Of a DNA stretch of 64,000 nucleotides, positions 1 to 64,000 are shown one piece after another (positions within the stretch are counted from its first letter, which is position 1; each line of letters starts with the position of its first letter). The stretch is taken from the NCBI RefSeq assembly GCF_007859935.1, contig NZ_SJPO01000005.1, positions 310,001-374,000 of the forward strand. The letters are read 5' to 3'. The position numbers and the translations under genes are program-made. The stretch comes from Posidoniimonas polymericola. Lineage in GTDB: Bacteria; Planctomycetota; Planctomycetia; Pirellulales; Lacipirellulaceae. The notes beneath the pieces are model-generated. The model did not search any database and was not told the DNA's origin. It worked only from the letters and a program-made list of their open reading frames with translations.

Positions 1-119
1 GCGGCGGACGGCGTCCCCGCCAGCGACGCCAGCGCAGCCGTGCCGAGCCCAACCGCGCCCTGGTTCAGGAAGGCGCGGCGGCTCTGCAGCAGCAGGTGCT
101 CTCGGATCGGGTCGGGCAT
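1..119 (-). CDS. DUF1501 family protein, N-terminal fragment
   Basis: The first 39 residues are visible, and the gene continues beyond the left edge. They read MPDPIREHLLLQSRRAFLNQ and then a small hydrophobic stretch, a twin-arginine-like leader (SRRAFL) typical of planctomycete DUF1501 proteins, which are exported and sulfatase-related. It lies 49 bases downstream of a PSCyt/DUF1553 gene on the same strand. That pairing recurs throughout the phylum, so the two are probably co-transcribed and act together in the cell envelope. The family has no settled biochemical role. The call rests on the leader plus the neighbour, because the diagnostic domain itself is outside the window. Confidence 0.72.
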   Translation of the reverse strand, partial: MPDPIREHLLLQSRRAFLNQGAVGLGTAALASLAGTPSA

Positions 120-168
120 AGGTCGTTCGGGGACGAAGGTTGCTTGAGGGCCTCGCGGCCCGCTACTA

Positions 169-3100
169 CTACTCGTTCACCAGCACTTCGTCGAGGTTCA
201 GCACCGTGTTGGCGACCAGCGTCCACGCGGCGACAACCTCGGCGTTCACCTCTGCTCGTCGGGGCGTCGTGCCGGTTGCCACCAGCTCGCTAGCGGCCTC
301 GGGGTCGGCCGCGTACCGCTCGTGCGACCGCTCGTACAACCCGACAAGGGTTGCCGACTCGTCGCTGGTTGGAGGCCGCAGCGTCGCCAGCTCAAACAGC
401 TCGGCCGCCACCGTCTGCGGCGCCGCGTCGCGCGGCTGCTCGGCCAGGCAGCGTTCAGCCAGGGCGCGGGCGGCCTCGACAAATTGGTCTTCGTTCATCA
501 GTAGCAGCGCCTGCAGCGGCGTGTTGGTTCGCTCGCGGCGTACGGTGCAGCTCTCGCGCGAGGGCGCGTCGAGGATGGTCATCTGCGGCGGCGGCGCGGT
601 CCGCTTCCAGAACGTGTACAGGCTGCGGCGGCGCCCAGCGCGGGGCGAACTGTCGGCCTTGAACAGGTTGGTGTTCGACCCGGTGTAGGCGACCGCCTTC
701 CACAGGCCGTCGGGCTGCGGCGGTTTCACCGAAGGGCCGCCCAGCTCGTGGACCAGTTGCCCGCTGATCGCGAGCGACTGGTCGCGGATCACCTCCGCGT
801 CGAGTCGCCGCCGCGGCCCGCGGGCCAGGAGTCGGTTGCCGGGGTCGGCCTGGGCTGCTTCGGGCCGCGCGTCGGACGACTGCCGGTACGTGCGAGACAG
901 CACAATCATTCGGATCATATGCCGCAGGTCCCAGCCAGACTCACGGAACTCGACCGCCAGCCAGTCGAGCAGTTCTGGGTGGCTTGGGTAGGCGCCCTGA
1001 ATGCCGAAGTCGTCGGCGGTCTCGACGATGCCGATTCCGAAGAATTGCTGCCACAGCCGGTTGACCGTCACCCGGGCGTGCAGCGGGTGCTCGGGCGAGA
1101 TCAGCCACTGGGCGTACCCCAACCGGTTGGCTGGCGCCCCCGCGGGCAGCGGGGGCAAGAACCCAGGAACCGTTCGACTCAGCGGTCCACGCTGCTCGTC
1201 AGGGGCATCGTACTGCCCCCGCAGCAGGACGTACGCCGGCTTCGGCTGATCGGTCTCACGCATCACGAGAGTAGTGGGGATGTCGGACCGGAGCTGAGCG
1301 AGTTGGTTGGCGACCTCTCTCATCTGCTCGACGGTCCGCTGCAAGCCGACGTCCTGGCTGACGGCCAAGCGGTAGTGCCGCCGCACCGCCAACCGCTGTT
1401 CCGGCGTGCGTTCGCTCTCAGTAACCGCCAAAGCCGCGGCGACTCCCGACGGCAAGGCGCCGACCCGCGCGTCATCGGCCCACTCGAGTACAAAGGCGGC
1501 GGTCCGATCGCTGCCTTCATCGCCGCCGGGCGTCACAAGCTTGACGAGCAGCTCGTTGGCGCCCTCCTTAAGGTCTAGCGAGACCTCGACTGGCGGCGAG
1601 TCGAGCGCCCCCTCCTTCTTCAGCGTGTTGTGGATCCGCTTGCCGTTCAGCAGCACTGCGAAGCCCCCCCGCACGCGGAATCGGGCGACAACCTTGGTCG
1701 GCTCGGCGGCGGTTACCTCGCGGTGCAGGTAGTTCAGCGCCACGCGGCCGGCGAGGTCCTCGTGAACACGGCCGTCGATCCACTCCGGGTGGGGACGCCA
1801 AGCGGCCCGCTTGGCGCGGCGGGCATCGTAGTCGGCAGAGAGATCAACCGCCGCCCCCTCCGGGCCGAAGTCTTGCGACGTCAGGTACCGCATCGGCCCG
1901 AAGAACGGGCCGACCTCGCTCCAGACTGAAGCCGTCACCGGGGGCGCATCGCCTGACTCGCGGAGCGACTCGGCCCAGTCGCGTTGCTCCTGCTCCAGCA
2001 CCTCGTCGTCGCGGAGCAGTCGCTGCTCGAGCTCGCGAATCTCCCCACGAAGCCGCTCGATAGCTGCCGACTGCGCACGGGTCGGGGCGAAGATCGACGG
2101 CGCCGTGTCGCGGGCGTTCTGGTCCATGGCGGGGCCGTCGATGCTGTTGAAGAACGCGTAGCTGGCGTAGAAGTCTTGCTGCGAGATCGGGTCGTACTTG
2201 TGGTCGTGGCAGACGGCGCAGCCCATTGTCAGGCCGAGGAACACCGAGCCGGTCGTTGATACGCGGTCGACCACGTTGCGGACCTCGACCTCAGCATCGA
2301 TCGACCCGCCTTCGCTGGTCGAGACGTGGCAGCGGTTGAACCCGGTGGCGATGATGTCGTCGAGCGTCGGGTTCGGCAGCAGGTCGCCCGCCAGTTGTTT
2401 CACAACGAACTCATCCCACGACAGGTTCTGGTTGAATGCCTCGATTACCCAGTCGCGGTAGCGCCACATTTCGCGGTAGTTGTCGAGGTGCAGGCCGTGG
2501 GTGTCGCCGTAGCGGGCGGCGTCGAGCCACTGCCGCGCCATGTGCTCGCCGTAACGGGGTGAGTCGAGCAGGCGATCCACTACCCGCTCGTAGGCGTCCT
2601 CTCGCTTGTCGGCCAGGAACTCGGCGACCTCGTCGGGCGTCGGCGGCAGACCGATGATGTCGAGGTAGGCGCGGCGGATCAGCTTGCGGCGGTCGGCCAC
2701 GGGGGCCTGCCCGCAGCCGAGCTCGGCGAGACCAGCGACGATAAAGGCATCGATGGGCGTGTCGACAACCGCACCAGCAGGCGCCACTGGCAGGGTGGGC
2801 CGGACCGGCGCAACGAAGGCCCAGTGGTCCTGGTACGGGGCGCCCGCGTCGATCCAGCGGGCGAGCGTCGCCTGCTCTTCGGGGGTAAGGCTCTTGCCGC
2901 TGTCCACCGGGGGCATCCGCAGGGCGGCGTCGCTCGTGTTAATCCGGGCGACAAGCTCGCTCGCCGCGGCGTCGCCCGGCGTGATGGCATGGACGCCCTG
3001 ACGTAGCTGCTCGATCGCCGCGTCACGCACATCGAGCCGCAGGTCAGCGGCACGGTTCGCCTCGTCGGGGCCGTGACACGCGAAACACTTGTCCGCCAGG

Positions 3101-3198
3101 ATCGGCCGGACGTCGCGGCTGTACTGGAGCTGGCCAAGGGACGCGGCTTCGGCGAACGCCCCCCACAGGAGTACGGCGGCAATCGCGTGCGGCTTCAT
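169..3198 (-). CDS. PSCyt1/DUF1549/DUF1553 planctomycete cytochrome-like protein
   Basis: This 1009-residue protein starts at the ATG that gives a signal peptide (MKPHAIAAVLLWGAFAEA); the longer in-frame extension has no signal. A c-type haem motif CFACH sits at residues 38-42 inside the PSCyt1 segment (YSRDVRPILADKCFACHGPD). The DUF1549 region follows (RRAYLDIIGLPPTPDEV, then HMARQWLDAARYGDT and a second CAVCH motif). DUF1553 forms the C-terminal third (VNRLWQQFFGIGIVET, TPLQALLLMNEDQFVEAA). An LPPLP-type linker and a central lectin-like stretch lie between. It is predicted to be exported, and to work with the DUF1501 product encoded just downstream. Polysaccharide metabolism is often suggested for this family but is not proven. 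Confidence 0.93.
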   Translation of the reverse strand: MKPHAIAAVLLWGAFAEAASLGQLQYSRDVRPILADKCFACHGPDEANRAADLRLDVRDAAIEQLRQGVHAITPGDAAASELVARINTSDAALRMPPVDSGKSLTPEEQATLARWIDAGAPYQDHWAFVAPVRPTLPVAPAGAVVDTPIDAFIVAGLAELGCGQAPVADRRKLIRRAYLDIIGLPPTPDEVAEFLADKREDAYERVVDRLLDSPRYGEHMARQWLDAARYGDTHGLHLDNYREMWRYRDWVIEAFNQNLSWDEFVVKQLAGDLLPNPTLDDIIATGFNRCHVSTSEGGSIDAEVEVRNVVDRVSTTGSVFLGLTMGCAVCHDHKYDPISQQDFYASYAFFNSIDGPAMDQNARDTAPSIFAPTRAQSAAIERLRGEIRELEQRLLRDDEVLEQEQRDWAESLRESGDAPPVTASVWSEVGPFFGPMRYLTSQDFGPEGAAVDLSADYDARRAKRAAWRPHPEWIDGRVHEDLAGRVALNYLHREVTAAEPTKVVARFRVRGGFAVLLNGKRIHNTLKKEGALDSPPVEVSLDLKEGANELLVKLVTPGGDEGSDRTAAFVLEWADDARVGALPSGVAAALAVTESERTPEQRLAVRRHYRLAVSQDVGLQRTVEQMREVANQLAQLRSDIPTTLVMRETDQPKPAYVLLRGQYDAPDEQRGPLSRTVPGFLPPLPAGAPANRLGYAQWLISPEHPLHARVTVNRLWQQFFGIGIVETADDFGIQGAYPSHPELLDWLAVEFRESGWDLRHMIRMIVLSRTYRQSSDARPEAAQADPGNRLLARGPRRRLDAEVIRDQSLAISGQLVHELGGPSVKPPQPDGLWKAVAYTGSNTNLFKADSSPRAGRRRSLYTFWKRTAPPPQMTILDAPSRESCTVRRERTNTPLQALLLMNEDQFVEAARALAERCLAEQPRDAAPQTVAAELFELATLRPPTSDESATLVGLYERSHERYAADPEAASELVATGTTPRRAEVNAEVVAAWTLVANTVLNLDEVLVNE

Positions 3199-3434
3199 AC
3201 CAGTCACCAATCGGCTGCCTTGAGGATAGCGAGGAGAGCGCGGCGGGGACGCTAGCTCACATCTTAGCCGGCCCACCGTGCATGGTCCAACTGGCGATGA
3301 CGGCAATCTACGGCAGCGACCCGATGCTGGCAGCACGGCAGCCACCCCCGCGATACCCGCCTAGCCTCGTTCGAGCGTTCTCCCTACAGTTCCCGCAGAC
3401 CCCCTCACCCCGCAGCTCTGCCCCGACTGGTACG

Positions 3435-4661
3435 ATGCGCTCGTTTTTTCTTGCCCTCTGCAGCTGGAGCCTGATCTCTCCGACGGCACTTGCCGCCGGC
3501 GTGCTGGTGCTCTCGCCGGTCGAATTGCAACCGGGCCTGCAGCGGTGGATCGAGTTCCGCACGGGACAGGGCTGGGAGGTCACGACCGCTGCCCCGCTTA
3601 ACTCAGCGGAAGCTATGGCGGGGCAGATTGCCGCAGCGGCCAAGCAGAGCGAGAGCCTAGCGTGCGTCGTTCTGATCGGCGACGCGGCGGCCCCCCACAC
3701 CCGACTAGCGGCTGCTTCGCCCACCGCATACCGCCCATCGGTCGTCAGCGGTGTCTACAGCGGCGAGGCCCACATCGCCACCGACAACCCGTTTGCCGAT
3801 CTCGACGGCGACGACGCCCCCGAGCTCGCGATCGGCAGGATACCCTGCTCATCGCCGGCAGAACTGGCCGGGTACCTGGACCGCGTGATCGCCTTCGAGT
3901 CGGCCTTAGAGCCGCGGCCGACCAACCTCAACATCGTGGCGTCTCCGGGGCGGTTCTCGCCACTGATCGATTCCATGATTGAATTCACAGCTGAGCAGGC
4001 GCTGCGGCAACTCACCCCGACCGGGAGCGAACTCAAGGCGATCTACAATTCGCCTGCGAGCCCCCACTTCCCCAAGACGCCGTTCCGCAACGCGTTGCTG
4101 GCTGGCCTCCGCGAGCCGGCGCTCGCCTGGGTCTACCTGGGCCACGGTTCGACCTGCGGCCTGGACCGCGTCGAACCTCGGGCTCACGCCCACCGGATCC
4201 TGCACTGCGTGGACCTGCCCCGTACCGACGCTCCGACGCCGGGCCCCGTCTTTGCCGCGATGCTGGCCTGTGAGACCGGCCGCATTGACGCCCCCGCCGA
4301 GTGCCTGGCGGAGTCGATGCTGCTGTGCCCACGGGGTCCGCTGGCGGTGCTCGCCAGTTCGCGTGTGTGCATGCCGTACGGCAACAGCGTGCTCGGCATC
4401 GAGCTGTTGAACTGCCTGTTCGAGCCGGGCAAATCCGAGTCGCTGGGCGAGTGCGTCCGGGAGGGCAAGCGGCGGGCACTTCGGGACGACTCGAAACTGC
4501 CGCTCCGCAAATCGGTCCGGCAGATCGGACTTGGGCTCTCGCCCAACGCCGACGCCCTCGACCAAGAAGTCGTCGAGCACGTGCAGATGTACAACCTGTT
4601 GGGCGACCCACTGCTGCGGGTCAAGCAGGTCGCCCCCCTGCAGACGCACTCGGCCGACTAG
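3435..4661 (+). CDS. Secreted C25 (gingipain-type) cysteine peptidase
   Basis: The protein has 408 residues from the ATG that opens a signal peptide (MRSFFLALCSWSLISPTALA). The body looks like a peptidase family C25 catalytic domain: strand and loop LACVVLIGDAAAP, an Asp-rich DLDGDDAPELAIGRIP stretch, the catalytic His in VYLGHGS (His237) and the catalytic Cys in LACETGRI (Cys279), followed by the family's QMYNLLGDPLLRV near the end. No propeptide, adhesin or sorting domain is visible, so it is much smaller than Porphyromonas gingipains. It stands alone, divergent from the PSCyt gene. Arg or Lys specificity cannot be read from the sequence. A caspase-fold protein of other specificity is the alternative. 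Confidence 0.85.
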   Translation: MRSFFLALCSWSLISPTALAAGVLVLSPVELQPGLQRWIEFRTGQGWEVTTAAPLNSAEAMAGQIAAAAKQSESLACVVLIGDAAAPHTRLAAASPTAYRPSVVSGVYSGEAHIATDNPFADLDGDDAPELAIGRIPCSSPAELAGYLDRVIAFESALEPRPTNLNIVASPGRFSPLIDSMIEFTAEQALRQLTPTGSELKAIYNSPASPHFPKTPFRNALLAGLREPALAWVYLGHGSTCGLDRVEPRAHAHRILHCVDLPRTDAPTPGPVFAAMLACETGRIDAPAECLAESMLLCPRGPLAVLASSRVCMPYGNSVLGIELLNCLFEPGKSESLGECVREGKRRALRDDSKLPLRKSVRQIGLGLSPNADALDQEVVEHVQMYNLLGDPLLRVKQVAPLQTHSAD

Positions 4662-4707
4662 CCACCGGCGGCGCGTCCACCGACGCGGCAGAGTCGCCGG
4701 CGCAACG

Positions 4708-4743
4708 AAAAAACCCCGACCCAGTGTTTCCACGGGGCCGGGG
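4708..4743 (-). terminator. Rho-independent terminator after the PEP-CTERM gene
   Basis: Read on the minus strand, CCCCGGCCC and GGGTCGGGG form a nine-pair stem with one G-T pair, followed by six T residues. It lies 44 bases past the stop of the PEP-CTERM gene. Confidence 0.8.
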
Positions 4744-4786
4744 CTGAAAGCTAACCTAGTTTACTGCAACGAGTCGCAGCTCCACC

Positions 4787-5485
4787 TCAGACGAGCCGGC
4801 GGCGGCCAAGGGCCAGCAGCAGGCCGAATGCGGCGACCGAGATGGTCGACGGTTCGGGCGTCATCTGTCCCGTGATCGAGATCACGCCGTCGCGAGCCAT
4901 GCCGAAGGTGTTGGTAAAGGCCGTGTCTGTCGCGGTGTAGGAGAAGCTGACTTCGTCCTGGAACGACATGCCCGGCAGAGACTGACCGATCACCGAGCCG
5001 GTGCCGACCACGCTGAAGATCTCGAAACCTGGCCCCGGAACGATCCGGGTGGCGCTGAGCGTGTCGAACGAGATACGCAGGTACGCATCCCCGGCTGCTC
5101 CGTCGCCAGTGCCAACCCACCAGACGAACTCGTTGGTGCCGCTGAGGGTCAGGTTGGTGGTCCCAACCGGGAGGCTGGCCGGTGCGCTCTCGATGAGCAG
5201 GTCGGCGTAGATCCCGTCCGGAGGGGTCATCCAGGAACCGAGTAGCGGGCCGCCGGCCACCTTAAAGCTGGCCAGGTCGGCGTCGTCGGCCTTGCCGGTG
5301 TCCATCTCCCCACTGGGGTTAAGGACGTCCGCGGCGTCGTCGACGATTTTGCCTTCGCTGCCTTTGTACTCGAGGTCAACACCAGCGATGTTGACGTTGA
5401 GCAACGCGGCGGAAGCCTGTCCCGACACAATCGCCAGGACGGTAAGAGCTGCTGCCGCAGGCAGGAAGCTAAAGGTTCGTTTCAT
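4787..5485 (-). CDS. PEP-CTERM sorting domain protein
   Basis: A 232-residue exported protein. The start is the ATG preceded by AAAGGAT, opening a signal peptide (MKRTFSFLPAAAALTVLAIV). The C-terminus has the full sorting signal: PEPST, a hydrophobic helix (ISVAAFGLLLALG) and a basic end (RRRLV). The middle is a beta-rich region with no catalytic motif I recognise. Proteins of this class are exported, cleaved by an exosortase and often associated with extracellular polysaccharide. No exosortase gene is in the window. It is transcribed alone and ends at a clear terminator. Confidence 0.9.
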   Translation of the reverse strand: MKRTFSFLPAAAALTVLAIVSGQASAALLNVNIAGVDLEYKGSEGKIVDDAADVLNPSGEMDTGKADDADLASFKVAGGPLLGSWMTPPDGIYADLLIESAPASLPVGTTNLTLSGTNEFVWWVGTGDGAAGDAYLRISFDTLSATRIVPGPGFEIFSVVGTGSVIGQSLPGMSFQDEVSFSYTATDTAFTNTFGMARDGVISITGQMTPEPSTISVAAFGLLLALGRRRLV

Positions 5486-5625
5486 AATTCTTATCCTTTC
5501 AGGGTCGCCCGGCTCGGCGGCTTTCAAGCGGCCAAACGGACCAACGTTGTCAATCAAGTAAGCTTCTTCACCAACGTGGCCCGCTGGCGGGCCTTCGACT
5601 CTCGCGGAGAGGTTCCCCGGCTTAT

Positions 5626-5805
5626 TCACCACGACACCCGCTTGTTGCGTCGTTGGTGGATGCCGTTAGAAGAGTTGGCCTTCCGAGAGCCCCGCGAACG
5701 ACTACGGTCGACATTCGTCGACTTGGCGTTCGATCGCGTGGGTCGTTCCACGCCGCCCTTGCGGTCGCGGAACTCGTCGAATGCTTCTGAGCCAGCTGAC
5801 GCCAT
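5626..5805 (-). CDS. Small basic protein with NGIHxRR C-terminal tail (59 aa)
   Basis: A 59-residue frame starts at an ATG with GAGGG about eight bases upstream. It begins MASAGSEAFDEFRDRKGG, continues through an Arg/Ser-rich middle (DRSRSRGSRK) and ends NGIHQRRNKRVSW. The tail closely matches that of the 60-residue protein encoded about 0.8 kb upstream on the same strand (NGIHRRRRRKVAW, also ending at the Trp). Two independent small genes sharing a tail argue that both are translated. The high Arg/Lys content suggests nucleic-acid or membrane-surface binding, but no known domain is recognised. A longer frame over the same bases is in a different register and lacks the tail. Confidence 0.7.
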   Translation of the reverse strand: MASAGSEAFDEFRDRKGGVERPTRSNAKSTNVDRSRSRGSRKANSSNGIHQRRNKRVSW

Positions 5806-5994
5806 GGCTTAGACCCTCGTATCACCTAAGTTGCTTTACATTCCTCGGAGCAGTCCCTTGCTCACCGGGTCGCGAACCAAACGCGAGGAAACCCGGCGGA
5901 GTGTTGAATCAAGTTGTCGGAATCGGATGCATTGGCTCCCCCGGGTACCTAACTCTTACTTCGCCGCCATGAGCGTCACGGTCGTCCTGCGGGA

Positions 5995-6483
5995 TCAGAC
6001 CGAAGCCCCCAGCGTGTCTTGTTTTGATTTACGCTCGTGCAGACGCCGCGCTTCCGCGCAGGCGGTTGACAGGCTGTCCCAGTCCGCCACGCCCGGCACG
6101 TAGAGCCAGGCGCCGTTCTGCCGGGCCCACAATTCGGTCTCAGGGTCGGCCCGCCGGTCGTAGGCGATGACCAACCCGCCCGACGCACCGTTCAAGATCC
6201 GGAACAGGTCGGACAAGAGTTGCCGATGTAGGGTCGGGGCGATGTCAACAATCGCGAGCCCGAAGCAGTGCAGGAACGCCCGGCGGAGCGAGTCGCGGGG
6301 ATCGTCGCTGGACGCGCAATCCCAACCCGCTCCGCTAGCTGCCCGTTGCATGCCTTCGATGAAGGCATCCTCCCTGCTAACAAGCAGACACTTCCCTGCG
6401 AAACCCGCGGTCCGCCGTCGTGCGTTGCGACGCCCCTCCGCGGACGTCCGCTTCGCGTCGTGCGCTGTTTGCAAAGGACTCAT
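5995..6483 (-). CDS. Degenerate response-regulator receiver-like protein
   Basis: 162 residues, starting at the ATG preceded by GAGGTATTT. After a basic N-terminus (about 30 residues) the pattern of a CheY-like fold is visible: strand GKCLLVSRED, helix FIEGMQRAASGAG, strand WDCASS, helix DSLRRAFLHCF, strand GLAIVDIA with an Asp at the usual phosphorylation strand, helix LSDLFRILNGA, strand GLVIAYD, and strand AWLYVPG. The N-terminal acidic pair is incomplete, so phosphorylation is uncertain. There is no output domain. It lies between two tiny genes that share a C-terminal tail, all on the same strand. The receiver assignment is a fold-level inference. Confidence 0.6.
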   Translation of the reverse strand: MSPLQTAHDAKRTSAEGRRNARRRTAGFAGKCLLVSREDAFIEGMQRAASGAGWDCASSDDPRDSLRRAFLHCFGLAIVDIAPTLHRQLLSDLFRILNGASGGLVIAYDRRADPETELWARQNGAWLYVPGVADWDSLSTACAEARRLHERKSKQDTLGASV

Positions 6484-6645
6484 TTGGAAATACCTCGTAC
6501 GTAAACAAGAATTCGCCAGCTGAAGCACTCGGCAGACGGCCCCGGGGGGGACGGTGGGGCGTGTTGAGCCCCCTTTGCCCCGAGCGCTGCGCCCCCTTTG
6601 GCGGCAGCGCTGGCAGTCTTCAGCCGGCCACTCCATCCGGCTGGA

Positions 6646-6828
6646 TCACCACGCCACCTTCCGACGGCGGCGACGGTGGATGCCGTTGATAGACTGTGGC
6701 GCCTTGCCCCGGGTGCGGCCGCGTTGTGGACGCTGCGTCTTCGACCCGTTCGGACGCCGACGGCTGCCCGCTTCGAATCCCTCGCCGTACTCAAAACCGC
6801 CCTGCTCGTACAGTTGCTCGTTGCTCAT
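6646..6828 (-). CDS. Small basic protein with NGIHxRR C-terminal tail (60 aa)
   Basis: 60 residues from the ATG with AGGAG upstream. The N-terminal half is acidic and aromatic (MSNEQLYEQGGFEYGEGFEA). The C-terminal half is strongly basic (GSRRRPNGSKTQRPQRGR) and ends SINGIHRRRRRKVAW. The last 13 residues match the tail of the 59-residue protein encoded at the other end of this three-gene stretch. Apart from the tail the two proteins differ in sequence, which suggests the tail is the functional signal. Function is unknown. An in-frame ATG nine codons upstream is possible but lacks the ribosome site. Confidence 0.68.
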   Translation of the reverse strand: MSNEQLYEQGGFEYGEGFEAGSRRRPNGSKTQRPQRGRTRGKAPQSINGIHRRRRRKVAW

Positions 6829-7225
6829 TGCCTCGCTCCTTTGGTTGAGAGACACCTACCGATGAAGCGCACCGCATCCGCGGTCGCGCCAAGATTCATA
6901 CTGCGGCTGCACGAAGCACAGCCGTGGCTGGGGTCCCTTTAAAGCGAGAGGCGTGCCAGAAGTGGCGCCGCCCCGCAGGGAGCGGCCGCAAGCACCAATG
7001 GTTAAACAAGTTGCGACCTGGAGAATTCCAGTAAGCCTCAGCGGAGTCCCGATGGACGCCTCCCCAAAGCAGTGATGCGGCCGGCCGAAAAGATTCCGCA
7101 AGTGCTTTAAATTAAACGAGTTACGGCGACTTTCACAATACGTGTGAGCCCTCATCACAATGGTGAAGCAGCGTCGGGTAACGTCGCCAAGTAGGAACCA
7201 GCGGCAGAACGACGGCTCACCAAAC
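6829..7225. other. Non-coding stretch upstream of the 60-residue gene
   Basis: About 400 bases between two minus-strand genes. The open frame across it (6856-7245) has no recognisable composition or motif and runs through the terminator of the isomerase gene. I see no RNA gene or repeat. It presumably holds the promoter of the small basic protein gene. Confidence 0.5.
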
Positions 7226-7261
7226 GAAAACAGGGCCGAACGCACGGAGCGTCCGGCCCTG
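7226..7261 (-). terminator. Rho-independent terminator of the isomerase-like gene
   Basis: On the minus strand AGGGCCGGACGC pairs with GCGTTCGGCCCT (one mismatch) around a short loop and is followed by GTTTTCG. It begins 32 bases after the stop of the upstream gene. Confidence 0.75.
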
Positions 7262-7292
7262 GGGGGCGTATTTAATTGTCGCGGCTGGCGTC

Positions 7293-8204
7293 CTAGGCGA
7301 CGCTGGTCCGCACGCGTTCGAGCAGAGCCTTAGTCTGGCGGATTCCTTCGTACTCGTCCCCGTCGCCTTCCCACTCGATGCCGACGTAGCCGTGGTAGCC
7401 GGCGTCCAAGACGATCTGCATCATGCGGAAGTAGTCGATATCGACCTCGTTGCCCTCGTCGTCGAACCGCTTGGTCTTCGCCGAAACCGCTTTGGCGTAG
7501 GGCATCAGCTGCTTGACGCCCAAGTAGCGGTCGTAGGTCTCGCCGCCGCCAATGTTGAAATTGCCAAAATCGGGCAGCGTGCCGACGTTCGGTCGCCCAA
7601 CCCGCTTCATGACGCCCGCGAGCCACTTGCCGTTGGACGACAGCCCGCCGTGGTTCTCGACCAGGACGTTCATTCCCCGCTCATCGGCAAACTCGCCCAG
7701 CCGGCTCAGGCCGTCGGCGGCCAGCTTCTGCTGCTCCTCGAACGAGCCCGAAGAGGCCGCATTCACGCGAATCGCGTGGCAGCCGAGGAATTTGGCCGCT
7801 TCGACCCAGCGGTAGTGGTTCTCGACCGCCTGGGTCCGCTTCTCGTCCGACGGGTCACCAAGGTTGCCCTCGCCGTCACACATGATCAGCACGCTGCGGA
7901 CCCCGTGGTCGTCGCAGCGGGTCTTGAGTTCGGTGAGGTAGTCGTGGTCCTCGGCCTTGTCCTTGAAGAATTGGTTGACGTACTCGACCGCCTCGATGCC
8001 GAACTCCTGCTTCGCAACCACCGGGAAATCGAGGTTCTCCATTTTCCCCCCGAATAGGGTCTTGTGGAGTGACCACTCGGCAATGGAGATCCGGAAGGCA
8101 GGCTCGGCGGCCTCGGCCCCCGAGGCAGACAGGCAGGTCGCGGCGCCGTAGCCCGCAACCGCGGTCGCCAGGAATCCACGGCGGTCCAAATTCATCATAG
8201 ACAT
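7293..8204 (-). CDS. Tat-exported sugar phosphate isomerase/epimerase-like TIM-barrel protein
   Basis: 303 residues from the ATG following AAGGGG. The N-terminus is a twin-arginine leader ([19 protein letters not shown]). The body belongs to the AP-endonuclease-2-like TIM-barrel superfamily: [61 protein letters not shown]. The conserved Glu, His and Asp residues sit where the metal ligands of xylose-isomerase-like proteins lie. Planctomycetes have many exported members whose substrates are not known, so hydroxypyruvate isomerase would be an over-reading. It is transcribed alone, diverging from icd. Confidence 0.85.
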
Positions 8205-8370
8205 TACAGCCCCTTGTGAATCAGTAGGTAAGTCGGTCCTCAAAGCCTCGCCATTCTGCCTGAATGGGCGGCGGCACGCAAATACGCGACCCATTGACCG
8301 CTTGCGTCCGACCCGACCAAAATCGTGGCTTCCTAAGCCAATTTAAGATGCCAACCCGAGGTCTTTTGCG

Positions 8371-9615
8371 ATGCCCGAAGTTGCCGGCCAGCCCATCACC
8401 ATGAAGGACGGCTGCCTGACCGTCCCCGATACCCCAGTCGTCCCGTTCATCGAGGGTGACGGCACCGGCCCGGATATCTGGCGGACCAGCAAACGCGTGC
8501 TCGACGCGGCCGTTGAGAAAGCGTACGGCGGCTCGAAGCAGATTGCGTGGCTCGAGGTGCTGGCCGGGCAGAAGGCGTTCGACCAGACCGGGGAATGGCT
8601 GCCGGACGCCACGCTCGACGCCTTTCGCGAGTACCTGGTCGGCATCAAGGGCCCGCTGACCACCCCGGTGGGTGGCGGAATCCGGTCGCTGAACGTGGCG
8701 TTGCGGCAGATCCTCGACCTGTACGTCTGCCTGCGTCCGGTCCAGTACTTCGCTGGGGTCCCTTCGCCGGTCAAGCAGCCGGAGCTCACCGACATGGTGA
8801 TCTTCCGCGAGAACAGCGAGGACATCTACGCCGGCATCGAGTTCGAGAACGGCTCGGACGACTGCGACAAGCTCAAGACGTTGCTCTCCGAGGCCTTCCC
8901 CGACCGGTGGAAGAAGGTCCGCTTCCCGGACACGGTCGGGCTGGGCATCAAGCCGGTCAGCCAGGAGGGCACCGCCCGGCTGGTTAAGGCCGCCATCCAG
9001 TACGCCATCGACAACGACAAGGAGTCGGTCACGCTAGTGCACAAGGGCAACATCATGAAATTCACCGAGGGTGGATTCCGTGATTGGGGCTACGAGTGCG
9101 CCAAGGAACAGTTCGGCGCGACCGAAATCGACGGCGGACCGTGGTGCAGCTTCAAGTCGCCCAAGAGCGACAAGGAGATCATCGTCAAGGACGTCATCGC
9201 CGACGCGATGCTGCAGCAGATCTTGACCCGCCCCGCCGAGTACGACGTGATCGCCACGCTGAACCTCAACGGCGACTACATCTCGGACGCGCTGGCCGCC
9301 TGCGTCGGCGGCATCGGCATCGCGCCGGGCGGCAACATCAACTACGACTCCGGCCACGCCATCTTCGAGGCGACCCACGGCACCGCGCCGAAGTACGCCG
9401 ACCAGGACAAGGTCAACCCGGGCAGCGTGACGCTCTCCGGAGAAATGATGCTGCGTTACCTCGGCTGGACCGAGGCCGCCGACCTGATCATCAAGGGCCT
9501 GAACGGGGCGATCGCCGCCAAGACCGTCACCTACGACTTCGAGCGGCTGATGGAGGGCGCCACCCTGCTCAAGTGCAGCGAGTTTGGCGACGCCATCATC
9601 AAGCACATGAACTGA
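8371..9615 (+). CDS. icd: NADP-dependent isocitrate dehydrogenase
   Basis: 414 residues, the usual length of the E. coli-type dimeric enzyme. It converts isocitrate to 2-oxoglutarate in the TCA cycle. The substrate-binding segments are clear: [12 protein letters not shown] near the N-terminus, [20 protein letters not shown], the phosphorylatable-Ser motif [30 protein letters not shown], and the cofactor segment [12 protein letters not shown]. Start ATG has GAGG nine bases upstream. It is a single-gene unit with a strong terminator directly after the stop. No icd kinase/phosphatase gene is nearby. Confidence 0.97.
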
Positions 9616-9643
9616 TCGCCGGCCTCTGGCTGGAAGCTACCCG

Positions 9644-9675
9644 GCCACGCCCCACCGCGGGGCGTGGCTTTTTTT
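9644..9675 (+). terminator. Rho-independent terminator of icd
   Basis: GCCACGCCCC and GGGGCGTGGC form a perfect ten-pair stem with a short loop, followed by seven T residues. It begins 28 bases past the icd stop. Confidence 0.93.
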
Positions 9676-9700
9676 GTCCCCCTACGCAATCGACTCCGCG

Positions 9701-10513
9701 ATGATCGAGTGGCTCTCTGAACTCTCCCCCGTCTGGCAGGCGCTGCTCGCCGGTACCGGCACCTGGCTGGTGACCGCCATTGGCGCGGCGTTGGTGTTCG
9801 GCTTCGTCGGCGTCAGCCGCAAGCTGATGGACGCCATGCTCGGCTTCTCCGGCGGCGTGATGCTGGCCGCCAGCTACTGGTCGCTGCTCGCCCCGGCGAT
9901 CGAGATCGCCGAGCAGACCGGCGGGATCAAATGGCTGCCGCCCGCGATCGGCTTCCTGGCCGGCGGCGGCGTGCTGTGGGCCATCGACAAGGTGCTGCCC
10001 CACCTGCACCTGTACCTGCCGGTCGACCAGGCCGAGGGCCTGCCGACCTCGTGGCGGCGGTCGGTGCTGCTGGTGACGGCAATCACGCTGCACAACATCC
10101 CCGAGGGGCTGGCGATCGGCGTCGTGTTTGGCGGCGCCGCGATGGGCATCCAGGGCGCCACGGTCGAGGCGGCCATCGCCCTGGCGGTCGGCATCGGCAT
10201 CCAGAACTTCCCGGAGGGCGTCGCGGTGGCGATGCCGCTCCGGGCGGAGGGGATGAGCCGCATCAAGTCGTTCTGGTTTGGCGCCGCGTCGGCGCTGGTC
10301 GAGCCCCCCGCCGCCGTCCTCGGCGCCGCCGCGGTGTTCTACGCGCGGCCGATCCTGCCGTACGCCCTGAGCTTCGCGGCCGGGGCGATGGTGTTTGTGG
10401 TAGTCGAGGAGCTGATCCCCGAGTCGCAGCAGAAGGGCAACGCCGACCTGGCGACCGTCTGCCTGATGGTCGGCTTCGTCGTGATGATGGTGCTGGACGT
10501 CTCGCTGGGCTGA
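9701..10513 (+). CDS. ZIP-family metal transporter (ZupT-like)
   Basis: 270 residues with about eight membrane segments. The two metal-path signatures of ZIP transporters are present: [10 protein letters not shown] in the fourth segment and [13 protein letters not shown] in the fifth. A His-containing loop ([12 protein letters not shown]) lies between segments three and four. It is predicted to import zinc or another divalent metal across the inner membrane. I chose the ATG at 9701, because an upstream TTG overlaps the icd terminator. No metal-responsive regulator or operator is visible nearby. Confidence 0.92.
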
Positions 10514-10708
10514 CGCGCGAACGGCGCTGAGCTTCCGCAAAAATGCGGTCGACCCCAAATCCGCCTTGGCCGCGGCGGCGGGCAAATGCCGGGAGCTTTG
10601 CGGTCGCCGGCTAGCTATAATCGGGCGTTGAACCGCCGTCGCCCGCCCTGAGCCTCTCTCGTGTTCTCTCCGCTACCAACCAGCCACCCCAGATCTCCCG
10701 CCGCGCAC

Positions 10709-12847
10709 ATGACGTGGGCGTCGCGGACGGTCGCGGGGACGGTGGTCCGCACGCGGCGGTTCCTGTCGCGTGAGTTGTGGGTCTGGCCGATCATTGCCGT
10801 GCTGCTGCTGGTGGGGATCGGCTGGGGCGTCCACGGTTCTATCGAGCGGACGATGGAGGCCAACCTAAAATCAGAGCTGCAGACCCTGCTCGACGTCGAG
10901 GTGGCGATGCTCCGCACCTGGTTGACCTCGCAGGAAACCAACGCCAAGAGCACCGCCAGCGACACCGACGTGCGGCAGCTCGTCGGTCAGATCGTGGCGC
11001 TCAACGCCAGGAACGACAACGACCCGGTCGCGGCCGCCGACCTCGCCGCGCAGCTCTCCCAGCAGCTCCAGCCGATGCTCAACGCGCACGACTACAGCGC
11101 GTACTTTGTGGCGACCCGCGAGCAGGTCCTGGCCTCCGGTCGATCGGAGGTGATCGGCCGCCCCGTTCCGAGCGAATTCCGGCGCGTCTTCGAGCGTGTC
11201 TACGACGGCGAAACCACCGTCACGCCCCCCTACGCCAGCCTGCTGCCGCAGCGCGACCCGTCGGGCCGCGAGCTGCTGGGCGTGCCGGTGATGAACGTGC
11301 TCGCGCCCTTGGTAGATGACAACCTGCAAACCATCGCGGTGCTGGCGCTGCAGCTCCGACCAGAGAAGGACTTCACGCGGATCCTGCAGATCGCCCGGCT
11401 GGGCGATTCCGGCGAGACCTACGCCTTCGACGCCAACGGCCTGATGCTTTCCAACAGCCGCTTCGGCGAGGATCTCGTCCTGCTCGGGTTGCTGCCCGAC
11501 CTGCCACGGTCGGAGTCGATCCTGCAGCTGCTGGTCCGCGACCCCGGTGGAGACATGACGCGCGGGTACCGCCCTGGCGTTCGTCGGGCAGAGCTGCCGC
11601 TCACAACGATGGTAGAAGAGGCGGTGGCAGGTCGGCCCGCCGCCAACGTGTCTGGCTACCGCGATTACCGCGGCGTCCCCGTGGTCGGCGCGTGGACCTG
11701 GCTGGATCGCTACAACTTCGGCGTCGCCACCGAGGTCAACTACTCCGAGGCGTTTCGCCCGTTAACCATCCTTAAACGCACCTTCTGGGGGCTGCTTGCG
11801 CTCTTGGCGGCGAGTTCGGTGGCGATTTTTGTCTTCACCCTGCTGGTCGCCCGCGCGCAGCGCCAGGCCCGCGAGGCCGCCATCGAGGCCCGCGAGCTCG
11901 GGCAGTACAAGCTCGAGGAGAAGCTCGGCGAGGGGGCAATGGGCGTGGTGTACCGCGGCCGCCACGCGATGCTCCGCCGCCCGACCGCGATCAAGCTGAT
12001 CGACGCCGACAAGGTCACGCAAACTTCTATCGAGCGGTTCGAACGCGAGGTCCAGATCACCAGCAACCTGAACCACCCCAACACAATCGCGATCTACGAC
12101 TACGGCCGCACCCCCGAAGGGGTTTTCTACTACGCCATGGAGTACCTCGACGGCATCGACCTGCAGTCGCTGGCCGAGAAGTACGGGCCGCAGCCTTCCG
12201 GGCGGGTGGTGTACATCCTGCGGCAGATCTGCGGCTCGCTGTTCGAGGCCCACTCCTCGGGACTCGTGCACCGTGACATAAAGCCCGCCAACGTGATGCT
12301 TAACCGTCGGGGCGGCGAAGGTGACGTCGTCAAGGTGCTCGATTTCGGCCTGGTGAAGGACCGCGACGACCGCAGCGCGCGGAACGGCGGCATGGCCGGC
12401 ACGCCGCTCTACATGTCGCCCGAGGCGGTGCAGACGCCCGACGCGGTCGACGCCTGCAGCGACCTCTACTCGGTTGGGGCGGTCGGCTACTTCCTTGTGA
12501 CCGGCAAGCCGGTGTTCGAGTCGGACGACCTAGTGACGCTCTGCCGCCAGCACGCGGTCGAGCCGCCCACGCCGCTGTCGACGCGGCTCGGCAAGCCGGT
12601 CCCCGCCGACCTCGAGCACGCCATCCTCTCGTGCCTGGAGAAGGACCGCGCCCGGCGGCCGCAAACGGCTCGCGACCTCGCGAACATGCTCGCGGGCTGC
12701 GAGTGCGCGGGCGACTGGAGCGTCGACCGGGCCGACATGTGGTGGGGCCGCCGGGAACGCGGCGTGCCCCCGGAATCCAAAGAGCCCCCCCAACCGCCCA
12801 CTGCGGGGAAGACTCAGTCCAACCTTGACCAGACGATCGACCTGTAG
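10709..12847 (+). CDS. Membrane Ser/Thr kinase with Cache-type sensor
   Basis: 712 residues. Order: a membrane segment (LWVWPIIAVLLLVGIGWGV, about residues 28-46), a periplasmic-type region of about 320 residues with a Cache-like end (IARLGDSGETYAFDANG), a second membrane segment (LLALLAASSVAIFVFTLLVA) and a Hanks kinase domain. Kinase landmarks: glycine loop GEGAMG from Gly407, ATP-binding Lys429, HRDIKPAN with catalytic Asp523, and DFG Asp545 (VLDFGLV). The architecture indicates direct sensing of an external ligand coupled to phosphorylation. The substrate is unknown. A GTG 48 bases upstream is an alternative start. The C-terminal tail after the kinase is short and Pro-rich. Confidence 0.93.
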   Translation: MTWASRTVAGTVVRTRRFLSRELWVWPIIAVLLLVGIGWGVHGSIERTMEANLKSELQTLLDVEVAMLRTWLTSQETNAKSTASDTDVRQLVGQIVALNARNDNDPVAAADLAAQLSQQLQPMLNAHDYSAYFVATREQVLASGRSEVIGRPVPSEFRRVFERVYDGETTVTPPYASLLPQRDPSGRELLGVPVMNVLAPLVDDNLQTIAVLALQLRPEKDFTRILQIARLGDSGETYAFDANGLMLSNSRFGEDLVLLGLLPDLPRSESILQLLVRDPGGDMTRGYRPGVRRAELPLTTMVEEAVAGRPAANVSGYRDYRGVPVVGAWTWLDRYNFGVATEVNYSEAFRPLTILKRTFWGLLALLAASSVAIFVFTLLVARAQRQAREAAIEARELGQYKLEEKLGEGAMGVVYRGRHAMLRRPTAIKLIDADKVTQTSIERFEREVQITSNLNHPNTIAIYDYGRTPEGVFYYAMEYLDGIDLQSLAEKYGPQPSGRVVYILRQICGSLFEAHSSGLVHRDIKPANVMLNRRGGEGDVVKVLDFGLVKDRDDRSARNGGMAGTPLYMSPEAVQTPDAVDACSDLYSVGAVGYFLVTGKPVFESDDLVTLCRQHAVEPPTPLSTRLGKPVPADLEHAILSCLEKDRARRPQTARDLANMLAGCECAGDWSVDRADMWWGRRERGVPPESKEPPQPPTAGKTQSNLDQTIDL

Positions 12848-12925
12848 TCGGTCGCGGGGTCTGTGGAGCGCCACGTGGCAATTGGCGGTCCCGAATCCCC
12901 GAGGGCAAAAGACCAGGCGCCCAAA

Positions 12926-12957
12926 GAAAAAGCCCGCACCAGAGACTGGAGCAGGCT
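12926..12957 (-). terminator. Terminator downstream of tRNA-Asn
   Basis: On the minus strand AGCCTGCTCCAG and CTGGTGCGGGCT form a stem with one mismatch and one G-T pair, then five T residues. It begins nine bases past the tRNA 3' end. Confidence 0.8.
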
Positions 12958-12962
12958 TAGGG

Positions 12963-13041
<79 letters not shown>

Positions 13042-13124
13042 CTTAGCAGGCGGGCGGGGCCGCCTGCGGAACATTAATATTACCCAGGCCCTGATTTTCC
13101 ATCAAGAGGACCCGCCGAGAGGTC

Positions 13125-13553
13125 CTAAGTTGAGTCTGTGTCGCGGGTTTTCTCCATGATTATGCAGTTGCCCGCCTCGTTGTGCTCGACCCGCGTCATG
13201 TAGGCATTAATCAGCATCATCCCGCGGCCGCCGTGGCAGGCAAGGCCCTCGGAGGTGGTGCAATCCGCGACCTTTTCCGGCTGGAAGCCTTGGCCCTCGT
13301 CCTTGATGCGGATCCAGAACGCCTGGTCACTCAGCTTGCACTCGACCTCGACGGTCTTCTGCTCGTCCAGCTTGTTGCCGTGGCGGATGGCGTTAGAGAG
13401 CGATTCTTCCAGCGCCATCTGCACGCCGAAGTAGTCTCGGCCATCCCAGCCGTGGTTCTTGAGCTCCGCGAGGATCTCGTCCATCAGCGGCAGGTGGGCG
13501 CCCCGCTGGCTGGCAAGGGTCGCTTCGGTAGTCCAGGCCCAGTTGTCACCCAC
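13125..13553 (-). CDS. RsbW/SpoIIAB-like anti-sigma factor (HATPase)
   Basis: 142 residues from a GTG preceded by GAGG. An ATG 99 bases upstream would add a low-complexity extension that I judge untranslated. GHKL ATPase boxes: N-box MALEESLSNAIRHGNKLD, G1 box IKDEGQGFQPEKV, and G2 box HGGRGMMLINAYM. The short N-terminal part (WAWTTEATLASQRG) fits the small serine-kinase anti-sigma factors of partner-switching systems. Such proteins bind either a sigma factor or a STAS antagonist and phosphorylate the latter. The STAS partner is encoded just upstream on the same strand. No sigma factor gene is adjacent. Confidence 0.88.
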   Translation of the reverse strand: MGDNWAWTTEATLASQRGAHLPLMDEILAELKNHGWDGRDYFGVQMALEESLSNAIRHGNKLDEQKTVEVECKLSDQAFWIRIKDEGQGFQPEKVADCTTSEGLACHGGRGMMLINAYMTRVEHNEAGNCIIMEKTRDTDST

Positions 13554-13701
13554 AGGGGAAGACCTCAAGCAAGCTGCGGCGGTTCGCGTGATCAGCGGAT
13601 TAGCTTGGCGTCTTGCCGGGAACGAGGGTCGGGTCGTGACTGCCTCTTCCAATTATAGCACCGGCCAGTCGACGCGGACCAAACGGCCCGGCGCCGGTCG
13701 C

Positions 13702-14055
13702 CTAGAGGACGGCGAGCGCGTCCGCCTCGTCGTCCTTGATCTTGAAGAGCTTGGTCAGCTTCGTGATCGCGAAGACCTCGTAGATCTCCGGACGGATATT
13801 CGTCAGAATCAGCTCCGCCCGGTGATTCTTCACCTTCTTCTCGAAGCTGATCAGCTTGCCGAGGGCCGCACTGGAAAGGAACTCGACATTCGAGAAATTG
13901 AGCACGATCTTCTTGCGCTCTTCCCGTTCGACCAGGTCGAACAGCTCCTGCCCCAGCTCTTGGATTTCCTCTTCGTCGATGATCTTCGAGTCGGCAAACG
14001 TCACCACAGTGACCGACCCCGACTCGCTGAGCTTGACGCGACGAAATGTGCTCAT
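13702..14055 (-). CDS. STAS-domain anti-sigma factor antagonist
   Basis: 117 residues from the ATG (MSTFRRVKLSESGSVTVVTF); a TTG four codons upstream is less likely. It is a complete STAS fold with the usual phospho-acceptor region NVEFLSSAALGKLISF, where Ser61/Ser62 correspond to the switching serine of SpoIIAA. In the unphosphorylated state such a protein would capture the RsbW-like kinase encoded downstream and free its sigma factor. The two genes are about 150 bases apart and probably co-transcribed. General-stress or envelope control is plausible but not shown. Confidence 0.9.
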   Translation of the reverse strand: MSTFRRVKLSESGSVTVVTFADSKIIDEEEIQELGQELFDLVEREERKKIVLNFSNVEFLSSAALGKLISFEKKVKNHRAELILTNIRPEIYEVFAITKLTKLFKIKDDEADALAVL

Positions 14056-14169
14056 CTCGACCTGCAACTTCCACCGTTCATGACGTAAACCGACTGGCGC
14101 AATGCCTTTCGGACGATCATAACGGGAGGGGCGCGAGTGTCAAGCGACCCGCCGCGGCAGGCCATGCTG

Positions 14170-14463
14170 CTAGTCGGGCTTTTTCATCGCCAGGCTGTGC
14201 AGGATCAGCACCGACCCGACCGACATCAGACACCAGCCCAGCCACTCCGGCGGGCGGACCGTCTTCTTGGCGCCCGGCGCCAAGACCCCCCCGCCGGCGA
14301 TCGCCAGCGTCGGCGGCGAGTCGCCCTGCGCCACCGCGGTCGGCTTGGCCAGCATCTGCGTCACCTCGGGCGTCAGCACGAAGGACGACACCATCCGCAT
14401 CTGGACGCCGATCAGCACCAACAGGATGCCCGCGAAGAAGTACTGATTGCGATTAAGTTCCAT
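14170..14463 (-). CDS. Small two-helix membrane protein of unknown function
   Basis: 97 residues from the ATG with GAGGAAAGG upstream. Two hydrophobic helices, FFAGILLVLIGVQMRMVSSF near the N-terminus and WLGWCLMSVGSVLILHSLAM near the end, are separated by a Pro/Gly-rich loop of about 45 residues. No catalytic or binding motif is visible. It lies upstream of the STAS gene on the same strand, after a gap of about 110 bases, so it may share that transcript. I do not recognise a family. Confidence 0.7.
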   Translation of the reverse strand: MELNRNQYFFAGILLVLIGVQMRMVSSFVLTPEVTQMLAKPTAVAQGDSPPTLAIAGGGVLAPGAKKTVRPPEWLGWCLMSVGSVLILHSLAMKKPD

Positions 14464-14748
14464 GGCGCCGCCCGCCTTTCCTCGCTTACGAGGGTCTTCC
14501 GTGGAGGACTGCCCAGCCGACACCGGCGGGCGGCGCGCGACGCGAGAGATCCGGTCACGCTCCACTCAAGTTCATCGACCGCCGGCGGCTCCCGACGCGA
14601 ACCCGAGATAAAGAGTAGCGTATAGCTGGAACTTAACGCCCGTGCTGGCCGTCGCGGTGGGAGCGGTTGCGCGGGTGGGCCGCCGGGCGCGGGTTACCCG
14701 GGCTCCGATTACTCGGCCGCGGGGCGGGTCACTCTGCTGCAGCTCGGG

Positions 14749-15036
14749 TCAGTCTGCTGCAGCGTCAGGAAGGATCTGGTCAACCGCCTCGAACACGGCG
14801 GCCTTCTTAAGTTCCTCGTCGCCCGACTTGAAGACCGCGGCCGCGACCTCGGGGTGATCGGCCCAGTCGCTCGGCCCGTAGCCGCGGATGTCGACATACG
14901 TGTCGTGGAGCGTCAGCGAGGTCTTCGCCGCGACGTGCAAACCCGAGTCGGTCCGCAGCACGTGGTAGCTGCCGGCCAGGTGGTACAGACCGAAGCCGGC
15001 CGCAACGCCCAAGAGAAACGCGTAGATCTTACCCAT
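14749..15036 (-). CDS. Small membrane-anchored protein of unknown function
   Basis: 95 residues. An N-terminal helix (KIYAFLLGVAAGFGLYHLAG) is followed by a soluble part rich in charged residues (TLHDTYVDIRGYGPSDWADH and a helical end). The hydrophobic start looks like an uncleaved anchor. No family motif is recognised. It is a single-gene unit divergent from the ligase gene. Confidence 0.72.
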   Translation of the reverse strand: MGKIYAFLLGVAAGFGLYHLAGSYHVLRTDSGLHVAAKTSLTLHDTYVDIRGYGPSDWADHPEVAAAVFKSGDEELKKAAVFEAVDQILPDAAAD

Positions 15037-15214
15037 CGGTCATGCTGCCTGAGCGGTTTGAAGCGGATATCGGGCTAGGTTGGGCGGTCGGCCGCCACTA
15101 TTCTCTTAGGGGGCCTCACTGGCGTCCTCGACGATCCCCAAGCCCGCAGGGCCGCCGGGCGTTTGCGCCGGAGCCCCGAATGTCATTCCTCTAGTCTAGC
15201 CCGATATTGCCGCG

Positions 15215-16801
15215 ATGATTCCCCCCCGTGCCATGATCCGTGCGTGCCGGCGTGCGAGCTCCCGCTGGAAGATCGCCGATTCGACCGGCTCGCAGCTGAC
15301 CGGCAGCGAGGTGCTGCTGCGGTCGCTGGTCCTCCGCCGGATGCTCCGCCGCGAGGTGCTGGCCAACGACGAGCTTTACGTCGGGGTGCTGCTGCCGCCG
15401 TCGCTCGGCGGGGCGGTGGTCAATGCGGCCCTAGCGCTCGACCGCCGTGTCACCGCCAACCTGAACTACTCCGCCACCTCGGCGGTGATGAACAAGTGCA
15501 TCAAGAAGGCGGGCATCCGGCACGTGCTAACCAGCGAGAAGCTGCTCAGCAAGCTCGACCTCGACCTCGACGCCGAGGTGGTGTGCCTTGAGGACCTGAA
15601 GGACAAGGCGACCGCCGCCGACAAGCTGCTGGCCGCTGTGGCGACCTACGCCACGCCGGCCGGCCTGCTCGACAAGATGCTGGGGCTCGACCGCGCTTCG
15701 GAAGACGACGAGCAGACCGTGCTGTTCACCTCCGGCTCAACCGGCGACCCGAAGGGCGTTGTGCTGACGTACCGGAACGTCGCGACCAACGTGTACGGCA
15801 TGGGGAAAGCGATCCACCTCACCGAGCGGGACGTGCTGCTCGGCATCCTGCCGTTCTTCCACGCGTTCGGCTACACGGTCACGCTGTGGGGCCCGCTGAT
15901 GCTCGACGTCAACGCGGCCTACCACGTCAACCCACTCGAGGCGCGGCAGGTCGGCAAGCTGGCCGCGACGCGCGGCGCGACCATCCTGCTCAGCACGCCG
16001 ACCTTCCTGCGCTCGTACCTCAAACGCTGCTCGGTCGAGGACTTCAAGTCGCTTGAGATCGTGGTGGTCGGAGCTGAGAAGCTGCCGCAGGAGCTGTCGG
16101 ACAAGTTCGAGGCCAAGTTCGGCGTCCGGCCGATCGAGGGCTACGGCGCGACGGAGCTCTCGCCGCTGGTGTCGGTCAACATCCCGCCGACCCGCGCCAT
16201 GAGCGACGAGGACGGCTGGGTCGAGGGGAGCGTCGGCAAGCCGCTGCCCGAGGTCGAGGCTAAGATCGTCCACCCGGAGACCTTCGAGCCACTCCCGCCC
16301 GGCGAGGACGGCATGCTGCTGATCACCGGCCCCAACCTAATGAAGGGCTACTTCAACGACGACGCGAAGACCTCCGAGGCCGTCCGCGACGGGTGGTACG
16401 TCACCGGCGACATCGCCAGGCTCGACGAGCGTGGGTTTATCCACATCACAGGCCGCCAGAGCCGGTTCTCCAAGATCGGGGGCGAGATGGTCCCCCACGT
16501 CACGGTGGAGGAGGCGATTCAGGAGTTCGTCGCCACCGACGACGACGAGAGCGTGCTGGCGGTGGTCTCGGCCGTGCCGGATGCCAAGAAGGGCGAACGC
16601 CTGGTCGTGCTCCACCTGCCGATGGCCAAGACGCCCAACGAAGTCCGGACACACCTCACACAGCAGGGACTCCCCAACCTGTGGATCCCGTCCGCTGACA
16701 GCTTTGTGCCGGTTGAGGAGCTGCCGCTGCTCGGCTCTGGCAAGCTCGACCTCAAGAAGCTGGCCCAGCTGGCGCTTGAGCTGAGCCCGCCGCGGGACTA
16801 G
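15215..16801 (+). CDS. AMP-forming acyl-CoA/acyl-ACP synthetase-like ligase
   Basis: 528 residues of the ANL (adenylate-forming) superfamily. Core motifs: P-loop VLFTSGSTGDPKGVVLTY, FFHAFGYTVTLWGP, YGATELSPLVSVNIPP, the hinge aspartate motif GWYVTGDIARLDERGFI, and the C-terminal lysine region GSGKLDLKKLAQL. This pattern, with a short N-terminus and the ISFSKIGGEM-like stretch (SRFSKIGGEMVPH), resembles the ligase half of acyl-glycerophosphoethanolamine acyltransferase/acyl-ACP synthetase. It probably activates fatty acids for phospholipid remodelling. There is no fused acyltransferase. A second ATG six codons in is an equally possible start. Confidence 0.9.
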   Translation: MIPPRAMIRACRRASSRWKIADSTGSQLTGSEVLLRSLVLRRMLRREVLANDELYVGVLLPPSLGGAVVNAALALDRRVTANLNYSATSAVMNKCIKKAGIRHVLTSEKLLSKLDLDLDAEVVCLEDLKDKATAADKLLAAVATYATPAGLLDKMLGLDRASEDDEQTVLFTSGSTGDPKGVVLTYRNVATNVYGMGKAIHLTERDVLLGILPFFHAFGYTVTLWGPLMLDVNAAYHVNPLEARQVGKLAATRGATILLSTPTFLRSYLKRCSVEDFKSLEIVVVGAEKLPQELSDKFEAKFGVRPIEGYGATELSPLVSVNIPPTRAMSDEDGWVEGSVGKPLPEVEAKIVHPETFEPLPPGEDGMLLITGPNLMKGYFNDDAKTSEAVRDGWYVTGDIARLDERGFIHITGRQSRFSKIGGEMVPHVTVEEAIQEFVATDDDESVLAVVSAVPDAKKGERLVVLHLPMAKTPNEVRTHLTQQGLPNLWIPSADSFVPVEELPLLGSGKLDLKKLAQLALELSPPRD

Positions 16802-16855
16802 CGCGCCACGGGACTAACGCGCCGGGCCATTCCCGATGTCGCAGGCCGCCGATGC

Positions 16856-17770
16856 CTAGCGCGACGCATCTTCACCCGGCTGCTGCAGCTTGGCGAGCTG
16901 GACCGCCTCGTCCGACCGAAGGGTCGACGCCAGCTTGGCCGCGGTCTGCCGGCACAGGTCCGCCAGTTCTAGCCGCGTCTTCTCGTCGACCTTGTCGAGC
17001 CGCTGCGTCAAGTTTAGCAGGCCGTCGGGCCGCTGTTCGGCGGTCCGTGAGAAGGTCGAGACAAACTTCATGGTCTCGGTGAAGTTGTGGTCGGCCGACT
17101 TCACCAGCAGTGGCTTGAGGGTCTTGGCCAGCAGGTCGGCGCCGACGTTTTCGAACCGGACGAACGAGTCGAGCCGGGCGGTGACGTACGTGCGGCCGTT
17201 GGTCTCGCGGCGCGAGGCCGAACGGAGCAGCAGCACGCAGTGGGCGTCGATCGCGTCGGGCATGGGTCCCGCCTGGTAGCGGCCGTCGGCAAACACCACC
17301 ACGGTGTTGCGGCAGTCGGGCTGGTAGTCGGCGTGCATCACCCGCAGGGCCCCCTCGGCGCCCGCCTGGTCGGCGGCCTGGAAGACGTCGTCGGGGCGCC
17401 GGACCAGCGACAGGTTGCTGACGCCCATCAGGTTCCAGACGTTGACCACGACTTCCGGGTGCTGCGACAGGAAGTTGAACACCTCCGGGTCGCAGTCGAA
17501 GGCGTGCGTCGGGGACCGTCGGAAGAGGCTCGCCTTGCGGACCACGTACTGGGTCATCCGCTGGTCCTGGCGGGAGAGCTTGGCCCAGGGGATCTCCTTG
17601 AGCGCCTGCTCCCTGGCGGACCGGCTCGAGGTCGCCTCTGCCGAGTACTCTTCGGCGTGCGCCGACCCGGCGGCCGCGCAGAGCGCAGCGGCGACGAGCA
17701 GCAATAAGATGGCCTTCGGCGTAGCGATACGAACCGTCCGCTGCGCGCAATGCGTCACACTCAACGCCAT
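16856..17770 (-). CDS. Exported protein of unknown function, planctomycete type
   Basis: 304 residues from the ATG with GGGGGGAT upstream; the next 40 residues contain a signal peptide (AILLLLVAAALCAAAGSAHA). The mature part is mixed alpha/beta with several conserved-looking stretches (HPEVVVNVWNLMGVSNL, NTVVVFADGRYQAG, SADHNFTETMKFVS) and few cysteines. No enzyme signature is visible. It is transcribed away from the HEAT-repeat gene, with about 250 bases between them holding both promoters. Location in the periplasm or envelope is the only firm inference. Confidence 0.82.
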   Translation of the reverse strand: MALSVTHCAQRTVRIATPKAILLLLVAAALCAAAGSAHAEEYSAEATSSRSAREQALKEIPWAKLSRQDQRMTQYVVRKASLFRRSPTHAFDCDPEVFNFLSQHPEVVVNVWNLMGVSNLSLVRRPDDVFQAADQAGAEGALRVMHADYQPDCRNTVVVFADGRYQAGPMPDAIDAHCVLLLRSASRRETNGRTYVTARLDSFVRFENVGADLLAKTLKPLLVKSADHNFTETMKFVSTFSRTAEQRPDGLLNLTQRLDKVDEKTRLELADLCRQTAAKLASTLRSDEAVQLAKLQQPGEDASR

Positions 17771-18022
17771 GAATATCCCCCCGGATGGCGCCCTGCTGAG
17801 GCGTAGCGAAAAGGCCGAAAGAATCAAACACGCTGACCTTGACGCATCTGGTAGTGGTTTCGGCGCCCGGCCTGCCAAGCCGTGAGGCAATCCTCAGACC
17901 CGTTCCGCCAAGCAGTGCTGGCAGCCAACGCCAACCGCGTGAAACGCCCGGCCTTGCTATTGCTCTGATCCGGTTGGCCCAGCAGAATGCGGCCGAATCT
18001 TTTTCGACCCGGCGAGTAATCA

Positions 18023-19138
18023 ATGAGCGAACAACGCCCCCCATCGAAGCTCCCCCGCCTGGCAGTGCTAGCGTGCGGCGTCCTGATGGTGTTGGCCGGC
18101 TGGGAGGTGAGCCGCCGGTTCGTGGCTCACGGCATTGCCACCCGGGCAGAATGCAACCCGTCAAACTCCCGCGCCGCGATTAGCGAGCTAGCACAGCTCG
18201 GCCCCAGCGCCGTGCCGGCCCTGCTCGACGCGGCTGTCAGCGACGACCGCGAGGTAGCGGTCCCGGCGCGGGCCCAGGTTGAGGCCCTGCTGGACGACTG
18301 GGCCTACAGCCGACCCGCGGCGTTCGAGGACCGGTGCCTGGCGCTGATCGAGGGGGTCGCCGACCGCGAGCCGCAGCTGACGCCGTCGGGACGCGTCTGG
18401 GCCCGCCGGCTGGGCGACCACGCCTTACGAAAGCTGAACGCCTCGCGCTCGTCGGGCGACGGCTACCTGATCATGGCGGTCGAACGGCTCTACGCCCTGG
18501 CCGACCAGCCCCCCCAGTACATCGACCAGCCGCTGCGGGTGCGGCGGATCAGCCCGGTCGAGATCGCCCAATCGCCGGGGGGCGCCCTACAGCCTGCCCC
18601 GGCATTTAAGGCCCCAATAGCGCCGCCCAAGCCGCTGGTCGCTGCCGCCGCACCGGAGTCACCCTCGCTGCCCGATCCGCGACCCATCGAGGCCGCGCCT
18701 GCCGCCCCGATCTCGCCGGTCGAGCAGCCGATCGCCAGGGGCCCTGCCCCACTCGACTGGCGTGAGCCGACCCCCGACCCCAGCGAAGCCGCCGAACCGC
18801 AGCGGCTGCCCTCCGACACAACCGCCGACGGACCCATTGGCAACGTTGCTGCGACACCCCCTGGCCTGCCAACCGAGGTGACCTCGCTCCTCGAGGGGAC
18901 GCCGGTCGATCGTCTGCGGCTCGTCGAGCAGCTGCTCACCGGCCGCCACGAGAACGCGGCGGAGATCCTGCTCCGCCTGGCGCGAGACCCGGAGCCCAAG
19001 GTCAGGCTGTCGGCGATCTCGGCGCTTGGCTCCTCGACGAACCCGCAGCTGACCGAGGCGGCCTACCAGCTCGCCGTGCATGACGAAGACCCGAAGGTCT
19101 CGCGGCTGGCGACCGAGCTGCAGAAGCTGCTCCGGTAG
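18023..19138 (+). CDS. Membrane-anchored HEAT-repeat protein
   Basis: 371 residues. A single N-terminal helix (LAVLACGVLMVLAGWEVS) anchors it. A HEAT-like pair follows (AISELAQLGPSAVPALLDAA), then a helical block, a Pro/Ala-rich spacer of about 130 residues (PAPAFKAPIAPPKP and similar), and a second HEAT block at the end (ILLRLARDPEPKVRLSAISAL, AYQLAVHDEDPKVSRLATEL). HEAT repeats serve as protein-protein scaffolds. The spacer lets the two repeat blocks move independently. No partner is evident from its neighbours. Confidence 0.8.
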   Translation: MSEQRPPSKLPRLAVLACGVLMVLAGWEVSRRFVAHGIATRAECNPSNSRAAISELAQLGPSAVPALLDAAVSDDREVAVPARAQVEALLDDWAYSRPAAFEDRCLALIEGVADREPQLTPSGRVWARRLGDHALRKLNASRSSGDGYLIMAVERLYALADQPPQYIDQPLRVRRISPVEIAQSPGGALQPAPAFKAPIAPPKPLVAAAAPESPSLPDPRPIEAAPAAPISPVEQPIARGPAPLDWREPTPDPSEAAEPQRLPSDTTADGPIGNVAATPPGLPTEVTSLLEGTPVDRLRLVEQLLTGRHENAAEILLRLARDPEPKVRLSAISALGSSTNPQLTEAAYQLAVHDEDPKVSRLATELQKLLR

Positions 19139-19254
19139 CCGCTCGCTGCGTCAACGCGAACGGTGCACCGCGCCGCAGCAGCGTCGGGGCGCCCGCCTGC
19201 CAAACAAGACATGCGGCGAAAACGGGGGCCCCATTTCTAAGGCCTTCCCCGCTG

Positions 19255-20529
19255 CTACCGCACGGTCGAACCGAGCGACGCCACGCGCTGGGCAGTGACG
19301 TGCTGCTGCTGGTACTCCGGCATGAAGCCCTGCACGCCCTGCACGCCAACCCGCTGGCCGATGAGCGGCGCCAGGTTAAGGTCCGGGCTGGCAGTGATGA
19401 AGCTGACGATCTTGCCCTGCGAGTCGACCAGCGCGTACTGCGGGGCGTTGGGGCGTTTAGAGATCACCGGCCGCAGGGTGCCGATGGCGTCGTAGCCCGA
19501 AAGCGGCCCTACGCTGGGGGCGAGTGGCTCGATCTTAGGCGCCGTTCCATCGGCGACGGTCGCCTTGGTCAGCCCGACCTGCGGCGCCAGGCCGCGTGTC
19601 GATTTGTAGCGGTTGGCGATGCCGGCAAAGCGGTCGACCCGGGCGGCAAGTTCGCGGACCGCCTGTCGCTCGTTCTCATCGGCGGCCGCGGACAGCATCG
19701 CCGCGGCCTGCTGCTCGATCTCTTCGAACCGCCACAGCGTGGGGCGTTCGGCGACCTGGCGGGAGAGCTCAACCTCTAGGGCGGCGAGCCGTTGGGCAAA
19801 GCCGCCGCTCAGCTCGAGCGGCGCGGGACGCCGCGTGGCGTCGGCACTGGCGTCGGACCGGGCGACCGGTGGCAGCGGCTTGGCGCCAACGACATCTACC
19901 GCGGGCGCAGGGGCGTCGGACTCACTTGCTTGGCCGGTGTGCGCGGCGGCGCGGACCCACGAGTCGACGGGCCCCGTGTCGGTTTGGTCGGTGGGGCCAG
20001 CAACCTGCTCGCCCGGCGTGGGCCGGTCGAGGTCGGTGGGGGCGTGCCTCGCGAGATCCTCGCGGCGCACCCAGCGGAACTCACCCGACGGCGGCGCGAT
20101 CTGCACCCAGTCGACGCCTTCGATCGCTTGCCGCGCAAGCACCCGGACCCGCTCGCCACGGTCGAGTCGCACGTGCACGGCGTCTCGCCGGTCGTGCAGC
20201 AGGCTGCCAACCCGGGCGGGCGTCTCGGCGCGGGTCACCTCGGCGGTGCCGTCGTCGAGCAGGCGCAGCGAACTGGCGGGCGCCCAACTGAAGCTGCCTT
20301 CCGGCGGCCTGATTGCGCAGAAACCGCCGGGGGTCTCTTCAAACACCTGCACAGAAGCGCCGCTGGGGAGCTCCGCGGTGTCGTAGTAGTGTGGCCCGGG
20401 CCCGGCGTAGACCACCGCCGCGTCGGCGTTAACCACGGCGTCGTAGGGGAATTCGCCCCCCAACGCAGCGGTCGACAGCAGCACGGCGGAGGCCGCCACG
20501 AGGGCGGTGGTGGTTGTGTTGGCCTGCAT
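19255..20529 (-). CDS. Exported SH3-domain protein
   Basis: 424 residues from the ATG that opens a signal peptide (MQANTTTTALVAASAVLLST). Two bacterial SH3 (SH3b-like) segments: NADAAVVYAGPGPHYYDTAE to FSWAPASSLRLL, and GSLLHDRRDAVHVRLDRGER to WVRREDLARH. A Pro/Ala-rich linker, a helical region (AQRLAALEVELSRQVAERPT) and a C-terminal beta-rich domain follow. Bacterial SH3 domains usually bind peptidoglycan or other wall peptides. It diverges from the kinase gene at 20767. Confidence 0.85.
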   Translation of the reverse strand: MQANTTTTALVAASAVLLSTAALGGEFPYDAVVNADAAVVYAGPGPHYYDTAELPSGASVQVFEETPGGFCAIRPPEGSFSWAPASSLRLLDDGTAEVTRAETPARVGSLLHDRRDAVHVRLDRGERVRVLARQAIEGVDWVQIAPPSGEFRWVRREDLARHAPTDLDRPTPGEQVAGPTDQTDTGPVDSWVRAAAHTGQASESDAPAPAVDVVGAKPLPPVARSDASADATRRPAPLELSGGFAQRLAALEVELSRQVAERPTLWRFEEIEQQAAAMLSAAADENERQAVRELAARVDRFAGIANRYKSTRGLAPQVGLTKATVADGTAPKIEPLAPSVGPLSGYDAIGTLRPVISKRPNAPQYALVDSQGKIVSFITASPDLNLAPLIGQRVGVQGVQGFMPEYQQQHVTAQRVASLGSTVR

Positions 20530-20766
20530 GGCGGTACCTGGGGCTTCTCCGGTGCTGTGGGGAGCCGGCGAAAGAATTCTCCTGATTACGGTGGGCTTGT
20601 AGGGGATCGGGCGGCGGTGCTCAAGATCAGCGGCGGGGCGCCCGGCTAGTGCTATCACCGCCTGGCCGCTTGCTGGTGGGTAGTTCGGCTCGCTGTTAGG
20701 ATGGAAGCTAGCACGCCGATTGCGCTGCACGCGACCTTCCGCTCCTTCCTTACACGCCCGTTGTCT

Positions 20767-22548
<1,782 letters not shown>

Positions 22549-22630
22549 AATCGCCGGTTCGGACGCGCCGCGCAAGTCGCCGCTGCGTTGCCCGCCCCTG
22601 TTTTTTCTTACTGACCGGTCTGACGCCGCC

Positions 22631-23932
22631 ATGACGAACCTCAACCTCGCCGCCAGCCACGATGCCTTTGCCCGCGCCAAGCAGCTCATGCCGGGCGGCG
22701 TGAACAGCCCGGCTCGAGCCTTCGGCGCCGTCGGCGGCGAGCCGGTGTTCATCGCCAGCGCCAAGGGCGCCCAGCTCTTCGACATCGACGGCAACGCCTA
22801 CCTCGACTACGTCGGCTCGTGGGGCCCGATGATCCTCGGCCACGCGTACCCGCCGGTCGTCGACGCGGTGCGGTCCGCGGCCGTCGGCGGCACGAGCTTC
22901 GGCGCGCCGACCGTCGGCGAGAACGAGCTCGCCTCGCTGATCATCGAGTGTGTCCCCAGTGTCGAGCGGGTGCGGCTGGTCAACTCAGGCACCGAGGCCA
23001 CCATGAGCGCCCTGCGCCTCGCCCGCGGCTTCACGGGCCGCCCACTGGTGGTCAAGTTCGCCGGCAACTACCACGGCCACGTCGACAGCCTGCTGGTCGC
23101 CGCGGGCAGCGCCGCGGCGACGCTCGGCGCCCCCAACTCGCCCGGCGTGACGCCGCGCGCGGCGGCCGACACGCTGGTCCTCCCCTACAACGACCCCGCG
23201 GCGCTCGTTGCCGTCTTCGCCGAGCACGGCCCGCAGATCGCCGCGGTGATCTTCGAGCCGGTCTGCGGCAACATGGGGGTAGTGGTTCCGACCAAAGAGT
23301 TCCGCGACGCCCTCGCCACGCAGACCAAGCAGCACGGCGCCCTCTTGATCTGCGACGAGGTCATGACCGGCTTCCGGCTGTCGCTCGGCGGAGCGCAGCA
23401 GCTGCTCGGCATCACGCCCGACCTCACCACGCTCGGCAAGATCGTCGGCGGCGGCCTGCCGGTCGGCGCCTACGGCGGCCGGTCCGACGTCATGGCCCAC
23501 GTGCTGCCCGAGGGCAAGGTGTTCCAGGCCGGCACGCTGAGCGGCAACCCCCTGGCGACCGCCGCCGGCGCGACCACCCTCCGCACGCTCCGCGACGAGC
23601 CCCCCTACGCGCGGCTCGACGCGCTCGGCGAGCAGCTCCAGACCGGGCTCGACCAGGCCGCGACCGCAGTCGGCCTGCCGCACCACGTGGCGCGGGTCGG
23701 CAGCATGGTCACGCTGTTCTTTGTCGACGAGGAAGTCACGTCCTGGGACGTGGCCGCCAGGTGCGACACCGCCTTGTTCGCCAAGTACTTCTGGGCGATG
23801 CTCCGCCGCGGCGTCTACCTGCCGTGCAGCCAGTACGAGGCGCTCTTCATCTCAGCCGCCCACACCGAGTCCGACATCCAGCGGACCATCGACGCCGCCC
23901 GCGAGTCGCTGGCCGAAGTCGCGGGCGGCTGA
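22631..23932 (+). CDS. hemL: Glutamate-1-semialdehyde 2,1-aminomutase
   Basis: 433 residues, the normal length. It makes 5-aminolevulinate in the C5 pathway of haem synthesis. The PLP-binding lysine is Lys270 in LGKIVGGGLPVGAYGG. Other class-III aminotransferase landmarks: MPGGVNSPARAF, YLDYVGSWGPMILGH, NSGTEATMSALRLARGFTGR, FAGNYHGHVDSLL, and LICDEVMTGFR. The ATG lies 82 bases past the kinase stop. A longer upstream frame belongs to the overlapping reading frame of the kinase and is not real. Confidence 0.97.
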   Translation: MTNLNLAASHDAFARAKQLMPGGVNSPARAFGAVGGEPVFIASAKGAQLFDIDGNAYLDYVGSWGPMILGHAYPPVVDAVRSAAVGGTSFGAPTVGENELASLIIECVPSVERVRLVNSGTEATMSALRLARGFTGRPLVVKFAGNYHGHVDSLLVAAGSAAATLGAPNSPGVTPRAAADTLVLPYNDPAALVAVFAEHGPQIAAVIFEPVCGNMGVVVPTKEFRDALATQTKQHGALLICDEVMTGFRLSLGGAQQLLGITPDLTTLGKIVGGGLPVGAYGGRSDVMAHVLPEGKVFQAGTLSGNPLATAAGATTLRTLRDEPPYARLDALGEQLQTGLDQAATAVGLPHHVARVGSMVTLFFVDEEVTSWDVAARCDTALFAKYFWAMLRRGVYLPCSQYEALFISAAHTESDIQRTIDAARESLAEVAGG

Positions 23933-23955
23933 GCCAAACGGCAAGGCGATGGAAA

Positions 23956-24657
23956 TCAGCCGGCCGCTTGGCTCTGACGTTTCTCTTCTGCCGCCCGTTT
24001 TTCCTCTGCCGCACTGGGCCGGAAGTACTTGGGCGTGACATCGACCGGGTCGGTAGTCTGGCCCGCCTCAACCGCTTTGGCCGCCAGCCGGCCGATCGTT
24101 TCGGCGGTTGGGGCCCAAGACTCCTCGGCCGCCGGCGAAACCCCTTCAGGAAGCCGCGCGACGAGCTTCGCCAGCGCCGGCCCGGCAACCCACTCGCCGG
24201 GCTTTAGGCCGGCCAGCCAGTCGGCCTGCGGGACGATCTCGACCGGGCCAAGCTCGCCTGTCGCGTCGACCCTGGCGGCGAACAGCTCGCTCCGCTGCGC
24301 GTCCATCACCACCCAACCAGCCTGCCCCGGCTCCGCCGCCTGCGCGGCAATGGCCCGCAGCGTGTTGACCTCTACTACCCGACAACCGGCCGCGTAGGCC
24401 AGGAGCTTGGCGGTCGTGACCCCGATCCTCAGCCCGGTGAACGAGCCGGGCCCCGAGGAGACCGCCACGGCGTCGAGGTCGATGGCCCGCCAGCCGGTTT
24501 TCTGCAGCAACTCGGCCAGGCAGGGGGCCAGGGTCTGGGCCGAGCGGCTGCCCGCCGGCAGGCGCAACCCCACGGCCATATCACCGCTATCGGTGCCCCG
24601 GGCGAGTGCAAACAACGACCCAATCCGTTCAGACGTCTCGATGGCGATCAATTTCAC
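23956..24657 (-). CDS. tsaB: tRNA threonylcarbamoyladenosine biosynthesis protein TsaB
   Basis: 233 residues from a GTG preceded by GAGAG. N-terminus KLIAIETSERIGSLFALA and the family signature VSSGPGSFTGLRIGVTTAK are clear; the rest has the ASKHA fold and ends in a basic helix. TsaB partners TsaD and TsaE to make t6A at position 37 of ANN-decoding tRNAs. It is convergent with hemL, with only 23 bases between stops. The open frame extends far upstream without a stop, across the phosphoesterase and yidC genes, but that extension is a high-GC artefact. Confidence 0.93.
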   Translation of the reverse strand: MKLIAIETSERIGSLFALARGTDSGDMAVGLRLPAGSRSAQTLAPCLAELLQKTGWRAIDLDAVAVSSGPGSFTGLRIGVTTAKLLAYAAGCRVVEVNTLRAIAAQAAEPGQAGWVVMDAQRSELFAARVDATGELGPVEIVPQADWLAGLKPGEWVAGPALAKLVARLPEGVSPAAEESWAPTAETIGRLAAKAVEAGQTTDPVDVTPKYFRPSAAEEKRAAEEKRQSQAAG

Positions 24658-24939
24658 GCGATTGGACTCTCTTGGCGCCCCGGCGGCCGCCTTGACCGAA
24701 GTAACTAGTGAATCTAGGCTTAAGGGCTCTTGTATCGTTTCAGCACGGCAAGCCGGCGACCTCGGCGAGGACGCCCCGGCAAGCCAACCGGTCGGTATTC
24801 TGCGTGACCTCCCTGCAGTCGCACCCCCACCAGCACTTTCCTGGTTGGGGCGGCGTCCCGCGGGGCGGCGGGCCCTGGTCGACCGGACGAACGAGTCCAA
24901 TTTGATCGAGAACCGCCCGTTGCGAAAGGCGCCGAGGCT

Positions 24940-25716
24940 TTGAGACGCGCAATCATCAGCGACATCCACGGGAACCTCGAAGCGCTCACCACCGTGCTCG
25001 AGCACATCGGGCAGCAGAAAGTCGACGAGATCTTCTGCCTGGGCGACATCATTGGATACGGGCCGAACCCGTGCCAGTGCCTGGACCTGGTGATGAAGCA
25101 GACCAAGGTCTGCCTGCTCGGCAACCACGATCAGGCGGCGTTGTTCGACCCCGAGGGCTTCAACAGCGGCGCCGAGCGGGCCATCTTCTGGACCCGCGAC
25201 CAGCTGGAGAACGGCGCCGGCACGCGGGCCGACATCGACGCCCGCTGGGACTTCCTGGGCGGCCTGCCCCGCACGCACCGTGACGGCCGCTGGCTGTTTG
25301 TGCACGGCTCGGCCCGCAACCCGGTGAACGAGTACGTCTTCCCCGAGGACATCTACAACCAGAAGAAGATGGAAAAGCTGTTCAGCCTGATCGACAAGGC
25401 GAGCTTCCAGGGGCACACCCACGTGCCCGGCGTCTTCACCGAGAGCCGCACCTTCCTCACCCCGGAAGAGACCGAGTTCAAGTACACGGTCGGCGAGCAG
25501 AAGTTCATGGTCAACGTCGGCTCGGTGGGGCAGCCGCGTGACGGCGACCCCCGCTCGTGCTACGTGATCCTCGAGTACGACTCGGCCGACGTCGCCGGCC
25601 CGGCGACTGTCACCTTCAACCGCGTCGACTACGACCGCGGCGCCACGGCCGACAAGATCTACAACATCCCCGACCTGGACAACTTCCTCGGGGACCGCAT
25701 CAAGCAAGGACGCTGA
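24940..25716 (+). CDS. Metallophosphoesterase of the YfcE/DevT-like type
   Basis: 258 residues from a TTG with AAAGG ten bases upstream ([20 protein letters not shown]). Metal-ligand blocks of the calcineurin-like family: [30 protein letters not shown] and [10 protein letters not shown]-terminal strand set follows ([20 protein letters not shown]). It probably hydrolyses a small phosphoester or cyclic nucleotide with two metals. The substrate cannot be told from the sequence. It is a single-gene unit. Confidence 0.9.
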
Positions 25717-25836
25717 TTGCCCCGCCCTCGCTTTCCCTATAGGCGGCGGGCGCCGGACGCGTGTCGCCCCGCTGGGGCTTGGCCCCCTGCCCCGCCGTGC
25801 CACTCTCTCACCCCACCCTAGCGTTAGTACCCCACT

Positions 25837-28269
25837 ATGAGGCGGAGCCCCGCAGACCCCCGCCAGCCGCAGGACCAGCGGCTGTTTATCTTCTTGTTGC
25901 TCGCGGCGTCGATCGCGATGTTCTGGAGCTCGATGAACCCGCAGCCGCCGGTTCAGCCCGCTGACCAGGCCGCGGCCGAACAAGGCGACGACGCCCAAGC
26001 GGAAGGCAATCAGGCGGACAGCGCTCCCGCGCCCGACCGCTCGCCGGGCGACCCCGCCACCGCAGCCGACGCGGAGGGCGACGATCAAGCCGCTGGCGAC
26101 GCCGAAGGATCGGCCCCCGAGGTCGAGGAAGTCCCGCTGGCCGAACCGCAGAATGTGCTGCTCGGCTCGGCTTCGGCCGAGGGGCCGTACCGGATGCTGA
26201 TGACCCTCACCAACGAGGGCGCCGCGATCCGCCGGATTGTGCTCTCGTCGGACGAGATCACGGAGATCGACAACCACCACGGCAGCCTCGGCGTCCAGGA
26301 CTTCTCCGACGTCGCAGGCGGTGTGCGGCTGGATGTCGTGGGCCCCGGCACGGTCGCCCACCAGGCCGGCCTGCGCTCGGGCGATGTGGTCGTAGGCAGC
26401 GGCGACTCCAAAGCAGGCAAGTTTGCCACCGCGGCCGAGCTGCTGGCGCTGCTCGAGAAGACCAAGCCGGGCGACAAACTTACGCTGCAGGTCGCGGGCG
26501 ACGAGCCGCGGACCGTCGAGGCGACCCTCGGCCGGCCGCCGCTCGAACTGGTCCGCCCCGAGCGGGAGAACATCCTGCTGCACCAGGACAAGCTCCCCGC
26601 GGAATACGAAGACGTCCCCTCGCTGCTGGTGCAGCTGGTCAGCGTCAACGACCAGGCCGCCAAGAACGCCGCACTGATCGCCGCCAACGAGCGGCTGAAA
26701 TCCGGCGGCTGGACCGTCAGCAACCAGGACGCGGCCTCGACCACGTTCACGATGCGGCTGGCGGACCTCGGCCTGGAGGTCGCCAAGACCTTCACGCTCG
26801 CCGAGGTCCCGTCGGACAAGATCGACGACGTTAACTACCGTGGCTACCACTTCGATTTCTCCATTGAGGTCCGCAACCTCCGCGACACGCCGCAGGAGGT
26901 GGTCTACGAACTGCAGGGCCCCAACGGACTGCCGATCGAGGGCTACTGGTACGCCAACAAAATCGGCCGCAACGCCAGCGGCGGCGGCGCCTGGGGAGCG
27001 GTCGGCCTGCGGGACGTCATCACCCGGTTCGAGGGGAGCCGGAACCTGCAGATGAGCCCCTCCGGCATTGTCGACGGCGACTACGAACGCTACGGCGACG
27101 GCTCGTCGCTGGCCTACATCGGCGTCGACGCCCAGTACTTCTCGATGATGCTGATCCCCCAGAAGCAGAGCCTCGAAGAGATCTGGTTCGACTACGCCAA
27201 CACCAAGCTCGCCACGCCCGAGCTCGGCAAGCGGGCCCGCGTCACGCTCAACAACCCAACGTTCACCCTTACCCGCACGCCGGTGGTCTTGGCCGCCGCC
27301 GGCGACGACCCGGGCGAAGGAACCAGCCGGACCGACACGTTCACGGTCTTCGCCGGCCCCAAACGCCCCGACCTGCTGGCCCAGTACCAGCCCGCCGACG
27401 CCGACACCTACACGCTGCAGGGCACGCTCTACTACGGCTGGTTCGACCCGGTCGCCCGGCTGATGCTCGCCATCCTCCACACCTTCTACGCCGTGGTCCG
27501 CAACTACGGCGTGTCGATCGTGCTGCTCACGGTCCTGGTCCGGCTCTGCATGTTCCCCATCAGCCGCAAGCAGGCGACCAACATGGTGAAGATGCAAGAG
27601 CTCAAGCCCGAGATCGACCGCATCGCCGAAAAGTACAAGGACGACATGCCGAAGCGGACGCAGGCCCAACAGGAGCTGTTCCGCAAGCACAACTTCCACC
27701 CCATGGGCGGCTGCCTGCCCATGTTCTTCCAGCTGCCGATCTTCCTCGGCCTGTACCGCGCATTGGCCGTCGACGTGGAGCTCCGCGAGGCGTCGCTCCT
27801 TGGCGACTGGACCCGCTTCTGCTCCAACCTGGCCGCGCCCGACATGTTCTTCGACTGGTCCGCCTGGATGCCCCAGTGGGTCAACAACGGCTTCCTGCCG
27901 AGCTTTATGGGCATCTTCGCGGTCGGCCCGTACTTCAACCTGCTGCCCGTGGTGACCGTCTGCCTGTTCCTCTTGCAGCAGAAGCTGTTTATGCCCGAGG
28001 CGACCACCGAGCAGGCCATCCTGCAGCAGAAGATGATGAAGTACATGATGGGCTTCATGGGCCTGATGTTCTTCAAAGTCCCCAGCGGGCTGTGCATCTA
28101 CTTCATCACCTCGAGCCTGTGGGGCATCGCCGAGCGGAAGCTGGTTCCGCCCCCCAAGCCGGCTGAAAACCCCGCGGCCTTCTCCAAGCCCGACCCGCCG
28201 AAGCGTCTGTCTAACGCCGGCGGCGGCGGGACGAAGAAGAAGTCGAACAACAAGAAGAAGAAACGCTAG
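25837..28269 (+). CDS. yidC: YidC membrane protein insertase with an embedded PDZ-like domain
   Basis: 810 residues, against about 550 in E. coli. Order: membrane helix (FIFLLLAASIAMFWSSM), an acidic Ala/Glu/Asp-rich linker (about 40-95), the start of the periplasmic P1 domain (MLMTLTNEGAAIRRIVLSSD), an inserted PDZ-like domain (about 160-232: VVGPGTVAHQAGLRSGDVVV, LTLQVAGDEPRTVEATLG), the rest of P1, and the insertase core (about 545-780) with LLTVLVRLCMFPISRKQ holding the groove arginine, and GCLPMFFQLPIFLGLYRAL. The C-terminal tail is lysine-rich. It inserts and folds inner-membrane proteins. The PDZ-like insertion is the unusual part. Confidence 0.95.
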   Translation: MRRSPADPRQPQDQRLFIFLLLAASIAMFWSSMNPQPPVQPADQAAAEQGDDAQAEGNQADSAPAPDRSPGDPATAADAEGDDQAAGDAEGSAPEVEEVPLAEPQNVLLGSASAEGPYRMLMTLTNEGAAIRRIVLSSDEITEIDNHHGSLGVQDFSDVAGGVRLDVVGPGTVAHQAGLRSGDVVVGSGDSKAGKFATAAELLALLEKTKPGDKLTLQVAGDEPRTVEATLGRPPLELVRPERENILLHQDKLPAEYEDVPSLLVQLVSVNDQAAKNAALIAANERLKSGGWTVSNQDAASTTFTMRLADLGLEVAKTFTLAEVPSDKIDDVNYRGYHFDFSIEVRNLRDTPQEVVYELQGPNGLPIEGYWYANKIGRNASGGGAWGAVGLRDVITRFEGSRNLQMSPSGIVDGDYERYGDGSSLAYIGVDAQYFSMMLIPQKQSLEEIWFDYANTKLATPELGKRARVTLNNPTFTLTRTPVVLAAAGDDPGEGTSRTDTFTVFAGPKRPDLLAQYQPADADTYTLQGTLYYGWFDPVARLMLAILHTFYAVVRNYGVSIVLLTVLVRLCMFPISRKQATNMVKMQELKPEIDRIAEKYKDDMPKRTQAQQELFRKHNFHPMGGCLPMFFQLPIFLGLYRALAVDVELREASLLGDWTRFCSNLAAPDMFFDWSAWMPQWVNNGFLPSFMGIFAVGPYFNLLPVVTVCLFLLQQKLFMPEATTEQAILQQKMMKYMMGFMGLMFFKVPSGLCIYFITSSLWGIAERKLVPPPKPAENPAAFSKPDPPKRLSNAGGGGTKKKSNNKKKKR

Positions 28270-28927
28270 GCTACTCCTCGGTGCCCGCGACGCGTGAGCC
28301 GGCCGACTTTTGCCCCTGCTGACTTTTGTCCCCAAATCCGACACCGATTCCTAAGGACAAAAGTCGGGCCCCATCGCCGGCCCCAAGGGCCGTTTCACAC
28401 TGCTATAGAAGCCTCGGCGATTTCCACCTCCGTTAGCGAGGTCCGACTTTTGTCCGATCGTGCGCGCTAGCGCAGACAAAAGTCCGTCCCGCTGGCGACC
28501 CCGCCCCAGCAACCGGCGGCGGAAGCCGTCGGGATTGCGGATCGCCAGCGGGACCGCATCGGTCTATTGGGAGCCCTAGCAGCCCCTCTATTGGACCACG
28601 CTCAGCGGCTAACTTCGACAAAGAATTGCCGGACGTGGAACATTTTGACCACGTAGGTCTTCAGCAAACTTGACTATCGGTCAAGCCGGTAATCCGACGA
28701 GCCGCCGTGGGCTGGGGAGGTGCCGCGAGGCCCTGAGCGAAGCCGTCGTGGAGCGCACGCCTTCTCAACGCAGAGTCGCCGTAGAGAATCGATCAACGAG
28801 ACGCTGACAGAGGGCGTCGACCAACGATTCTCCGTAGGTCCGACGCCCAAGTTCATTGCGGCCGTGCGTACGCCGGATTACCATCAAGGTCGCCCCCGTA
28901 GCGTTCTCTTCCGACGCGATTCAAGCA
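28270..28927. other. Long non-coding region with repeated inverted motifs
   Basis: About 660 bases between yidC and the SHD1 gene with no credible gene. It holds five copies of a GACTTTTGTCC-type motif (three direct, two inverted) and a 13-base inverted repeat GTCCCGCTGGCGA/TCGCCAGCGGGAC (28486-28498 and 28541-28553). The last 100 bases carry a smaller inverted repeat (GAGAATCG/CGATTCTC) that could be a leader hairpin of the SHD1 gene. Confidence 0.7.
28305..28485. repeat. GACTTTTGTCC inverted/direct repeat cluster
   Basis: Direct copies at 28305-28315 (one mismatch), 28321-28331 and 28445-28455. Inverted copies GGACAAAAGTC at 28355-28365 and GACAAAAGTCC at 28475-28485. They form two hairpin-capable pairs with loops of about 20 bases. 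No T-run follows, so they are not simple terminators. Confidence 0.75.
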
Positions 28928-31669
28928 ATGAGTGATGCGATGCCTGCGCGAATTTGCTTACTTCTTGCCCTCGTTCTCTGGCATGGACTCGCCTCGTCCG
29001 GATACGGTCAAGAGAAAGCCGTCTTAATCGAGATCACCAACTTCCGTGCGATCAACAAGGTTGGCGCCAGGAGCCACGAGGAAGTTTCCAGGATGCTGCT
29101 GGAGGAGCTTGGGGAAAAAGAGTTGGCGGGAGATGTCTTCCGTATCGACTTTGACCGCAAGTCGTCTCCGCCTACGGCAATTGACATGGTAAGGACCCTG
29201 CTGGAGGTGGCCTCCCCGACCCCGATTCGGCGCTACGCACATTCGAACCAGCGGATGCGGATCGAGCCGATAGAAGACTTTGACGCCTTCTGCGACGCCA
29301 TAGATTTCGGCAAGATCCTAGCCAAGGACGACGACCAACGGTTCATCCGACTGCGGGTGGACCCCGCGGCGCTCACGCCGGCCGAGGTGCACCGCCGCGC
29401 GCGTGAAGCAGGGAAGTCGAATGTCGTCGAGTTCGATGAGAAGCCGGCTGGGCCTCGGGTAGATCCTCCGATTGGCAATCCCCCGACCAATATCGCCGCC
29501 TCCCCCATCAACCCCGATGGCTTCTCCCTCGAAGACCCCGTGGAGTGCCAGTTCAACGGCGTCTGGGTCAGGGGGGTGATGGTTGCGGAGGAAGCGTTCG
29601 ACACCCCGATTGTGCGATTCGATCAGCCGATGGATTTCTTGCCAGCCCTAACGAGCAAACGGTTCGCCCGAGTGCTCCGGGAGACGCCGGCCGTTATCCT
29701 GCCGGTAGATCCTGCCCGGCTGCGTCCCTCTTCGGGGTCGAACGCCCCGGTCGCTACCCGCACCTGGACCGACAAGACCGGCCGCTTCAGCATCCAAGGT
29801 TCGCTCGTCACCGCCGACGAGCGGGAAGCAGTGATTCGTCGGGCCGATGGGCGGATCATCAACGTCCCGATCGAGAAGCTATCAGAGCAGGATCAGAGTT
29901 TTCTGAAATCGGGCGGCAAGCAGGATCCCGACAATCCATTCCAGGCGTCAGAACCGAGTGTCGCTGCGGGGCCGCTGCGTCCCAACGTCAGAGACGCGGT
30001 GAAGGCGCTCCGCAACGAGCAATGGGATTTCGAACCCACGCCATGGAACGGCGGTTCAAGACTGGGGGAGGCGCACCGCACTCGACTCCCCGCTACCCCG
30101 CAGGCGAGCCACGCCCTCCACACGCAGGGGAGTTTCTTCCATTCGGACTCCACGGGGCTGGTCGCGATTCAGAGACTCACCGGCGTGCGTGGCGGCAAGA
30201 ACCGCTGGGTCTTGGACATCATCGCGCCGGAAAAGGCCGAGGTCGTCGCCACCGTGCCGGCGCCGGTAAACTCAACGTTTGCGGACGTACTGCTCGCCGA
30301 CTCTCTAGCCCTCATACAGCAGGACCGCTTTGGCGCGTTCGACCCGGCGGAGCTCTTTGTCCAACGCATCGTAGGCGACACCTTGCATCACGCTGCGAGC
30401 TGGCGACCCTACGGCAAAGGCGTGCACGGCCCCATCGAGTCGGACGTCGAGGGGTCTTGGTTTATTGACCCCAAGCGTGTCATGACGATGGGACGCGAGA
30501 ACCACCCGCTGGTGGTCTGGGATTGGGAGAGCGCGTCAGCAGAACGCATCTTTACGGTCGGACCGTCGTTTGGCGCGCGCAGCCGTCCGGCACTCGACGC
30601 CAGGCGACAGCTCTTCGCGTACAACACGACGTTCGGGATCTCCGTCATCGACCTCAAGAACAACCGCTACGCAGGCGACCTAGTGATCCCCCCCGACTGC
30701 TACAGCGGCATCGACGCGATCGCAATCAAAGACGATCAGCGACGCCTGGCCGCCACGGCCATGGGCAGCGTCCTGGTGTGGGACCTGTCGACCGGCGAGC
30801 AGGTGCGTCGGTTAACGCGGCCGGAAGTCCACATGACCAAGTCAATCGAGTGGGTTGGGGAGTTCTTGCTTGTCGACGGCAGGTACCTCTACGACGTCGA
30901 ACGAGCTGTGCTGCTGTGGGAGTTCCAACCAGGCTTGGCCGATCGCGACGGGGCTGTTTCGGTCGCCGGCAGCAGACTCTGGTACTTCCCAGGAAGCGGC
31001 GCCCGCAACCGGGACCCGTTCATCGATTCGATTGAGCTGCCGCGTCCCGCGATTGTCGCCGCCGCCGAACGCCTCGGTTCAGCCGACGATCTCATGGTCT
31101 ACCGGAAGGGCGATCCGATCGAACTCGCGGTTGATATCCCGCCAGAGGTCGAAGGCGGCGACGACGTCCGTAGCGCGATGGAGCAGTCGATCCGCGCCGC
31201 CGGCCTCGAGCTCCGGGAGCGAGCCGATACCGTCATCATTGTCGCTTGCGAGCCCCAGCCGCAGCGAACGCTGCATGTCATCGTTGAGAGGAGCCGGAGG
31301 GATCAGGCCTCCATCTATATCCTCGACGACGCCCAGTACGACATGCGGCAGCGGATGAGCAGCTCCGACGAACAGATCCTCGACTTCGATGTCGTCTTGT
31401 ACAATATGAAGATCAGCATCGTGCACAACGGCGAGACGCTCTACACCAACACAATGGGCACGGCGCTTACGGGGCGATCGGTCCTACGGGACGGCGAAAC
31501 CGTAGAAGAGTCGGTCCGGCGCCGTGCGAAACCTTATCTCAAATGGATCAACTCTTTCTCGGTCCCGTCCTCGATCGCCCGGCCGGGCACGGCGACAAAG
31601 AACGGTGCGTACGGCTACACGAGAAGTTCTGTCAACGGCCAACTGGACGACTACTCGGTCTTCGAGTAG
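28928..31669 (+). CDS. Large exported SHD1-domain protein with WD40-like repeats
   Basis: 913 residues. A signal peptide begins at the second ATG (MPARICLLLALVLWHGLASS), four codons after the annotated start. The mature N-terminus is a helical region of about 200 residues. The SHD1 motif is at about residues 278-325 (RTWTDKTGRFSIQGSLVTAD, then NVPIEKLSEQDQSFL). After it comes a repeat region with WD-like blades (AIKDDQRRLAATAMGSVLVW, STGEQVRRLTRP), and a C-terminal beta-rich segment (YILDDAQYDMRQRMSSSDEQ). SHD1 and WD40 domains together are common in planctomycete envelope proteins of unknown role. No enzyme motif is seen. Confidence 0.85.
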   Translation: MSDAMPARICLLLALVLWHGLASSGYGQEKAVLIEITNFRAINKVGARSHEEVSRMLLEELGEKELAGDVFRIDFDRKSSPPTAIDMVRTLLEVASPTPIRRYAHSNQRMRIEPIEDFDAFCDAIDFGKILAKDDDQRFIRLRVDPAALTPAEVHRRAREAGKSNVVEFDEKPAGPRVDPPIGNPPTNIAASPINPDGFSLEDPVECQFNGVWVRGVMVAEEAFDTPIVRFDQPMDFLPALTSKRFARVLRETPAVILPVDPARLRPSSGSNAPVATRTWTDKTGRFSIQGSLVTADEREAVIRRADGRIINVPIEKLSEQDQSFLKSGGKQDPDNPFQASEPSVAAGPLRPNVRDAVKALRNEQWDFEPTPWNGGSRLGEAHRTRLPATPQASHALHTQGSFFHSDSTGLVAIQRLTGVRGGKNRWVLDIIAPEKAEVVATVPAPVNSTFADVLLADSLALIQQDRFGAFDPAELFVQRIVGDTLHHAASWRPYGKGVHGPIESDVEGSWFIDPKRVMTMGRENHPLVVWDWESASAERIFTVGPSFGARSRPALDARRQLFAYNTTFGISVIDLKNNRYAGDLVIPPDCYSGIDAIAIKDDQRRLAATAMGSVLVWDLSTGEQVRRLTRPEVHMTKSIEWVGEFLLVDGRYLYDVERAVLLWEFQPGLADRDGAVSVAGSRLWYFPGSGARNRDPFIDSIELPRPAIVAAAERLGSADDLMVYRKGDPIELAVDIPPEVEGGDDVRSAMEQSIRAAGLELRERADTVIIVACEPQPQRTLHVIVERSRRDQASIYILDDAQYDMRQRMSSSDEQILDFDVVLYNMKISIVHNGETLYTNTMGTALTGRSVLRDGETVEESVRRRAKPYLKWINSFSVPSSIARPGTATKNGAYGYTRSSVNGQLDDYSVFE

Positions 31670-31887
31670 CCTCGGCGGCGAGCACGACGGGACGCTCGAC
31701 GCGGGCGACTGGCGAATGGGACACTACGCCGCCCATACAGCGACGCCAACCGAGGAACGGCCGGGTTCCGACCTCACAGTCTCGCCGTCAGCGGCTCATT
31801 CACCGCTAGCGCATCGATTGGGCATGGAAAGCCACCACCGGCGCCGCCACGCCCTTGCAGGGGCGTGCCACCCGCAGGGCCCTTCGC

Positions 31888-31946
31888 TCTCTTCGTTGCC
31901 TTCTGTTCCCTCGCCGGTCGGTATAGAACAGAAGGCAGCGAAGAGA
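31888..31946. repeat. 21-base near-perfect inverted repeat upstream of mnmE
   Basis: TCTCTTCGTTGCCTTCTGTTC (31888-31908) is matched by its complement at 31926-31946 with one mismatch, around a 17-base loop. It ends 16 bases before the mnmE start. There is no T-run on either side, so termination is not obvious. It may be a mobile repeat unit or an RNA structure in the mnmE leader. Confidence 0.75.
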
Positions 31947-31962
31947 ACAGAGACCGCCTGCC

Positions 31963-33345
31963 ATGCTTCCCGATGAAACCGACACCATCGCCGCGATCGC
32001 CAGCGCCCGGGGGGCGGCTGCGCGGGGGGTGATCCGGGTGGCGGGGCCGGATGCGGTCCGTGTTGTGGCGGGGCGGCTGGATGAGGACTCGGCGGGCAGG
32101 CTGACAGCCGCGCGGCGGCCGGTGCTGATCGAGGGCGGGCGGCTGCGGCTGGAGCTGGCCGGCGTCGACCGCACGGCAGCCGCGGACCTCTACGTCTGGC
32201 CCGACCAACGCAGCTACGTGCGGCAGCCGTCGGTTGAGCTGCACCTGCCGGGGTCGCCGCCGCTCTTGGAAGCGGCGCTGCGGTCGCTGACCGAGGGCGG
32301 GGCGCGACTCGCGCAGCCGGGCGAGTTCACGCTGCGGGCGGTGCTCAGCGGGCGGATCGACCTCACCCAGGCCGAGGCCGTGCTCGGCGTGATCGATGCC
32401 CGGGGCGACGCCGACCTGGCGACCGCGCTGCGGCAGCTGGCGGGCGGGCTGGCCGGGCCGCTGGGGGCCGTGCGGGAGGACCTGTTGTCGCTGCTAGCCG
32501 ACATCGAGGCGGGCCTCGACTTTGTCGACGAGGAGGACGTCGTGTTCATCGAGCCGGAGGAGACGCTCCGCCGCTTGGGCGAGGCCCAGCAGCACGTCGC
32601 CGCCGCGGCCCGCCAGGCCAGTGACCGCGACGCCGCCGGCGAGCTGCCGACGGTCGTCATCGCCGGCCCGCCGAACGCCGGCAAGAGCACGCTGCTCAAC
32701 GCGCTCGACCAGTTGGCGGGCGTCGACCAGTCGGCCGTGCCGGCGCTCGTGTCCGAGCAAGCCGGCTCGACCCGCGACCGCGTGAGCCGCGTGTTGTCCG
32801 TTGGCGGGGTCCGCTTCGAGCTGACCGACACCGCCGGCGAGACCGCAGCGGTAGACGAAACCTCCCTCGACTCCGCCGCCCAATGCGAGCGTGCCCGATC
32901 GGTCGAGCACGCGTTGGTGGTGCTCCGCTGCCGGCCGGCTGATGCGGCATCGCCCTCCCCTGCCCGGGCCGCTGTCGCCGGTCAAGAAACCATCGAGCTG
33001 CAAACCAAGTCTGACCTGACCGACGCCGCCCCCCCAGCGGGCGTGCTGGCCGTCAGCGCGAGCCGCGGCGACGGGCTGGACGCGTTGCTGAACCAAATTA
33101 CCGCGGCCGTTACCGAGCTAGCCGGCGGCGAGATGGTGGCCTCGACCGCCAACCGCTGCCGCGAGGCGCTGCGTGAGACCGAGCACGCACTAGGCCGGGC
33201 GGCAGAGCTCGTTTCGGCCGGGGCCGACGACCTCGTGGCCCTCGAGCTGCGGACCGCCCTGGCGGGCCTGGGCCGTGTGCTAGGCGACGCCGACAACGAC
33301 GAAGTGCTCGACCGCATCTTCAGCCGGTTCTGCATCGGGAAGTAG
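31963..33345 (+). CDS. mnmE: tRNA modification GTPase MnmE (TrmE)
   Basis: 460 residues, normal for the family. With MnmG it modifies the wobble uridine of several tRNAs. The N-terminal tetrahydrofolate-binding domain begins DETDTIAAIASARGAAARGV and includes LAQPGEFTLRAVLSGRIDLT. The GTPase domain has G1 GPPNAGKST, G3 DTAGE and G4 TKSD (Thr replaces the usual Asn). The protein ends with the essential FCIGK. A long inverted repeat lies directly upstream. It is not adjacent to mnmG here. Confidence 0.96.
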   Translation: MLPDETDTIAAIASARGAAARGVIRVAGPDAVRVVAGRLDEDSAGRLTAARRPVLIEGGRLRLELAGVDRTAAADLYVWPDQRSYVRQPSVELHLPGSPPLLEAALRSLTEGGARLAQPGEFTLRAVLSGRIDLTQAEAVLGVIDARGDADLATALRQLAGGLAGPLGAVREDLLSLLADIEAGLDFVDEEDVVFIEPEETLRRLGEAQQHVAAAARQASDRDAAGELPTVVIAGPPNAGKSTLLNALDQLAGVDQSAVPALVSEQAGSTRDRVSRVLSVGGVRFELTDTAGETAAVDETSLDSAAQCERARSVEHALVVLRCRPADAASPSPARAAVAGQETIELQTKSDLTDAAPPAGVLAVSASRGDGLDALLNQITAAVTELAGGEMVASTANRCREALRETEHALGRAAELVSAGADDLVALELRTALAGLGRVLGDADNDEVLDRIFSRFCIGK

Positions 33346-33502
33346 TCCGGGTGTGCCGGTTGTAGGGCCCCCGAAGCGGCCGGGCGGCAAGTAAAACCGA
33401 TCCTAGCGGAGGTAGCGGCGGCCGACGGGCCGATACTCCCGCAGATGGCGACCACGCGGCCCCCGCGTGCGTCGTCCTGGCCACGACCCCGAGGACGATC
33501 CG

Positions 33503-34807
33503 GTGCCCCTCACCCCCCGGACCCTGCTGGCGACCCTGGTCGCATTGCCCGCCGTGTTTGTCTCGCCCCCGGCGGCGCACGCCGAGGAGCACGCCAAGAT
33601 GGCGGCGTTGGCCTCGATCCGCGCGGAGGACGCGCTGGCGCACCTCGAGGTCCTGGCTTCCGACGCCCTGGAGGGCCGCCGCGGCGGCTCCCGCGGTGGC
33701 CGGGCGGCCGCCGCCTACCTGGTCAAGCAGCTGCAGGAGATGGGCTGGCAGGGGGGCGGGACCGAGGACGATTACTACCAGCCGTTCAGCGGCGGCCGCC
33801 GCAACGTGCTGGCGGTCTGGCCCGGCTCGGACGACCAACTCAAGCACGAGCACATCGTCATCGGCGCCCACTACGACCATGTTGGCTACGGCGACCGCCG
33901 CACCAGCTTTGGGCCGATCGGCTACATCCACAACGGCGCCGACGACAACGCCAGCGGCGTGTCGGCCGTGCTGGAGTTTGCCCAGGCGGTGGCGCTGCAC
34001 GAGATCGAGCCGAAGCGGTCGCTGATCATCGCGTTCTGGGACGCCGAGGAGCTTGGCCTATTGGGGAGCCAGCACTGGTGCAACCGCCCCACCGTGCCGC
34101 TGGAGTCGGTGCCGCTGTCGATCAATATCGACATGGTCGGGCGGATGCGGGAGGGCCGGCTCGAGGTGAGCTGCACCCGCAGCGGCGCGGGCCTGCGGCG
34201 GCTGGCGAGCGTCGCGGCGGACGATGGCGTGTGGCTCGACTTCACCTGGGAGCTGGAGAACAACAGTGACCACTGGAACTTCCTGCAGCGGCGGGTCCCC
34301 ACGCTGATGCTGCACACCGGCCTGCACGACGACTACCACCGCCCGAGCGACGACGTTAGCCTGATCAACACCGACGGCGTGCGGCTGACATCGCGGTACC
34401 TGTTCGACCTGGCGCTGACCGCCGCCGACGCCGACGAGCTGCCGAAGTTCCGCTGGCAGGGGATGAACGAGGGCAAGTCGCTGCAGGCCCGGCGGCAGCG
34501 GCCGCTGCCGCCGCTGCCCGAGGGCGCGCCGGCGCCGCGGGTGGGGATCTCTTGGCGGGAGGACGACGGCGAGCCCGGCGCGGTTTTCCTGACGCGGGTA
34601 GCCGAGGGCACCCCGGCGTCCGAGGCCGGCTTGCAAGTGCACGACCGGATCCTCCATATCGACGGGCAGCCGTTCGCCAATTCGCGGCATTTCCAGGAGC
34701 TGCTCAACGAGCGGCTTGCCGAAGACGCCGAGGAGATCGCCCTGCAGATCGAGCGGCGGGGCCGCGTCGAGCACACGGTGATCAGTGGGATCTCGCCGGC
34801 CGGCTGA
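33503..34807 (+). CDS. Exported M28-family aminopeptidase with C-terminal PDZ domain
   Basis: 434 residues from a GTG with GAGGA upstream, opening a signal peptide (TLLATLVALPAVFVSPPAAHA). The zinc-site motifs of M28 peptidases are complete: GAHYDHVGYG, NGADDNASGVSAVLEFA, FWDAEELGLLGSQHW, NIDMVGR and LHDDYHRPSDD. A PDZ domain occupies the last 90 residues (EGTPASEAGLQVHDRILHID). It probably removes N-terminal residues from peptides outside the cytoplasm, with the PDZ domain binding substrate C-termini. It diverges in no operon; the gene stands alone, with a terminator behind it. Confidence 0.93.
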   Translation: MPLTPRTLLATLVALPAVFVSPPAAHAEEHAKMAALASIRAEDALAHLEVLASDALEGRRGGSRGGRAAAAYLVKQLQEMGWQGGGTEDDYYQPFSGGRRNVLAVWPGSDDQLKHEHIVIGAHYDHVGYGDRRTSFGPIGYIHNGADDNASGVSAVLEFAQAVALHEIEPKRSLIIAFWDAEELGLLGSQHWCNRPTVPLESVPLSINIDMVGRMREGRLEVSCTRSGAGLRRLASVAADDGVWLDFTWELENNSDHWNFLQRRVPTLMLHTGLHDDYHRPSDDVSLINTDGVRLTSRYLFDLALTAADADELPKFRWQGMNEGKSLQARRQRPLPPLPEGAPAPRVGISWREDDGEPGAVFLTRVAEGTPASEAGLQVHDRILHIDGQPFANSRHFQELLNERLAEDAEEIALQIERRGRVEHTVISGISPAG

Positions 34808-34850
34808 ACCGCCCCGGCGGGCCCAGCCGCCGCGAATGACGCAAACCAGG

Positions 34851-34889
34851 GCCGCCCCGCGGCTTAGCGGTGAGCCGGGGCGGCATTTT
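34851..34889 (+). terminator. Terminator of the M28 peptidase gene
   Basis: GCCGCCCCG and CGGGGCGGC form a perfect nine-pair stem followed by ATTTT. It starts 44 bases after the stop. Confidence 0.75.
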
Positions 34890-35029
34890 CCCCCTGGATT
34901 GCTTGGTTTTGCCAGAGTGGCTGATTATGCTGGACAGAGGCGAGGGGGGCGTCCCCCTCGGTCCGCTCGCCGGAACTGCTGTCCTCCCACGTCGCGTCCG
35001 CGGCGTTTGCGTCACTCTGGAGTCCTGAA

Positions 35030-35917
35030 ATGGTTTCCCGCCTGTTTGTTGCTGCGTTCTGCGTCGCTGGCCTGCTGACCCACAGCAGCTGCTGGGCAGC
35101 CGAGTCGGTCGCGACCGAAACCTCAGTCGCAGCCCCCTCCGCAATCGACCTGTTCGACGCGATGGACAGCGGCGACGTCGATGTGAAGTTCATCGCCAAG
35201 AGCGACCGCGAAGCCAAGGTGATCATCACCAACAAGACCAAGCAGCCGCTGGCGTTGAAGATGCCTGAGGCGTTTGCCGGCGTGCCGGTGCTGGCTCAGT
35301 TTGGCGGCGGTGGTGGTGGCGCTGGTGGCCTGGGCGGCGGCGGCGGTGGCGGCGGCAGCCAGTCGGTAGGCGGCGGCGGCGGCGGCGGCGGCCTGGGCGG
35401 CGGCGGTGGTGCGTTCAGCGTCCCGGCCGAAAAGACCGCCAAGCTGGAAGTCCCCGTGGTCTGCCTGGAGCACGGCAAACGCGACCCGACTTCTTCGAAG
35501 GCCTACGAGCTGCGTCGCGTCGAGGAAGTGGTCGACCGCCCCGAGGTGATCGAGCTGCTGACCGCCTTCGGCTCCGGCAAGCTGAACCACGGCGCCGTGC
35601 AGGCGTCGGTCTGGAACTTGAACAACGACCTCTCCTGGGGCGAGCTGTCCCAGAAGCTGACCGGCACGGTCCGCAGCTCCATCCGCGAGCCGTACTTCAC
35701 CCGCCAGCAGATCTCCACGGCGATGGCCTACTCGCAGGAGGCCCAACGCCGGGCCGAGGCCCGCAAGGCCAGCGGCAGCAGCGAGCACTCGCTCGCCGGC
35801 AGCTACTCGGCCAGCGAGGACACCGTTGAGGTGGAGGAGGCCGAGACCGAGGAAGCTGAGGTCGAGGCCGAAGAGGCCGACGTCGAGGTCGAAGCGACCG
35901 AAGCCGAGCAGGCCTAG
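35030..35917 (+). CDS. Exported protein with poly-glycine hinge and acidic tail
   Basis: 295 residues from the ATG with GGAG upstream; the signal peptide is LFVAAFCVAGLLTHSSCWA. Parts in order: a beta-rich N-terminal domain (VDVKFIAKSDREAKVIITNK), a glycine-rich stretch of about 40 residues containing runs of five to nine glycines, a middle domain (VPVVCLEHGKRDPTS, VQASVWNLNNDLSWGEL) and an acidic tail of about 45 residues in Glu/Ala/Val repeats. The tail suggests metal or polyanion-repelling properties in the periplasm. No family is recognised. It is a single gene bounded by a strong terminator. Confidence 0.82.
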   Translation: MVSRLFVAAFCVAGLLTHSSCWAAESVATETSVAAPSAIDLFDAMDSGDVDVKFIAKSDREAKVIITNKTKQPLALKMPEAFAGVPVLAQFGGGGGGAGGLGGGGGGGGSQSVGGGGGGGGLGGGGGAFSVPAEKTAKLEVPVVCLEHGKRDPTSSKAYELRRVEEVVDRPEVIELLTAFGSGKLNHGAVQASVWNLNNDLSWGELSQKLTGTVRSSIREPYFTRQQISTAMAYSQEAQRRAEARKASGSSEHSLAGSYSASEDTVEVEEAETEEAEVEAEEADVEVEATEAEQA

Positions 35918-35967
35918 TACAGCCCACGGCGCCAGCCGTGGGGCAAACGGCCCAAACAAGCAGCAAA

Positions 35968-36009
35968 AGCCCTGAGGGAGCGCGATGCTCCCTCAGGGCT
36001 TCTTTGTTT
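35968..36009 (+). terminator. Strong terminator after the glycine-rich gene
   Basis: AGCCCTGAGGGAGC and GCTCCCTCAGGGCT form a perfect 14-pair stem with a five-base loop, followed by TCTTTGTTT. A run of A on the other side makes it potentially bidirectional, though the opposite gene ends 73 bases away. Confidence 0.9.
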
Positions 36010-36081
36010 GGGATGCCACGATCGGTCCCATGGCTGGCGCGATGGGCTACTGCGGGATGGCCCTTCTGACCATGGCTGCAA

Positions 36082-37584
36082 TTACGCCGCCTTGGCGAGC
36101 GGCCCCTCCCCCGAGGGCCCGTGACGCATGTTCGACAGCAGGTCGCGGATGCGGGCCCGCAGCTCCGACCGCTCGTGGTTCCACCTCACCTCGAGGGACT
36201 CGTACTGACCCTGCTGGCGGTCGAGCTCCCGCTCGCGTGCGATCAGCCGCGCGGCCTGCTTCTCGATCTCCTCGTCCCGACGGCGTGACCACTCCAGGAG
36301 CTGGCGGCCGTGCTCCTCGAGCCGCGACTGCTCGTCGCCCAACTGCTTGGAGACGCCCTCCAGCTCCACCCGGCGCTCCTCCATCTCACGGAGGGTCTGC
36401 TCGTAGTGGTCGCTGAGCCGGGCCCGCACCTGCGCGATCGAACGCGTCAGGCTGGCGGGCGCCAGGGCGCCGGTGAGTTGGGCCCAGGTCTCCTCGGTGG
36501 CGAGGCGCATCTCGAGCACCTCGCGCTGCGTCCCCTGGAGCTCGACCTGCAGCCGTTCGAGGGCCGCCTCGCGGTCGTCGATCCGCTCGGCCCGCCGCGA
36601 CAGCAGCTCCTTGTCGTGGGCGATCTCCTGTTTCATGGTGACCCGCTCCTCCTCGATCTTGCGACGTTCCATCAGGTGCTGCTGCTGCATCGCCTGGCGG
36701 TCGGCGTTGAGCTGCGAGCGTTCCCGCTGCAGCGAGCGCTTCTCCTCGGCGAGCATCGCCTCGGCCTCGTCGAGGTGGATCGCCCGGGCGTGCGACTCGT
36801 TGCTCTGGCTCTCGGCCTGGGCGATGCGGCGTTCGGTGATGCCGAGCGCCTCGTAGCGTTTGATGGCGAGCTGGATTTCTGCCTGACGGGCGGCCAGCTG
36901 GGCCTCGCGTTCGGCGAAGCCGGCGATCTGGTTCTGCAGCTCCTGCTGCTGCGACTCCAGCTCGACCCGCTGCCGCTCGAGTTCGGCCTCGACCGTGGAC
37001 CTGCTCTTGAGCTGGCCGTTGAGCTCCTGCTGGCGTGCTTTGAATTCTTCCTCGCGGCGCTGGATGGCCTGCTGGCGGCGGTCTAGCTCGGCGATGCGGT
37101 CGCCGTGTTTGCCGCGGTCGTTGGTGAACGATTCGATCTCTTGGTACAGCTCGGCCTGCCGGGCGTCGAGCTCTTGTTCGCGTTTGGCGATAGCGGCCCT
37201 CAGCTCTTCGAGTTCCCGCTTCGCCCGCTCCGCGGCGGCCGCGTCGGCGCTGGGGTCTCGTTCGCCGCCCGGCCGCTCCTCGACGAGCTGGTTCTGCTCC
37301 TCGAACCACAGCTTGGCCGACTCGACCTTGGCCTGCAGGTCGAGCTCGCGGGCGTCGAGCTCGGCGGCGCGGCGCTGCAGCGCGTCCTGCTGCTGCTGCA
37401 GCCGCTGGGCCAGCTCGGCGGCGTGCTTGTCGATCGGCATCGACGATTCGAGCTCGAGCGCGGCGGGGGCCTCTGCCACTTCGCCGCCGACGGCCGCCTT
37501 CGCGGCGGTCTTGGCGGTCGCGCGGTGGATGGCGTGGGGCGGGTCTACCCGCGACTCGGAGGCCTTGGCGGACTTGTCTGGCAT
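36082..37584 (-). CDS. Long coiled-coil protein of unknown function
   Basis: 500 residues from the ATG with AGAAGG upstream (MPDKSAKASESRVDPPHAIH). After about 60 mostly disordered residues, nearly the whole protein is a heptad-rich coiled coil full of Gln, Glu, Arg and Leu (for example LDARELDLQAKVESAKLWFE and QLNGQLKSRSTVEAELERQ), with short breaks near the middle (ALAPASLTRSIAQV). The C-terminus is a short non-helical piece (RHGPSGEGPLAKAA). No signal peptide or membrane segment is seen, so it is probably cytoplasmic. A scaffold or filament role is possible. No domain name applies. Confidence 0.82.
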   Translation of the reverse strand: MPDKSAKASESRVDPPHAIHRATAKTAAKAAVGGEVAEAPAALELESSMPIDKHAAELAQRLQQQQDALQRRAAELDARELDLQAKVESAKLWFEEQNQLVEERPGGERDPSADAAAAERAKRELEELRAAIAKREQELDARQAELYQEIESFTNDRGKHGDRIAELDRRQQAIQRREEEFKARQQELNGQLKSRSTVEAELERQRVELESQQQELQNQIAGFAEREAQLAARQAEIQLAIKRYEALGITERRIAQAESQSNESHARAIHLDEAEAMLAEEKRSLQRERSQLNADRQAMQQQHLMERRKIEEERVTMKQEIAHDKELLSRRAERIDDREAALERLQVELQGTQREVLEMRLATEETWAQLTGALAPASLTRSIAQVRARLSDHYEQTLREMEERRVELEGVSKQLGDEQSRLEEHGRQLLEWSRRRDEEIEKQAARLIARERELDRQQGQYESLEVRWNHERSELRARIRDLLSNMRHGPSGEGPLAKAA

Positions 37585-37716
37585 CGAACGCGATTCCCTT
37601 CTGCTGGCCGCCACGGGGCGTCGTGCCCGTGCGACCCGTACAAACGGTAAGATTTGCCTATCTTCCGTTTCGGCCAGCCGGCGTCACGGCTTGAGCGAAT
37701 TGCCGCGTGACCGCGC

Positions 37717-37754
37717 AAAAAAAAGAGCCCCGCTGCTAGCAAGCAGCGGGGCTC
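37717..37754 (-). terminator. Rho-independent terminator of trxA
   Basis: On the minus strand GAGCCCCGCTGCT and AGCAGCGGGGCTC form a perfect 13-pair stem with a four-base loop, followed by eight T residues, 37 bases after the trxA stop. Confidence 0.93.
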
Positions 37755-37791
37755 CTGGTCGTTGGTGGCATTATTGGCCGGCCGGCGTAGA

Positions 37792-38115
37792 TTAAGCCTT
37801 GGCCGAGTCGATCGCGTCCTGCAGGCGGTTCTTCGGCTGGACGCCGACGAAGCGGTCGACCACCTCGCCGCCCTTGAAGACCATCAGGGTCGGGATGCTG
37901 CTGACGCCGTAGCTCTGCGCGGCGCCGGGGGCGTCGTCGACGTTGAGCTTCACGACCTTGGCGCCGCCGCTGTTCTCGCCGGCCAGCTCTTCCACGAGCG
38001 GGGCGATCTGACGGCACGGGCCGCACCACGGCGCCCAGAAGTCGACCAGCACCGGCTCGCCGGCCTTCAGTACTTCTGCCTCAAAGTTATCGTCGTTGAC
38101 TTCTTGAACGCCCAC
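37792..38115 (-). CDS. trxA: Thioredoxin
   Basis: 107 residues, standard length. The active site WCGPC has Cys31 and Cys34 in VLVDFWAPWCGPCRQIAPLV; the cis-proline segment is SYGVSSIPTLMVFKGG. It reduces protein disulfides in the cytoplasm and receives electrons from thioredoxin reductase, which is not encoded nearby. There is no signal peptide. It diverges from the redoxin gene that follows. Confidence 0.97.
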   Translation of the reverse strand: MGVQEVNDDNFEAEVLKAGEPVLVDFWAPWCGPCRQIAPLVEELAGENSGGAKVVKLNVDDAPGAAQSYGVSSIPTLMVFKGGEVVDRFVGVQPKNRLQDAIDSAKA

Positions 38116-38454
38116 GGTAGTCTCCTGAACTGGTAACCGGTCCGCCTGGCGCCGGACCGCTGGTTTCTAATGACACAAATCTGCTAGTGACTCACTACGG
38201 CGTCGGGTGACAGCGGGTTCGACCCCGGCGGGGCCATCGGCCGTAAGTTGTTTGCGTGCAAACGATTGTAGGAGCTGCGGGGCCGCTGTCAACGCTACGG
38301 GCGGCCCCCCCGGCCGGTTGGCGGCGGGGCCGTGGCTCCTATACTGCAGGACCTAGGCCGCCCGCTGCAGGCAGGTCCCGCCGCCCGCCCAGGGCAGGAC
38401 CCAGGCGGCCCCGCGAGGTTCGTTCGCCGTCCCGCTAGATCCGGAGCCCCACCC
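38116..38454. other. Divergent intergenic region, trxA / redoxin
   Basis: About 340 bases between two divergent thioredoxin-fold genes. No gene or RNA was recognised. It should contain both promoters. A GGTCCG..CGGACC inverted repeat lies at about 38138-38158 in the trxA leader. Confidence 0.5.
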
Positions 38455-39033
38455 ATGGTTAAAACCCCCAGCACAATGCTGCCGCTCGGCACGCCCGCCC
38501 CTGATTTCTCGCTCCCGAACGTCGACGGCAAAACGGTCTCCCTGGACAGTTTTGACGGCTCCAAGGGCCTGCTGGTGGTTTTCATGTGCAACCACTGCCC
38601 CTTTGTGATCCACATCGCCGACGAGCTGAAGAAGTTTGCCGACGAGTACCAGGCCAAGGGCCTGGCGGTGGTCGGCATCAGCGCGAACGACGTCGAGAAC
38701 TACCCGGACGACTCGCCCGAAAAGATGGTCGAGGAGGCCAAGTCCCGCGGCTACAGCTTCCCGTACCTGTACGACGCGACGCAGGACACCGCCATCGCGT
38801 ACAAGGCGGCCTGCACGCCGGACTTCTTCGTGTTCGACGCGGACAAGAAGCTGGTCTACCGCGGCCAGTTCGACGCCAGCCGCCCGGGCAGCGACATCCC
38901 CGTGACCGGCGAGGACCTCCGCGCCGCCGCCGACCAGGTGCTGGCCGGCAAGACCCCCTCCGAGGACCAAACCCCCAGCATCGGCTGCAACATCAAATGG
39001 AAGCCGGGCGGCGAGCCGGAGTACTTCGGTTAG
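38455..39033 (+). CDS. Thioredoxin-family redoxin (peroxiredoxin-like)
   Basis: 192 residues from the ATG with GGAG nine bases upstream. It has the AhpC/TSA-redoxin fold: LGTPAPDFSLPNVDGKTVSL, the active-site segment MCNHCPFVIHIADELKKFA with two cysteines separated by two residues, and CTPDFFVFDADKKLVYRGQF near the end. The same CNHCP motif occurs in a widespread family described as thioredoxin-like and of unproven substrate. It is probably cytoplasmic, as no signal peptide is visible. Reductant and target are not known. Confidence 0.9.
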   Translation: MVKTPSTMLPLGTPAPDFSLPNVDGKTVSLDSFDGSKGLLVVFMCNHCPFVIHIADELKKFADEYQAKGLAVVGISANDVENYPDDSPEKMVEEAKSRGYSFPYLYDATQDTAIAYKAACTPDFFVFDADKKLVYRGQFDASRPGSDIPVTGEDLRAAADQVLAGKTPSEDQTPSIGCNIKWKPGGEPEYFG

Positions 39034-39288
39034 CGGGTAGTTGAGGCTCTGCGAACAGCTCGAGATAGCAACCTCGAGGCGTTGCCGCAATCTCTCAGTG
39101 AGGGTCGATATGTGCCGCGGTTCGTCCAGCCTCGGCTGCTAGAGATCTGACGGAGCTGCGCGAGGTGTCCGCGTCTAAGAGCAACCGCTGCGGATAACGG
39201 TAGGGATCAGCGGGCGGCGGGAGTTGACATTGATCTCACCAAAAACCGCACCACCGCCGCTCCGTTGCATCCCATGGTTCTGCCCGTC

Positions 39289-39945
39289 TTATTCGTGTGA
39301 TGCGAAAAGTGACTGGTATTTGGCGGCACGCTCGGTATCGCCAAGTTCATCATAGCATCCAGCCAGTTCACCGTATATGAAGTACGAAGAAGGCTGGCCG
39401 TCGGCAGCAATCTGAAACGCTTCTGCAGCTTCGGCGAATCTTCGCTCGTCGCGAAGGATATAGCCAAGGTCTTCCGCGATGTATTGCCTATGGGGCGACA
39501 AGTTAAGTCCGTTTCGGAGAATGTTGATACCGACATCAGGGGCAATTCGTGAGTAAAAGAGTTCGTAGACCCCGAAGCAGTCAATTGGGACACCGCAGAC
39601 CACATCGCCATCACATTCGTGGTGGTATCGAAATTCAATCTCACCGTCGCGCAGAAAGTATGCGTAATCGCTGATGCGTTCAGGAAGGCAGAGGTCCAAG
39701 TAGCAATCTTGGATTGTGCCGCCTGGAAGTACATGTTTCGCCTTCACGACGAAAAAGTCACTGATCTCGGATTCACGGAGGACTGCCGCATCGATTGGGT
39801 CGAATTCCCAATCGCGAATGTCGTCCGTGTCGGGTTCGAGTCCTTCGACCCGGCCAAAGATCGGAATTTCAGGGTGCTGAGTAAGAGCGTCGATGAATCG
39901 CATCGTTGTAAATTCAGCGGCAGAACGGCAGTCGTAACCGGGCAC
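39289..39945 (-). CDS. TPR-ending protein of unknown function, low-GC island
   Basis: 218 residues from a GTG with AAGG ten bases upstream; an ATG 14 codons later is an alternative. The N-terminal 130 residues have no recognised domain (FRYHHECDGDVVCGVPIDCF). The last 70 contain a TPR pair (YILRDERRFAEAAEAFQIAA, YGELAGCYDELGDTERAAKY). The base composition is clearly lower in GC than the flanks, which suggests horizontal acquisition. It is transcribed in the same direction as the next gene and could be its partner. Confidence 0.7.
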   Translation of the reverse strand: MPGYDCRSAAEFTTMRFIDALTQHPEIPIFGRVEGLEPDTDDIRDWEFDPIDAAVLRESEISDFFVVKAKHVLPGGTIQDCYLDLCLPERISDYAYFLRDGEIEFRYHHECDGDVVCGVPIDCFGVYELFYSRIAPDVGINILRNGLNLSPHRQYIAEDLGYILRDERRFAEAAEAFQIAADGQPSSYFIYGELAGCYDELGDTERAAKYQSLFASHE

Positions 39946-40014
39946 GAACGGAAGACCTTGATTTCAAATGCCGCGTGAATGAGTGCTCCGGTTCACGGCT
40001 TTGTTCTGCAGCAT

Positions 40015-40854
40015 TCACGGTTGATTGGCGTACGCGCCGATGGTGTCCAAGTTAAACGCCAACCGCCCATCATTGTAACGCACTAGTGGCGACCAAGAGG
40101 TGTATTTTGGCACGTCAAGATGAAATTCAATCGGTGCGATTGTTGAAACTGGTTCCAATTCGAATGTCGAATTTGCGTTTTCATTTAGATGGCGTTGTAC
40201 TACATCACATTCACGCGCGAGGTCGCCATCGGTAACGGCCAAAATCGCATCAGCGCGTAATTGTGGTGGGTCAGGAAATTTGCCAAGCATTGAAAATGGC
40301 GCACACCATTGAAGGACACGAACTGCCTCGCATGCCATCAGCGAAGGAATGGATTCGATTGTCGGCAATGTGTCAAGAGTTTTGCGAAGTGAATCAAAGG
40401 TCGCCCATTCAAATACGGGAATTCCGTACTTGGTCTCGGTGAGATACCCCGGCGGCGTGTATTGGCTCGATTTCCACGCACCTTCAAGCATCTTGGTAAA
40501 CGCCGGAATCCAGACTACGTAATTTCCAACGCGTCGAATTGAGATATACCCGCCGGATTCACACCCCGGAAATCCACAGCAGTCGCAAACCAGCACTTGG
40601 GATGGGTCTTCATCGACGCCAGCACGGTCGATATTGTTGACGAGGCAGACGCCGTTTGAATGAAGTGCCTTGGTCGCAAACATTCCCAGCGACGAAGATG
40701 TGTAATCGAAGGTCACATCTCGGAGTTCGTAGGATTCGACATACCACATGTTGATGTTGCTGCAGAACTTGTTATTAGACAGAAACTTCTTCAGTAAGAA
40801 CTGCATACTGAAGAAGGTCTTCAGTATGCGGGTTGACAGGGAGTTCGCGGACAT
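40015..40854 (-). CDS. Unknown protein with CDCCGFPGC motif, low-GC island
   Basis: Up to 279 residues. The start is uncertain: ATGs at 40854, 40806 and 40749 are in frame, none has a good ribosome site, and the two upstream ones sit in a cluster of inverted repeats, so I favour about 40749 (MWYVESYELRDVTFDYTSSS). A conserved-looking cysteine cluster CDCCGFPGCESGGYISIRR could bind zinc. The rest is mixed alpha/beta (VVWIPAFTKMLEGAWKSS, VLQWCAPFSMLGKFPDP). Composition is AT-rich relative to the neighbours. An accessory or immunity-like role is possible but not supported by any known motif. Confidence 0.65.
   Translation of the reverse strand: MSANSLSTRILKTFFSMQFLLKKFLSNNKFCSNINMWYVESYELRDVTFDYTSSSLGMFATKALHSNGVCLVNNIDRAGVDEDPSQVLVCDCCGFPGCESGGYISIRRVGNYVVWIPAFTKMLEGAWKSSQYTPPGYLTETKYGIPVFEWATFDSLRKTLDTLPTIESIPSLMACEAVRVLQWCAPFSMLGKFPDPPQLRADAILAVTDGDLARECDVVQRHLNENANSTFELEPVSTIAPIEFHLDVPKYTSWSPLVRYNDGRLAFNLDTIGAYANQP
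40785..40829. repeat. Overlapping inverted repeats (two mutually exclusive hairpins)
   Basis: CTTCTTCAGTA at 40786-40796 pairs with TACTGAAGAAG at 40806-40816 (11 bp). The central segment also belongs to a perfect 12-bp pair, GCATACTGAAGA (40803-40814) with TCTTCAGTATGC (40818-40829). The shared middle arm means only one hairpin can form at a time. Confidence 0.75.
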
Positions 40855-40861
40855 GTATACA
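40833..40861 (+). promoter_or_regulatory. Candidate sigma-70-type promoter, plus strand
   Basis: TTGACA and TATACA are separated by 17 bases. This is an excellent match in a GC-rich genome, but no plus-strand gene follows within 300 bases. It overlaps the probable promoter region of the minus-strand gene. Confidence 0.4.
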
Positions 40862-41110
40862 TAAATACACTACCCGTCAACATCCCCGCAGAGGGCCTCG
40901 CGATGGCGCCAGTCTACCGGTGCGACCCGCAGGCGGCAAACGGCGTTGGGTTAACCAATCCACTCAAGTTGCTGGACCGAATGTTGAGTCAAGTTCTCCG
41001 CGCCTGAACCAGCCGTCGGGGAGGTCATTTGCGTCGACCGGCGCGGCGAGCATCCTTTCCAAGATCGCGGCGGGGCGCGACACTTCCCTTACCTCCCCTG
41101 AACCCGTCGC

Positions 41111-42403
41111 CTACGGCCCCAGCACTTCCGGCAGCCAGAGCGACAGCTGCGGCACGTAGGTGATGATCAGCAGCGCCACGACCATCGCGATGAAGAACGG
41201 GATCATCGGCCGCGCGACCTTGGCGATGGTGGTCTGGCCGACCCCGCAGCCGATGAACAGGCAGGTCCCCACCGGTGGCGTGCAGAGGCCGATGCACAGG
41301 TTCACGATGATCATGATGCCGAAGTGCACCGGGTCCATGCCGAGCTCCGTGACGACCGGCAGGAAGATCGGCGTGAAGATCAGCACCGCCGGCGTCATGT
41401 CCATGAACGCGCCGACGACCAGCAGCACCAGGTTGATGATCAGCAGGATCACCAGCGGGTTGTCCGACAGCGAGAGCATCGTGGCGCTGATGGTCTGCGG
41501 GATGTTCTGGTAGACCAGCACCCAGCTCATCGCCTGGCTGGCGCCGATCAAGAGGAAGATCACCGAGGTGGTGATGCCGGCCTTGAGCAGCATCTGCGGC
41601 AGGGCCGACAGCGGCGCCTCGCGGTAGATGACGAAGGTCAAGAGGAAGGCGTACAGTACGGCGATGGCGGCCGCCTCGGTGGGGGAGAACACGCCCCCCA
41701 AGATGCCGCCCATCACGATCACGATCAGCAGCAGGCTGGGGAAGGCGGCCCAGGCGGCGCGGATGATGTCGTCGAGCGAGGCCCGCACACCCTCGTGCTC
41801 GTCGCCCCGAAAGCCGGTGATCCAGCAGGCCAGCATCAGCAGCAGGCCGGTCAGGATGCCCGGCCCGATGCCGGCCAGGAAGAGCGAAGCGACCGAAACG
41901 TCGCCGGCGACCACCGCGAACACGATCATCACGTTGCTGGGCGGGATCATCAGCCCGGTGGTGGCGGCGGTGGTGGTGAGCGCGACGCTGGTGTCGCGGT
42001 CGTAGCCGTTGCGTTGCATTTCAGGGAGCATCATCCCGCCGACGCTCGACACCGCGGCGGTGGCCGAGCCGGAGATGGCGCCGAACAGCATGCAGGTGAG
42101 CGTGCAGACGTACGCCAGTCCGCCCTGCAGGTGGCCGACCAGCACGCTGGCGAAGTCGATGAGTCGCCGCGCCATGCCCCCCTCGCCCATCAGCTGGCCG
42201 GCGAGCACGAAGAACGGGATCGCCAGCAGCGAGAACTTGGCGATGCCGGCGCTCATCTTCTGGGCCACGATGTACCCGGTCGAGACATCGCCCAGCGACA
42301 AGATCGCCATGAACGCCGCGCCGCCGATCGCGATCGCCACGGGGACGTTCATCAGCAGCATCGCGAAGAACGCGACCACGATGATGATGATCTGCACGTC
42401 CAT
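41111..42403 (-). CDS. dctM: TRAP transporter large permease DctM
   Basis: 430 residues with about 12 membrane helices. Family landmarks: PVAIAIGGAAFMAILSLG, AGQLMGEGGMARRLIDFA, GAISGSATAAVSSVGGMMLP, and FGIMIIVNLCIGLCTPPVGT. This is the channel subunit that carries out sodium-driven uptake of organic acids or sugar acids from the substrate-binding protein. It begins six bases after the dctQ stop, so it is the third gene of the dctP-dctQ-dctM operon. Confidence 0.95.
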   Translation of the reverse strand: MDVQIIIIVVAFFAMLLMNVPVAIAIGGAAFMAILSLGDVSTGYIVAQKMSAGIAKFSLLAIPFFVLAGQLMGEGGMARRLIDFASVLVGHLQGGLAYVCTLTCMLFGAISGSATAAVSSVGGMMLPEMQRNGYDRDTSVALTTTAATTGLMIPPSNVMIVFAVVAGDVSVASLFLAGIGPGILTGLLLMLACWITGFRGDEHEGVRASLDDIIRAAWAAFPSLLLIVIVMGGILGGVFSPTEAAAIAVLYAFLLTFVIYREAPLSALPQMLLKAGITTSVIFLLIGASQAMSWVLVYQNIPQTISATMLSLSDNPLVILLIINLVLLVVGAFMDMTPAVLIFTPIFLPVVTELGMDPVHFGIMIIVNLCIGLCTPPVGTCLFIGCGVGQTTIAKVARPMIPFFIAMVVALLIITYVPQLSLWLPEVLGP

Positions 42404-42409
42404 ACGGCG

Positions 42410-42937
42410 TCAGGCCTGCTGCTCCAATTCGGTGGGGACCGAAGGGGCATCCCCCGGCCCGCCGCCGACGACCTCGGCCCCGCCCGCGATCCGCCACGCG
42501 CGGTGCAGCGAGAACAGGCAGATCAACACCCCGCCGACCGGAGCGGCCAGGTAGACCCAGCCCTTGCGGAGCGGCACCGTGGTCATCATCTGGCCCGACT
42601 CGAGGGTCTTCGCAACTAGCACGTAGCCGCCCCAGATCAGGGCCGCGGCCGCGAACACCGCGCAGATCAGCGCGACGAGGACCTCCAGCAGCCGCCGGGC
42701 GTCGGGCGAGAGCTTTTCGGCCAGCCAGTCGAGGCCCAGGTGCTCCCAGCGGCGGAAGCCAGCCGCGGCGGCCAGGAACGTCAGCCAGACGATCAACGCC
42801 TCGGAGACGTCTTGGGTCCAGCGGCTCGGCGAGTCGAGCACGAACCGCGACGCCACGCCCCACAGCACGACCAGCACCAGCGCGCCCATGATGAGCGACA
42901 CCAGCCCCTCGAGCAGCGCCACGCCAAAGCGTCTCAC
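42410..42937 (-). CDS. dctQ: TRAP transporter small permease DctQ
   Basis: 175 residues from a GTG with AGGAG nine bases upstream; a TTG eight codons earlier is less likely. Four membrane helices (LVSLIMGALVLVVLWGVASR, VSEALIVWLTFLAAAAGF, LLEVLVALICAVFAAAALIW and VYLAAPVGGVLICLFSLHRA) and the DctQ-type RRWEHLGLDWL loop. It links the binding protein DctP to the DctM channel in the inner membrane. It starts 30 bases after dctP. Confidence 0.92.
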   Translation of the reverse strand: MRRFGVALLEGLVSLIMGALVLVVLWGVASRFVLDSPSRWTQDVSEALIVWLTFLAAAAGFRRWEHLGLDWLAEKLSPDARRLLEVLVALICAVFAAAALIWGGYVLVAKTLESGQMMTTVPLRKGWVYLAAPVGGVLICLFSLHRAWRIAGGAEVVGGGPGDAPSVPTELEQQA

Positions 42938-42967
42938 AGAAGATTGCTCCTGATGGTCCAAGCTGCC

Positions 42968-43990
42968 CTATTCCTCCGCGATCCGCTGCATCAGCCCGCC
43001 CACCTGCGTGCCGTCGTAGCTGTGGTGCAGGTCCTGGACCTTCTCGATGAACGGCGCCAGGTCGGGCACGTGGACTGCGACGCCCTCGGCCTCGAGGGCC
43101 TGCAGGACTCGCTTGGTTTCGTCCGACCAGAGCTGCCGCTGCCGGTCGGCCGACTCGTAGGCGGCCTCCTGCAGCCACCGCTGCTCGTCGGGCGACAACG
43201 CCTGCCAGGTCTGCTCGCTCACCAGCAGCACGTCGGGCACGCGGGTGTGCTCGTTGCGGGTGAAGTGGCGGCAGACCTCGAAGTGCCGGTTGGAGTAGAA
43301 GCTCGGCAGGTTGTTCTCGGCGCCGTCGACCTGGTTGGTCTGCAGGGCGGAGTAGAGCTCGCCCCAGTCGATCGGGGTCGGCGACCCGCCGAGCGCCTCG
43401 ACCATGGCCATGGCGGTCTTGCTCTGCTGCACGCGGATCTTGAGGCCGACCAGGTCGTCGGGCGAGAGGATCGCGCGGTTGACGGTGTAGAAGCTGCGGG
43501 CGCCGGCGTCGAAGTAGCACAGGCCCTTGAAGCCGACCCGCTCGCCGGCGGCGAGCAGCTCGTCGCCGATCGGGCCCTCGAGCACCTTCCAGCAGTGGTC
43601 CTCGCTGCGGAACACATAGGGCACGCCCAGCACCGCGATCTCGGGGATAAAGTTCTCCAGCGGCCCGGCGGAGGTTTTGGTCAGGTCGAGCGCGCCCTGC
43701 TGCAGCTGCTCGACGCACTCGGCCTCGCTGCCGAGCTGGCTGTTGGCGAAGATCTCGAGGCTGAGCCGGCCGCGCGACTTCTGGTCGAGCGTCTCGGCCA
43801 TTTGCAGCAGCGCCTGGTGCACCGGGTGCTTCTCGTCCAGGCTGTGGGCCAGCTTCAGCACCCGCGTTGGCGAACCCCCTGGTTCATGGGCATCGTCGGC
43901 CGAGCGGAGCACCAACGCAAACGCCAGCGTCGCGCTCAGAACGCCACAGCACAGGCCAACGATAAAGAACGATGTGGCTTTGCCAAACAT
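42968..43990 (-). CDS. dctP: TRAP transporter substrate-binding protein DctP
   Basis: 340 residues starting at the ATG that gives a signal or anchor helix (SFFIVGLCCGVLSATLAFAL). The DctP fold is clear: KLAHSLDEKHPVHQALLQMA, GRLSLEIFANSQLGSEAECV, the substrate-contact helix LVGLKIRVQQSKTAMAMVEA with its Arg, and LGGSPTPIDWGELYSALQTN with VDGAENNL. Carboxylate ligands such as C4-dicarboxylates or uronates are typical; the ligand here is not predictable. It is the first gene of the operon. Confidence 0.95.
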   Translation of the reverse strand: MFGKATSFFIVGLCCGVLSATLAFALVLRSADDAHEPGGSPTRVLKLAHSLDEKHPVHQALLQMAETLDQKSRGRLSLEIFANSQLGSEAECVEQLQQGALDLTKTSAGPLENFIPEIAVLGVPYVFRSEDHCWKVLEGPIGDELLAAGERVGFKGLCYFDAGARSFYTVNRAILSPDDLVGLKIRVQQSKTAMAMVEALGGSPTPIDWGELYSALQTNQVDGAENNLPSFYSNRHFEVCRHFTRNEHTRVPDVLLVSEQTWQALSPDEQRWLQEAAYESADRQRQLWSDETKRVLQALEAEGVAVHVPDLAPFIEKVQDLHHSYDGTQVGGLMQRIAEE

Positions 43991-44171
43991 AGGTCGGAAT
44001 CGGATTGTCCAAGAAGAGCGCCGCGGCCGCGGCGGCAGCCCCTCTACCTTAAGGCAAACCCACCCGCAGGTGTATGGGTAATCGACCCGCGACGGCGAAA
44101 GATCCGCCGCGGGCGTTCGTGGTTGCAGAGCGCGCGCCATCTAGCGCAACGCAAGTGGACAAGTGCGTGGG

Positions 44172-45041
44172 CTACTTCATCGGGGCCACGTCGACCGTGA
44201 CCTCCATCGTGTGCCCGCCGCCGCCGACATAGACGCCCTGGATTGGGCAGACGTCGGCGTAATCGCGGCCGTGGGCGATGGTGATGTGGTCGCGGCCGGG
44301 GAGCACCGCGTTGGTGGGGTCGGCGTCGACCCAGCCGTCGGCGCCGCAGTACAACGCGAGCCACGCGTGCGAGGCGTCGGCCCCAACCAGCCGTGGCTTG
44401 CCCGGCGGCGGTATCGTCCGCAGGTAGCCGCTGACGTACCGCGCGGCGAGGCCGATCGACCTCAGGCAGGAGATTGCCACGTGGGCGAAGTCCTGGCAGA
44501 CGCCCGCCCGCTGGTCGAACGCCTCGGTGACCGGGGTGCTGACCGTGGTGGCCTGGGGGTTGTACTCGAAGTCCTTGTTGATGCGGAGGTTGAGGTCCCG
44601 CAGGGCGTCGACGATCGGCCGCCCCGGCGTGAACGACTTCTCCGCGTACTGCCCCAGCCGGCGGACGAGCGGCGCCTTGGACGAGGGGAACGCGAACTGG
44701 TAGGGCCGCATCGGCGCGTCGGGCTCGGCCGCCGGGAGCGCGTCACGCACCTGCTCCCACGGCGTCCCGGGTCCCGGCTCGTCCCGCTCGTCGATCTCGA
44801 TCTCGCTGGTCGCCGAGAGGGACAACCCGCGGTGCGCTTCGAGGATCGAAAAGTACTCGGTCGGGTTGCCAAAGACATCGGTCCGCTGCAGCACGTCTGA
44901 CGGGTCGGGCAGGATGATCAGGCGGTAGCTCTGCCGGGTCTGGCCGCGGGTTTCGCGGGGCGACAGGTGCACCAGGTTGTGGCACACCGCCACCGGCTCG
45001 CTGTAGGCGTACTTGGTGGTGTGCGTGATGCGGTAGCGCAT
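44172..45041 (-). CDS. Transglutaminase-like protease/peptidase
   Basis: 289 residues with a bacterial transglutaminase-like N-terminal domain (MRYRITHTTKYAYSEPVAVC) and the catalytic core: Cys182 in AGVCQDFAHVA, His225 in DASHAWLAL and Asp241 in GWVDADPTN. The triad is complete, so hydrolysis or transfer on peptide or isopeptide bonds is likely. It is the last gene of a five-gene run, 15 bases after the ATP-grasp/alpha-E fusion. In comparative genomics this family travels with alpha-E and circularly permuted ATP-grasp proteins. Confidence 0.92.
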   Translation of the reverse strand: MRYRITHTTKYAYSEPVAVCHNLVHLSPRETRGQTRQSYRLIILPDPSDVLQRTDVFGNPTEYFSILEAHRGLSLSATSEIEIDERDEPGPGTPWEQVRDALPAAEPDAPMRPYQFAFPSSKAPLVRRLGQYAEKSFTPGRPIVDALRDLNLRINKDFEYNPQATTVSTPVTEAFDQRAGVCQDFAHVAISCLRSIGLAARYVSGYLRTIPPPGKPRLVGADASHAWLALYCGADGWVDADPTNAVLPGRDHITIAHGRDYADVCPIQGVYVGGGGHTMEVTVDVAPMK

Positions 45042-45056
45042 GGCGGGCGTAGTCGG

Positions 45057-47627
45057 CTAGAGCGGTGAGAGCTGCCGCGGCGTGCCGGCGTGGACCAAGT
45101 ACTTGAGTGAGATCGCGTTGGACAGGCTCGGCAGGTCGCGGCTGATCTGGGCCAGCAGCTCGGCCAGCGGCTTCTGGTTGCCCATCTCGTGGGCCTCGGC
45201 AAGCGCCTCGACGTCGGCCATGCGGATGGCGTGGCTCATCGACATCACCAGCCGCTGCTCGGCCGCGGCGCCCTGCGCCTCGTCGTCGCTGCGGGGCAGC
45301 TTGCCGATGTGCCGCTCGAGCGTGTTGAGCTGGAACGCCACGCTCCGCGGGTTCGACGGGTCGGTCAGCAGCAGGTCGAGGGTCGCCACGAAACGCATGT
45401 TCGAGCGGTACCGCGAACGGTAGGTCATGATGCTGTCGGAGGTCTCGAGGAGCGCCTCGAGCATCGGCCGGACGGAGGGCTGGGTCTCGATCAGGCAGGC
45501 GGTCAGCAGCTCGACCAGCTGGGCCGCCCGCTCGAGCCGCCGGCCGATGTCCAGGAACCGGTAGAACTGCGTGCGGGTCATGCTCTCGACCACCAGGCCG
45601 CCGACGGCGGCCAGGTCGGCGATCAGCTCGTCGGTCGCGTTGATCAGGTCGGTCAGGTCCTGCGGGGCTGCGTCGGGCGCGTTGAACGCCTGGCTCACGC
45701 GCAGCAAGAGCCGCCACGCGTCCCGCGACAGGCGGTCGCGTACCTTGGTCGCCGAGTAGAACACCCGATCGACCGACGCCGTCAGCGAGCTCGGCTGCTG
45801 CGAGTTGAGCACCTGCGACGGCAGCGACCGGTCGACGTGCGGCAGCAGCTCGCGCATCTCGGCGACGGCGTAGCCCGGCTCGATCAGGCCCTCGTCGGCC
45901 AGCGCCCGCAGCAGGTAGGGCAGCTCGACAAGCTGCGTCGGGTCGTCCTCGCCGGTCAGCCGGTTGGCGACCGTGCGGACCAGGCGCGCTTTGGCGTCGG
46001 CCCGTTCGAGGTTCCGGCCCAGCCAGTAGCTGTTGTCCGCGACACGGCTGGGCAGCTCGGCGCCGAGACGCACCAACGCCACTGGCTCGTCCTCGTGAGA
46101 GAGCAGCGAGATCGGCTCGACCGGCTGATCGCTGGTGATCCAAACGTCCTTGCTCCCCTCGCCGGAAAGGATGGAGGTCTCGAGCGGCTCGGCGCTCGAC
46201 GTCGTCCGGGCGAGGGCGCCCTCCATCACCTGGAAGCCGCCGTCGGGGGTCGCGGTGGCGAAAGCCCGCAACGCCACACGGCAGGTCTGCAGCCGCCCGT
46301 TACGCCAGCAGGGCGCCGAGGAACGCTGAACCCTTTCCTGGGCGATGTAGCCGCGCGGGTCGGCGCGTAGTTTTTCGATCAGCTGCTCGCGGGGCATGTC
46401 GCGGAGCTCGACCGTCAGCATGCTCTCTTCGCCCCGCTGCCGGAACGCCCGCTTGAGCAGCAGGCGGTCGACGTTCTGCGTGACGTACTCGAGCGACTCC
46501 GGCTCGCCGCACCACCAGGTCGCGACCCCCGGCAGCTTGAGCTTCTCGCCCAGCAGCGCCTGGCAGAGCCGCGGCAGGAAGGCCATGAACACGGGCGACT
46601 CGACCAGCCCGCTGCCGAGCGGGTTGGCGACCGCCAGCGACCCTTCGCGCGAGGCCTGGATCAGCCCCGCCACGCCGGCCGGCGATTCGCCGCCCAGCTC
46701 CAGCGGGTCACACTGATCGCTGTTCGGGCGGCGGATCAGCACGTCGATGGGCACCAGCCCCTCGAGCGTCTTGAGCCACAGGCGGCGTTTCCGCACGGTG
46801 AGGTCTTCGCCCTCGACCAGCACGTAGCCCAGGTACCTGGCGAGGTACGCGTCCTCAAAATAGTTCTGCTGGCCGGGGCCCTGGCTGAGGATCGCGATGC
46901 TCGGGTTGCGGACCTGCTGCGGCGCGATGGCCTGCAGGCTCTCGCGCACGCGGGCGAAGTAACCCGCCAGCCGCATCACGCGGCAGTCGCGGAACGGCTC
47001 GGGCAGCATCCGCGAGACAACGATCCGGTTCTCCAGCGCGAAACCGATTCCCGAGGGCGACTCGGTGCGGTCCGCCAGCACCCACCACGACCCGTCGGGG
47101 GAGCGGCCCAAGTCGGCCGAATACAGCTGCAGCATCTGCGAACGCGCAACCTCGGGCGACTTAAGCGGCAGCAGGTAGCCCGGGTGACCGTACAGCAGCT
47201 CGGGAGGCAGGACGCCATCGCGCACCAGCTTCTGCGGCCCGTACAGGTCCTGCAGCGCGAGCTCGAGCACCTGAGCCCGCTGGGCGAGACCTGTCGAGAC
47301 CTCGGACCATTCACGCGACCCGACCAGCAGCGGGAACGGGTCGAGCATCCAGGGGCGTTGGCGGTCGTCCGCCGCGCCGTGCGGGCTGTACGCGACGCCG
47401 TTGGCATGAATCAGCCGCTGCGAACGGGCCCAGCGGCGTTTGAGCTCGAGCGTGCCGAGTCGTTCAAACTGTGCGGTAAACGCCAGCCAGTGGGCGCGGT
47501 AGCCGCCGCGGGGGTCGATTAGCTCGTCGTAGGCGCCGGCGACAGGTCGGTACCCAACCAGCGGAGAAACATCGGCGGCCTGCTGGTTGACGAGGCCACC
47601 GGGTTGAGTCTGCCGCTGGCCTTGCAT
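45057..47627 (-). CDS. Circularly permuted ATP-grasp / alpha-E fusion protein
   Basis: 856 residues. The N-terminal 500 or so is a circularly permuted type 2 ATP-grasp (QVLELALQDLYGPQKLVRDG, VLADRTESPSGIGFALENRI, VRNPSIAILSQGPGQQNYFE). The last 310 residues form an alpha-E (DUF403) domain beginning SRVADNSYWLGRNLERADAK. Fusing the two suggests that they act on one substrate. Its ATG overlaps the stop of the preceding gene in TGATG, which implies translational coupling. The chemistry is inferred to be amide or peptide-bond formation, not shown. Confidence 0.93.
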   Translation of the reverse strand: MQGQRQTQPGGLVNQQAADVSPLVGYRPVAGAYDELIDPRGGYRAHWLAFTAQFERLGTLELKRRWARSQRLIHANGVAYSPHGAADDRQRPWMLDPFPLLVGSREWSEVSTGLAQRAQVLELALQDLYGPQKLVRDGVLPPELLYGHPGYLLPLKSPEVARSQMLQLYSADLGRSPDGSWWVLADRTESPSGIGFALENRIVVSRMLPEPFRDCRVMRLAGYFARVRESLQAIAPQQVRNPSIAILSQGPGQQNYFEDAYLARYLGYVLVEGEDLTVRKRRLWLKTLEGLVPIDVLIRRPNSDQCDPLELGGESPAGVAGLIQASREGSLAVANPLGSGLVESPVFMAFLPRLCQALLGEKLKLPGVATWWCGEPESLEYVTQNVDRLLLKRAFRQRGEESMLTVELRDMPREQLIEKLRADPRGYIAQERVQRSSAPCWRNGRLQTCRVALRAFATATPDGGFQVMEGALARTTSSAEPLETSILSGEGSKDVWITSDQPVEPISLLSHEDEPVALVRLGAELPSRVADNSYWLGRNLERADAKARLVRTVANRLTGEDDPTQLVELPYLLRALADEGLIEPGYAVAEMRELLPHVDRSLPSQVLNSQQPSSLTASVDRVFYSATKVRDRLSRDAWRLLLRVSQAFNAPDAAPQDLTDLINATDELIADLAAVGGLVVESMTRTQFYRFLDIGRRLERAAQLVELLTACLIETQPSVRPMLEALLETSDSIMTYRSRYRSNMRFVATLDLLLTDPSNPRSVAFQLNTLERHIGKLPRSDDEAQGAAAEQRLVMSMSHAIRMADVEALAEAHEMGNQKPLAELLAQISRDLPSLSNAISLKYLVHAGTPRQLSPL

Positions 47628-50600
47628 CAGGTTCCGCCGCGCCGTAGATCAAGCGTGAGTGGGAACTCTGGATTGGTTTCCACAGGCGGAATTCTAACAG
47701 GGCCCGGGGTGTGGCCAAAGCTGAAAAACCGCGTCGCGCGTCGGCTTTCGGCTTCTAGGGCGTTGACTGGGAAGGTTGTAGGATTGTTGCCTCCGGGGTG
47801 GCCGATATGGTACTGGCAACCGCCCATCGAGCGGTCCATCCACGAATCGACCAGGTCGAAGACCAGCGGCCCGTGTACCGGGATCGTGGGGTGCAAACAA
47901 CTTGGCGGCTGCCACGCGCGGTACCGGACACCCGCGACATACTCGTCCTCGACCCCGGTTGGGTGGAGCGGCACACGGCGGCCATTGCAGGCGAGCACGT
48001 ACCGCGGATCGGTCATGCCGCTCACCCTGGCTTCCAGACGCTCAATCGACGAGTCGACGTAGCGGGCCAGCGCCCCGCCGCCCGGCTCCTCACCGAGCAC
48101 GTACCACGGCTCGATCGCCCGCCGCAACTCGACGTGCACGCCGCGTTGCGTGAAGCGGCCGATCACCGGGAACCGGAACTCCCAGTGGGCCGCGAACCAG
48201 TCCCGCTTGATCGGGAACCCGAGCTGGTGCATCTCGTCGGTGACGTCCTGGAAGTCCTGCCAGATGAAGTGCGGCAGCATCCAGCGGTCGTGCAGCGTGG
48301 TGCGCCACGACACGATCGGCTCCTCGTAGGGCGTCTCCCAGAACCGCGCGACCAGCGCCCGCAGCAGCAGCTGCTGGGTCAGGCTCATGCGGGCGTGGGG
48401 CGGCATCTCGAACGCGCGGAACTCGACCAGTCCGAGGCGGCCGGTCGGGCCGTCGGGCGAGAACAGCTTGTCGATGCAGAACTCCGACCGGTGCGTGTTG
48501 CCGGTGCCGTCCACCAGCAGGTGACGGAACAGGCGGTCGACCAGCCACGGCGGGACCTCGCGGCCGGCCTGGATCTGCTCGAACGCAATCTTCAGCTCGT
48601 ACAACGAGTCGGCCCGGGCCTCCTCGACCCGCGGCGCCTGGCTTGTCGGGCCGATAAACTTGCCCGAGAAGATGTACGACAACGACGGGTGGTTCTGCCA
48701 GTACGCCAGGAAGCTCTTCAGCAGGTCGGGCCGCCGCAGCCACGGGCTGTCGGCGACCGACTGGCCCCCCATCACGACGTGGTTGCCGCCGCCGGTGCCG
48801 GTGTGCGAGCCGTCCTGGTCGAACTTCTCGGTGCCGAGCCGCGTCTGCCGCGCGTCCTCGTACACGCCAGTGGTAATCTCAACCAGCTCGTCCCAGCTCT
48901 CGGCCGGGTGGACGTTGACTTCCAGCACACCGGGGTCGGGCGTGACCTTGATGTGCTGCAGCCGCGGGTCGTGGGGCGGTGTGTAGCCCTCGATCACGAT
49001 CTGGGTGTCGAGCGACTCGGTTGTGTCTTCGATCGCGGTGATCAGGTCGAGGAAGACCTCGAGCCGATCGAGCGGCGGCAGGAAGATATGCAGCACGCCG
49101 CCACGGGCCTCGATGCAGAGCGCCGTGCGGATAACGTCGGCCGGGTCGTTGTAGTTGGTGTCGGCCTTAAAGACGTTTTGGGGGTTGTAGCGGTCTTCGG
49201 GGTCCTCGGGCATCTGCTCCGGGTGCGACGCGTCACCGGGGCCCCCTGCGCCGTTCCAACCGCCGCCCGAGCCGTTCGGGCCCGACCCGCCGCGGCGCCG
49301 CAGCGCGCTGAACGGGTCGGCGTGGTCGCCCTCGCCGCCGCCAGCAACGGCAAGTGCGGGCTGGGCGTGACGCCGGCGGAGCGTCTCGTAGCGGGGCAGC
49401 TCGGCGAGCGCCTCCATCGTGTCGCGTTCGAAGTAGTCGGTCGAGGTGGTCGACTTGCCCGTGTACAGCAGGCTCTGCAGCGGCAGCCGGTAGCCCATCG
49501 GCGAGTCGCCCGGGAGCAGGAACATCTCGTCCGCCCGCACCACCCACTCGCTGCTCTGCCAGCAGGGCTGCGACTCCCACCAGCGGAACTGCAGCGGCAG
49601 CGCGACGCCGACCGTGCTCGACAGCCCCTGCTCGAAGATGCGGGCGATCCGCTCGCGTTCTTCGACCTCTTCGATCTTGGAGTCACGCGGGTCGACGTTG
49701 GCCGGCAGCCGCCGCTCGCGCCAGGCGTAGTACATGGCGTCTTCGTAGGCGTCGGTGACGTGATCGGCGTTCACGCCCAAACGCTCGGCCAGCGCGCGGC
49801 CGAACCGCTGCGCGTCGGCCGCCGTGTGGCCGAGGTTGACGCCGTCGGGTGCGAAGAGCGCGTCGTTCTTCCAGATCGGCTCGCCGTCCTTGCGCCAGTA
49901 GCACTGCATGGACCACCGCGGCAACGACTCGCCGGGGTACCACTTGCCCTGGCCGAAGTGCAGCAGGCCGCCGGCGCCGAATCGCCGCTTCAGCTTGAGC
50001 AGCATCTCGTTGCCCAGGCGACGCTTGTTGGGGCCGACCGCCGCGGTCTGCCACTCGTCGCCGTCCATGTCGTCGATAGAAACAAAGGTCGGCTCGCCCC
50101 CCATGGTGAGCCGCACGTCGTGCTGATTGAGCCGCTCGTCGACCTTGTGGCCGAGGGCCTCGATCTCGCTCCATTCTTCCTCGGTGTACGGCTTGGTGAC
50201 CCGCGGGTCCTCGTGCACCCGGTTGACCGACATCTCGAAGTCGAATTCGACGTTCTCGCACTGATCGTGGGCGCCGGTGATCGGCGCGGCCGAAACCGGG
50301 TGCGGCGTGCACGCCAGCGGGATGTGGCCCTCGCTGGCCAGCAGGCCGGAGGTCGGGTCGAGCCCCACCCAACCGGCGCCCGGCAGGTAGACCTCGGTCC
50401 ACGCGTGCAGGTCGGTAAAATCGGCCTCGGGACCCGAGGGGCCGTCTAGTGACTTCTGGTCGGCGACCAGCTGGATCAGGTAGCCGGACACAAACCGCGA
50501 CGCGAAGCCAATCTGACGCAGCACCTGGCACATCAGCCAGGCCGAGTCACGGCACGAACCGGTGCCGAGCTCGAGCGTCTGCTCGCAGGTCTGCACGCCC

Positions 50601-51091
50601 GGCTCGAGACGCACGACGTAGCCGACCTCACGCTGCAGACGCTGGTTCAGCTCGACCAGGAAGTCGATGGTCTTGCGGGGCCGGCGGTCGACCGTGCCGA
50701 GCAGCGCGTGCATCCGCGGCCCGGCCGCGTCCAGCGACATGTACGGCTTCAGGTCCCGCAGGGTGTGCTCGTCGTAGTGGAACGGGAACTCTTCGGCGGC
50801 CGGCTCGGTGAAGAAGTCGAACGGGTTGATCGACGAGAGCGACGCCACCAGGTCGACCTCTACCGACAGCTTGGTCGCCGGCTCCGGGAAGACGCACCGC
50901 GCCTGGTAGTTGCCGTAGGGGTCCTGCTGCCAGTTGAGGAAGTGGTTGTCGGGCTGAACCCGCAGCGAGTAGCTGAGGATTGGCGTCCGCGAGTGCGGCG
51001 CCGGGCGCAGCCGGATGACCTGCGGCCCTAGCCCAATCCGCTCGGAGTAGGTGTAGGTAGTCTTGTGGTGCAGCGCGACGTGGATGCTCAT
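47627..51091 (-). CDS. Transglutaminase-like / DUF2126 fusion protein
   Basis: 1154 residues from the ATG MSIHVALHHKTTYTYSERIG; the longer frame upstream is not supported. A transglutaminase domain fills about the first 300 residues, with Cys180 (GTGSCRDSAW), His229 (DLHAWTEVY) and Asp245 (GWVGLDPTSG). DUF2126 covers the rest, with landmarks such as VRLTMGGEPTFVSIDDMDGD, HFGQGKWYPGESLPRWS, GGNHVVMGG and FRAFEMPPHARMSLTQQLLL. The DUF2126 region is distantly related to glutamine-synthetase/amidoligase-type folds. It is the third gene of the run and couples to the following gene by TGATG. Confidence 0.93.
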   Translation of the reverse strand: MSIHVALHHKTTYTYSERIGLGPQVIRLRPAPHSRTPILSYSLRVQPDNHFLNWQQDPYGNYQARCVFPEPATKLSVEVDLVASLSSINPFDFFTEPAAEEFPFHYDEHTLRDLKPYMSLDAAGPRMHALLGTVDRRPRKTIDFLVELNQRLQREVGYVVRLEPGVQTCEQTLELGTGSCRDSAWLMCQVLRQIGFASRFVSGYLIQLVADQKSLDGPSGPEADFTDLHAWTEVYLPGAGWVGLDPTSGLLASEGHIPLACTPHPVSAAPITGAHDQCENVEFDFEMSVNRVHEDPRVTKPYTEEEWSEIEALGHKVDERLNQHDVRLTMGGEPTFVSIDDMDGDEWQTAAVGPNKRRLGNEMLLKLKRRFGAGGLLHFGQGKWYPGESLPRWSMQCYWRKDGEPIWKNDALFAPDGVNLGHTAADAQRFGRALAERLGVNADHVTDAYEDAMYYAWRERRLPANVDPRDSKIEEVEERERIARIFEQGLSSTVGVALPLQFRWWESQPCWQSSEWVVRADEMFLLPGDSPMGYRLPLQSLLYTGKSTTSTDYFERDTMEALAELPRYETLRRRHAQPALAVAGGGEGDHADPFSALRRRGGSGPNGSGGGWNGAGGPGDASHPEQMPEDPEDRYNPQNVFKADTNYNDPADVIRTALCIEARGGVLHIFLPPLDRLEVFLDLITAIEDTTESLDTQIVIEGYTPPHDPRLQHIKVTPDPGVLEVNVHPAESWDELVEITTGVYEDARQTRLGTEKFDQDGSHTGTGGGNHVVMGGQSVADSPWLRRPDLLKSFLAYWQNHPSLSYIFSGKFIGPTSQAPRVEEARADSLYELKIAFEQIQAGREVPPWLVDRLFRHLLVDGTGNTHRSEFCIDKLFSPDGPTGRLGLVEFRAFEMPPHARMSLTQQLLLRALVARFWETPYEEPIVSWRTTLHDRWMLPHFIWQDFQDVTDEMHQLGFPIKRDWFAAHWEFRFPVIGRFTQRGVHVELRRAIEPWYVLGEEPGGGALARYVDSSIERLEARVSGMTDPRYVLACNGRRVPLHPTGVEDEYVAGVRYRAWQPPSCLHPTIPVHGPLVFDLVDSWMDRSMGGCQYHIGHPGGNNPTTFPVNALEAESRRATRFFSFGHTPGPVRIPPVETNPEFPLTLDLRRGGT

Positions 51092-51176
51092 CGGTAGGAT
51101 TGCTCGCGAGGGGAGACCCGCTGCCGCACGCCTCCCCAGTCTGGGGGGACCGCCGCCGCGGGTCCGGGCCGGGCCG

Positions 51177-52163
51177 TCAGGCCTGGCGTTGGGATTGCAG
51201 GATAGGGGTCTTCGTATGATCGGCAGGAGACAGGAAGTCTGCCTGCAAAGCTTCCCCAATCCCATTCAATAGGAGTTGGAAGCGATCGATATATTCGTGC
51301 AATCCCTCGCGTATGACATCCTCAATGGCGGTGTAGTCCATCTCTGACCGCAGTCGACCGGCCAGCTGCTCCGTCCGACAGGTGAACGTCCCCGGTCGGC
51401 TGCCGGTGATCTCGCTGACCGAGTCCTGCGCGCGCATCACACAGAAACGCATCGAGCGGGGAAAATCTCGGTCGAGGATCAAAAAATCGGCGACCCGATC
51501 CGGCACAATCCGACCGTGCACCCGGCGGTACATTGTCAGTGCACTGGTCGAGCGGAGCAGCGCGTTCCAGCGCACCAGGTCGAGGGCGGAGCCGACGTCA
51601 TTAATCGAGGGGAGCAGGTGGTAGTACTGGACATCCAGGATGCGCGACGTCTTGTCGGCCCTCTCGAGCAGCCTTCCGACCCGCGAGAAGTGCCAGGCCT
51701 CGCCGTGGGACATCGTCGTGTAGGTGTGCCCGACCAGCGCGTGGCTGTTGAGCTTCACGGCGTCGCAAAACTCGTTGGGGTCGTGCAGGGCGGCGCCCGA
51801 CTTGGCGACCGACTGCACCATCAGGTAGAAGCGGTTGATCTGCTCCCACATCGGCGCGGTGATCGAGTCGCGGGCCGTGCGGGCGTTCTCCCGCGCGGCG
51901 TTGACGCTGGAGAGGATCGAGTTGGGGTTGCGGTCGTCGAACGCTAGGAACCGCAGCACCGAGTCGCGCTCGCCCTCGCCGTACAGCTCCTTGAACAGCT
52001 CGTGGTCGCCGGTCGTGTAGACGAGCGGCGCCCACTGCAGCGGGTTGTCCGATTCAGCGCCAAGGGTGATGTTGAAGTTGACATCGATGTACCGCGCGAC
52101 GTTCTCTGCCCGCTCGATGTATCGGCTCATCCAGAAAATAGAGTCGGCCACGCGGCTTAGCAT
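51177..52163 (-). CDS. Alpha-E (DUF403) domain protein
   Basis: 328 residues, almost all helical. It starts MLSRVADSIFWMSRYIERAE and contains VARYIDVNFNITLGAESDNP and MSHGEAWHFSRVGRLLERAD, characteristic of the family. Alpha-E proteins have no proven activity. They occur next to, or fused to, circularly permuted ATP-grasp proteins, as here. The next gene starts 85 bases downstream. Confidence 0.93.
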   Translation of the reverse strand: MLSRVADSIFWMSRYIERAENVARYIDVNFNITLGAESDNPLQWAPLVYTTGDHELFKELYGEGERDSVLRFLAFDDRNPNSILSSVNAARENARTARDSITAPMWEQINRFYLMVQSVAKSGAALHDPNEFCDAVKLNSHALVGHTYTTMSHGEAWHFSRVGRLLERADKTSRILDVQYYHLLPSINDVGSALDLVRWNALLRSTSALTMYRRVHGRIVPDRVADFLILDRDFPRSMRFCVMRAQDSVSEITGSRPGTFTCRTEQLAGRLRSEMDYTAIEDVIREGLHEYIDRFQLLLNGIGEALQADFLSPADHTKTPILQSQRQA

Positions 52164-52282
52164 GTTTAATATCGCTCCGCCAGATAATTCTGGGTCCGCG
52201 GGGGCTTTTCCCCCGCGGCGAGATGCAGTCCGGCCGCCATCGGCCGCAACAGTTCTGTCTGGCCGCCGTCGGCCGAAGCTCC
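52164..52282 (-). other. Hairpin-rich gap between the ATP-grasp and alpha-E genes
   Basis: This 119-base gap holds a perfect nine-pair hairpin (CCGCGGGGG/CCCCCGCGG, 52196-52218) and two copies of GGCCGCCRTCGGCCG (52232-52246 and 52261-52275), each self-complementary. There is no T-run, so they may stabilise or process the operon mRNA, separating expression of the first gene from the rest. Confidence 0.55.
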
Positions 52283-53704
52283 CTAGTTTCGCAAGACCCA
52301 GGTGTCTTTGCTACCACCTCCTTGGGAGGAATTTACTACCATCGAACCGGCGTTGAGCGCCACGCGGGTCAACCCGCCCGGCATCACATAGACCTCCTCA
52401 CCGGCCAGCACAAACGGACGCAGGTCGACGTGCCGCGGCTCGAGCCGGTCGCCGATCAGGGTCGGAACGGTCGACAGCTGCAGCATCGGCTGGGCGATGT
52501 AGTTCCGCGGGTTCGAGCGGATCAGGTCCACGTAGGCGGCCCGCTGCTCGTCGGTCGCCTGGGGGCCCATCAAGATGCCGTAGCCGCCCGACTCGTTGGT
52601 CGGCTTCACCACCAGCTTGTCGAGGTTTGCGAGCACGTGGTCCCGCTGCTGGGGGTCCCCGCACAGGTAGGTCGGCACGTTGTTGAGGATCGGCTCCTCG
52701 TCCAGGTAGTACTTGATGATCTGCGGCACGTAGGCGTAGACCGCCTTGTCGTCCGCGACGCCGGTGCCCGGCGCGTTGGCCAGCGCGACGTTGCCGGCCC
52801 GGTAGGCCCGCATCAGGCCGGCGACTCCAAGGCACGAGTCCTTGCGGAAGCACTCCGGATCGAGGAAGTCGTCGTCGATGCGGCGGTAGATTACGTCCAC
52901 TCGGTGCAGGCCATGAGTCGTGCGGAGGAAGACCACGTTGTCGACCACGGCTAGGTCGCTCCCCTGCACCAGCTGCACGCCCATCTGCTGAGCCAAGAAG
53001 GTGTGCTCAAAGTAAGCGGAGTTGTAGACGCCGGGCGTCAGCACCACTGCCAGCGGTTGGTGGGCCGACGGGGGCGCGACGCTCTGCAGCGTCTGCAGCA
53101 GCTTCTCTGGGTACTCCTCGACCGGCGCGATCGACACCCCGTGGAACACCTGCGAGAAGCTCCGCTTCATCACCTCCCGGTTTTCCAGCACGTACGAAAC
53201 GCCCGACGGGCACCGCAGGTTGTCCTCGAGGACGTAGATCTGGCCGTCCTTGTCGCGGACCAGGTCGACGCCGTTGACGTGGCACCACGCCTTGTGGGTG
53301 GGGCTGAAACCCTCCATCTCGGGGCGGTAGGTCTTGGAAGTGCGGAGCAGTTCCTCGGGCACCACGCCGTCCTTGATGATCCGCCGCTCGTTGTAGACGT
53401 CGTCGATAAACAGGTTGAGCGCCATGACGCGCTGCCGCAGTCCGGCCTCGATCGACGACCACTCGGCGCCATCGAGCACCCGGGGCATGATGTCGAACGG
53501 CCAGACCTTCTCGACGCCATCTTCGTGCCCGTACACGTTGAACGTGATGCCCGCGTTGCGGAACTGCAGTTCGGCGGCCTGCTGGCGCCGCCCCAATTCG
53601 TCGGGGCCGATCATCTGCAACCGGCGGTAGAATTCCTCGCACGCGGGGCGGGGCTGCCCCTCGGAGGTAAACGTCTCATCAAAGCCCTGGGCCTGATACT
53701 GCAT
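52283..53704 (-). CDS. Circularly permuted type 2 ATP-grasp protein
   Basis: 473 residues, first gene of the five-gene run. Characteristic segments: [80 protein letters not shown], and [15 protein letters not shown] for nucleotide binding. This family is thought to form amide bonds, with ATP-activated carboxylates as intermediates. It is the stand-alone counterpart of the fused copy encoded 5 kb downstream. Confidence 0.94.
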
Positions 53705-54401
53705 GAATGGTTGCGGCCTCGTTGGGAGATCGTACTAGCTTGAACGCGGCCTCGCACAGTTAGCTGGCACGCGGCGCCGCGAAAATGGGCGACTTCGGTA
53801 GCTCGCGGACTTAAATCTGTCGTTTATTGATCGATTTTCGGCTGGGCAAATACTGCCCACCCTCATGGAGGTGCAACTGCCATGCCGCGGCACAGAGCGT
53901 CGCCCCTGCCAAACACCCGCGTGAACGCCCCCCAACTGGGGGAAGCCCTCTTACGCGCTGAATACGCCTCAACGGTTATCGCTTCCTAGTGTGCCATGTC
54001 AATCGCTCCTCTCCCCAAGTGCAGCCGATTCCTCATCAGAAAGCGTGGCGGGCCAAGAGAGTGGACGTTGATCAACCAACTGAGCCCGCAAGTCAGCCGC
54101 GCGAAGTCCGGCGTCGGATCAAGAATGGGCAGTGGTCTAACAGGAAGGAACTAGGCGATGAAACACAACACCCTCAGCAGACGCCACCAGACCGGGCGTC
54201 AGCTCTGCATGGCGATGAGGCTAATCGGCGTCTCGGCCTCCTGCCGGCGGCCCAGCGGCGGACGCACCGGCAGCCGGACCCCGCTGCACCAAGCGAGCAC
54301 GCGCGTCGATCGTAATCTCAGCTTGCCGCGGGTTCCTCGCGTCGACACCGCTGGCGGATGACCTGCCATGCTCGACGCGCAGCTAGCGTGACGCGGCGCT
54401 A
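53705..54401. other. Intergenic region upstream of the five-gene run
   Basis: About 700 bases between two minus-strand genes. It holds no gene I trust. A 67-residue plus-strand frame at 54158-54361 has a good AGGAAGGA ribosome site, but its composition (Arg, Pro and Ser in shuffled order) gives no sign of selection. A short GGGCA..TGCCC hairpin is near 53850. It should contain the promoter of the ATP-grasp gene. Confidence 0.5.
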
Positions 54402-56492
<2,091 letters not shown>

Positions 56493-56603
56493 CTAGCGGG
56501 GGAAGAGACGGTGATTTTGCGTAGTTGGGGGCGCCGACGAGGTGGTGCCGGACGCCGGGAGTGCTTATCTTACAGGATTGCCCTCTGAGCCCGCACTCCC
56601 GCT

Positions 56604-59501
56604 ATGCCGACCGCAAAAGCCAGCAACGCCACGAACGGCGCCGCCGCCCCGGCCGCACTCGACGTCATCCGCGTCCGCGGCGCCCGGGACCACAACCTGC
56701 GGGACATCGACCTGGAGCTGCCCCGCAACCAGCTGATCGCGTTCTGCGGGGTCTCGGGCAGCGGCAAGACCACCATGGCGATCGACACGCTCTACGCCGA
56801 GGGCCAGCGTCGGTACATGGAGAGCTTCTCGACCTACACACGGCAGTTCCTCGACCAGCTCGACAAGCCCGACGCCGACGTCATCGAGGGCCTGCCGCCC
56901 GCCGTGGCGGTCACCCAGAACCAGACCAGCCGCTCCAACCGCGCGACGGTCGCCACCGCGACCGAGATCGCCGACCACCTGCGGCTGCTGTTCGCGCGGA
57001 TCGGCCGCGTGATCTGCTCCGGCTGCGGCCAGGAGGTGCACCGCGACTCGCCCGAGAGCATCGCCCGCTGGCTGCAGGACCAGCCCGCAGGGCGGCGGGG
57101 CATGCTGGCCTACCCGCACGAGACCGACTCGCCGACCTGGCGCGAGGAACTCGTCGAGGCGGGGTTTGTCCGCGCGATCATCGGCAGCCACACCTACAAC
57201 CTCGACGACCCTTCCGTGCGCGACCTGCCGACCGGCGGGTCGGTGCTGGTGGTGGTCGACCGCCTGACCACTCCCGGGACCTCCGAGGGCCGGCTGACCG
57301 AGTCGATCGAGTCGGCCCTGCACCACGGCGCCGACCACTGCCAGCTGCTGCTCGAAACCGACAACGCATCCCCGGCCGCCGGCGCCGCGGATATCGACGG
57401 CCGCCGCTGGCAGGTTTTCCGGTTCGGCCGTTCGCTGCACTGCGGCGTGTGCGACCTGTCGTACACCGAGCCGTCGCCGCAGCTGTTCAACTTCAACAGC
57501 CCGCTGGGCGCCTGCCACGAGTGCGAGGGTTTCGGCAGCATCATCGAGACCGACATGGGTCTGGTGGTGCCCGACCCAACGAAGTCGCTCCGCCAGGGCG
57601 CGGTGGCGCCGTGGAACTCGCCGTCCTACCTGCACGAGCTCGAGGAGCTGATCGCCCTGGCGCCCGACCGGGGGATCCCGCTCGACGTGCCGTTTGCCGA
57701 GCTCGCGCCCCAGCACCTCGACGTCGTGCTGCACGGGTCGCCGGAGCACGAATTTGGCGGGCTCGACGGCTTCTTCCGCTGGCTCGAACGCCGCAAGTAC
57801 AAGATGCACCTGCGGGTGTTCCTCAGCCGCTGGCGGTCGTACCGCGCCTGCGAGGCCTGCGGCGGCTCGCGGCTCAAGCCGGACGCGTTGGCGGTCCGCA
57901 TCGGCGGCAAGAACCTGGCGGAGGTTTGCGGGCAGACCGCCGGAGCCGCCCTCAACTTCCTCACCTCGCTGCCGCTCTCCGACACCGAGCAGCAGGTCGG
58001 CCAGGTGATGCTCAACCAGGTCCGGGCGCGGCTGGAGTACCTGGTCGAGGTCGGCCTCGCCTACCTGCCGCTCGACCGTTCGCTCCGCACGCTCAGCTCG
58101 GGCGAGAGTCAGCGGGTCGCGATGACCTCGACGCTCGGCTCGAGTCTGGTCGACATGCTGTACGTGCTCGACGAGCCAACCGCCGGCCTGCACCACGTCG
58201 ACGTCAAGCGGCTGACCGGCGCCATCCACCGCCTGCGTGACCGCGGCAACACGGTGATCGTGGTTGACCACGAGGAGGACGTCATCGCCGGCGCCGACCA
58301 GGCGGTCGAGTTCGGACCCGCCGCCGGCGTCGACGGCGGGCGGATTGTCTTCCAAGGTCCGCCGGCTCGGCTCTGCGAGACCCCCGACAGCAGCACCGGC
58401 GACTGGCTCGCCGGCCGCCGGTCGATGGTCCCTGGCGGCCAGCGCCGCGCCGCCGAAAACTGGGTCGAGCTGACCGGCGCCAGCGGCAACAACCTCCAAG
58501 AAGTCGACCTGCGGGTCCCGCTCGGCGTGCTGTCGGTCGTGACCGGCGTGAGCGGGGCGGGCAAGAGCAGCCTCGTGCTGCAAACCCTCTACCCGGCGCT
58601 GGTCGCGTCGCTGGGCAAGGAAAACGGCCGCTCGGCCGACCAGTCGCCGCTGCCCTACGCTTCGCTGTCGGGCTCGGCGCACATCGACAACGTGGTGCAG
58701 GTGGACCAGCAGGCGATCAGCCGCTCGCCCCGCTCGAACCCGGTCACCTACATCAAGGCGTTCGACCCAATCCGAGCCGTGTTCGCCGAGCAGCCCGACG
58801 CCCAGACGCTCGGCCTGACCAGCGGGCACTTCAGCTTCAACGTCGAGGGGGGCCGCTGCGAGACCTGCCAGGGCGCCGGCCGCGTCGAGGTCGACATGCA
58901 GTTCCTGGCCGACATCACCATGCGGTGCCGCGAGTGCGACGGCCGCCGCTACCGCCCCGAGGTGCTCGGCGTCAAGTACCGCGGCCGCGACATCTCCGAG
59001 GTGCTCGAGATGTCCGCGCAGGAGGCGTTCCGCTTCTTCCGCGGGCACAAGAAAGTGCAGCAGAAGCTCAAGGTGCTGCTCGACGTCGGCCTCGGCTACG
59101 TGCCGCTCGGTCAGCCGTCGAGCACGCTGTCGGGCGGCGAGGCCCAGCGGCTCAAGCTGGCCGGCTCGCTGGCGGGCAAACAGACCGGGCGCTCGCTGTT
59201 CGTCATGGACGAGCCGACCCGCGGGCTGCACTTCTCGGACATCGTGCGGCTGATCGACTGCTTCGACGCGCTGCTGGAGGTCGGCCACTCGCTGCTGGTC
59301 ATCGAGCATAATGTGCAGCTCATCCTCGCCGCCGACCACGTGATCGACCTCGGCCCCGGCGCCGCGGGCGAAGGGGGACGCATCGTCGCGACCGGCACGC
59401 CGGAGCAGGTCGCGAAGAAGCCCGACTCGGCCACCGGCCGGTCCCTCGCCGAGGCGCTCCGCAAGAACGCCGAGGCCGTTCGCGAGCTCGACGATGAGTA
59501 G
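56604..59501 (+). CDS. UvrA-family excinuclease ATPase (paralogue type)
   Basis: 965 residues with two ABC ATPase halves. Walker A motifs are GVSGSGKTT (from about Gly49) and GVSGAGKSS (from about Gly648). The signature of the first half reads LSSGESQRVA, not the usual SGGE, while the second is the standard LSGGEAQRLK. Zinc-type CxxC clusters occur at about residues 138-141, 280-310, 420 and in the second half (CETCQGAGRVEVD). The overall order fits UvrA, but the altered first signature and the domain spacing suggest the UvrA2/UvrA-like class. It binds damaged or foreign DNA in repair or resistance. The end overlaps the ThiF-type gene by eight bases. Confidence 0.9.
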   Translation: MPTAKASNATNGAAAPAALDVIRVRGARDHNLRDIDLELPRNQLIAFCGVSGSGKTTMAIDTLYAEGQRRYMESFSTYTRQFLDQLDKPDADVIEGLPPAVAVTQNQTSRSNRATVATATEIADHLRLLFARIGRVICSGCGQEVHRDSPESIARWLQDQPAGRRGMLAYPHETDSPTWREELVEAGFVRAIIGSHTYNLDDPSVRDLPTGGSVLVVVDRLTTPGTSEGRLTESIESALHHGADHCQLLLETDNASPAAGAADIDGRRWQVFRFGRSLHCGVCDLSYTEPSPQLFNFNSPLGACHECEGFGSIIETDMGLVVPDPTKSLRQGAVAPWNSPSYLHELEELIALAPDRGIPLDVPFAELAPQHLDVVLHGSPEHEFGGLDGFFRWLERRKYKMHLRVFLSRWRSYRACEACGGSRLKPDALAVRIGGKNLAEVCGQTAGAALNFLTSLPLSDTEQQVGQVMLNQVRARLEYLVEVGLAYLPLDRSLRTLSSGESQRVAMTSTLGSSLVDMLYVLDEPTAGLHHVDVKRLTGAIHRLRDRGNTVIVVDHEEDVIAGADQAVEFGPAAGVDGGRIVFQGPPARLCETPDSSTGDWLAGRRSMVPGGQRRAAENWVELTGASGNNLQEVDLRVPLGVLSVVTGVSGAGKSSLVLQTLYPALVASLGKENGRSADQSPLPYASLSGSAHIDNVVQVDQQAISRSPRSNPVTYIKAFDPIRAVFAEQPDAQTLGLTSGHFSFNVEGGRCETCQGAGRVEVDMQFLADITMRCRECDGRRYRPEVLGVKYRGRDISEVLEMSAQEAFRFFRGHKKVQQKLKVLLDVGLGYVPLGQPSSTLSGGEAQRLKLAGSLAGKQTGRSLFVMDEPTRGLHFSDIVRLIDCFDALLEVGHSLLVIEHNVQLILAADHVIDLGPGAAGEGGRIVATGTPEQVAKKPDSATGRSLAEALRKNAEAVRELDDE

Positions 59502-60531
59502 CCCGCCCTTCGACCGCTACGCCAAGCAGGTCCGCTTCGCCCCGATCGGCGAGCAGGGCCAGCAGCGGATCGCCGACTCCAGTGTGCTGGTGGTCGGCTG
59601 CGGCGCGCTCGGCTCGGTAGTCGCCGAGTCGCTGGTCCGCAGCGGCGTCGGCCGGGTGCGGCTGGTCGACCGCGACTTCCTCGAGCTCTCGAACCTCCAA
59701 CGCCAGACCCTCTACGACGAGGAGGATCTGGCTACAGGACTTCCGAAGGCGGTGCTCGCCGGCCGCCGGCTGGCGAAGATCAACAGCCAGGTCGCGGTCG
59801 ACGCCGTGGTGGCGGACGTCACGCACCACAACATGGCCGAGCTGGCTGCTGGCGTCGACGTGATCGTCGACGCGCTCGACAATTTCGAGACCCGCCTCCT
59901 GATCAACGACTACGCGGTCAGCACCGGCACGCCGTGGGTGTACGGCGGCTGCATCGGCGCCGAGGGCCAGGTGATGGCGATCCTGCCGGGCGAGACCCCG
60001 TGCCTGACCGCCCTGGTTCCCGAGCCCCCCGCGCCCGGCGAGTCGCCCACCTGCGACACCGCCGGCGTGATCGCCCCCGCGGTGAACGTGGTGGCGTCAT
60101 TCCAGGCGGCCGAGGCGCTCAAGCTGCTCTCCGGCGCCCGCAACGCCGTCAACCGCCGGCTCACCTCGATCGACCTGTGGCGCAACCGCGTCCGCATGCT
60201 CGACGTCTCGAAGCTGCACGCCGATGGGACCTGCCCGACCTGCCACGAGCGAGAATTCCCTTGGCTCCGCGGCGACCGCGGCAGCCAAGCCGTGGTGCTC
60301 TGCGGCCGCAACGCCGTGCAGCTCCGCGCCGCCGTACCGGGCGACGTCGACCTCGACGCGCTGGCCGCGCGGCTCCGGCCCGCCGGCCCCGCGACCGTCA
60401 ACGCCTTCTTGCTGCGGCTACAAGCTGGCGTGCACACGCTGACCCTCTTCCGCGACGGCCGCTGCATCGTTTCCGGCACGGACGACCCGGCCAAGGCCCG
60501 CTCGCTGGTGGCGCAGCACCTCGGCAGCTAG
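59494..60531 (+). CDS. ThiF/MoeB-family adenylyltransferase (E1-like)
   Basis: 345 residues. The nucleotide-binding segment VLVVGCGALGSVVAESLVRS is followed by VRLVDRDFLELSNLQRQTLY and the catalytic-type KAVLAGRRLAKINSQVAVDA, VDVIVDALDNFETRLLINDY. A CPTCHEREF zinc-type pair comes next, then a small C-terminal ubiquitin-fold-like or rhodanese-like tail (VNAFLLRLQAGVHTLTLFRD). It probably activates the C-terminus of a sulfur-carrier protein for thiamin or molybdopterin synthesis. Its start lies inside the uvrA-type gene. No carrier-protein gene is adjacent. Confidence 0.92.
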   Translation: MSSPPFDRYAKQVRFAPIGEQGQQRIADSSVLVVGCGALGSVVAESLVRSGVGRVRLVDRDFLELSNLQRQTLYDEEDLATGLPKAVLAGRRLAKINSQVAVDAVVADVTHHNMAELAAGVDVIVDALDNFETRLLINDYAVSTGTPWVYGGCIGAEGQVMAILPGETPCLTALVPEPPAPGESPTCDTAGVIAPAVNVVASFQAAEALKLLSGARNAVNRRLTSIDLWRNRVRMLDVSKLHADGTCPTCHEREFPWLRGDRGSQAVVLCGRNAVQLRAAVPGDVDLDALAARLRPAGPATVNAFLLRLQAGVHTLTLFRDGRCIVSGTDDPAKARSLVAQHLGS

Positions 60532-60644
60532 CCGGGGAAATCCCGTCTCGAGTGCGCGACTGCTTGACCCGCGGCAAAGTTGAAGGCGGAACGGGAGCCG
60601 GTTCGCCTGAATGGCTCCCCCACTCCCCTCAGGCGCCAACCACC

Positions 60645-62030
60645 ATGATTCCCCTGCGATGCTGCGGCCTGCTTCTCGCAACGCTTGCCGCCACTTTCCC
60701 AGCTCCCGCGAAAGCAGCCGAGCGGCCGAACGTAATCGTCATCATGTCGGACGACCAGGGCGCGGCCGACGCGGGGTGCTACGGCGCAACCGACGTGCAG
60801 ACGCCGGCGCTCGACGCGCTCGCCGGCCGCGGCGTGCGGTTCACGCAGTTTTACTCCGCCGCGCCGGTCTGCTCGCCATCGCGGGCGGCGCTGTTGACCG
60901 GCCGGTACCCGTGGCAGGTCGGCATGGCGGGCAACGGCTCGCCGCCGCCGAGCGAGGAGCACGACAACTCCGACGCGTTCGGCGGCCGGGGGCTGCCGGT
61001 CGACGGGTTCACCATGGCCCGGATGTTCCAGCAGGCGGGCTACGCCACCGCCCACATCGGCAAGTGGCACCTAGGGATCGGCGTCGGGACCCAGCCGCTG
61101 CAGCAGGGGTTCGACTACTCCTTCGGCTTCCTCGGCGGCTGCATCGACAACTACTCGCACTTCGACTACTGGGGCGGCCCCAACCGGCACGACCTGTGGG
61201 AGAACGGCCGGCGGGTGCGGCTGCCGGGGAAGTACTTCCCCGACCTGCTGGTCGACCACGCCGCCGAGTTCATTGACGACCACGGCGACCGGCCTTTCTT
61301 CATGTACTTCGCCATCAACGTGCCACACTACCCCTACCAGGGCGAACCGAAGTGGGTCGACTACTACCAACAGCAGGGAACCCCCTACCCTCGGAACCTC
61401 TACGCCGCCTGGCTGTCGACGCTCGACGACCGGCTGGCGGCGCTGATGAAGCACCTGGACGATCGCGGCCTGCGCGAGAACACCGTCGTCGTGTACCAGG
61501 CCGACAACGGCTACTCGACCGAGCAGCGCGCGCACAACGGCGGCGGCAGCAGCGGCCGGTACCGCGGCGCCAAGTTCAGCCTCTTCGAGGGGGGCACGCG
61601 GCTGCCGGCGGTCCTCTCCTGGCCCGGTCATCTCCCGGAGGGCGAGGTCCGCGACCAGCTGACCCACGGCTGCGACTGGCTGCCGACGCTGGCCGAGCTG
61701 TGCGGCGTCGAGGTTGACGCCTCACTGCCGCTCGACGGCGAGAGCCTGGTCGACGTCGTCCGCTCGGCCGACGCGCCGACCCCGCACGACGCCGTGTGCT
61801 GGCGGTTCCAGGACCAGTGGGCCGTCCGGCAGGGGCGGTGGAAGCTGATGCACCAGCCGCGCGGCTACGATAAGTCGCCCCAGCCCGAACTCGTCGACGG
61901 CAAGTGGTTCCTCGCCGACATCGACGCCGACCCAAGCGAGGCGACCAACCTGGCGGCCGACCACCCCGAGGTCGTCGAGCAGCTGCGTAGGCTGTACGAG
62001 TCCCGCTACGCCACCAACCGCGGCGACTGA
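60645..62030 (+). CDS. Exported formylglycine-type sulfatase
   Basis: 461 residues from the ATG that opens a signal peptide (MIPLRCCGLLLATLAATFPA). The active-site Cys76 in VCSPSRAALLTGRYPWQ is converted to formylglycine by a maturase. Metal ligands include Asp36 and Asp37 (VIVIMSDDQGA) and YQADNGYSTEQRAHNGG. The C-terminus is complete (KWFLADIDADPSEATNLAAD). It removes sulfate from sulfated polysaccharides outside the cytoplasm. No sulfatase maturase is nearby. It is a single gene, 113 bases after the E1-like gene. Confidence 0.95.
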   Translation: MIPLRCCGLLLATLAATFPAPAKAAERPNVIVIMSDDQGAADAGCYGATDVQTPALDALAGRGVRFTQFYSAAPVCSPSRAALLTGRYPWQVGMAGNGSPPPSEEHDNSDAFGGRGLPVDGFTMARMFQQAGYATAHIGKWHLGIGVGTQPLQQGFDYSFGFLGGCIDNYSHFDYWGGPNRHDLWENGRRVRLPGKYFPDLLVDHAAEFIDDHGDRPFFMYFAINVPHYPYQGEPKWVDYYQQQGTPYPRNLYAAWLSTLDDRLAALMKHLDDRGLRENTVVVYQADNGYSTEQRAHNGGGSSGRYRGAKFSLFEGGTRLPAVLSWPGHLPEGEVRDQLTHGCDWLPTLAELCGVEVDASLPLDGESLVDVVRSADAPTPHDAVCWRFQDQWAVRQGRWKLMHQPRGYDKSPQPELVDGKWFLADIDADPSEATNLAADHPEVVEQLRRLYESRYATNRGD

Positions 62031-62048
62031 CCCAGGGCATTCCCCGCG

Positions 62049-63035
62049 TCAGCCGACTGCCGCCGTCGACTCTCCGGCGAGGCGTTGCTCGAGGTTGTCA
62101 AACGATCCGGTCCAGCCCATCGTCATCCCGGTGCGTTCGGACGTGAACGCCTGCAGCTCCGCGGCGGTACGCGCGCCCTGAGGCGTGCTCGCCACCGTGA
62201 CGCGGGTGCGATTGGGGGTCTCTGCGGCGAGCGAGATGGAGGTCAGCAGCGTGGCCGGGAACTCGGGCGACATCGGGTGGCGGCCCGGACTGCCCTGCTC
62301 ATCGCAAAACGACTGCGTGTAGGCGATGCGGGTTGGGGGCTCGACCTCGAGGTACTCGAAGCACGCGTAAATAGTCGGCCGTTGGTCGCCAAACATCTTA
62401 TTCCGAGCCGAGCCGCCGGCGCGGATGTCGGCCTCGGCGAACTCCATCTGAAAGCCGGCCGGGGGGAGCCACGCGGCGAGCTGTTGCGGGTCGGTCCAGG
62501 CGGCGAACACGGCGTCGATCGGCGCCTCGACCGTGCGGTTGATGACGAACACCTCGTCGCCGCTCTGCTGCTTCTCGACGTACTCGGCCAGCCGGTCCCA
62601 GGTCGAGTTGCCGTTGGCCTGCTTGATCATCTTCTTGATCTCGGCGGCCGCCTCGGCCGTCTCGAGCGCGAAGGTCATCTCCATCCGGGTTTGGCCCTGC
62701 TCCTTGAAAAACAGCACCGTGACGCGGAACAGCGGGGGCCGGTCGTCATTGCCGCCGTGGTCGTAGACTAACTTCTCGTGTTCCACGACCTCGTAGTACA
62801 GTGTCCTGTTCTCGTAGTCCGTGCCGTCGGGCCCGTGCATGGTGTACGACCAGTGCCCCCCCGGCCGCAGGTCCTTGGAGTGGGTGGTGATGGTGAACCC
62901 GCGCGGGCCCCACCACTGGGCTACCTGCTCGGGATCGGTCCAGGCATCCCACACCAGAGCGACCGGCGCGTCGTACACCCGGTTGATGTAGATCTCATTT
63001 GCTTTTTCGTCCGTCGCTTTTTGTTCGGGGGGCAT
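62049..63035 (-). CDS. Tandem AHSA1/SRPBCC-domain protein
   Basis: 328 residues made of two AHSA1-type SRPBCC domains. First: NEIYINRVYDAPVALVWDAW, WWGPRGFTITTHSKDLRPGG. Second: VFVINRTVEAPIDAVFAAWT, PPAGFQMEFAEADIRAGGSA. Each has the deep hydrophobic pocket typical of the fold. Its first 41 bases lie within the end of the ArsR gene, so the two are co-translated. ArsR-linked SRPBCC proteins are common, but their ligands are mostly unknown. Confidence 0.93.
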   Translation of the reverse strand: MPPEQKATDEKANEIYINRVYDAPVALVWDAWTDPEQVAQWWGPRGFTITTHSKDLRPGGHWSYTMHGPDGTDYENRTLYYEVVEHEKLVYDHGGNDDRPPLFRVTVLFFKEQGQTRMEMTFALETAEAAAEIKKMIKQANGNSTWDRLAEYVEKQQSGDEVFVINRTVEAPIDAVFAAWTDPQQLAAWLPPAGFQMEFAEADIRAGGSARNKMFGDQRPTIYACFEYLEVEPPTRIAYTQSFCDEQGSPGRHPMSPEFPATLLTSISLAAETPNRTRVTVASTPQGARTAAELQAFTSERTGMTMGWTGSFDNLEQRLAGESTAAVG

Positions 63036-63390
63036 TTTTGTTGCTCTTTTCTTGTTCGGCCTGCGCGGCGGTTACCGATTTGAGGTACTCGTCGAGTCGG
63101 TCGAGGCTCTCTTCCCACAACTGCCGGTACTGCTCGAGCCACTGGTTGACGTCCTGCAGGGCCTCGGGCTTGAGGCTGCAGGGGCGCCGTTGGCCGTCGC
63201 GCGACTTCTCGACCAAGCCGGCCTTCTCCAGCACTTTCACGTGCTTGGTAACCGCCGGCAGGCTCATCTCGGTGAGGAACGGCGCTGCCAGGTCCGAGAC
63301 GCACGCCTCGCCCTCGGCTAGGCGTGCGAGCATCGCCCGGCGGGTCGGGTCGGCGAGGGCCGAGAACTTCTGGCTGAGCAGGTCGGGCAT
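62995..63390 (-). CDS. ArsR-family transcriptional regulator
   Basis: 131 residues with a winged helix-turn-helix: SALADPTRRAMLARLAEGEA, then VSDLAAPFLTEMSLPAVTKH for recognition, and VLEKAGLVEKSRDGQRRPCS for the wing. No cysteine metal-binding cluster is present, so it is not a metal sensor of the classical type. The C-terminus is a helix with a basic end. It overlaps the SRPBCC gene by 41 bases. A dyad just upstream of its start suggests that it represses its own operon. Confidence 0.94.
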   Translation of the reverse strand: MPDLLSQKFSALADPTRRAMLARLAEGEACVSDLAAPFLTEMSLPAVTKHVKVLEKAGLVEKSRDGQRRPCSLKPEALQDVNQWLEQYRQLWEESLDRLDEYLKSVTAAQAEQEKSNKNAPRTKSDGRKSK

Positions 63391-63403
63391 GATGAACCAC
63401 TTA

Positions 63404-63425
63404 GTTAATTAACCTATCGGTTAAC
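63404..63425. promoter_or_regulatory. Candidate ArsR operator
   Basis: The palindrome GTTAATTAAC (63404-63413) runs into TTAACCTATCGGTTAA (63409-63424), a 6-4-6 perfect dyad. It is an AT-rich patch in a GC-rich background, 14-34 bases upstream of the ArsR start. Autoregulation is inferred. Confidence 0.55.
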
Positions 63426-63592
63426 AATACCGCCGGGTTGAGGGCCTGTCAACAAGACCCGTTCTGGCAGTCACCCCACGCGTGCTCGACCGCATGACGG
63501 TCTGCGTCGAGCGGGACCAGCCGACAAGCATGCTACGTTTGAGAGATAACAGTAACGTTGCCCGGAACCCACCTTCTACCCTGCCGACCGCC

Positions 63593-63820
63593 ATGCTCGC
63601 CAAGCTGTTTCTGGTGTCGTTCGCGTTCCTAGTCGGCTACGCGCTCTTGATGTACGCGTTCTGGGCCCATGACCAGGCGATGCCCGCGTTCTGGCAGAGC
63701 CTGTGGTTCTGGGGCCTGTACATCGCGGTGTTGGTGGCGCCGCTACGTTGGACCGGCTACGACGACTCATGGATGACCGACTTCGGCGGGCACGACGGCT
63801 TCGACCTCGGCGACGACTAG
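63593..63820 (+). CDS. Small two-helix membrane protein of unknown function
   Basis: 75 residues. Two hydrophobic helices (FLVSFAFLVGYALLMYAFWA and LWFWGLYIAVLVAPL) flank a short His/Gln loop, and the tail is acidic (GGHDGFDLGDD). An in-frame extension of 37 residues upstream is unlikely to be translated because it lacks a ribosome site and a hydrophobic start. No family is recognised. Confidence 0.65.
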   Translation: MLAKLFLVSFAFLVGYALLMYAFWAHDQAMPAFWQSLWFWGLYIAVLVAPLRWTGYDDSWMTDFGGHDGFDLGDD

Positions 63821-63829
63821 ACCCATCCT

Positions 63830-64000
63830 CTAGGGCCACTCGGCAGGGCGTTTGTCGAGGAACGCCTGCAGCCCCTGCTGGGCCGACTCGGTGGTCCGCG
63901 CAGTCGCCGCGGCGATGGCGCCGCTAGTGAGCTGGGTCTCGAGCTGCTCTCCGATAGTCTCCAGCAGCAGCCGCTTGGTGAGCTGCAGCGACTCGGGCGC
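63830..64000 (-). CDS. Enoyl-CoA hydratase/isomerase-like protein, C-terminal fragment
   Basis: Only the last 56 residues lie in the window: a helix (ESLQLTKRLLLETIGEQLET) and the terminal TESAQQGLQAFLDKRPAEWP. The ending GLQAFLDKRPAEW is typical of the crotonase-fold enoyl-CoA hydratase/isomerase family, where the last helix packs against the trimer partner. The catalytic region is outside the window, so substrate and activity cannot be judged. Confidence 0.65.
   Translation of the reverse strand, partial: APESLQLTKRLLLETIGEQLETQLTSGAIAAATARTTESAQQGLQAFLDKRPAEWP

Follow-up and report, generated by a model that had tools for sequence, protein, structure and literature searches.

The window analysed here, a stretch of 64,000 nucleotides from Posidoniimonas polymericola, contains two very small genes whose products share a C-terminal NGIH tail and which flank a gene for a receiver-like protein. 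This locus raises two questions: (i) whether the mini-ORFs are genuine members of a protein family; and (ii) what such a family might do in its gene neighbourhood. The original prediction had placed both mini-ORFs and, between them, the receiver-like gene on the same strand, and these placements are confirmed (Table 1).

Table 1. Features of the cassette, in window coordinates
Feature	Position	Strand	Basis
small1, canonical NGIH mini-protein, 60 aa	6646..6828	-	ORF, profile match, Shine-Dalgarno AGGAG, dN/dS 0.12
small2, second NGIH mini-protein, 59 aa	5626..5805	-	ORF, synteny in relatives, dN/dS 0.30
Receiver-like (pseudo-receiver) protein, 162 aa	5995..6483	-	Iterated HMM family, AlphaFold2, Foldseek
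Secreted PEP-CTERM protein, 232 aa, signal-peptide-like start, presumed client	4787..5485	-	PF07589, conserved position
Sigma-54-type -24/-12 element TGGCACG-CCTC-TCGCT	6943..6958	-	114 nt before small1
Putative activator site, degenerate dyad GCAAC-N17-CTTGC	6988..7014		Upstream of promoter, read from alignment

The mini-proteins

Both mini-ORFs are preceded by a Shine-Dalgarno-like stretch, and their products end in NGIHRRRRRKVAW (small1) and NGIHQRRNKRVSW (small2). The two proteins had been described as different everywhere but in the tail; actually, their last 33 residues align at 42% identity (E=3e-7; BLASTP, one comparison). In most of the relatives fetched, a tail-bearing small ORF follows the receiver-like gene in the position of small2 which, by alignment and position, is a second, syntenic member of the NGIH mini-protein family. 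The back-translated motif AAYGGNATHCAYNNNMGNMGN has exactly 2 matches in the 6.26-Mb genome, both at the cassette, while its reversed control has 0. Between two genomes of the same genus, dN/dS is 0.12 for small1, 0.30 for small2 and 0.11 for the receiver-like gene; five pairs give 0.06-0.12 for small1, and one small2 pair, with saturated dS, yields no ratio. These values indicate that selection acts at the protein level on all three genes. Chance or artefact as the origin of the mini-ORFs is ruled out by the motif count, the family-wide matches and dN/dS.

Across 33 sequences, the invariant residues are M1, P34, K42, P44, S46, NGIH, R53, R54, K57 and the final W, and M1, S2, Y7, E8 and Y14 are invariant across 27 small1 sequences. 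The first mini-protein has about 58-63 aa and the second about 57-90 aa, the starts of the latter being uncertain. The predicted structure contains a tail helix only (47-59), in a model of low confidence (pLDDT 62.6, pTM 0.20). Searches of Pfam, NCBIfam, PADLOC and PDB gave no significant named family for the NGIH mini-proteins, the best sub-threshold matches being Pfam Lipoprotein_Ltp (15.9 bits; cut-off 23.2) and a PDB entry at E=0.072. Two loci (L131 in G049, L132 in G066) have three NGIH mini-protein genes around a single receiver-like gene, which is followed by a tandem pair of them.

The pseudo-receiver

The receiver-like gene likely starts at 6483 and not at 6636, because the frame of a same-genus relative opens there; the longer frame, 5995-6636, is probably not coding throughout. 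An iterated profile matched 65 ORFs, 54 of them distinct. The AlphaFold2 model (28 sequences) has a pLDDT of 84.8 and in Foldseek it matches receiver domains (best 3crn_B, E=1.9e-6, TMq 0.71); as modelled, the protein has a (beta-alpha)5 receiver fold. With equivalences to CheY judged by eye, the phospho-acceptor-like Asp of beta-3 is kept in 52 of the 54 distinct pseudo-receivers, and the positions of the acidic pair, the beta-4 Ser/Thr and the beta-5 Lys are mostly altered. Hence, of the quintet of a phosphorylatable receiver, the Asp alone appears conserved. Within a WARQLGxWxYLPG stretch, E, R, G and W are invariant (first 54 distinct pseudo-receivers).

At 60 bits or more, the receiver-like profile matches 102/296 genomes of the order sample. 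At E<=1e-4 it matches 245/296, with many matches near 30-38 bits in long frames, which are taken for ordinary response regulators. Two loci (L198, L199) carry divergent receiver-like genes (79 and 74 bits) in whose company no mini-protein was detected; LESRLAL, in an overlapping frame of L198, resembles what we take to be a planctomycete surface-protein start.

Distribution and linkage

The short DNA tail motif is present in 37/43 Lacipirellulaceae genomes, some of its matches (L019, L023, L027, L032, L035, L044) lying in other frames and not being this protein. The small1 profile (33 proteins) has a match in 40/43 Lacipirellulaceae genomes (none in G004, G023 and G032) and in 80/296 genomes of the order sample (Pirellulales), which bears out the idea that the tail marks a family. 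The concern that no other genome encodes such proteins fails, because many related genomes do. Scanning named genomes turned up 27 loci, including those of Lacipirellula, Bythopirellula, Botrimarina, Adhaeretor, a Pirellula sp. assembly and uncultured planctomycetes; from the genus names, we presume that these loci belong to Lacipirellulaceae. Among 397 genomes of the class, the receiver-like profile matches 41, all labelled as the window's own genome or as its genus, family or order. Among 392 genomes of the phylum, a diverse small profile matches one, the window's own, among the matches listed, in a sample that may hold no other known carrier. In consequence, within the samples searched, matches are confined to the order Pirellulales and a planctomycete-wide spread does not look supported. 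A search for plasmid carriage of the cassette gave no match.

In the 296-genome order sample, all 80 genomes with a mini-protein also have a pseudo-receiver (at least 60 bits), and the two genes lie within 1.5 kb of each other in 79/80, the exception (G117) having no such pair on one contig; 194/216 genomes without a small match also lack the pseudo-receiver, and the Fisher test on these co-occurrence counts ignores relatedness. Among the 22 genomes with a receiver and no small match, two groups can be distinguished: (i) G060, G078, G086 and G087, which have a divergent small gene recognised by the tail pattern; and (ii) G175, G178, G238, G268, G286 and G292, which carry a fused form. Genome comparison thus shows a linkage of mini-protein and pseudo-receiver that appears near-obligatory across the order.

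In the fetched loci, rough gene calling gives the order sigma-54 activator, small1, receiver-like gene, small2 and PEP-CTERM gene. For Lacipirellulaceae-type loci, comparison shows the predicted order promoter, small1, pseudo-receiver, small2 and PEP-CTERM gene, with small2 not detected in L066, L067, L081 and L085. These loci were fetched via small1 and, in consequence, its presence in them is circular. As judged from sequence, the cassette is well supported in Lacipirellulaceae. One locus counted among the Lacipirellulaceae-type ones (L143, G084 contig 100) belongs to a genome of another family (f18), which has its own cassette (L142); L143 combines a Lacipirellulaceae-type cassette with a -24/-12 element and may be a transfer or a stray contig.

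Promoter, upstream site and activator

A -24/-12 element (GGCA...T.GC) precedes 33/33 small1 genes, beginning 108-257 nt before the start codon, with a pattern loosened at two -12 bases to take in L030, L038 and L054. In most small1 promoters, the -12 box is TCGC rather than TTGC. With -24 GG and -12 GC at fixed spacing, the element is, by its sequence, a sigma-54-type promoter. The strict form occurs in 19/20 wide loci at -111..-234 of small1, and elsewhere in these 20 loci, from -4 to +6 kb on both strands, there are 7 other matches. In a first scored scan, the element is the top site in 31/33 cases and the second in L034 and L048; the mean best score is 20.65 vs 17.79 in reversed sequence, the reversed control equalling or exceeding the real site for L037 and L061. 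In the window genome, the strict pattern gives 4 matches and its control also 4, and there is therefore no evidence for a wider regulon.

Upstream of the promoter, a GTAAG-N17-CTTAC dyad has its best match at -60..-45 in 20/33 cases, vs 8% in shuffles; since the dyad was derived from the same sequences, its position alone is informative. The window copy is weak, and the scan's best score for the window is at -99.

A gene for a sigma-54 activator lies at most 4.5 kb upstream of the pseudo-receiver, on the same strand, in 25/36 distinct Lacipirellulaceae-type loci, several of the other 11 having short upstream contigs. For the one activator tested against Pfam (L055), the domains found are Sigma54_activat (225 bits) and HTH_8, and a receiver domain is absent. 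The activator orthologue of the window genome (68% identical; the next by score, 43%) is encoded outside the window on the same contig (contig 5 of G000, 275437-276372), at ~40 kb from the cassette. The genes beside it look like what we take to be lpxD and lpxI. The activator orthologue (contig 5 of G000; L213) stands in this lpxD/lpxI-like neighbourhood (by look), as the activator does in relatives whose cassette adjoins the activator; the cassette seems to have moved away from its activator in the window genus.

Outside Lacipirellulaceae, a -24/-12 element precedes the pseudo-receiver in 9/38 loci, vs 6 and 4 in controls and hence not above control, and few loci have a nearby activator; sigma-54 control is therefore not general for the module.

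The downstream partner

The gene after small2 encodes a protein that ends in TPEPSTISVAAFGLLLALGRRRLV and matches PF07589 with E=0.0014 and 19.0 bits, slightly below the cut-off of 20.7; its counterpart in L055 reaches 21.5 bits, above it. With a PEP motif, a hydrophobic stretch, a basic end and a signal peptide (the latter judged by eye), the product has the sequence features of a PEP-CTERM protein. Counting identical receiver sequences once, as for the activators, and taking loci with 2 kb downstream (31/36 and 32/37), a PEP-CTERM stop lies at most 2 kb downstream of the receiver gene in 25/31 Lacipirellulaceae-type loci (control: 33/3254 random positions, 1.0%) and in 16/32 other loci (control: 67/2483, 2.7%); it was not found within that distance in 6/31 and 16/32, respectively. 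In three loci (L181, L188, L191), the receiver is followed by a PEP-CTERM-like ORF, with no tail found.

The downstream protein is not always the same. In BLASTP, 19 hand-picked, end-trimmed downstream proteins form groups without cross-matches: (i) the window with L050 and L051; (ii) L052, L058, L059, L060, L062, L064 and L066 with L057, L141 and L133; and (iii) L055 with L056 and L142. Those of L138, L139 and L140 match no other. This comparison shows a downstream partner that appears to be exchanged between lineages.

In L126, there are Pfam matches to FGE-sulfatase and PEP-CTERM. In the Botrimarina group (L053, L089, L095), the cassette is kept and no PEP-CTERM gene was detected within 2.5 kb downstream; in L095 and L089, an integrase-like gene (by look) follows the cassette. 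Beyond the PEP-CTERM gene of the window, a secreted ORF at 3282-4661 (+) resembles, by look, a C25-type peptidase, and ORFs of similar appearance are found close to the cassette in L049, L058 and L134.

Fused forms

In 13/18 loci examined, all of them in one family (f7), the mini-protein stands in frame ahead of a signal-peptide-like hydrophobic stretch and a long secreted-looking protein. Ten of the fused loci show a PEP-CTERM-like end with PEP visible; those of L214 and L218 have a hydrophobic, basic end, with PEP outside the sequence displayed, and that of L195 is cut off by the contig end. The pattern found no tail in L216, L217 and L219 (long open frames in the profile search), L185 and L193. 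In L190 and L196, there is no Met between the tail and the signal stretch, which favours a single chain.

Among the later-fetched loci, 11, again all f7, have the receiver W replaced by F, and the four of them that bear a tail (L190, L194, L196, L197) have all lost the tail His. In 7/11 no tail was found, L186, L187 and L192 of these having <600 nt downstream. Given these tail-less F loci, the exceptions (W is retained by L195, whose tail reads NGMR, and by L193 and L181, in which no tail was found) and the restriction to one family, this pattern is a hint only.

Relation to known systems

Proteobacterial PEP-CTERM genes have been associated with a -24/-12 element and the regulator PrsR (Haft 2006, PMC1569441). 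In the part of that article available, these DNA motifs are reported in Proteobacteria only, no PrsK/R/T is listed for Rhodopirellula baltica, and further regulatory proteins and DNA motifs are expected to await discovery (PMC1569441). For pepA of Aquincola, the available part of PMC9850573 describes a mapped start and dependence on RpoN1. The cassette resembles the PrsK/PrsR/PrsT systems in that its PEP-CTERM gene is linked to a -24/-12 element, to a Fis-type sigma-54 activator and, upstream, to a putative site for an activator. Nevertheless, it differs from them in several respects: (i) the activators of four relatives score 256-263 bits against the PrsR model TIGR02915, whose cut-off is 502.6; (ii) that of L055 has, by Pfam, no receiver domain; (iii) a separate pseudo-receiver and the NGIH mini-proteins are added; and (iv) the promoter precedes a mini-protein, not the PEP-CTERM gene as in Proteobacteria.

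PspF-type activators consist of AAA+ plus a Fis HTH, with no regulatory domain. The cassette activators share this architecture and length (about 320-345 aa), but the four tested score 235-240 bits vs the cut-off of 443.55 (TIGR02974). The pseudo-receiver has the fold of stand-alone or atypical receivers (CheY-like; the CpaE-type 4dad and 4dn6 are among the fold matches), from which it is set apart by its own WARQLGxWxYLPG signature and by keeping the phospho-acceptor-like Asp alone. Finally, the extended signal peptide regions of autotransporters are conserved cytoplasmic segments before the signal peptide. The fused mini-protein likewise precedes a signal-peptide-like stretch; however, its sequence differs, and the mini-protein is usually separate and paired with a pseudo-receiver. 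A literature search for NGIHRRR gave no match, and no description of the cassette was found by title and abstract start; the term PEP-CTERM has 0 occurrences in the available part of PMC12316311.

Proposed function and rival explanations

We give about even chances to the following reading: a sigma-54-driven cassette serves one PEP-CTERM protein, and the NGIH mini-proteins are adaptors that dock on the pseudo-receiver. The activator would fire and RNA polymerase with sigma-54 would transcribe the cassette. The mini-protein, largely disordered, would then act in the cytoplasm as an adaptor. For docking it would use its helical, Arg-rich tail (NGIHxRRxxKxxxW), with the conserved E-W-R-G-W stretch as the docking site on the pseudo-receiver, and its body would serve as a spacer of variable sequence. 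Together, the two would govern production of the PEP-CTERM protein, or when or where it is exported, acting in trans in the window and in cis in the fused forms. The docking, binding and export roles are those that we infer. The original prediction had read the tail as a recognition tag or an RNA- or protein-binding element, and it is the protein-binding part that fits the data (the tail is the sole predicted helix, in a low-confidence model, and in 79/80 genomes the mini-protein gene lies beside that of a pseudo-receiver).

An RNA- or DNA-binding role is rather unlikely. Under it, the NGIH proteins would regulate the cassette by binding its promoter or mRNA through the Arg-rich helix, and the pseudo-receiver would be a co-regulator. 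The very basic, predictedly helical tail and the location in a sigma-54 operon with an activator agree with this, and the small1-to-receiver spacer is predicted to fold somewhat more stably than shuffled sequence (mean z about -1.6; from -0.03 to -4.3 across 12 loci, with L051 at -4.3). Yet it would be strange for such a regulator to be fused in frame with a signal-peptide-like stretch and a secreted protein, no Rfam family was found in 8 loci (tRNAs only), and no common hairpin could be seen after small1, each of 33 spacers folding differently (by eye). The mini-ORFs might also encode leader peptides that control the next gene by stalling the ribosome with their conserved C-terminus, in keeping with conservation that peaks in the residues next to the stop and with the larger gene after each mini-ORF. 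But M1, S2, Y7, E8 and Y14 are invariant at the N-terminus of the 27 small1 sequences, dN/dS is 0.06-0.12 over small1, stop-less fused versions exist, and the spacers (120-382 nt) after the mini-ORFs have no common hairpin that could be seen, which makes a leader role very improbable.

That the pseudo-receiver is the detached regulatory domain of a receiver-less activator, a split PrsR in which the mini-proteins gate the contact, is quite improbable, even though the tested activator lacks a receiver domain, 25/36 Lacipirellulaceae-type loci encode an activator just upstream, and PrsR, which has both domains, is tied to PEP-CTERM genes in Proteobacteria (available part of PMC1569441): most loci outside Lacipirellulaceae have a pseudo-receiver without a nearby activator, and the two are ~40 kb apart in the window genome. 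Size, charge and the C-terminal ...SW could also suit a small basic protein with a housekeeping role, on the ribosome or elsewhere, that is present in the operon by happenstance. Its occurrence in part of one order only, its place next to the pseudo-receiver in 79/80 genomes and the absence of PDB relatives at E below 0.07 make this explanation barely credible.

The adaptor reading is favoured over DNA regulation and over a leader peptide because the fused tail lies on the cytoplasmic side before the signal stretch, while the pseudo-receiver is constant and the client changes. A further step, tentative and somewhat doubtful, is that the NGIH mini-proteins may be founding examples of a new class of export adaptors, in which the pseudo-receiver would read the Arg-rich tail and the PEP-CTERM precursor would be marked for controlled synthesis or placement, the adaptor being free or a pre-signal-peptide domain depending on the lineage.

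Significance

Most of the cassette's meaning lies in parts absent from the original prediction: its promoter and activator, the PEP-CTERM gene and the fused forms. Proteins as small as these can be lost to length cut-offs. Fusion provides a natural experiment, one element being found in some lineages in trans and in others in cis, ahead of a signal peptide, and, in consequence, a role of the mini-protein in surface-protein export is directly testable. The cassette has the look of a module dedicated to control or export, next to a surface-anchored protein; it is a candidate planctomycete counterpart of proteobacterial PEP-CTERM control, with its promoter, its activator and two unnamed protein families.
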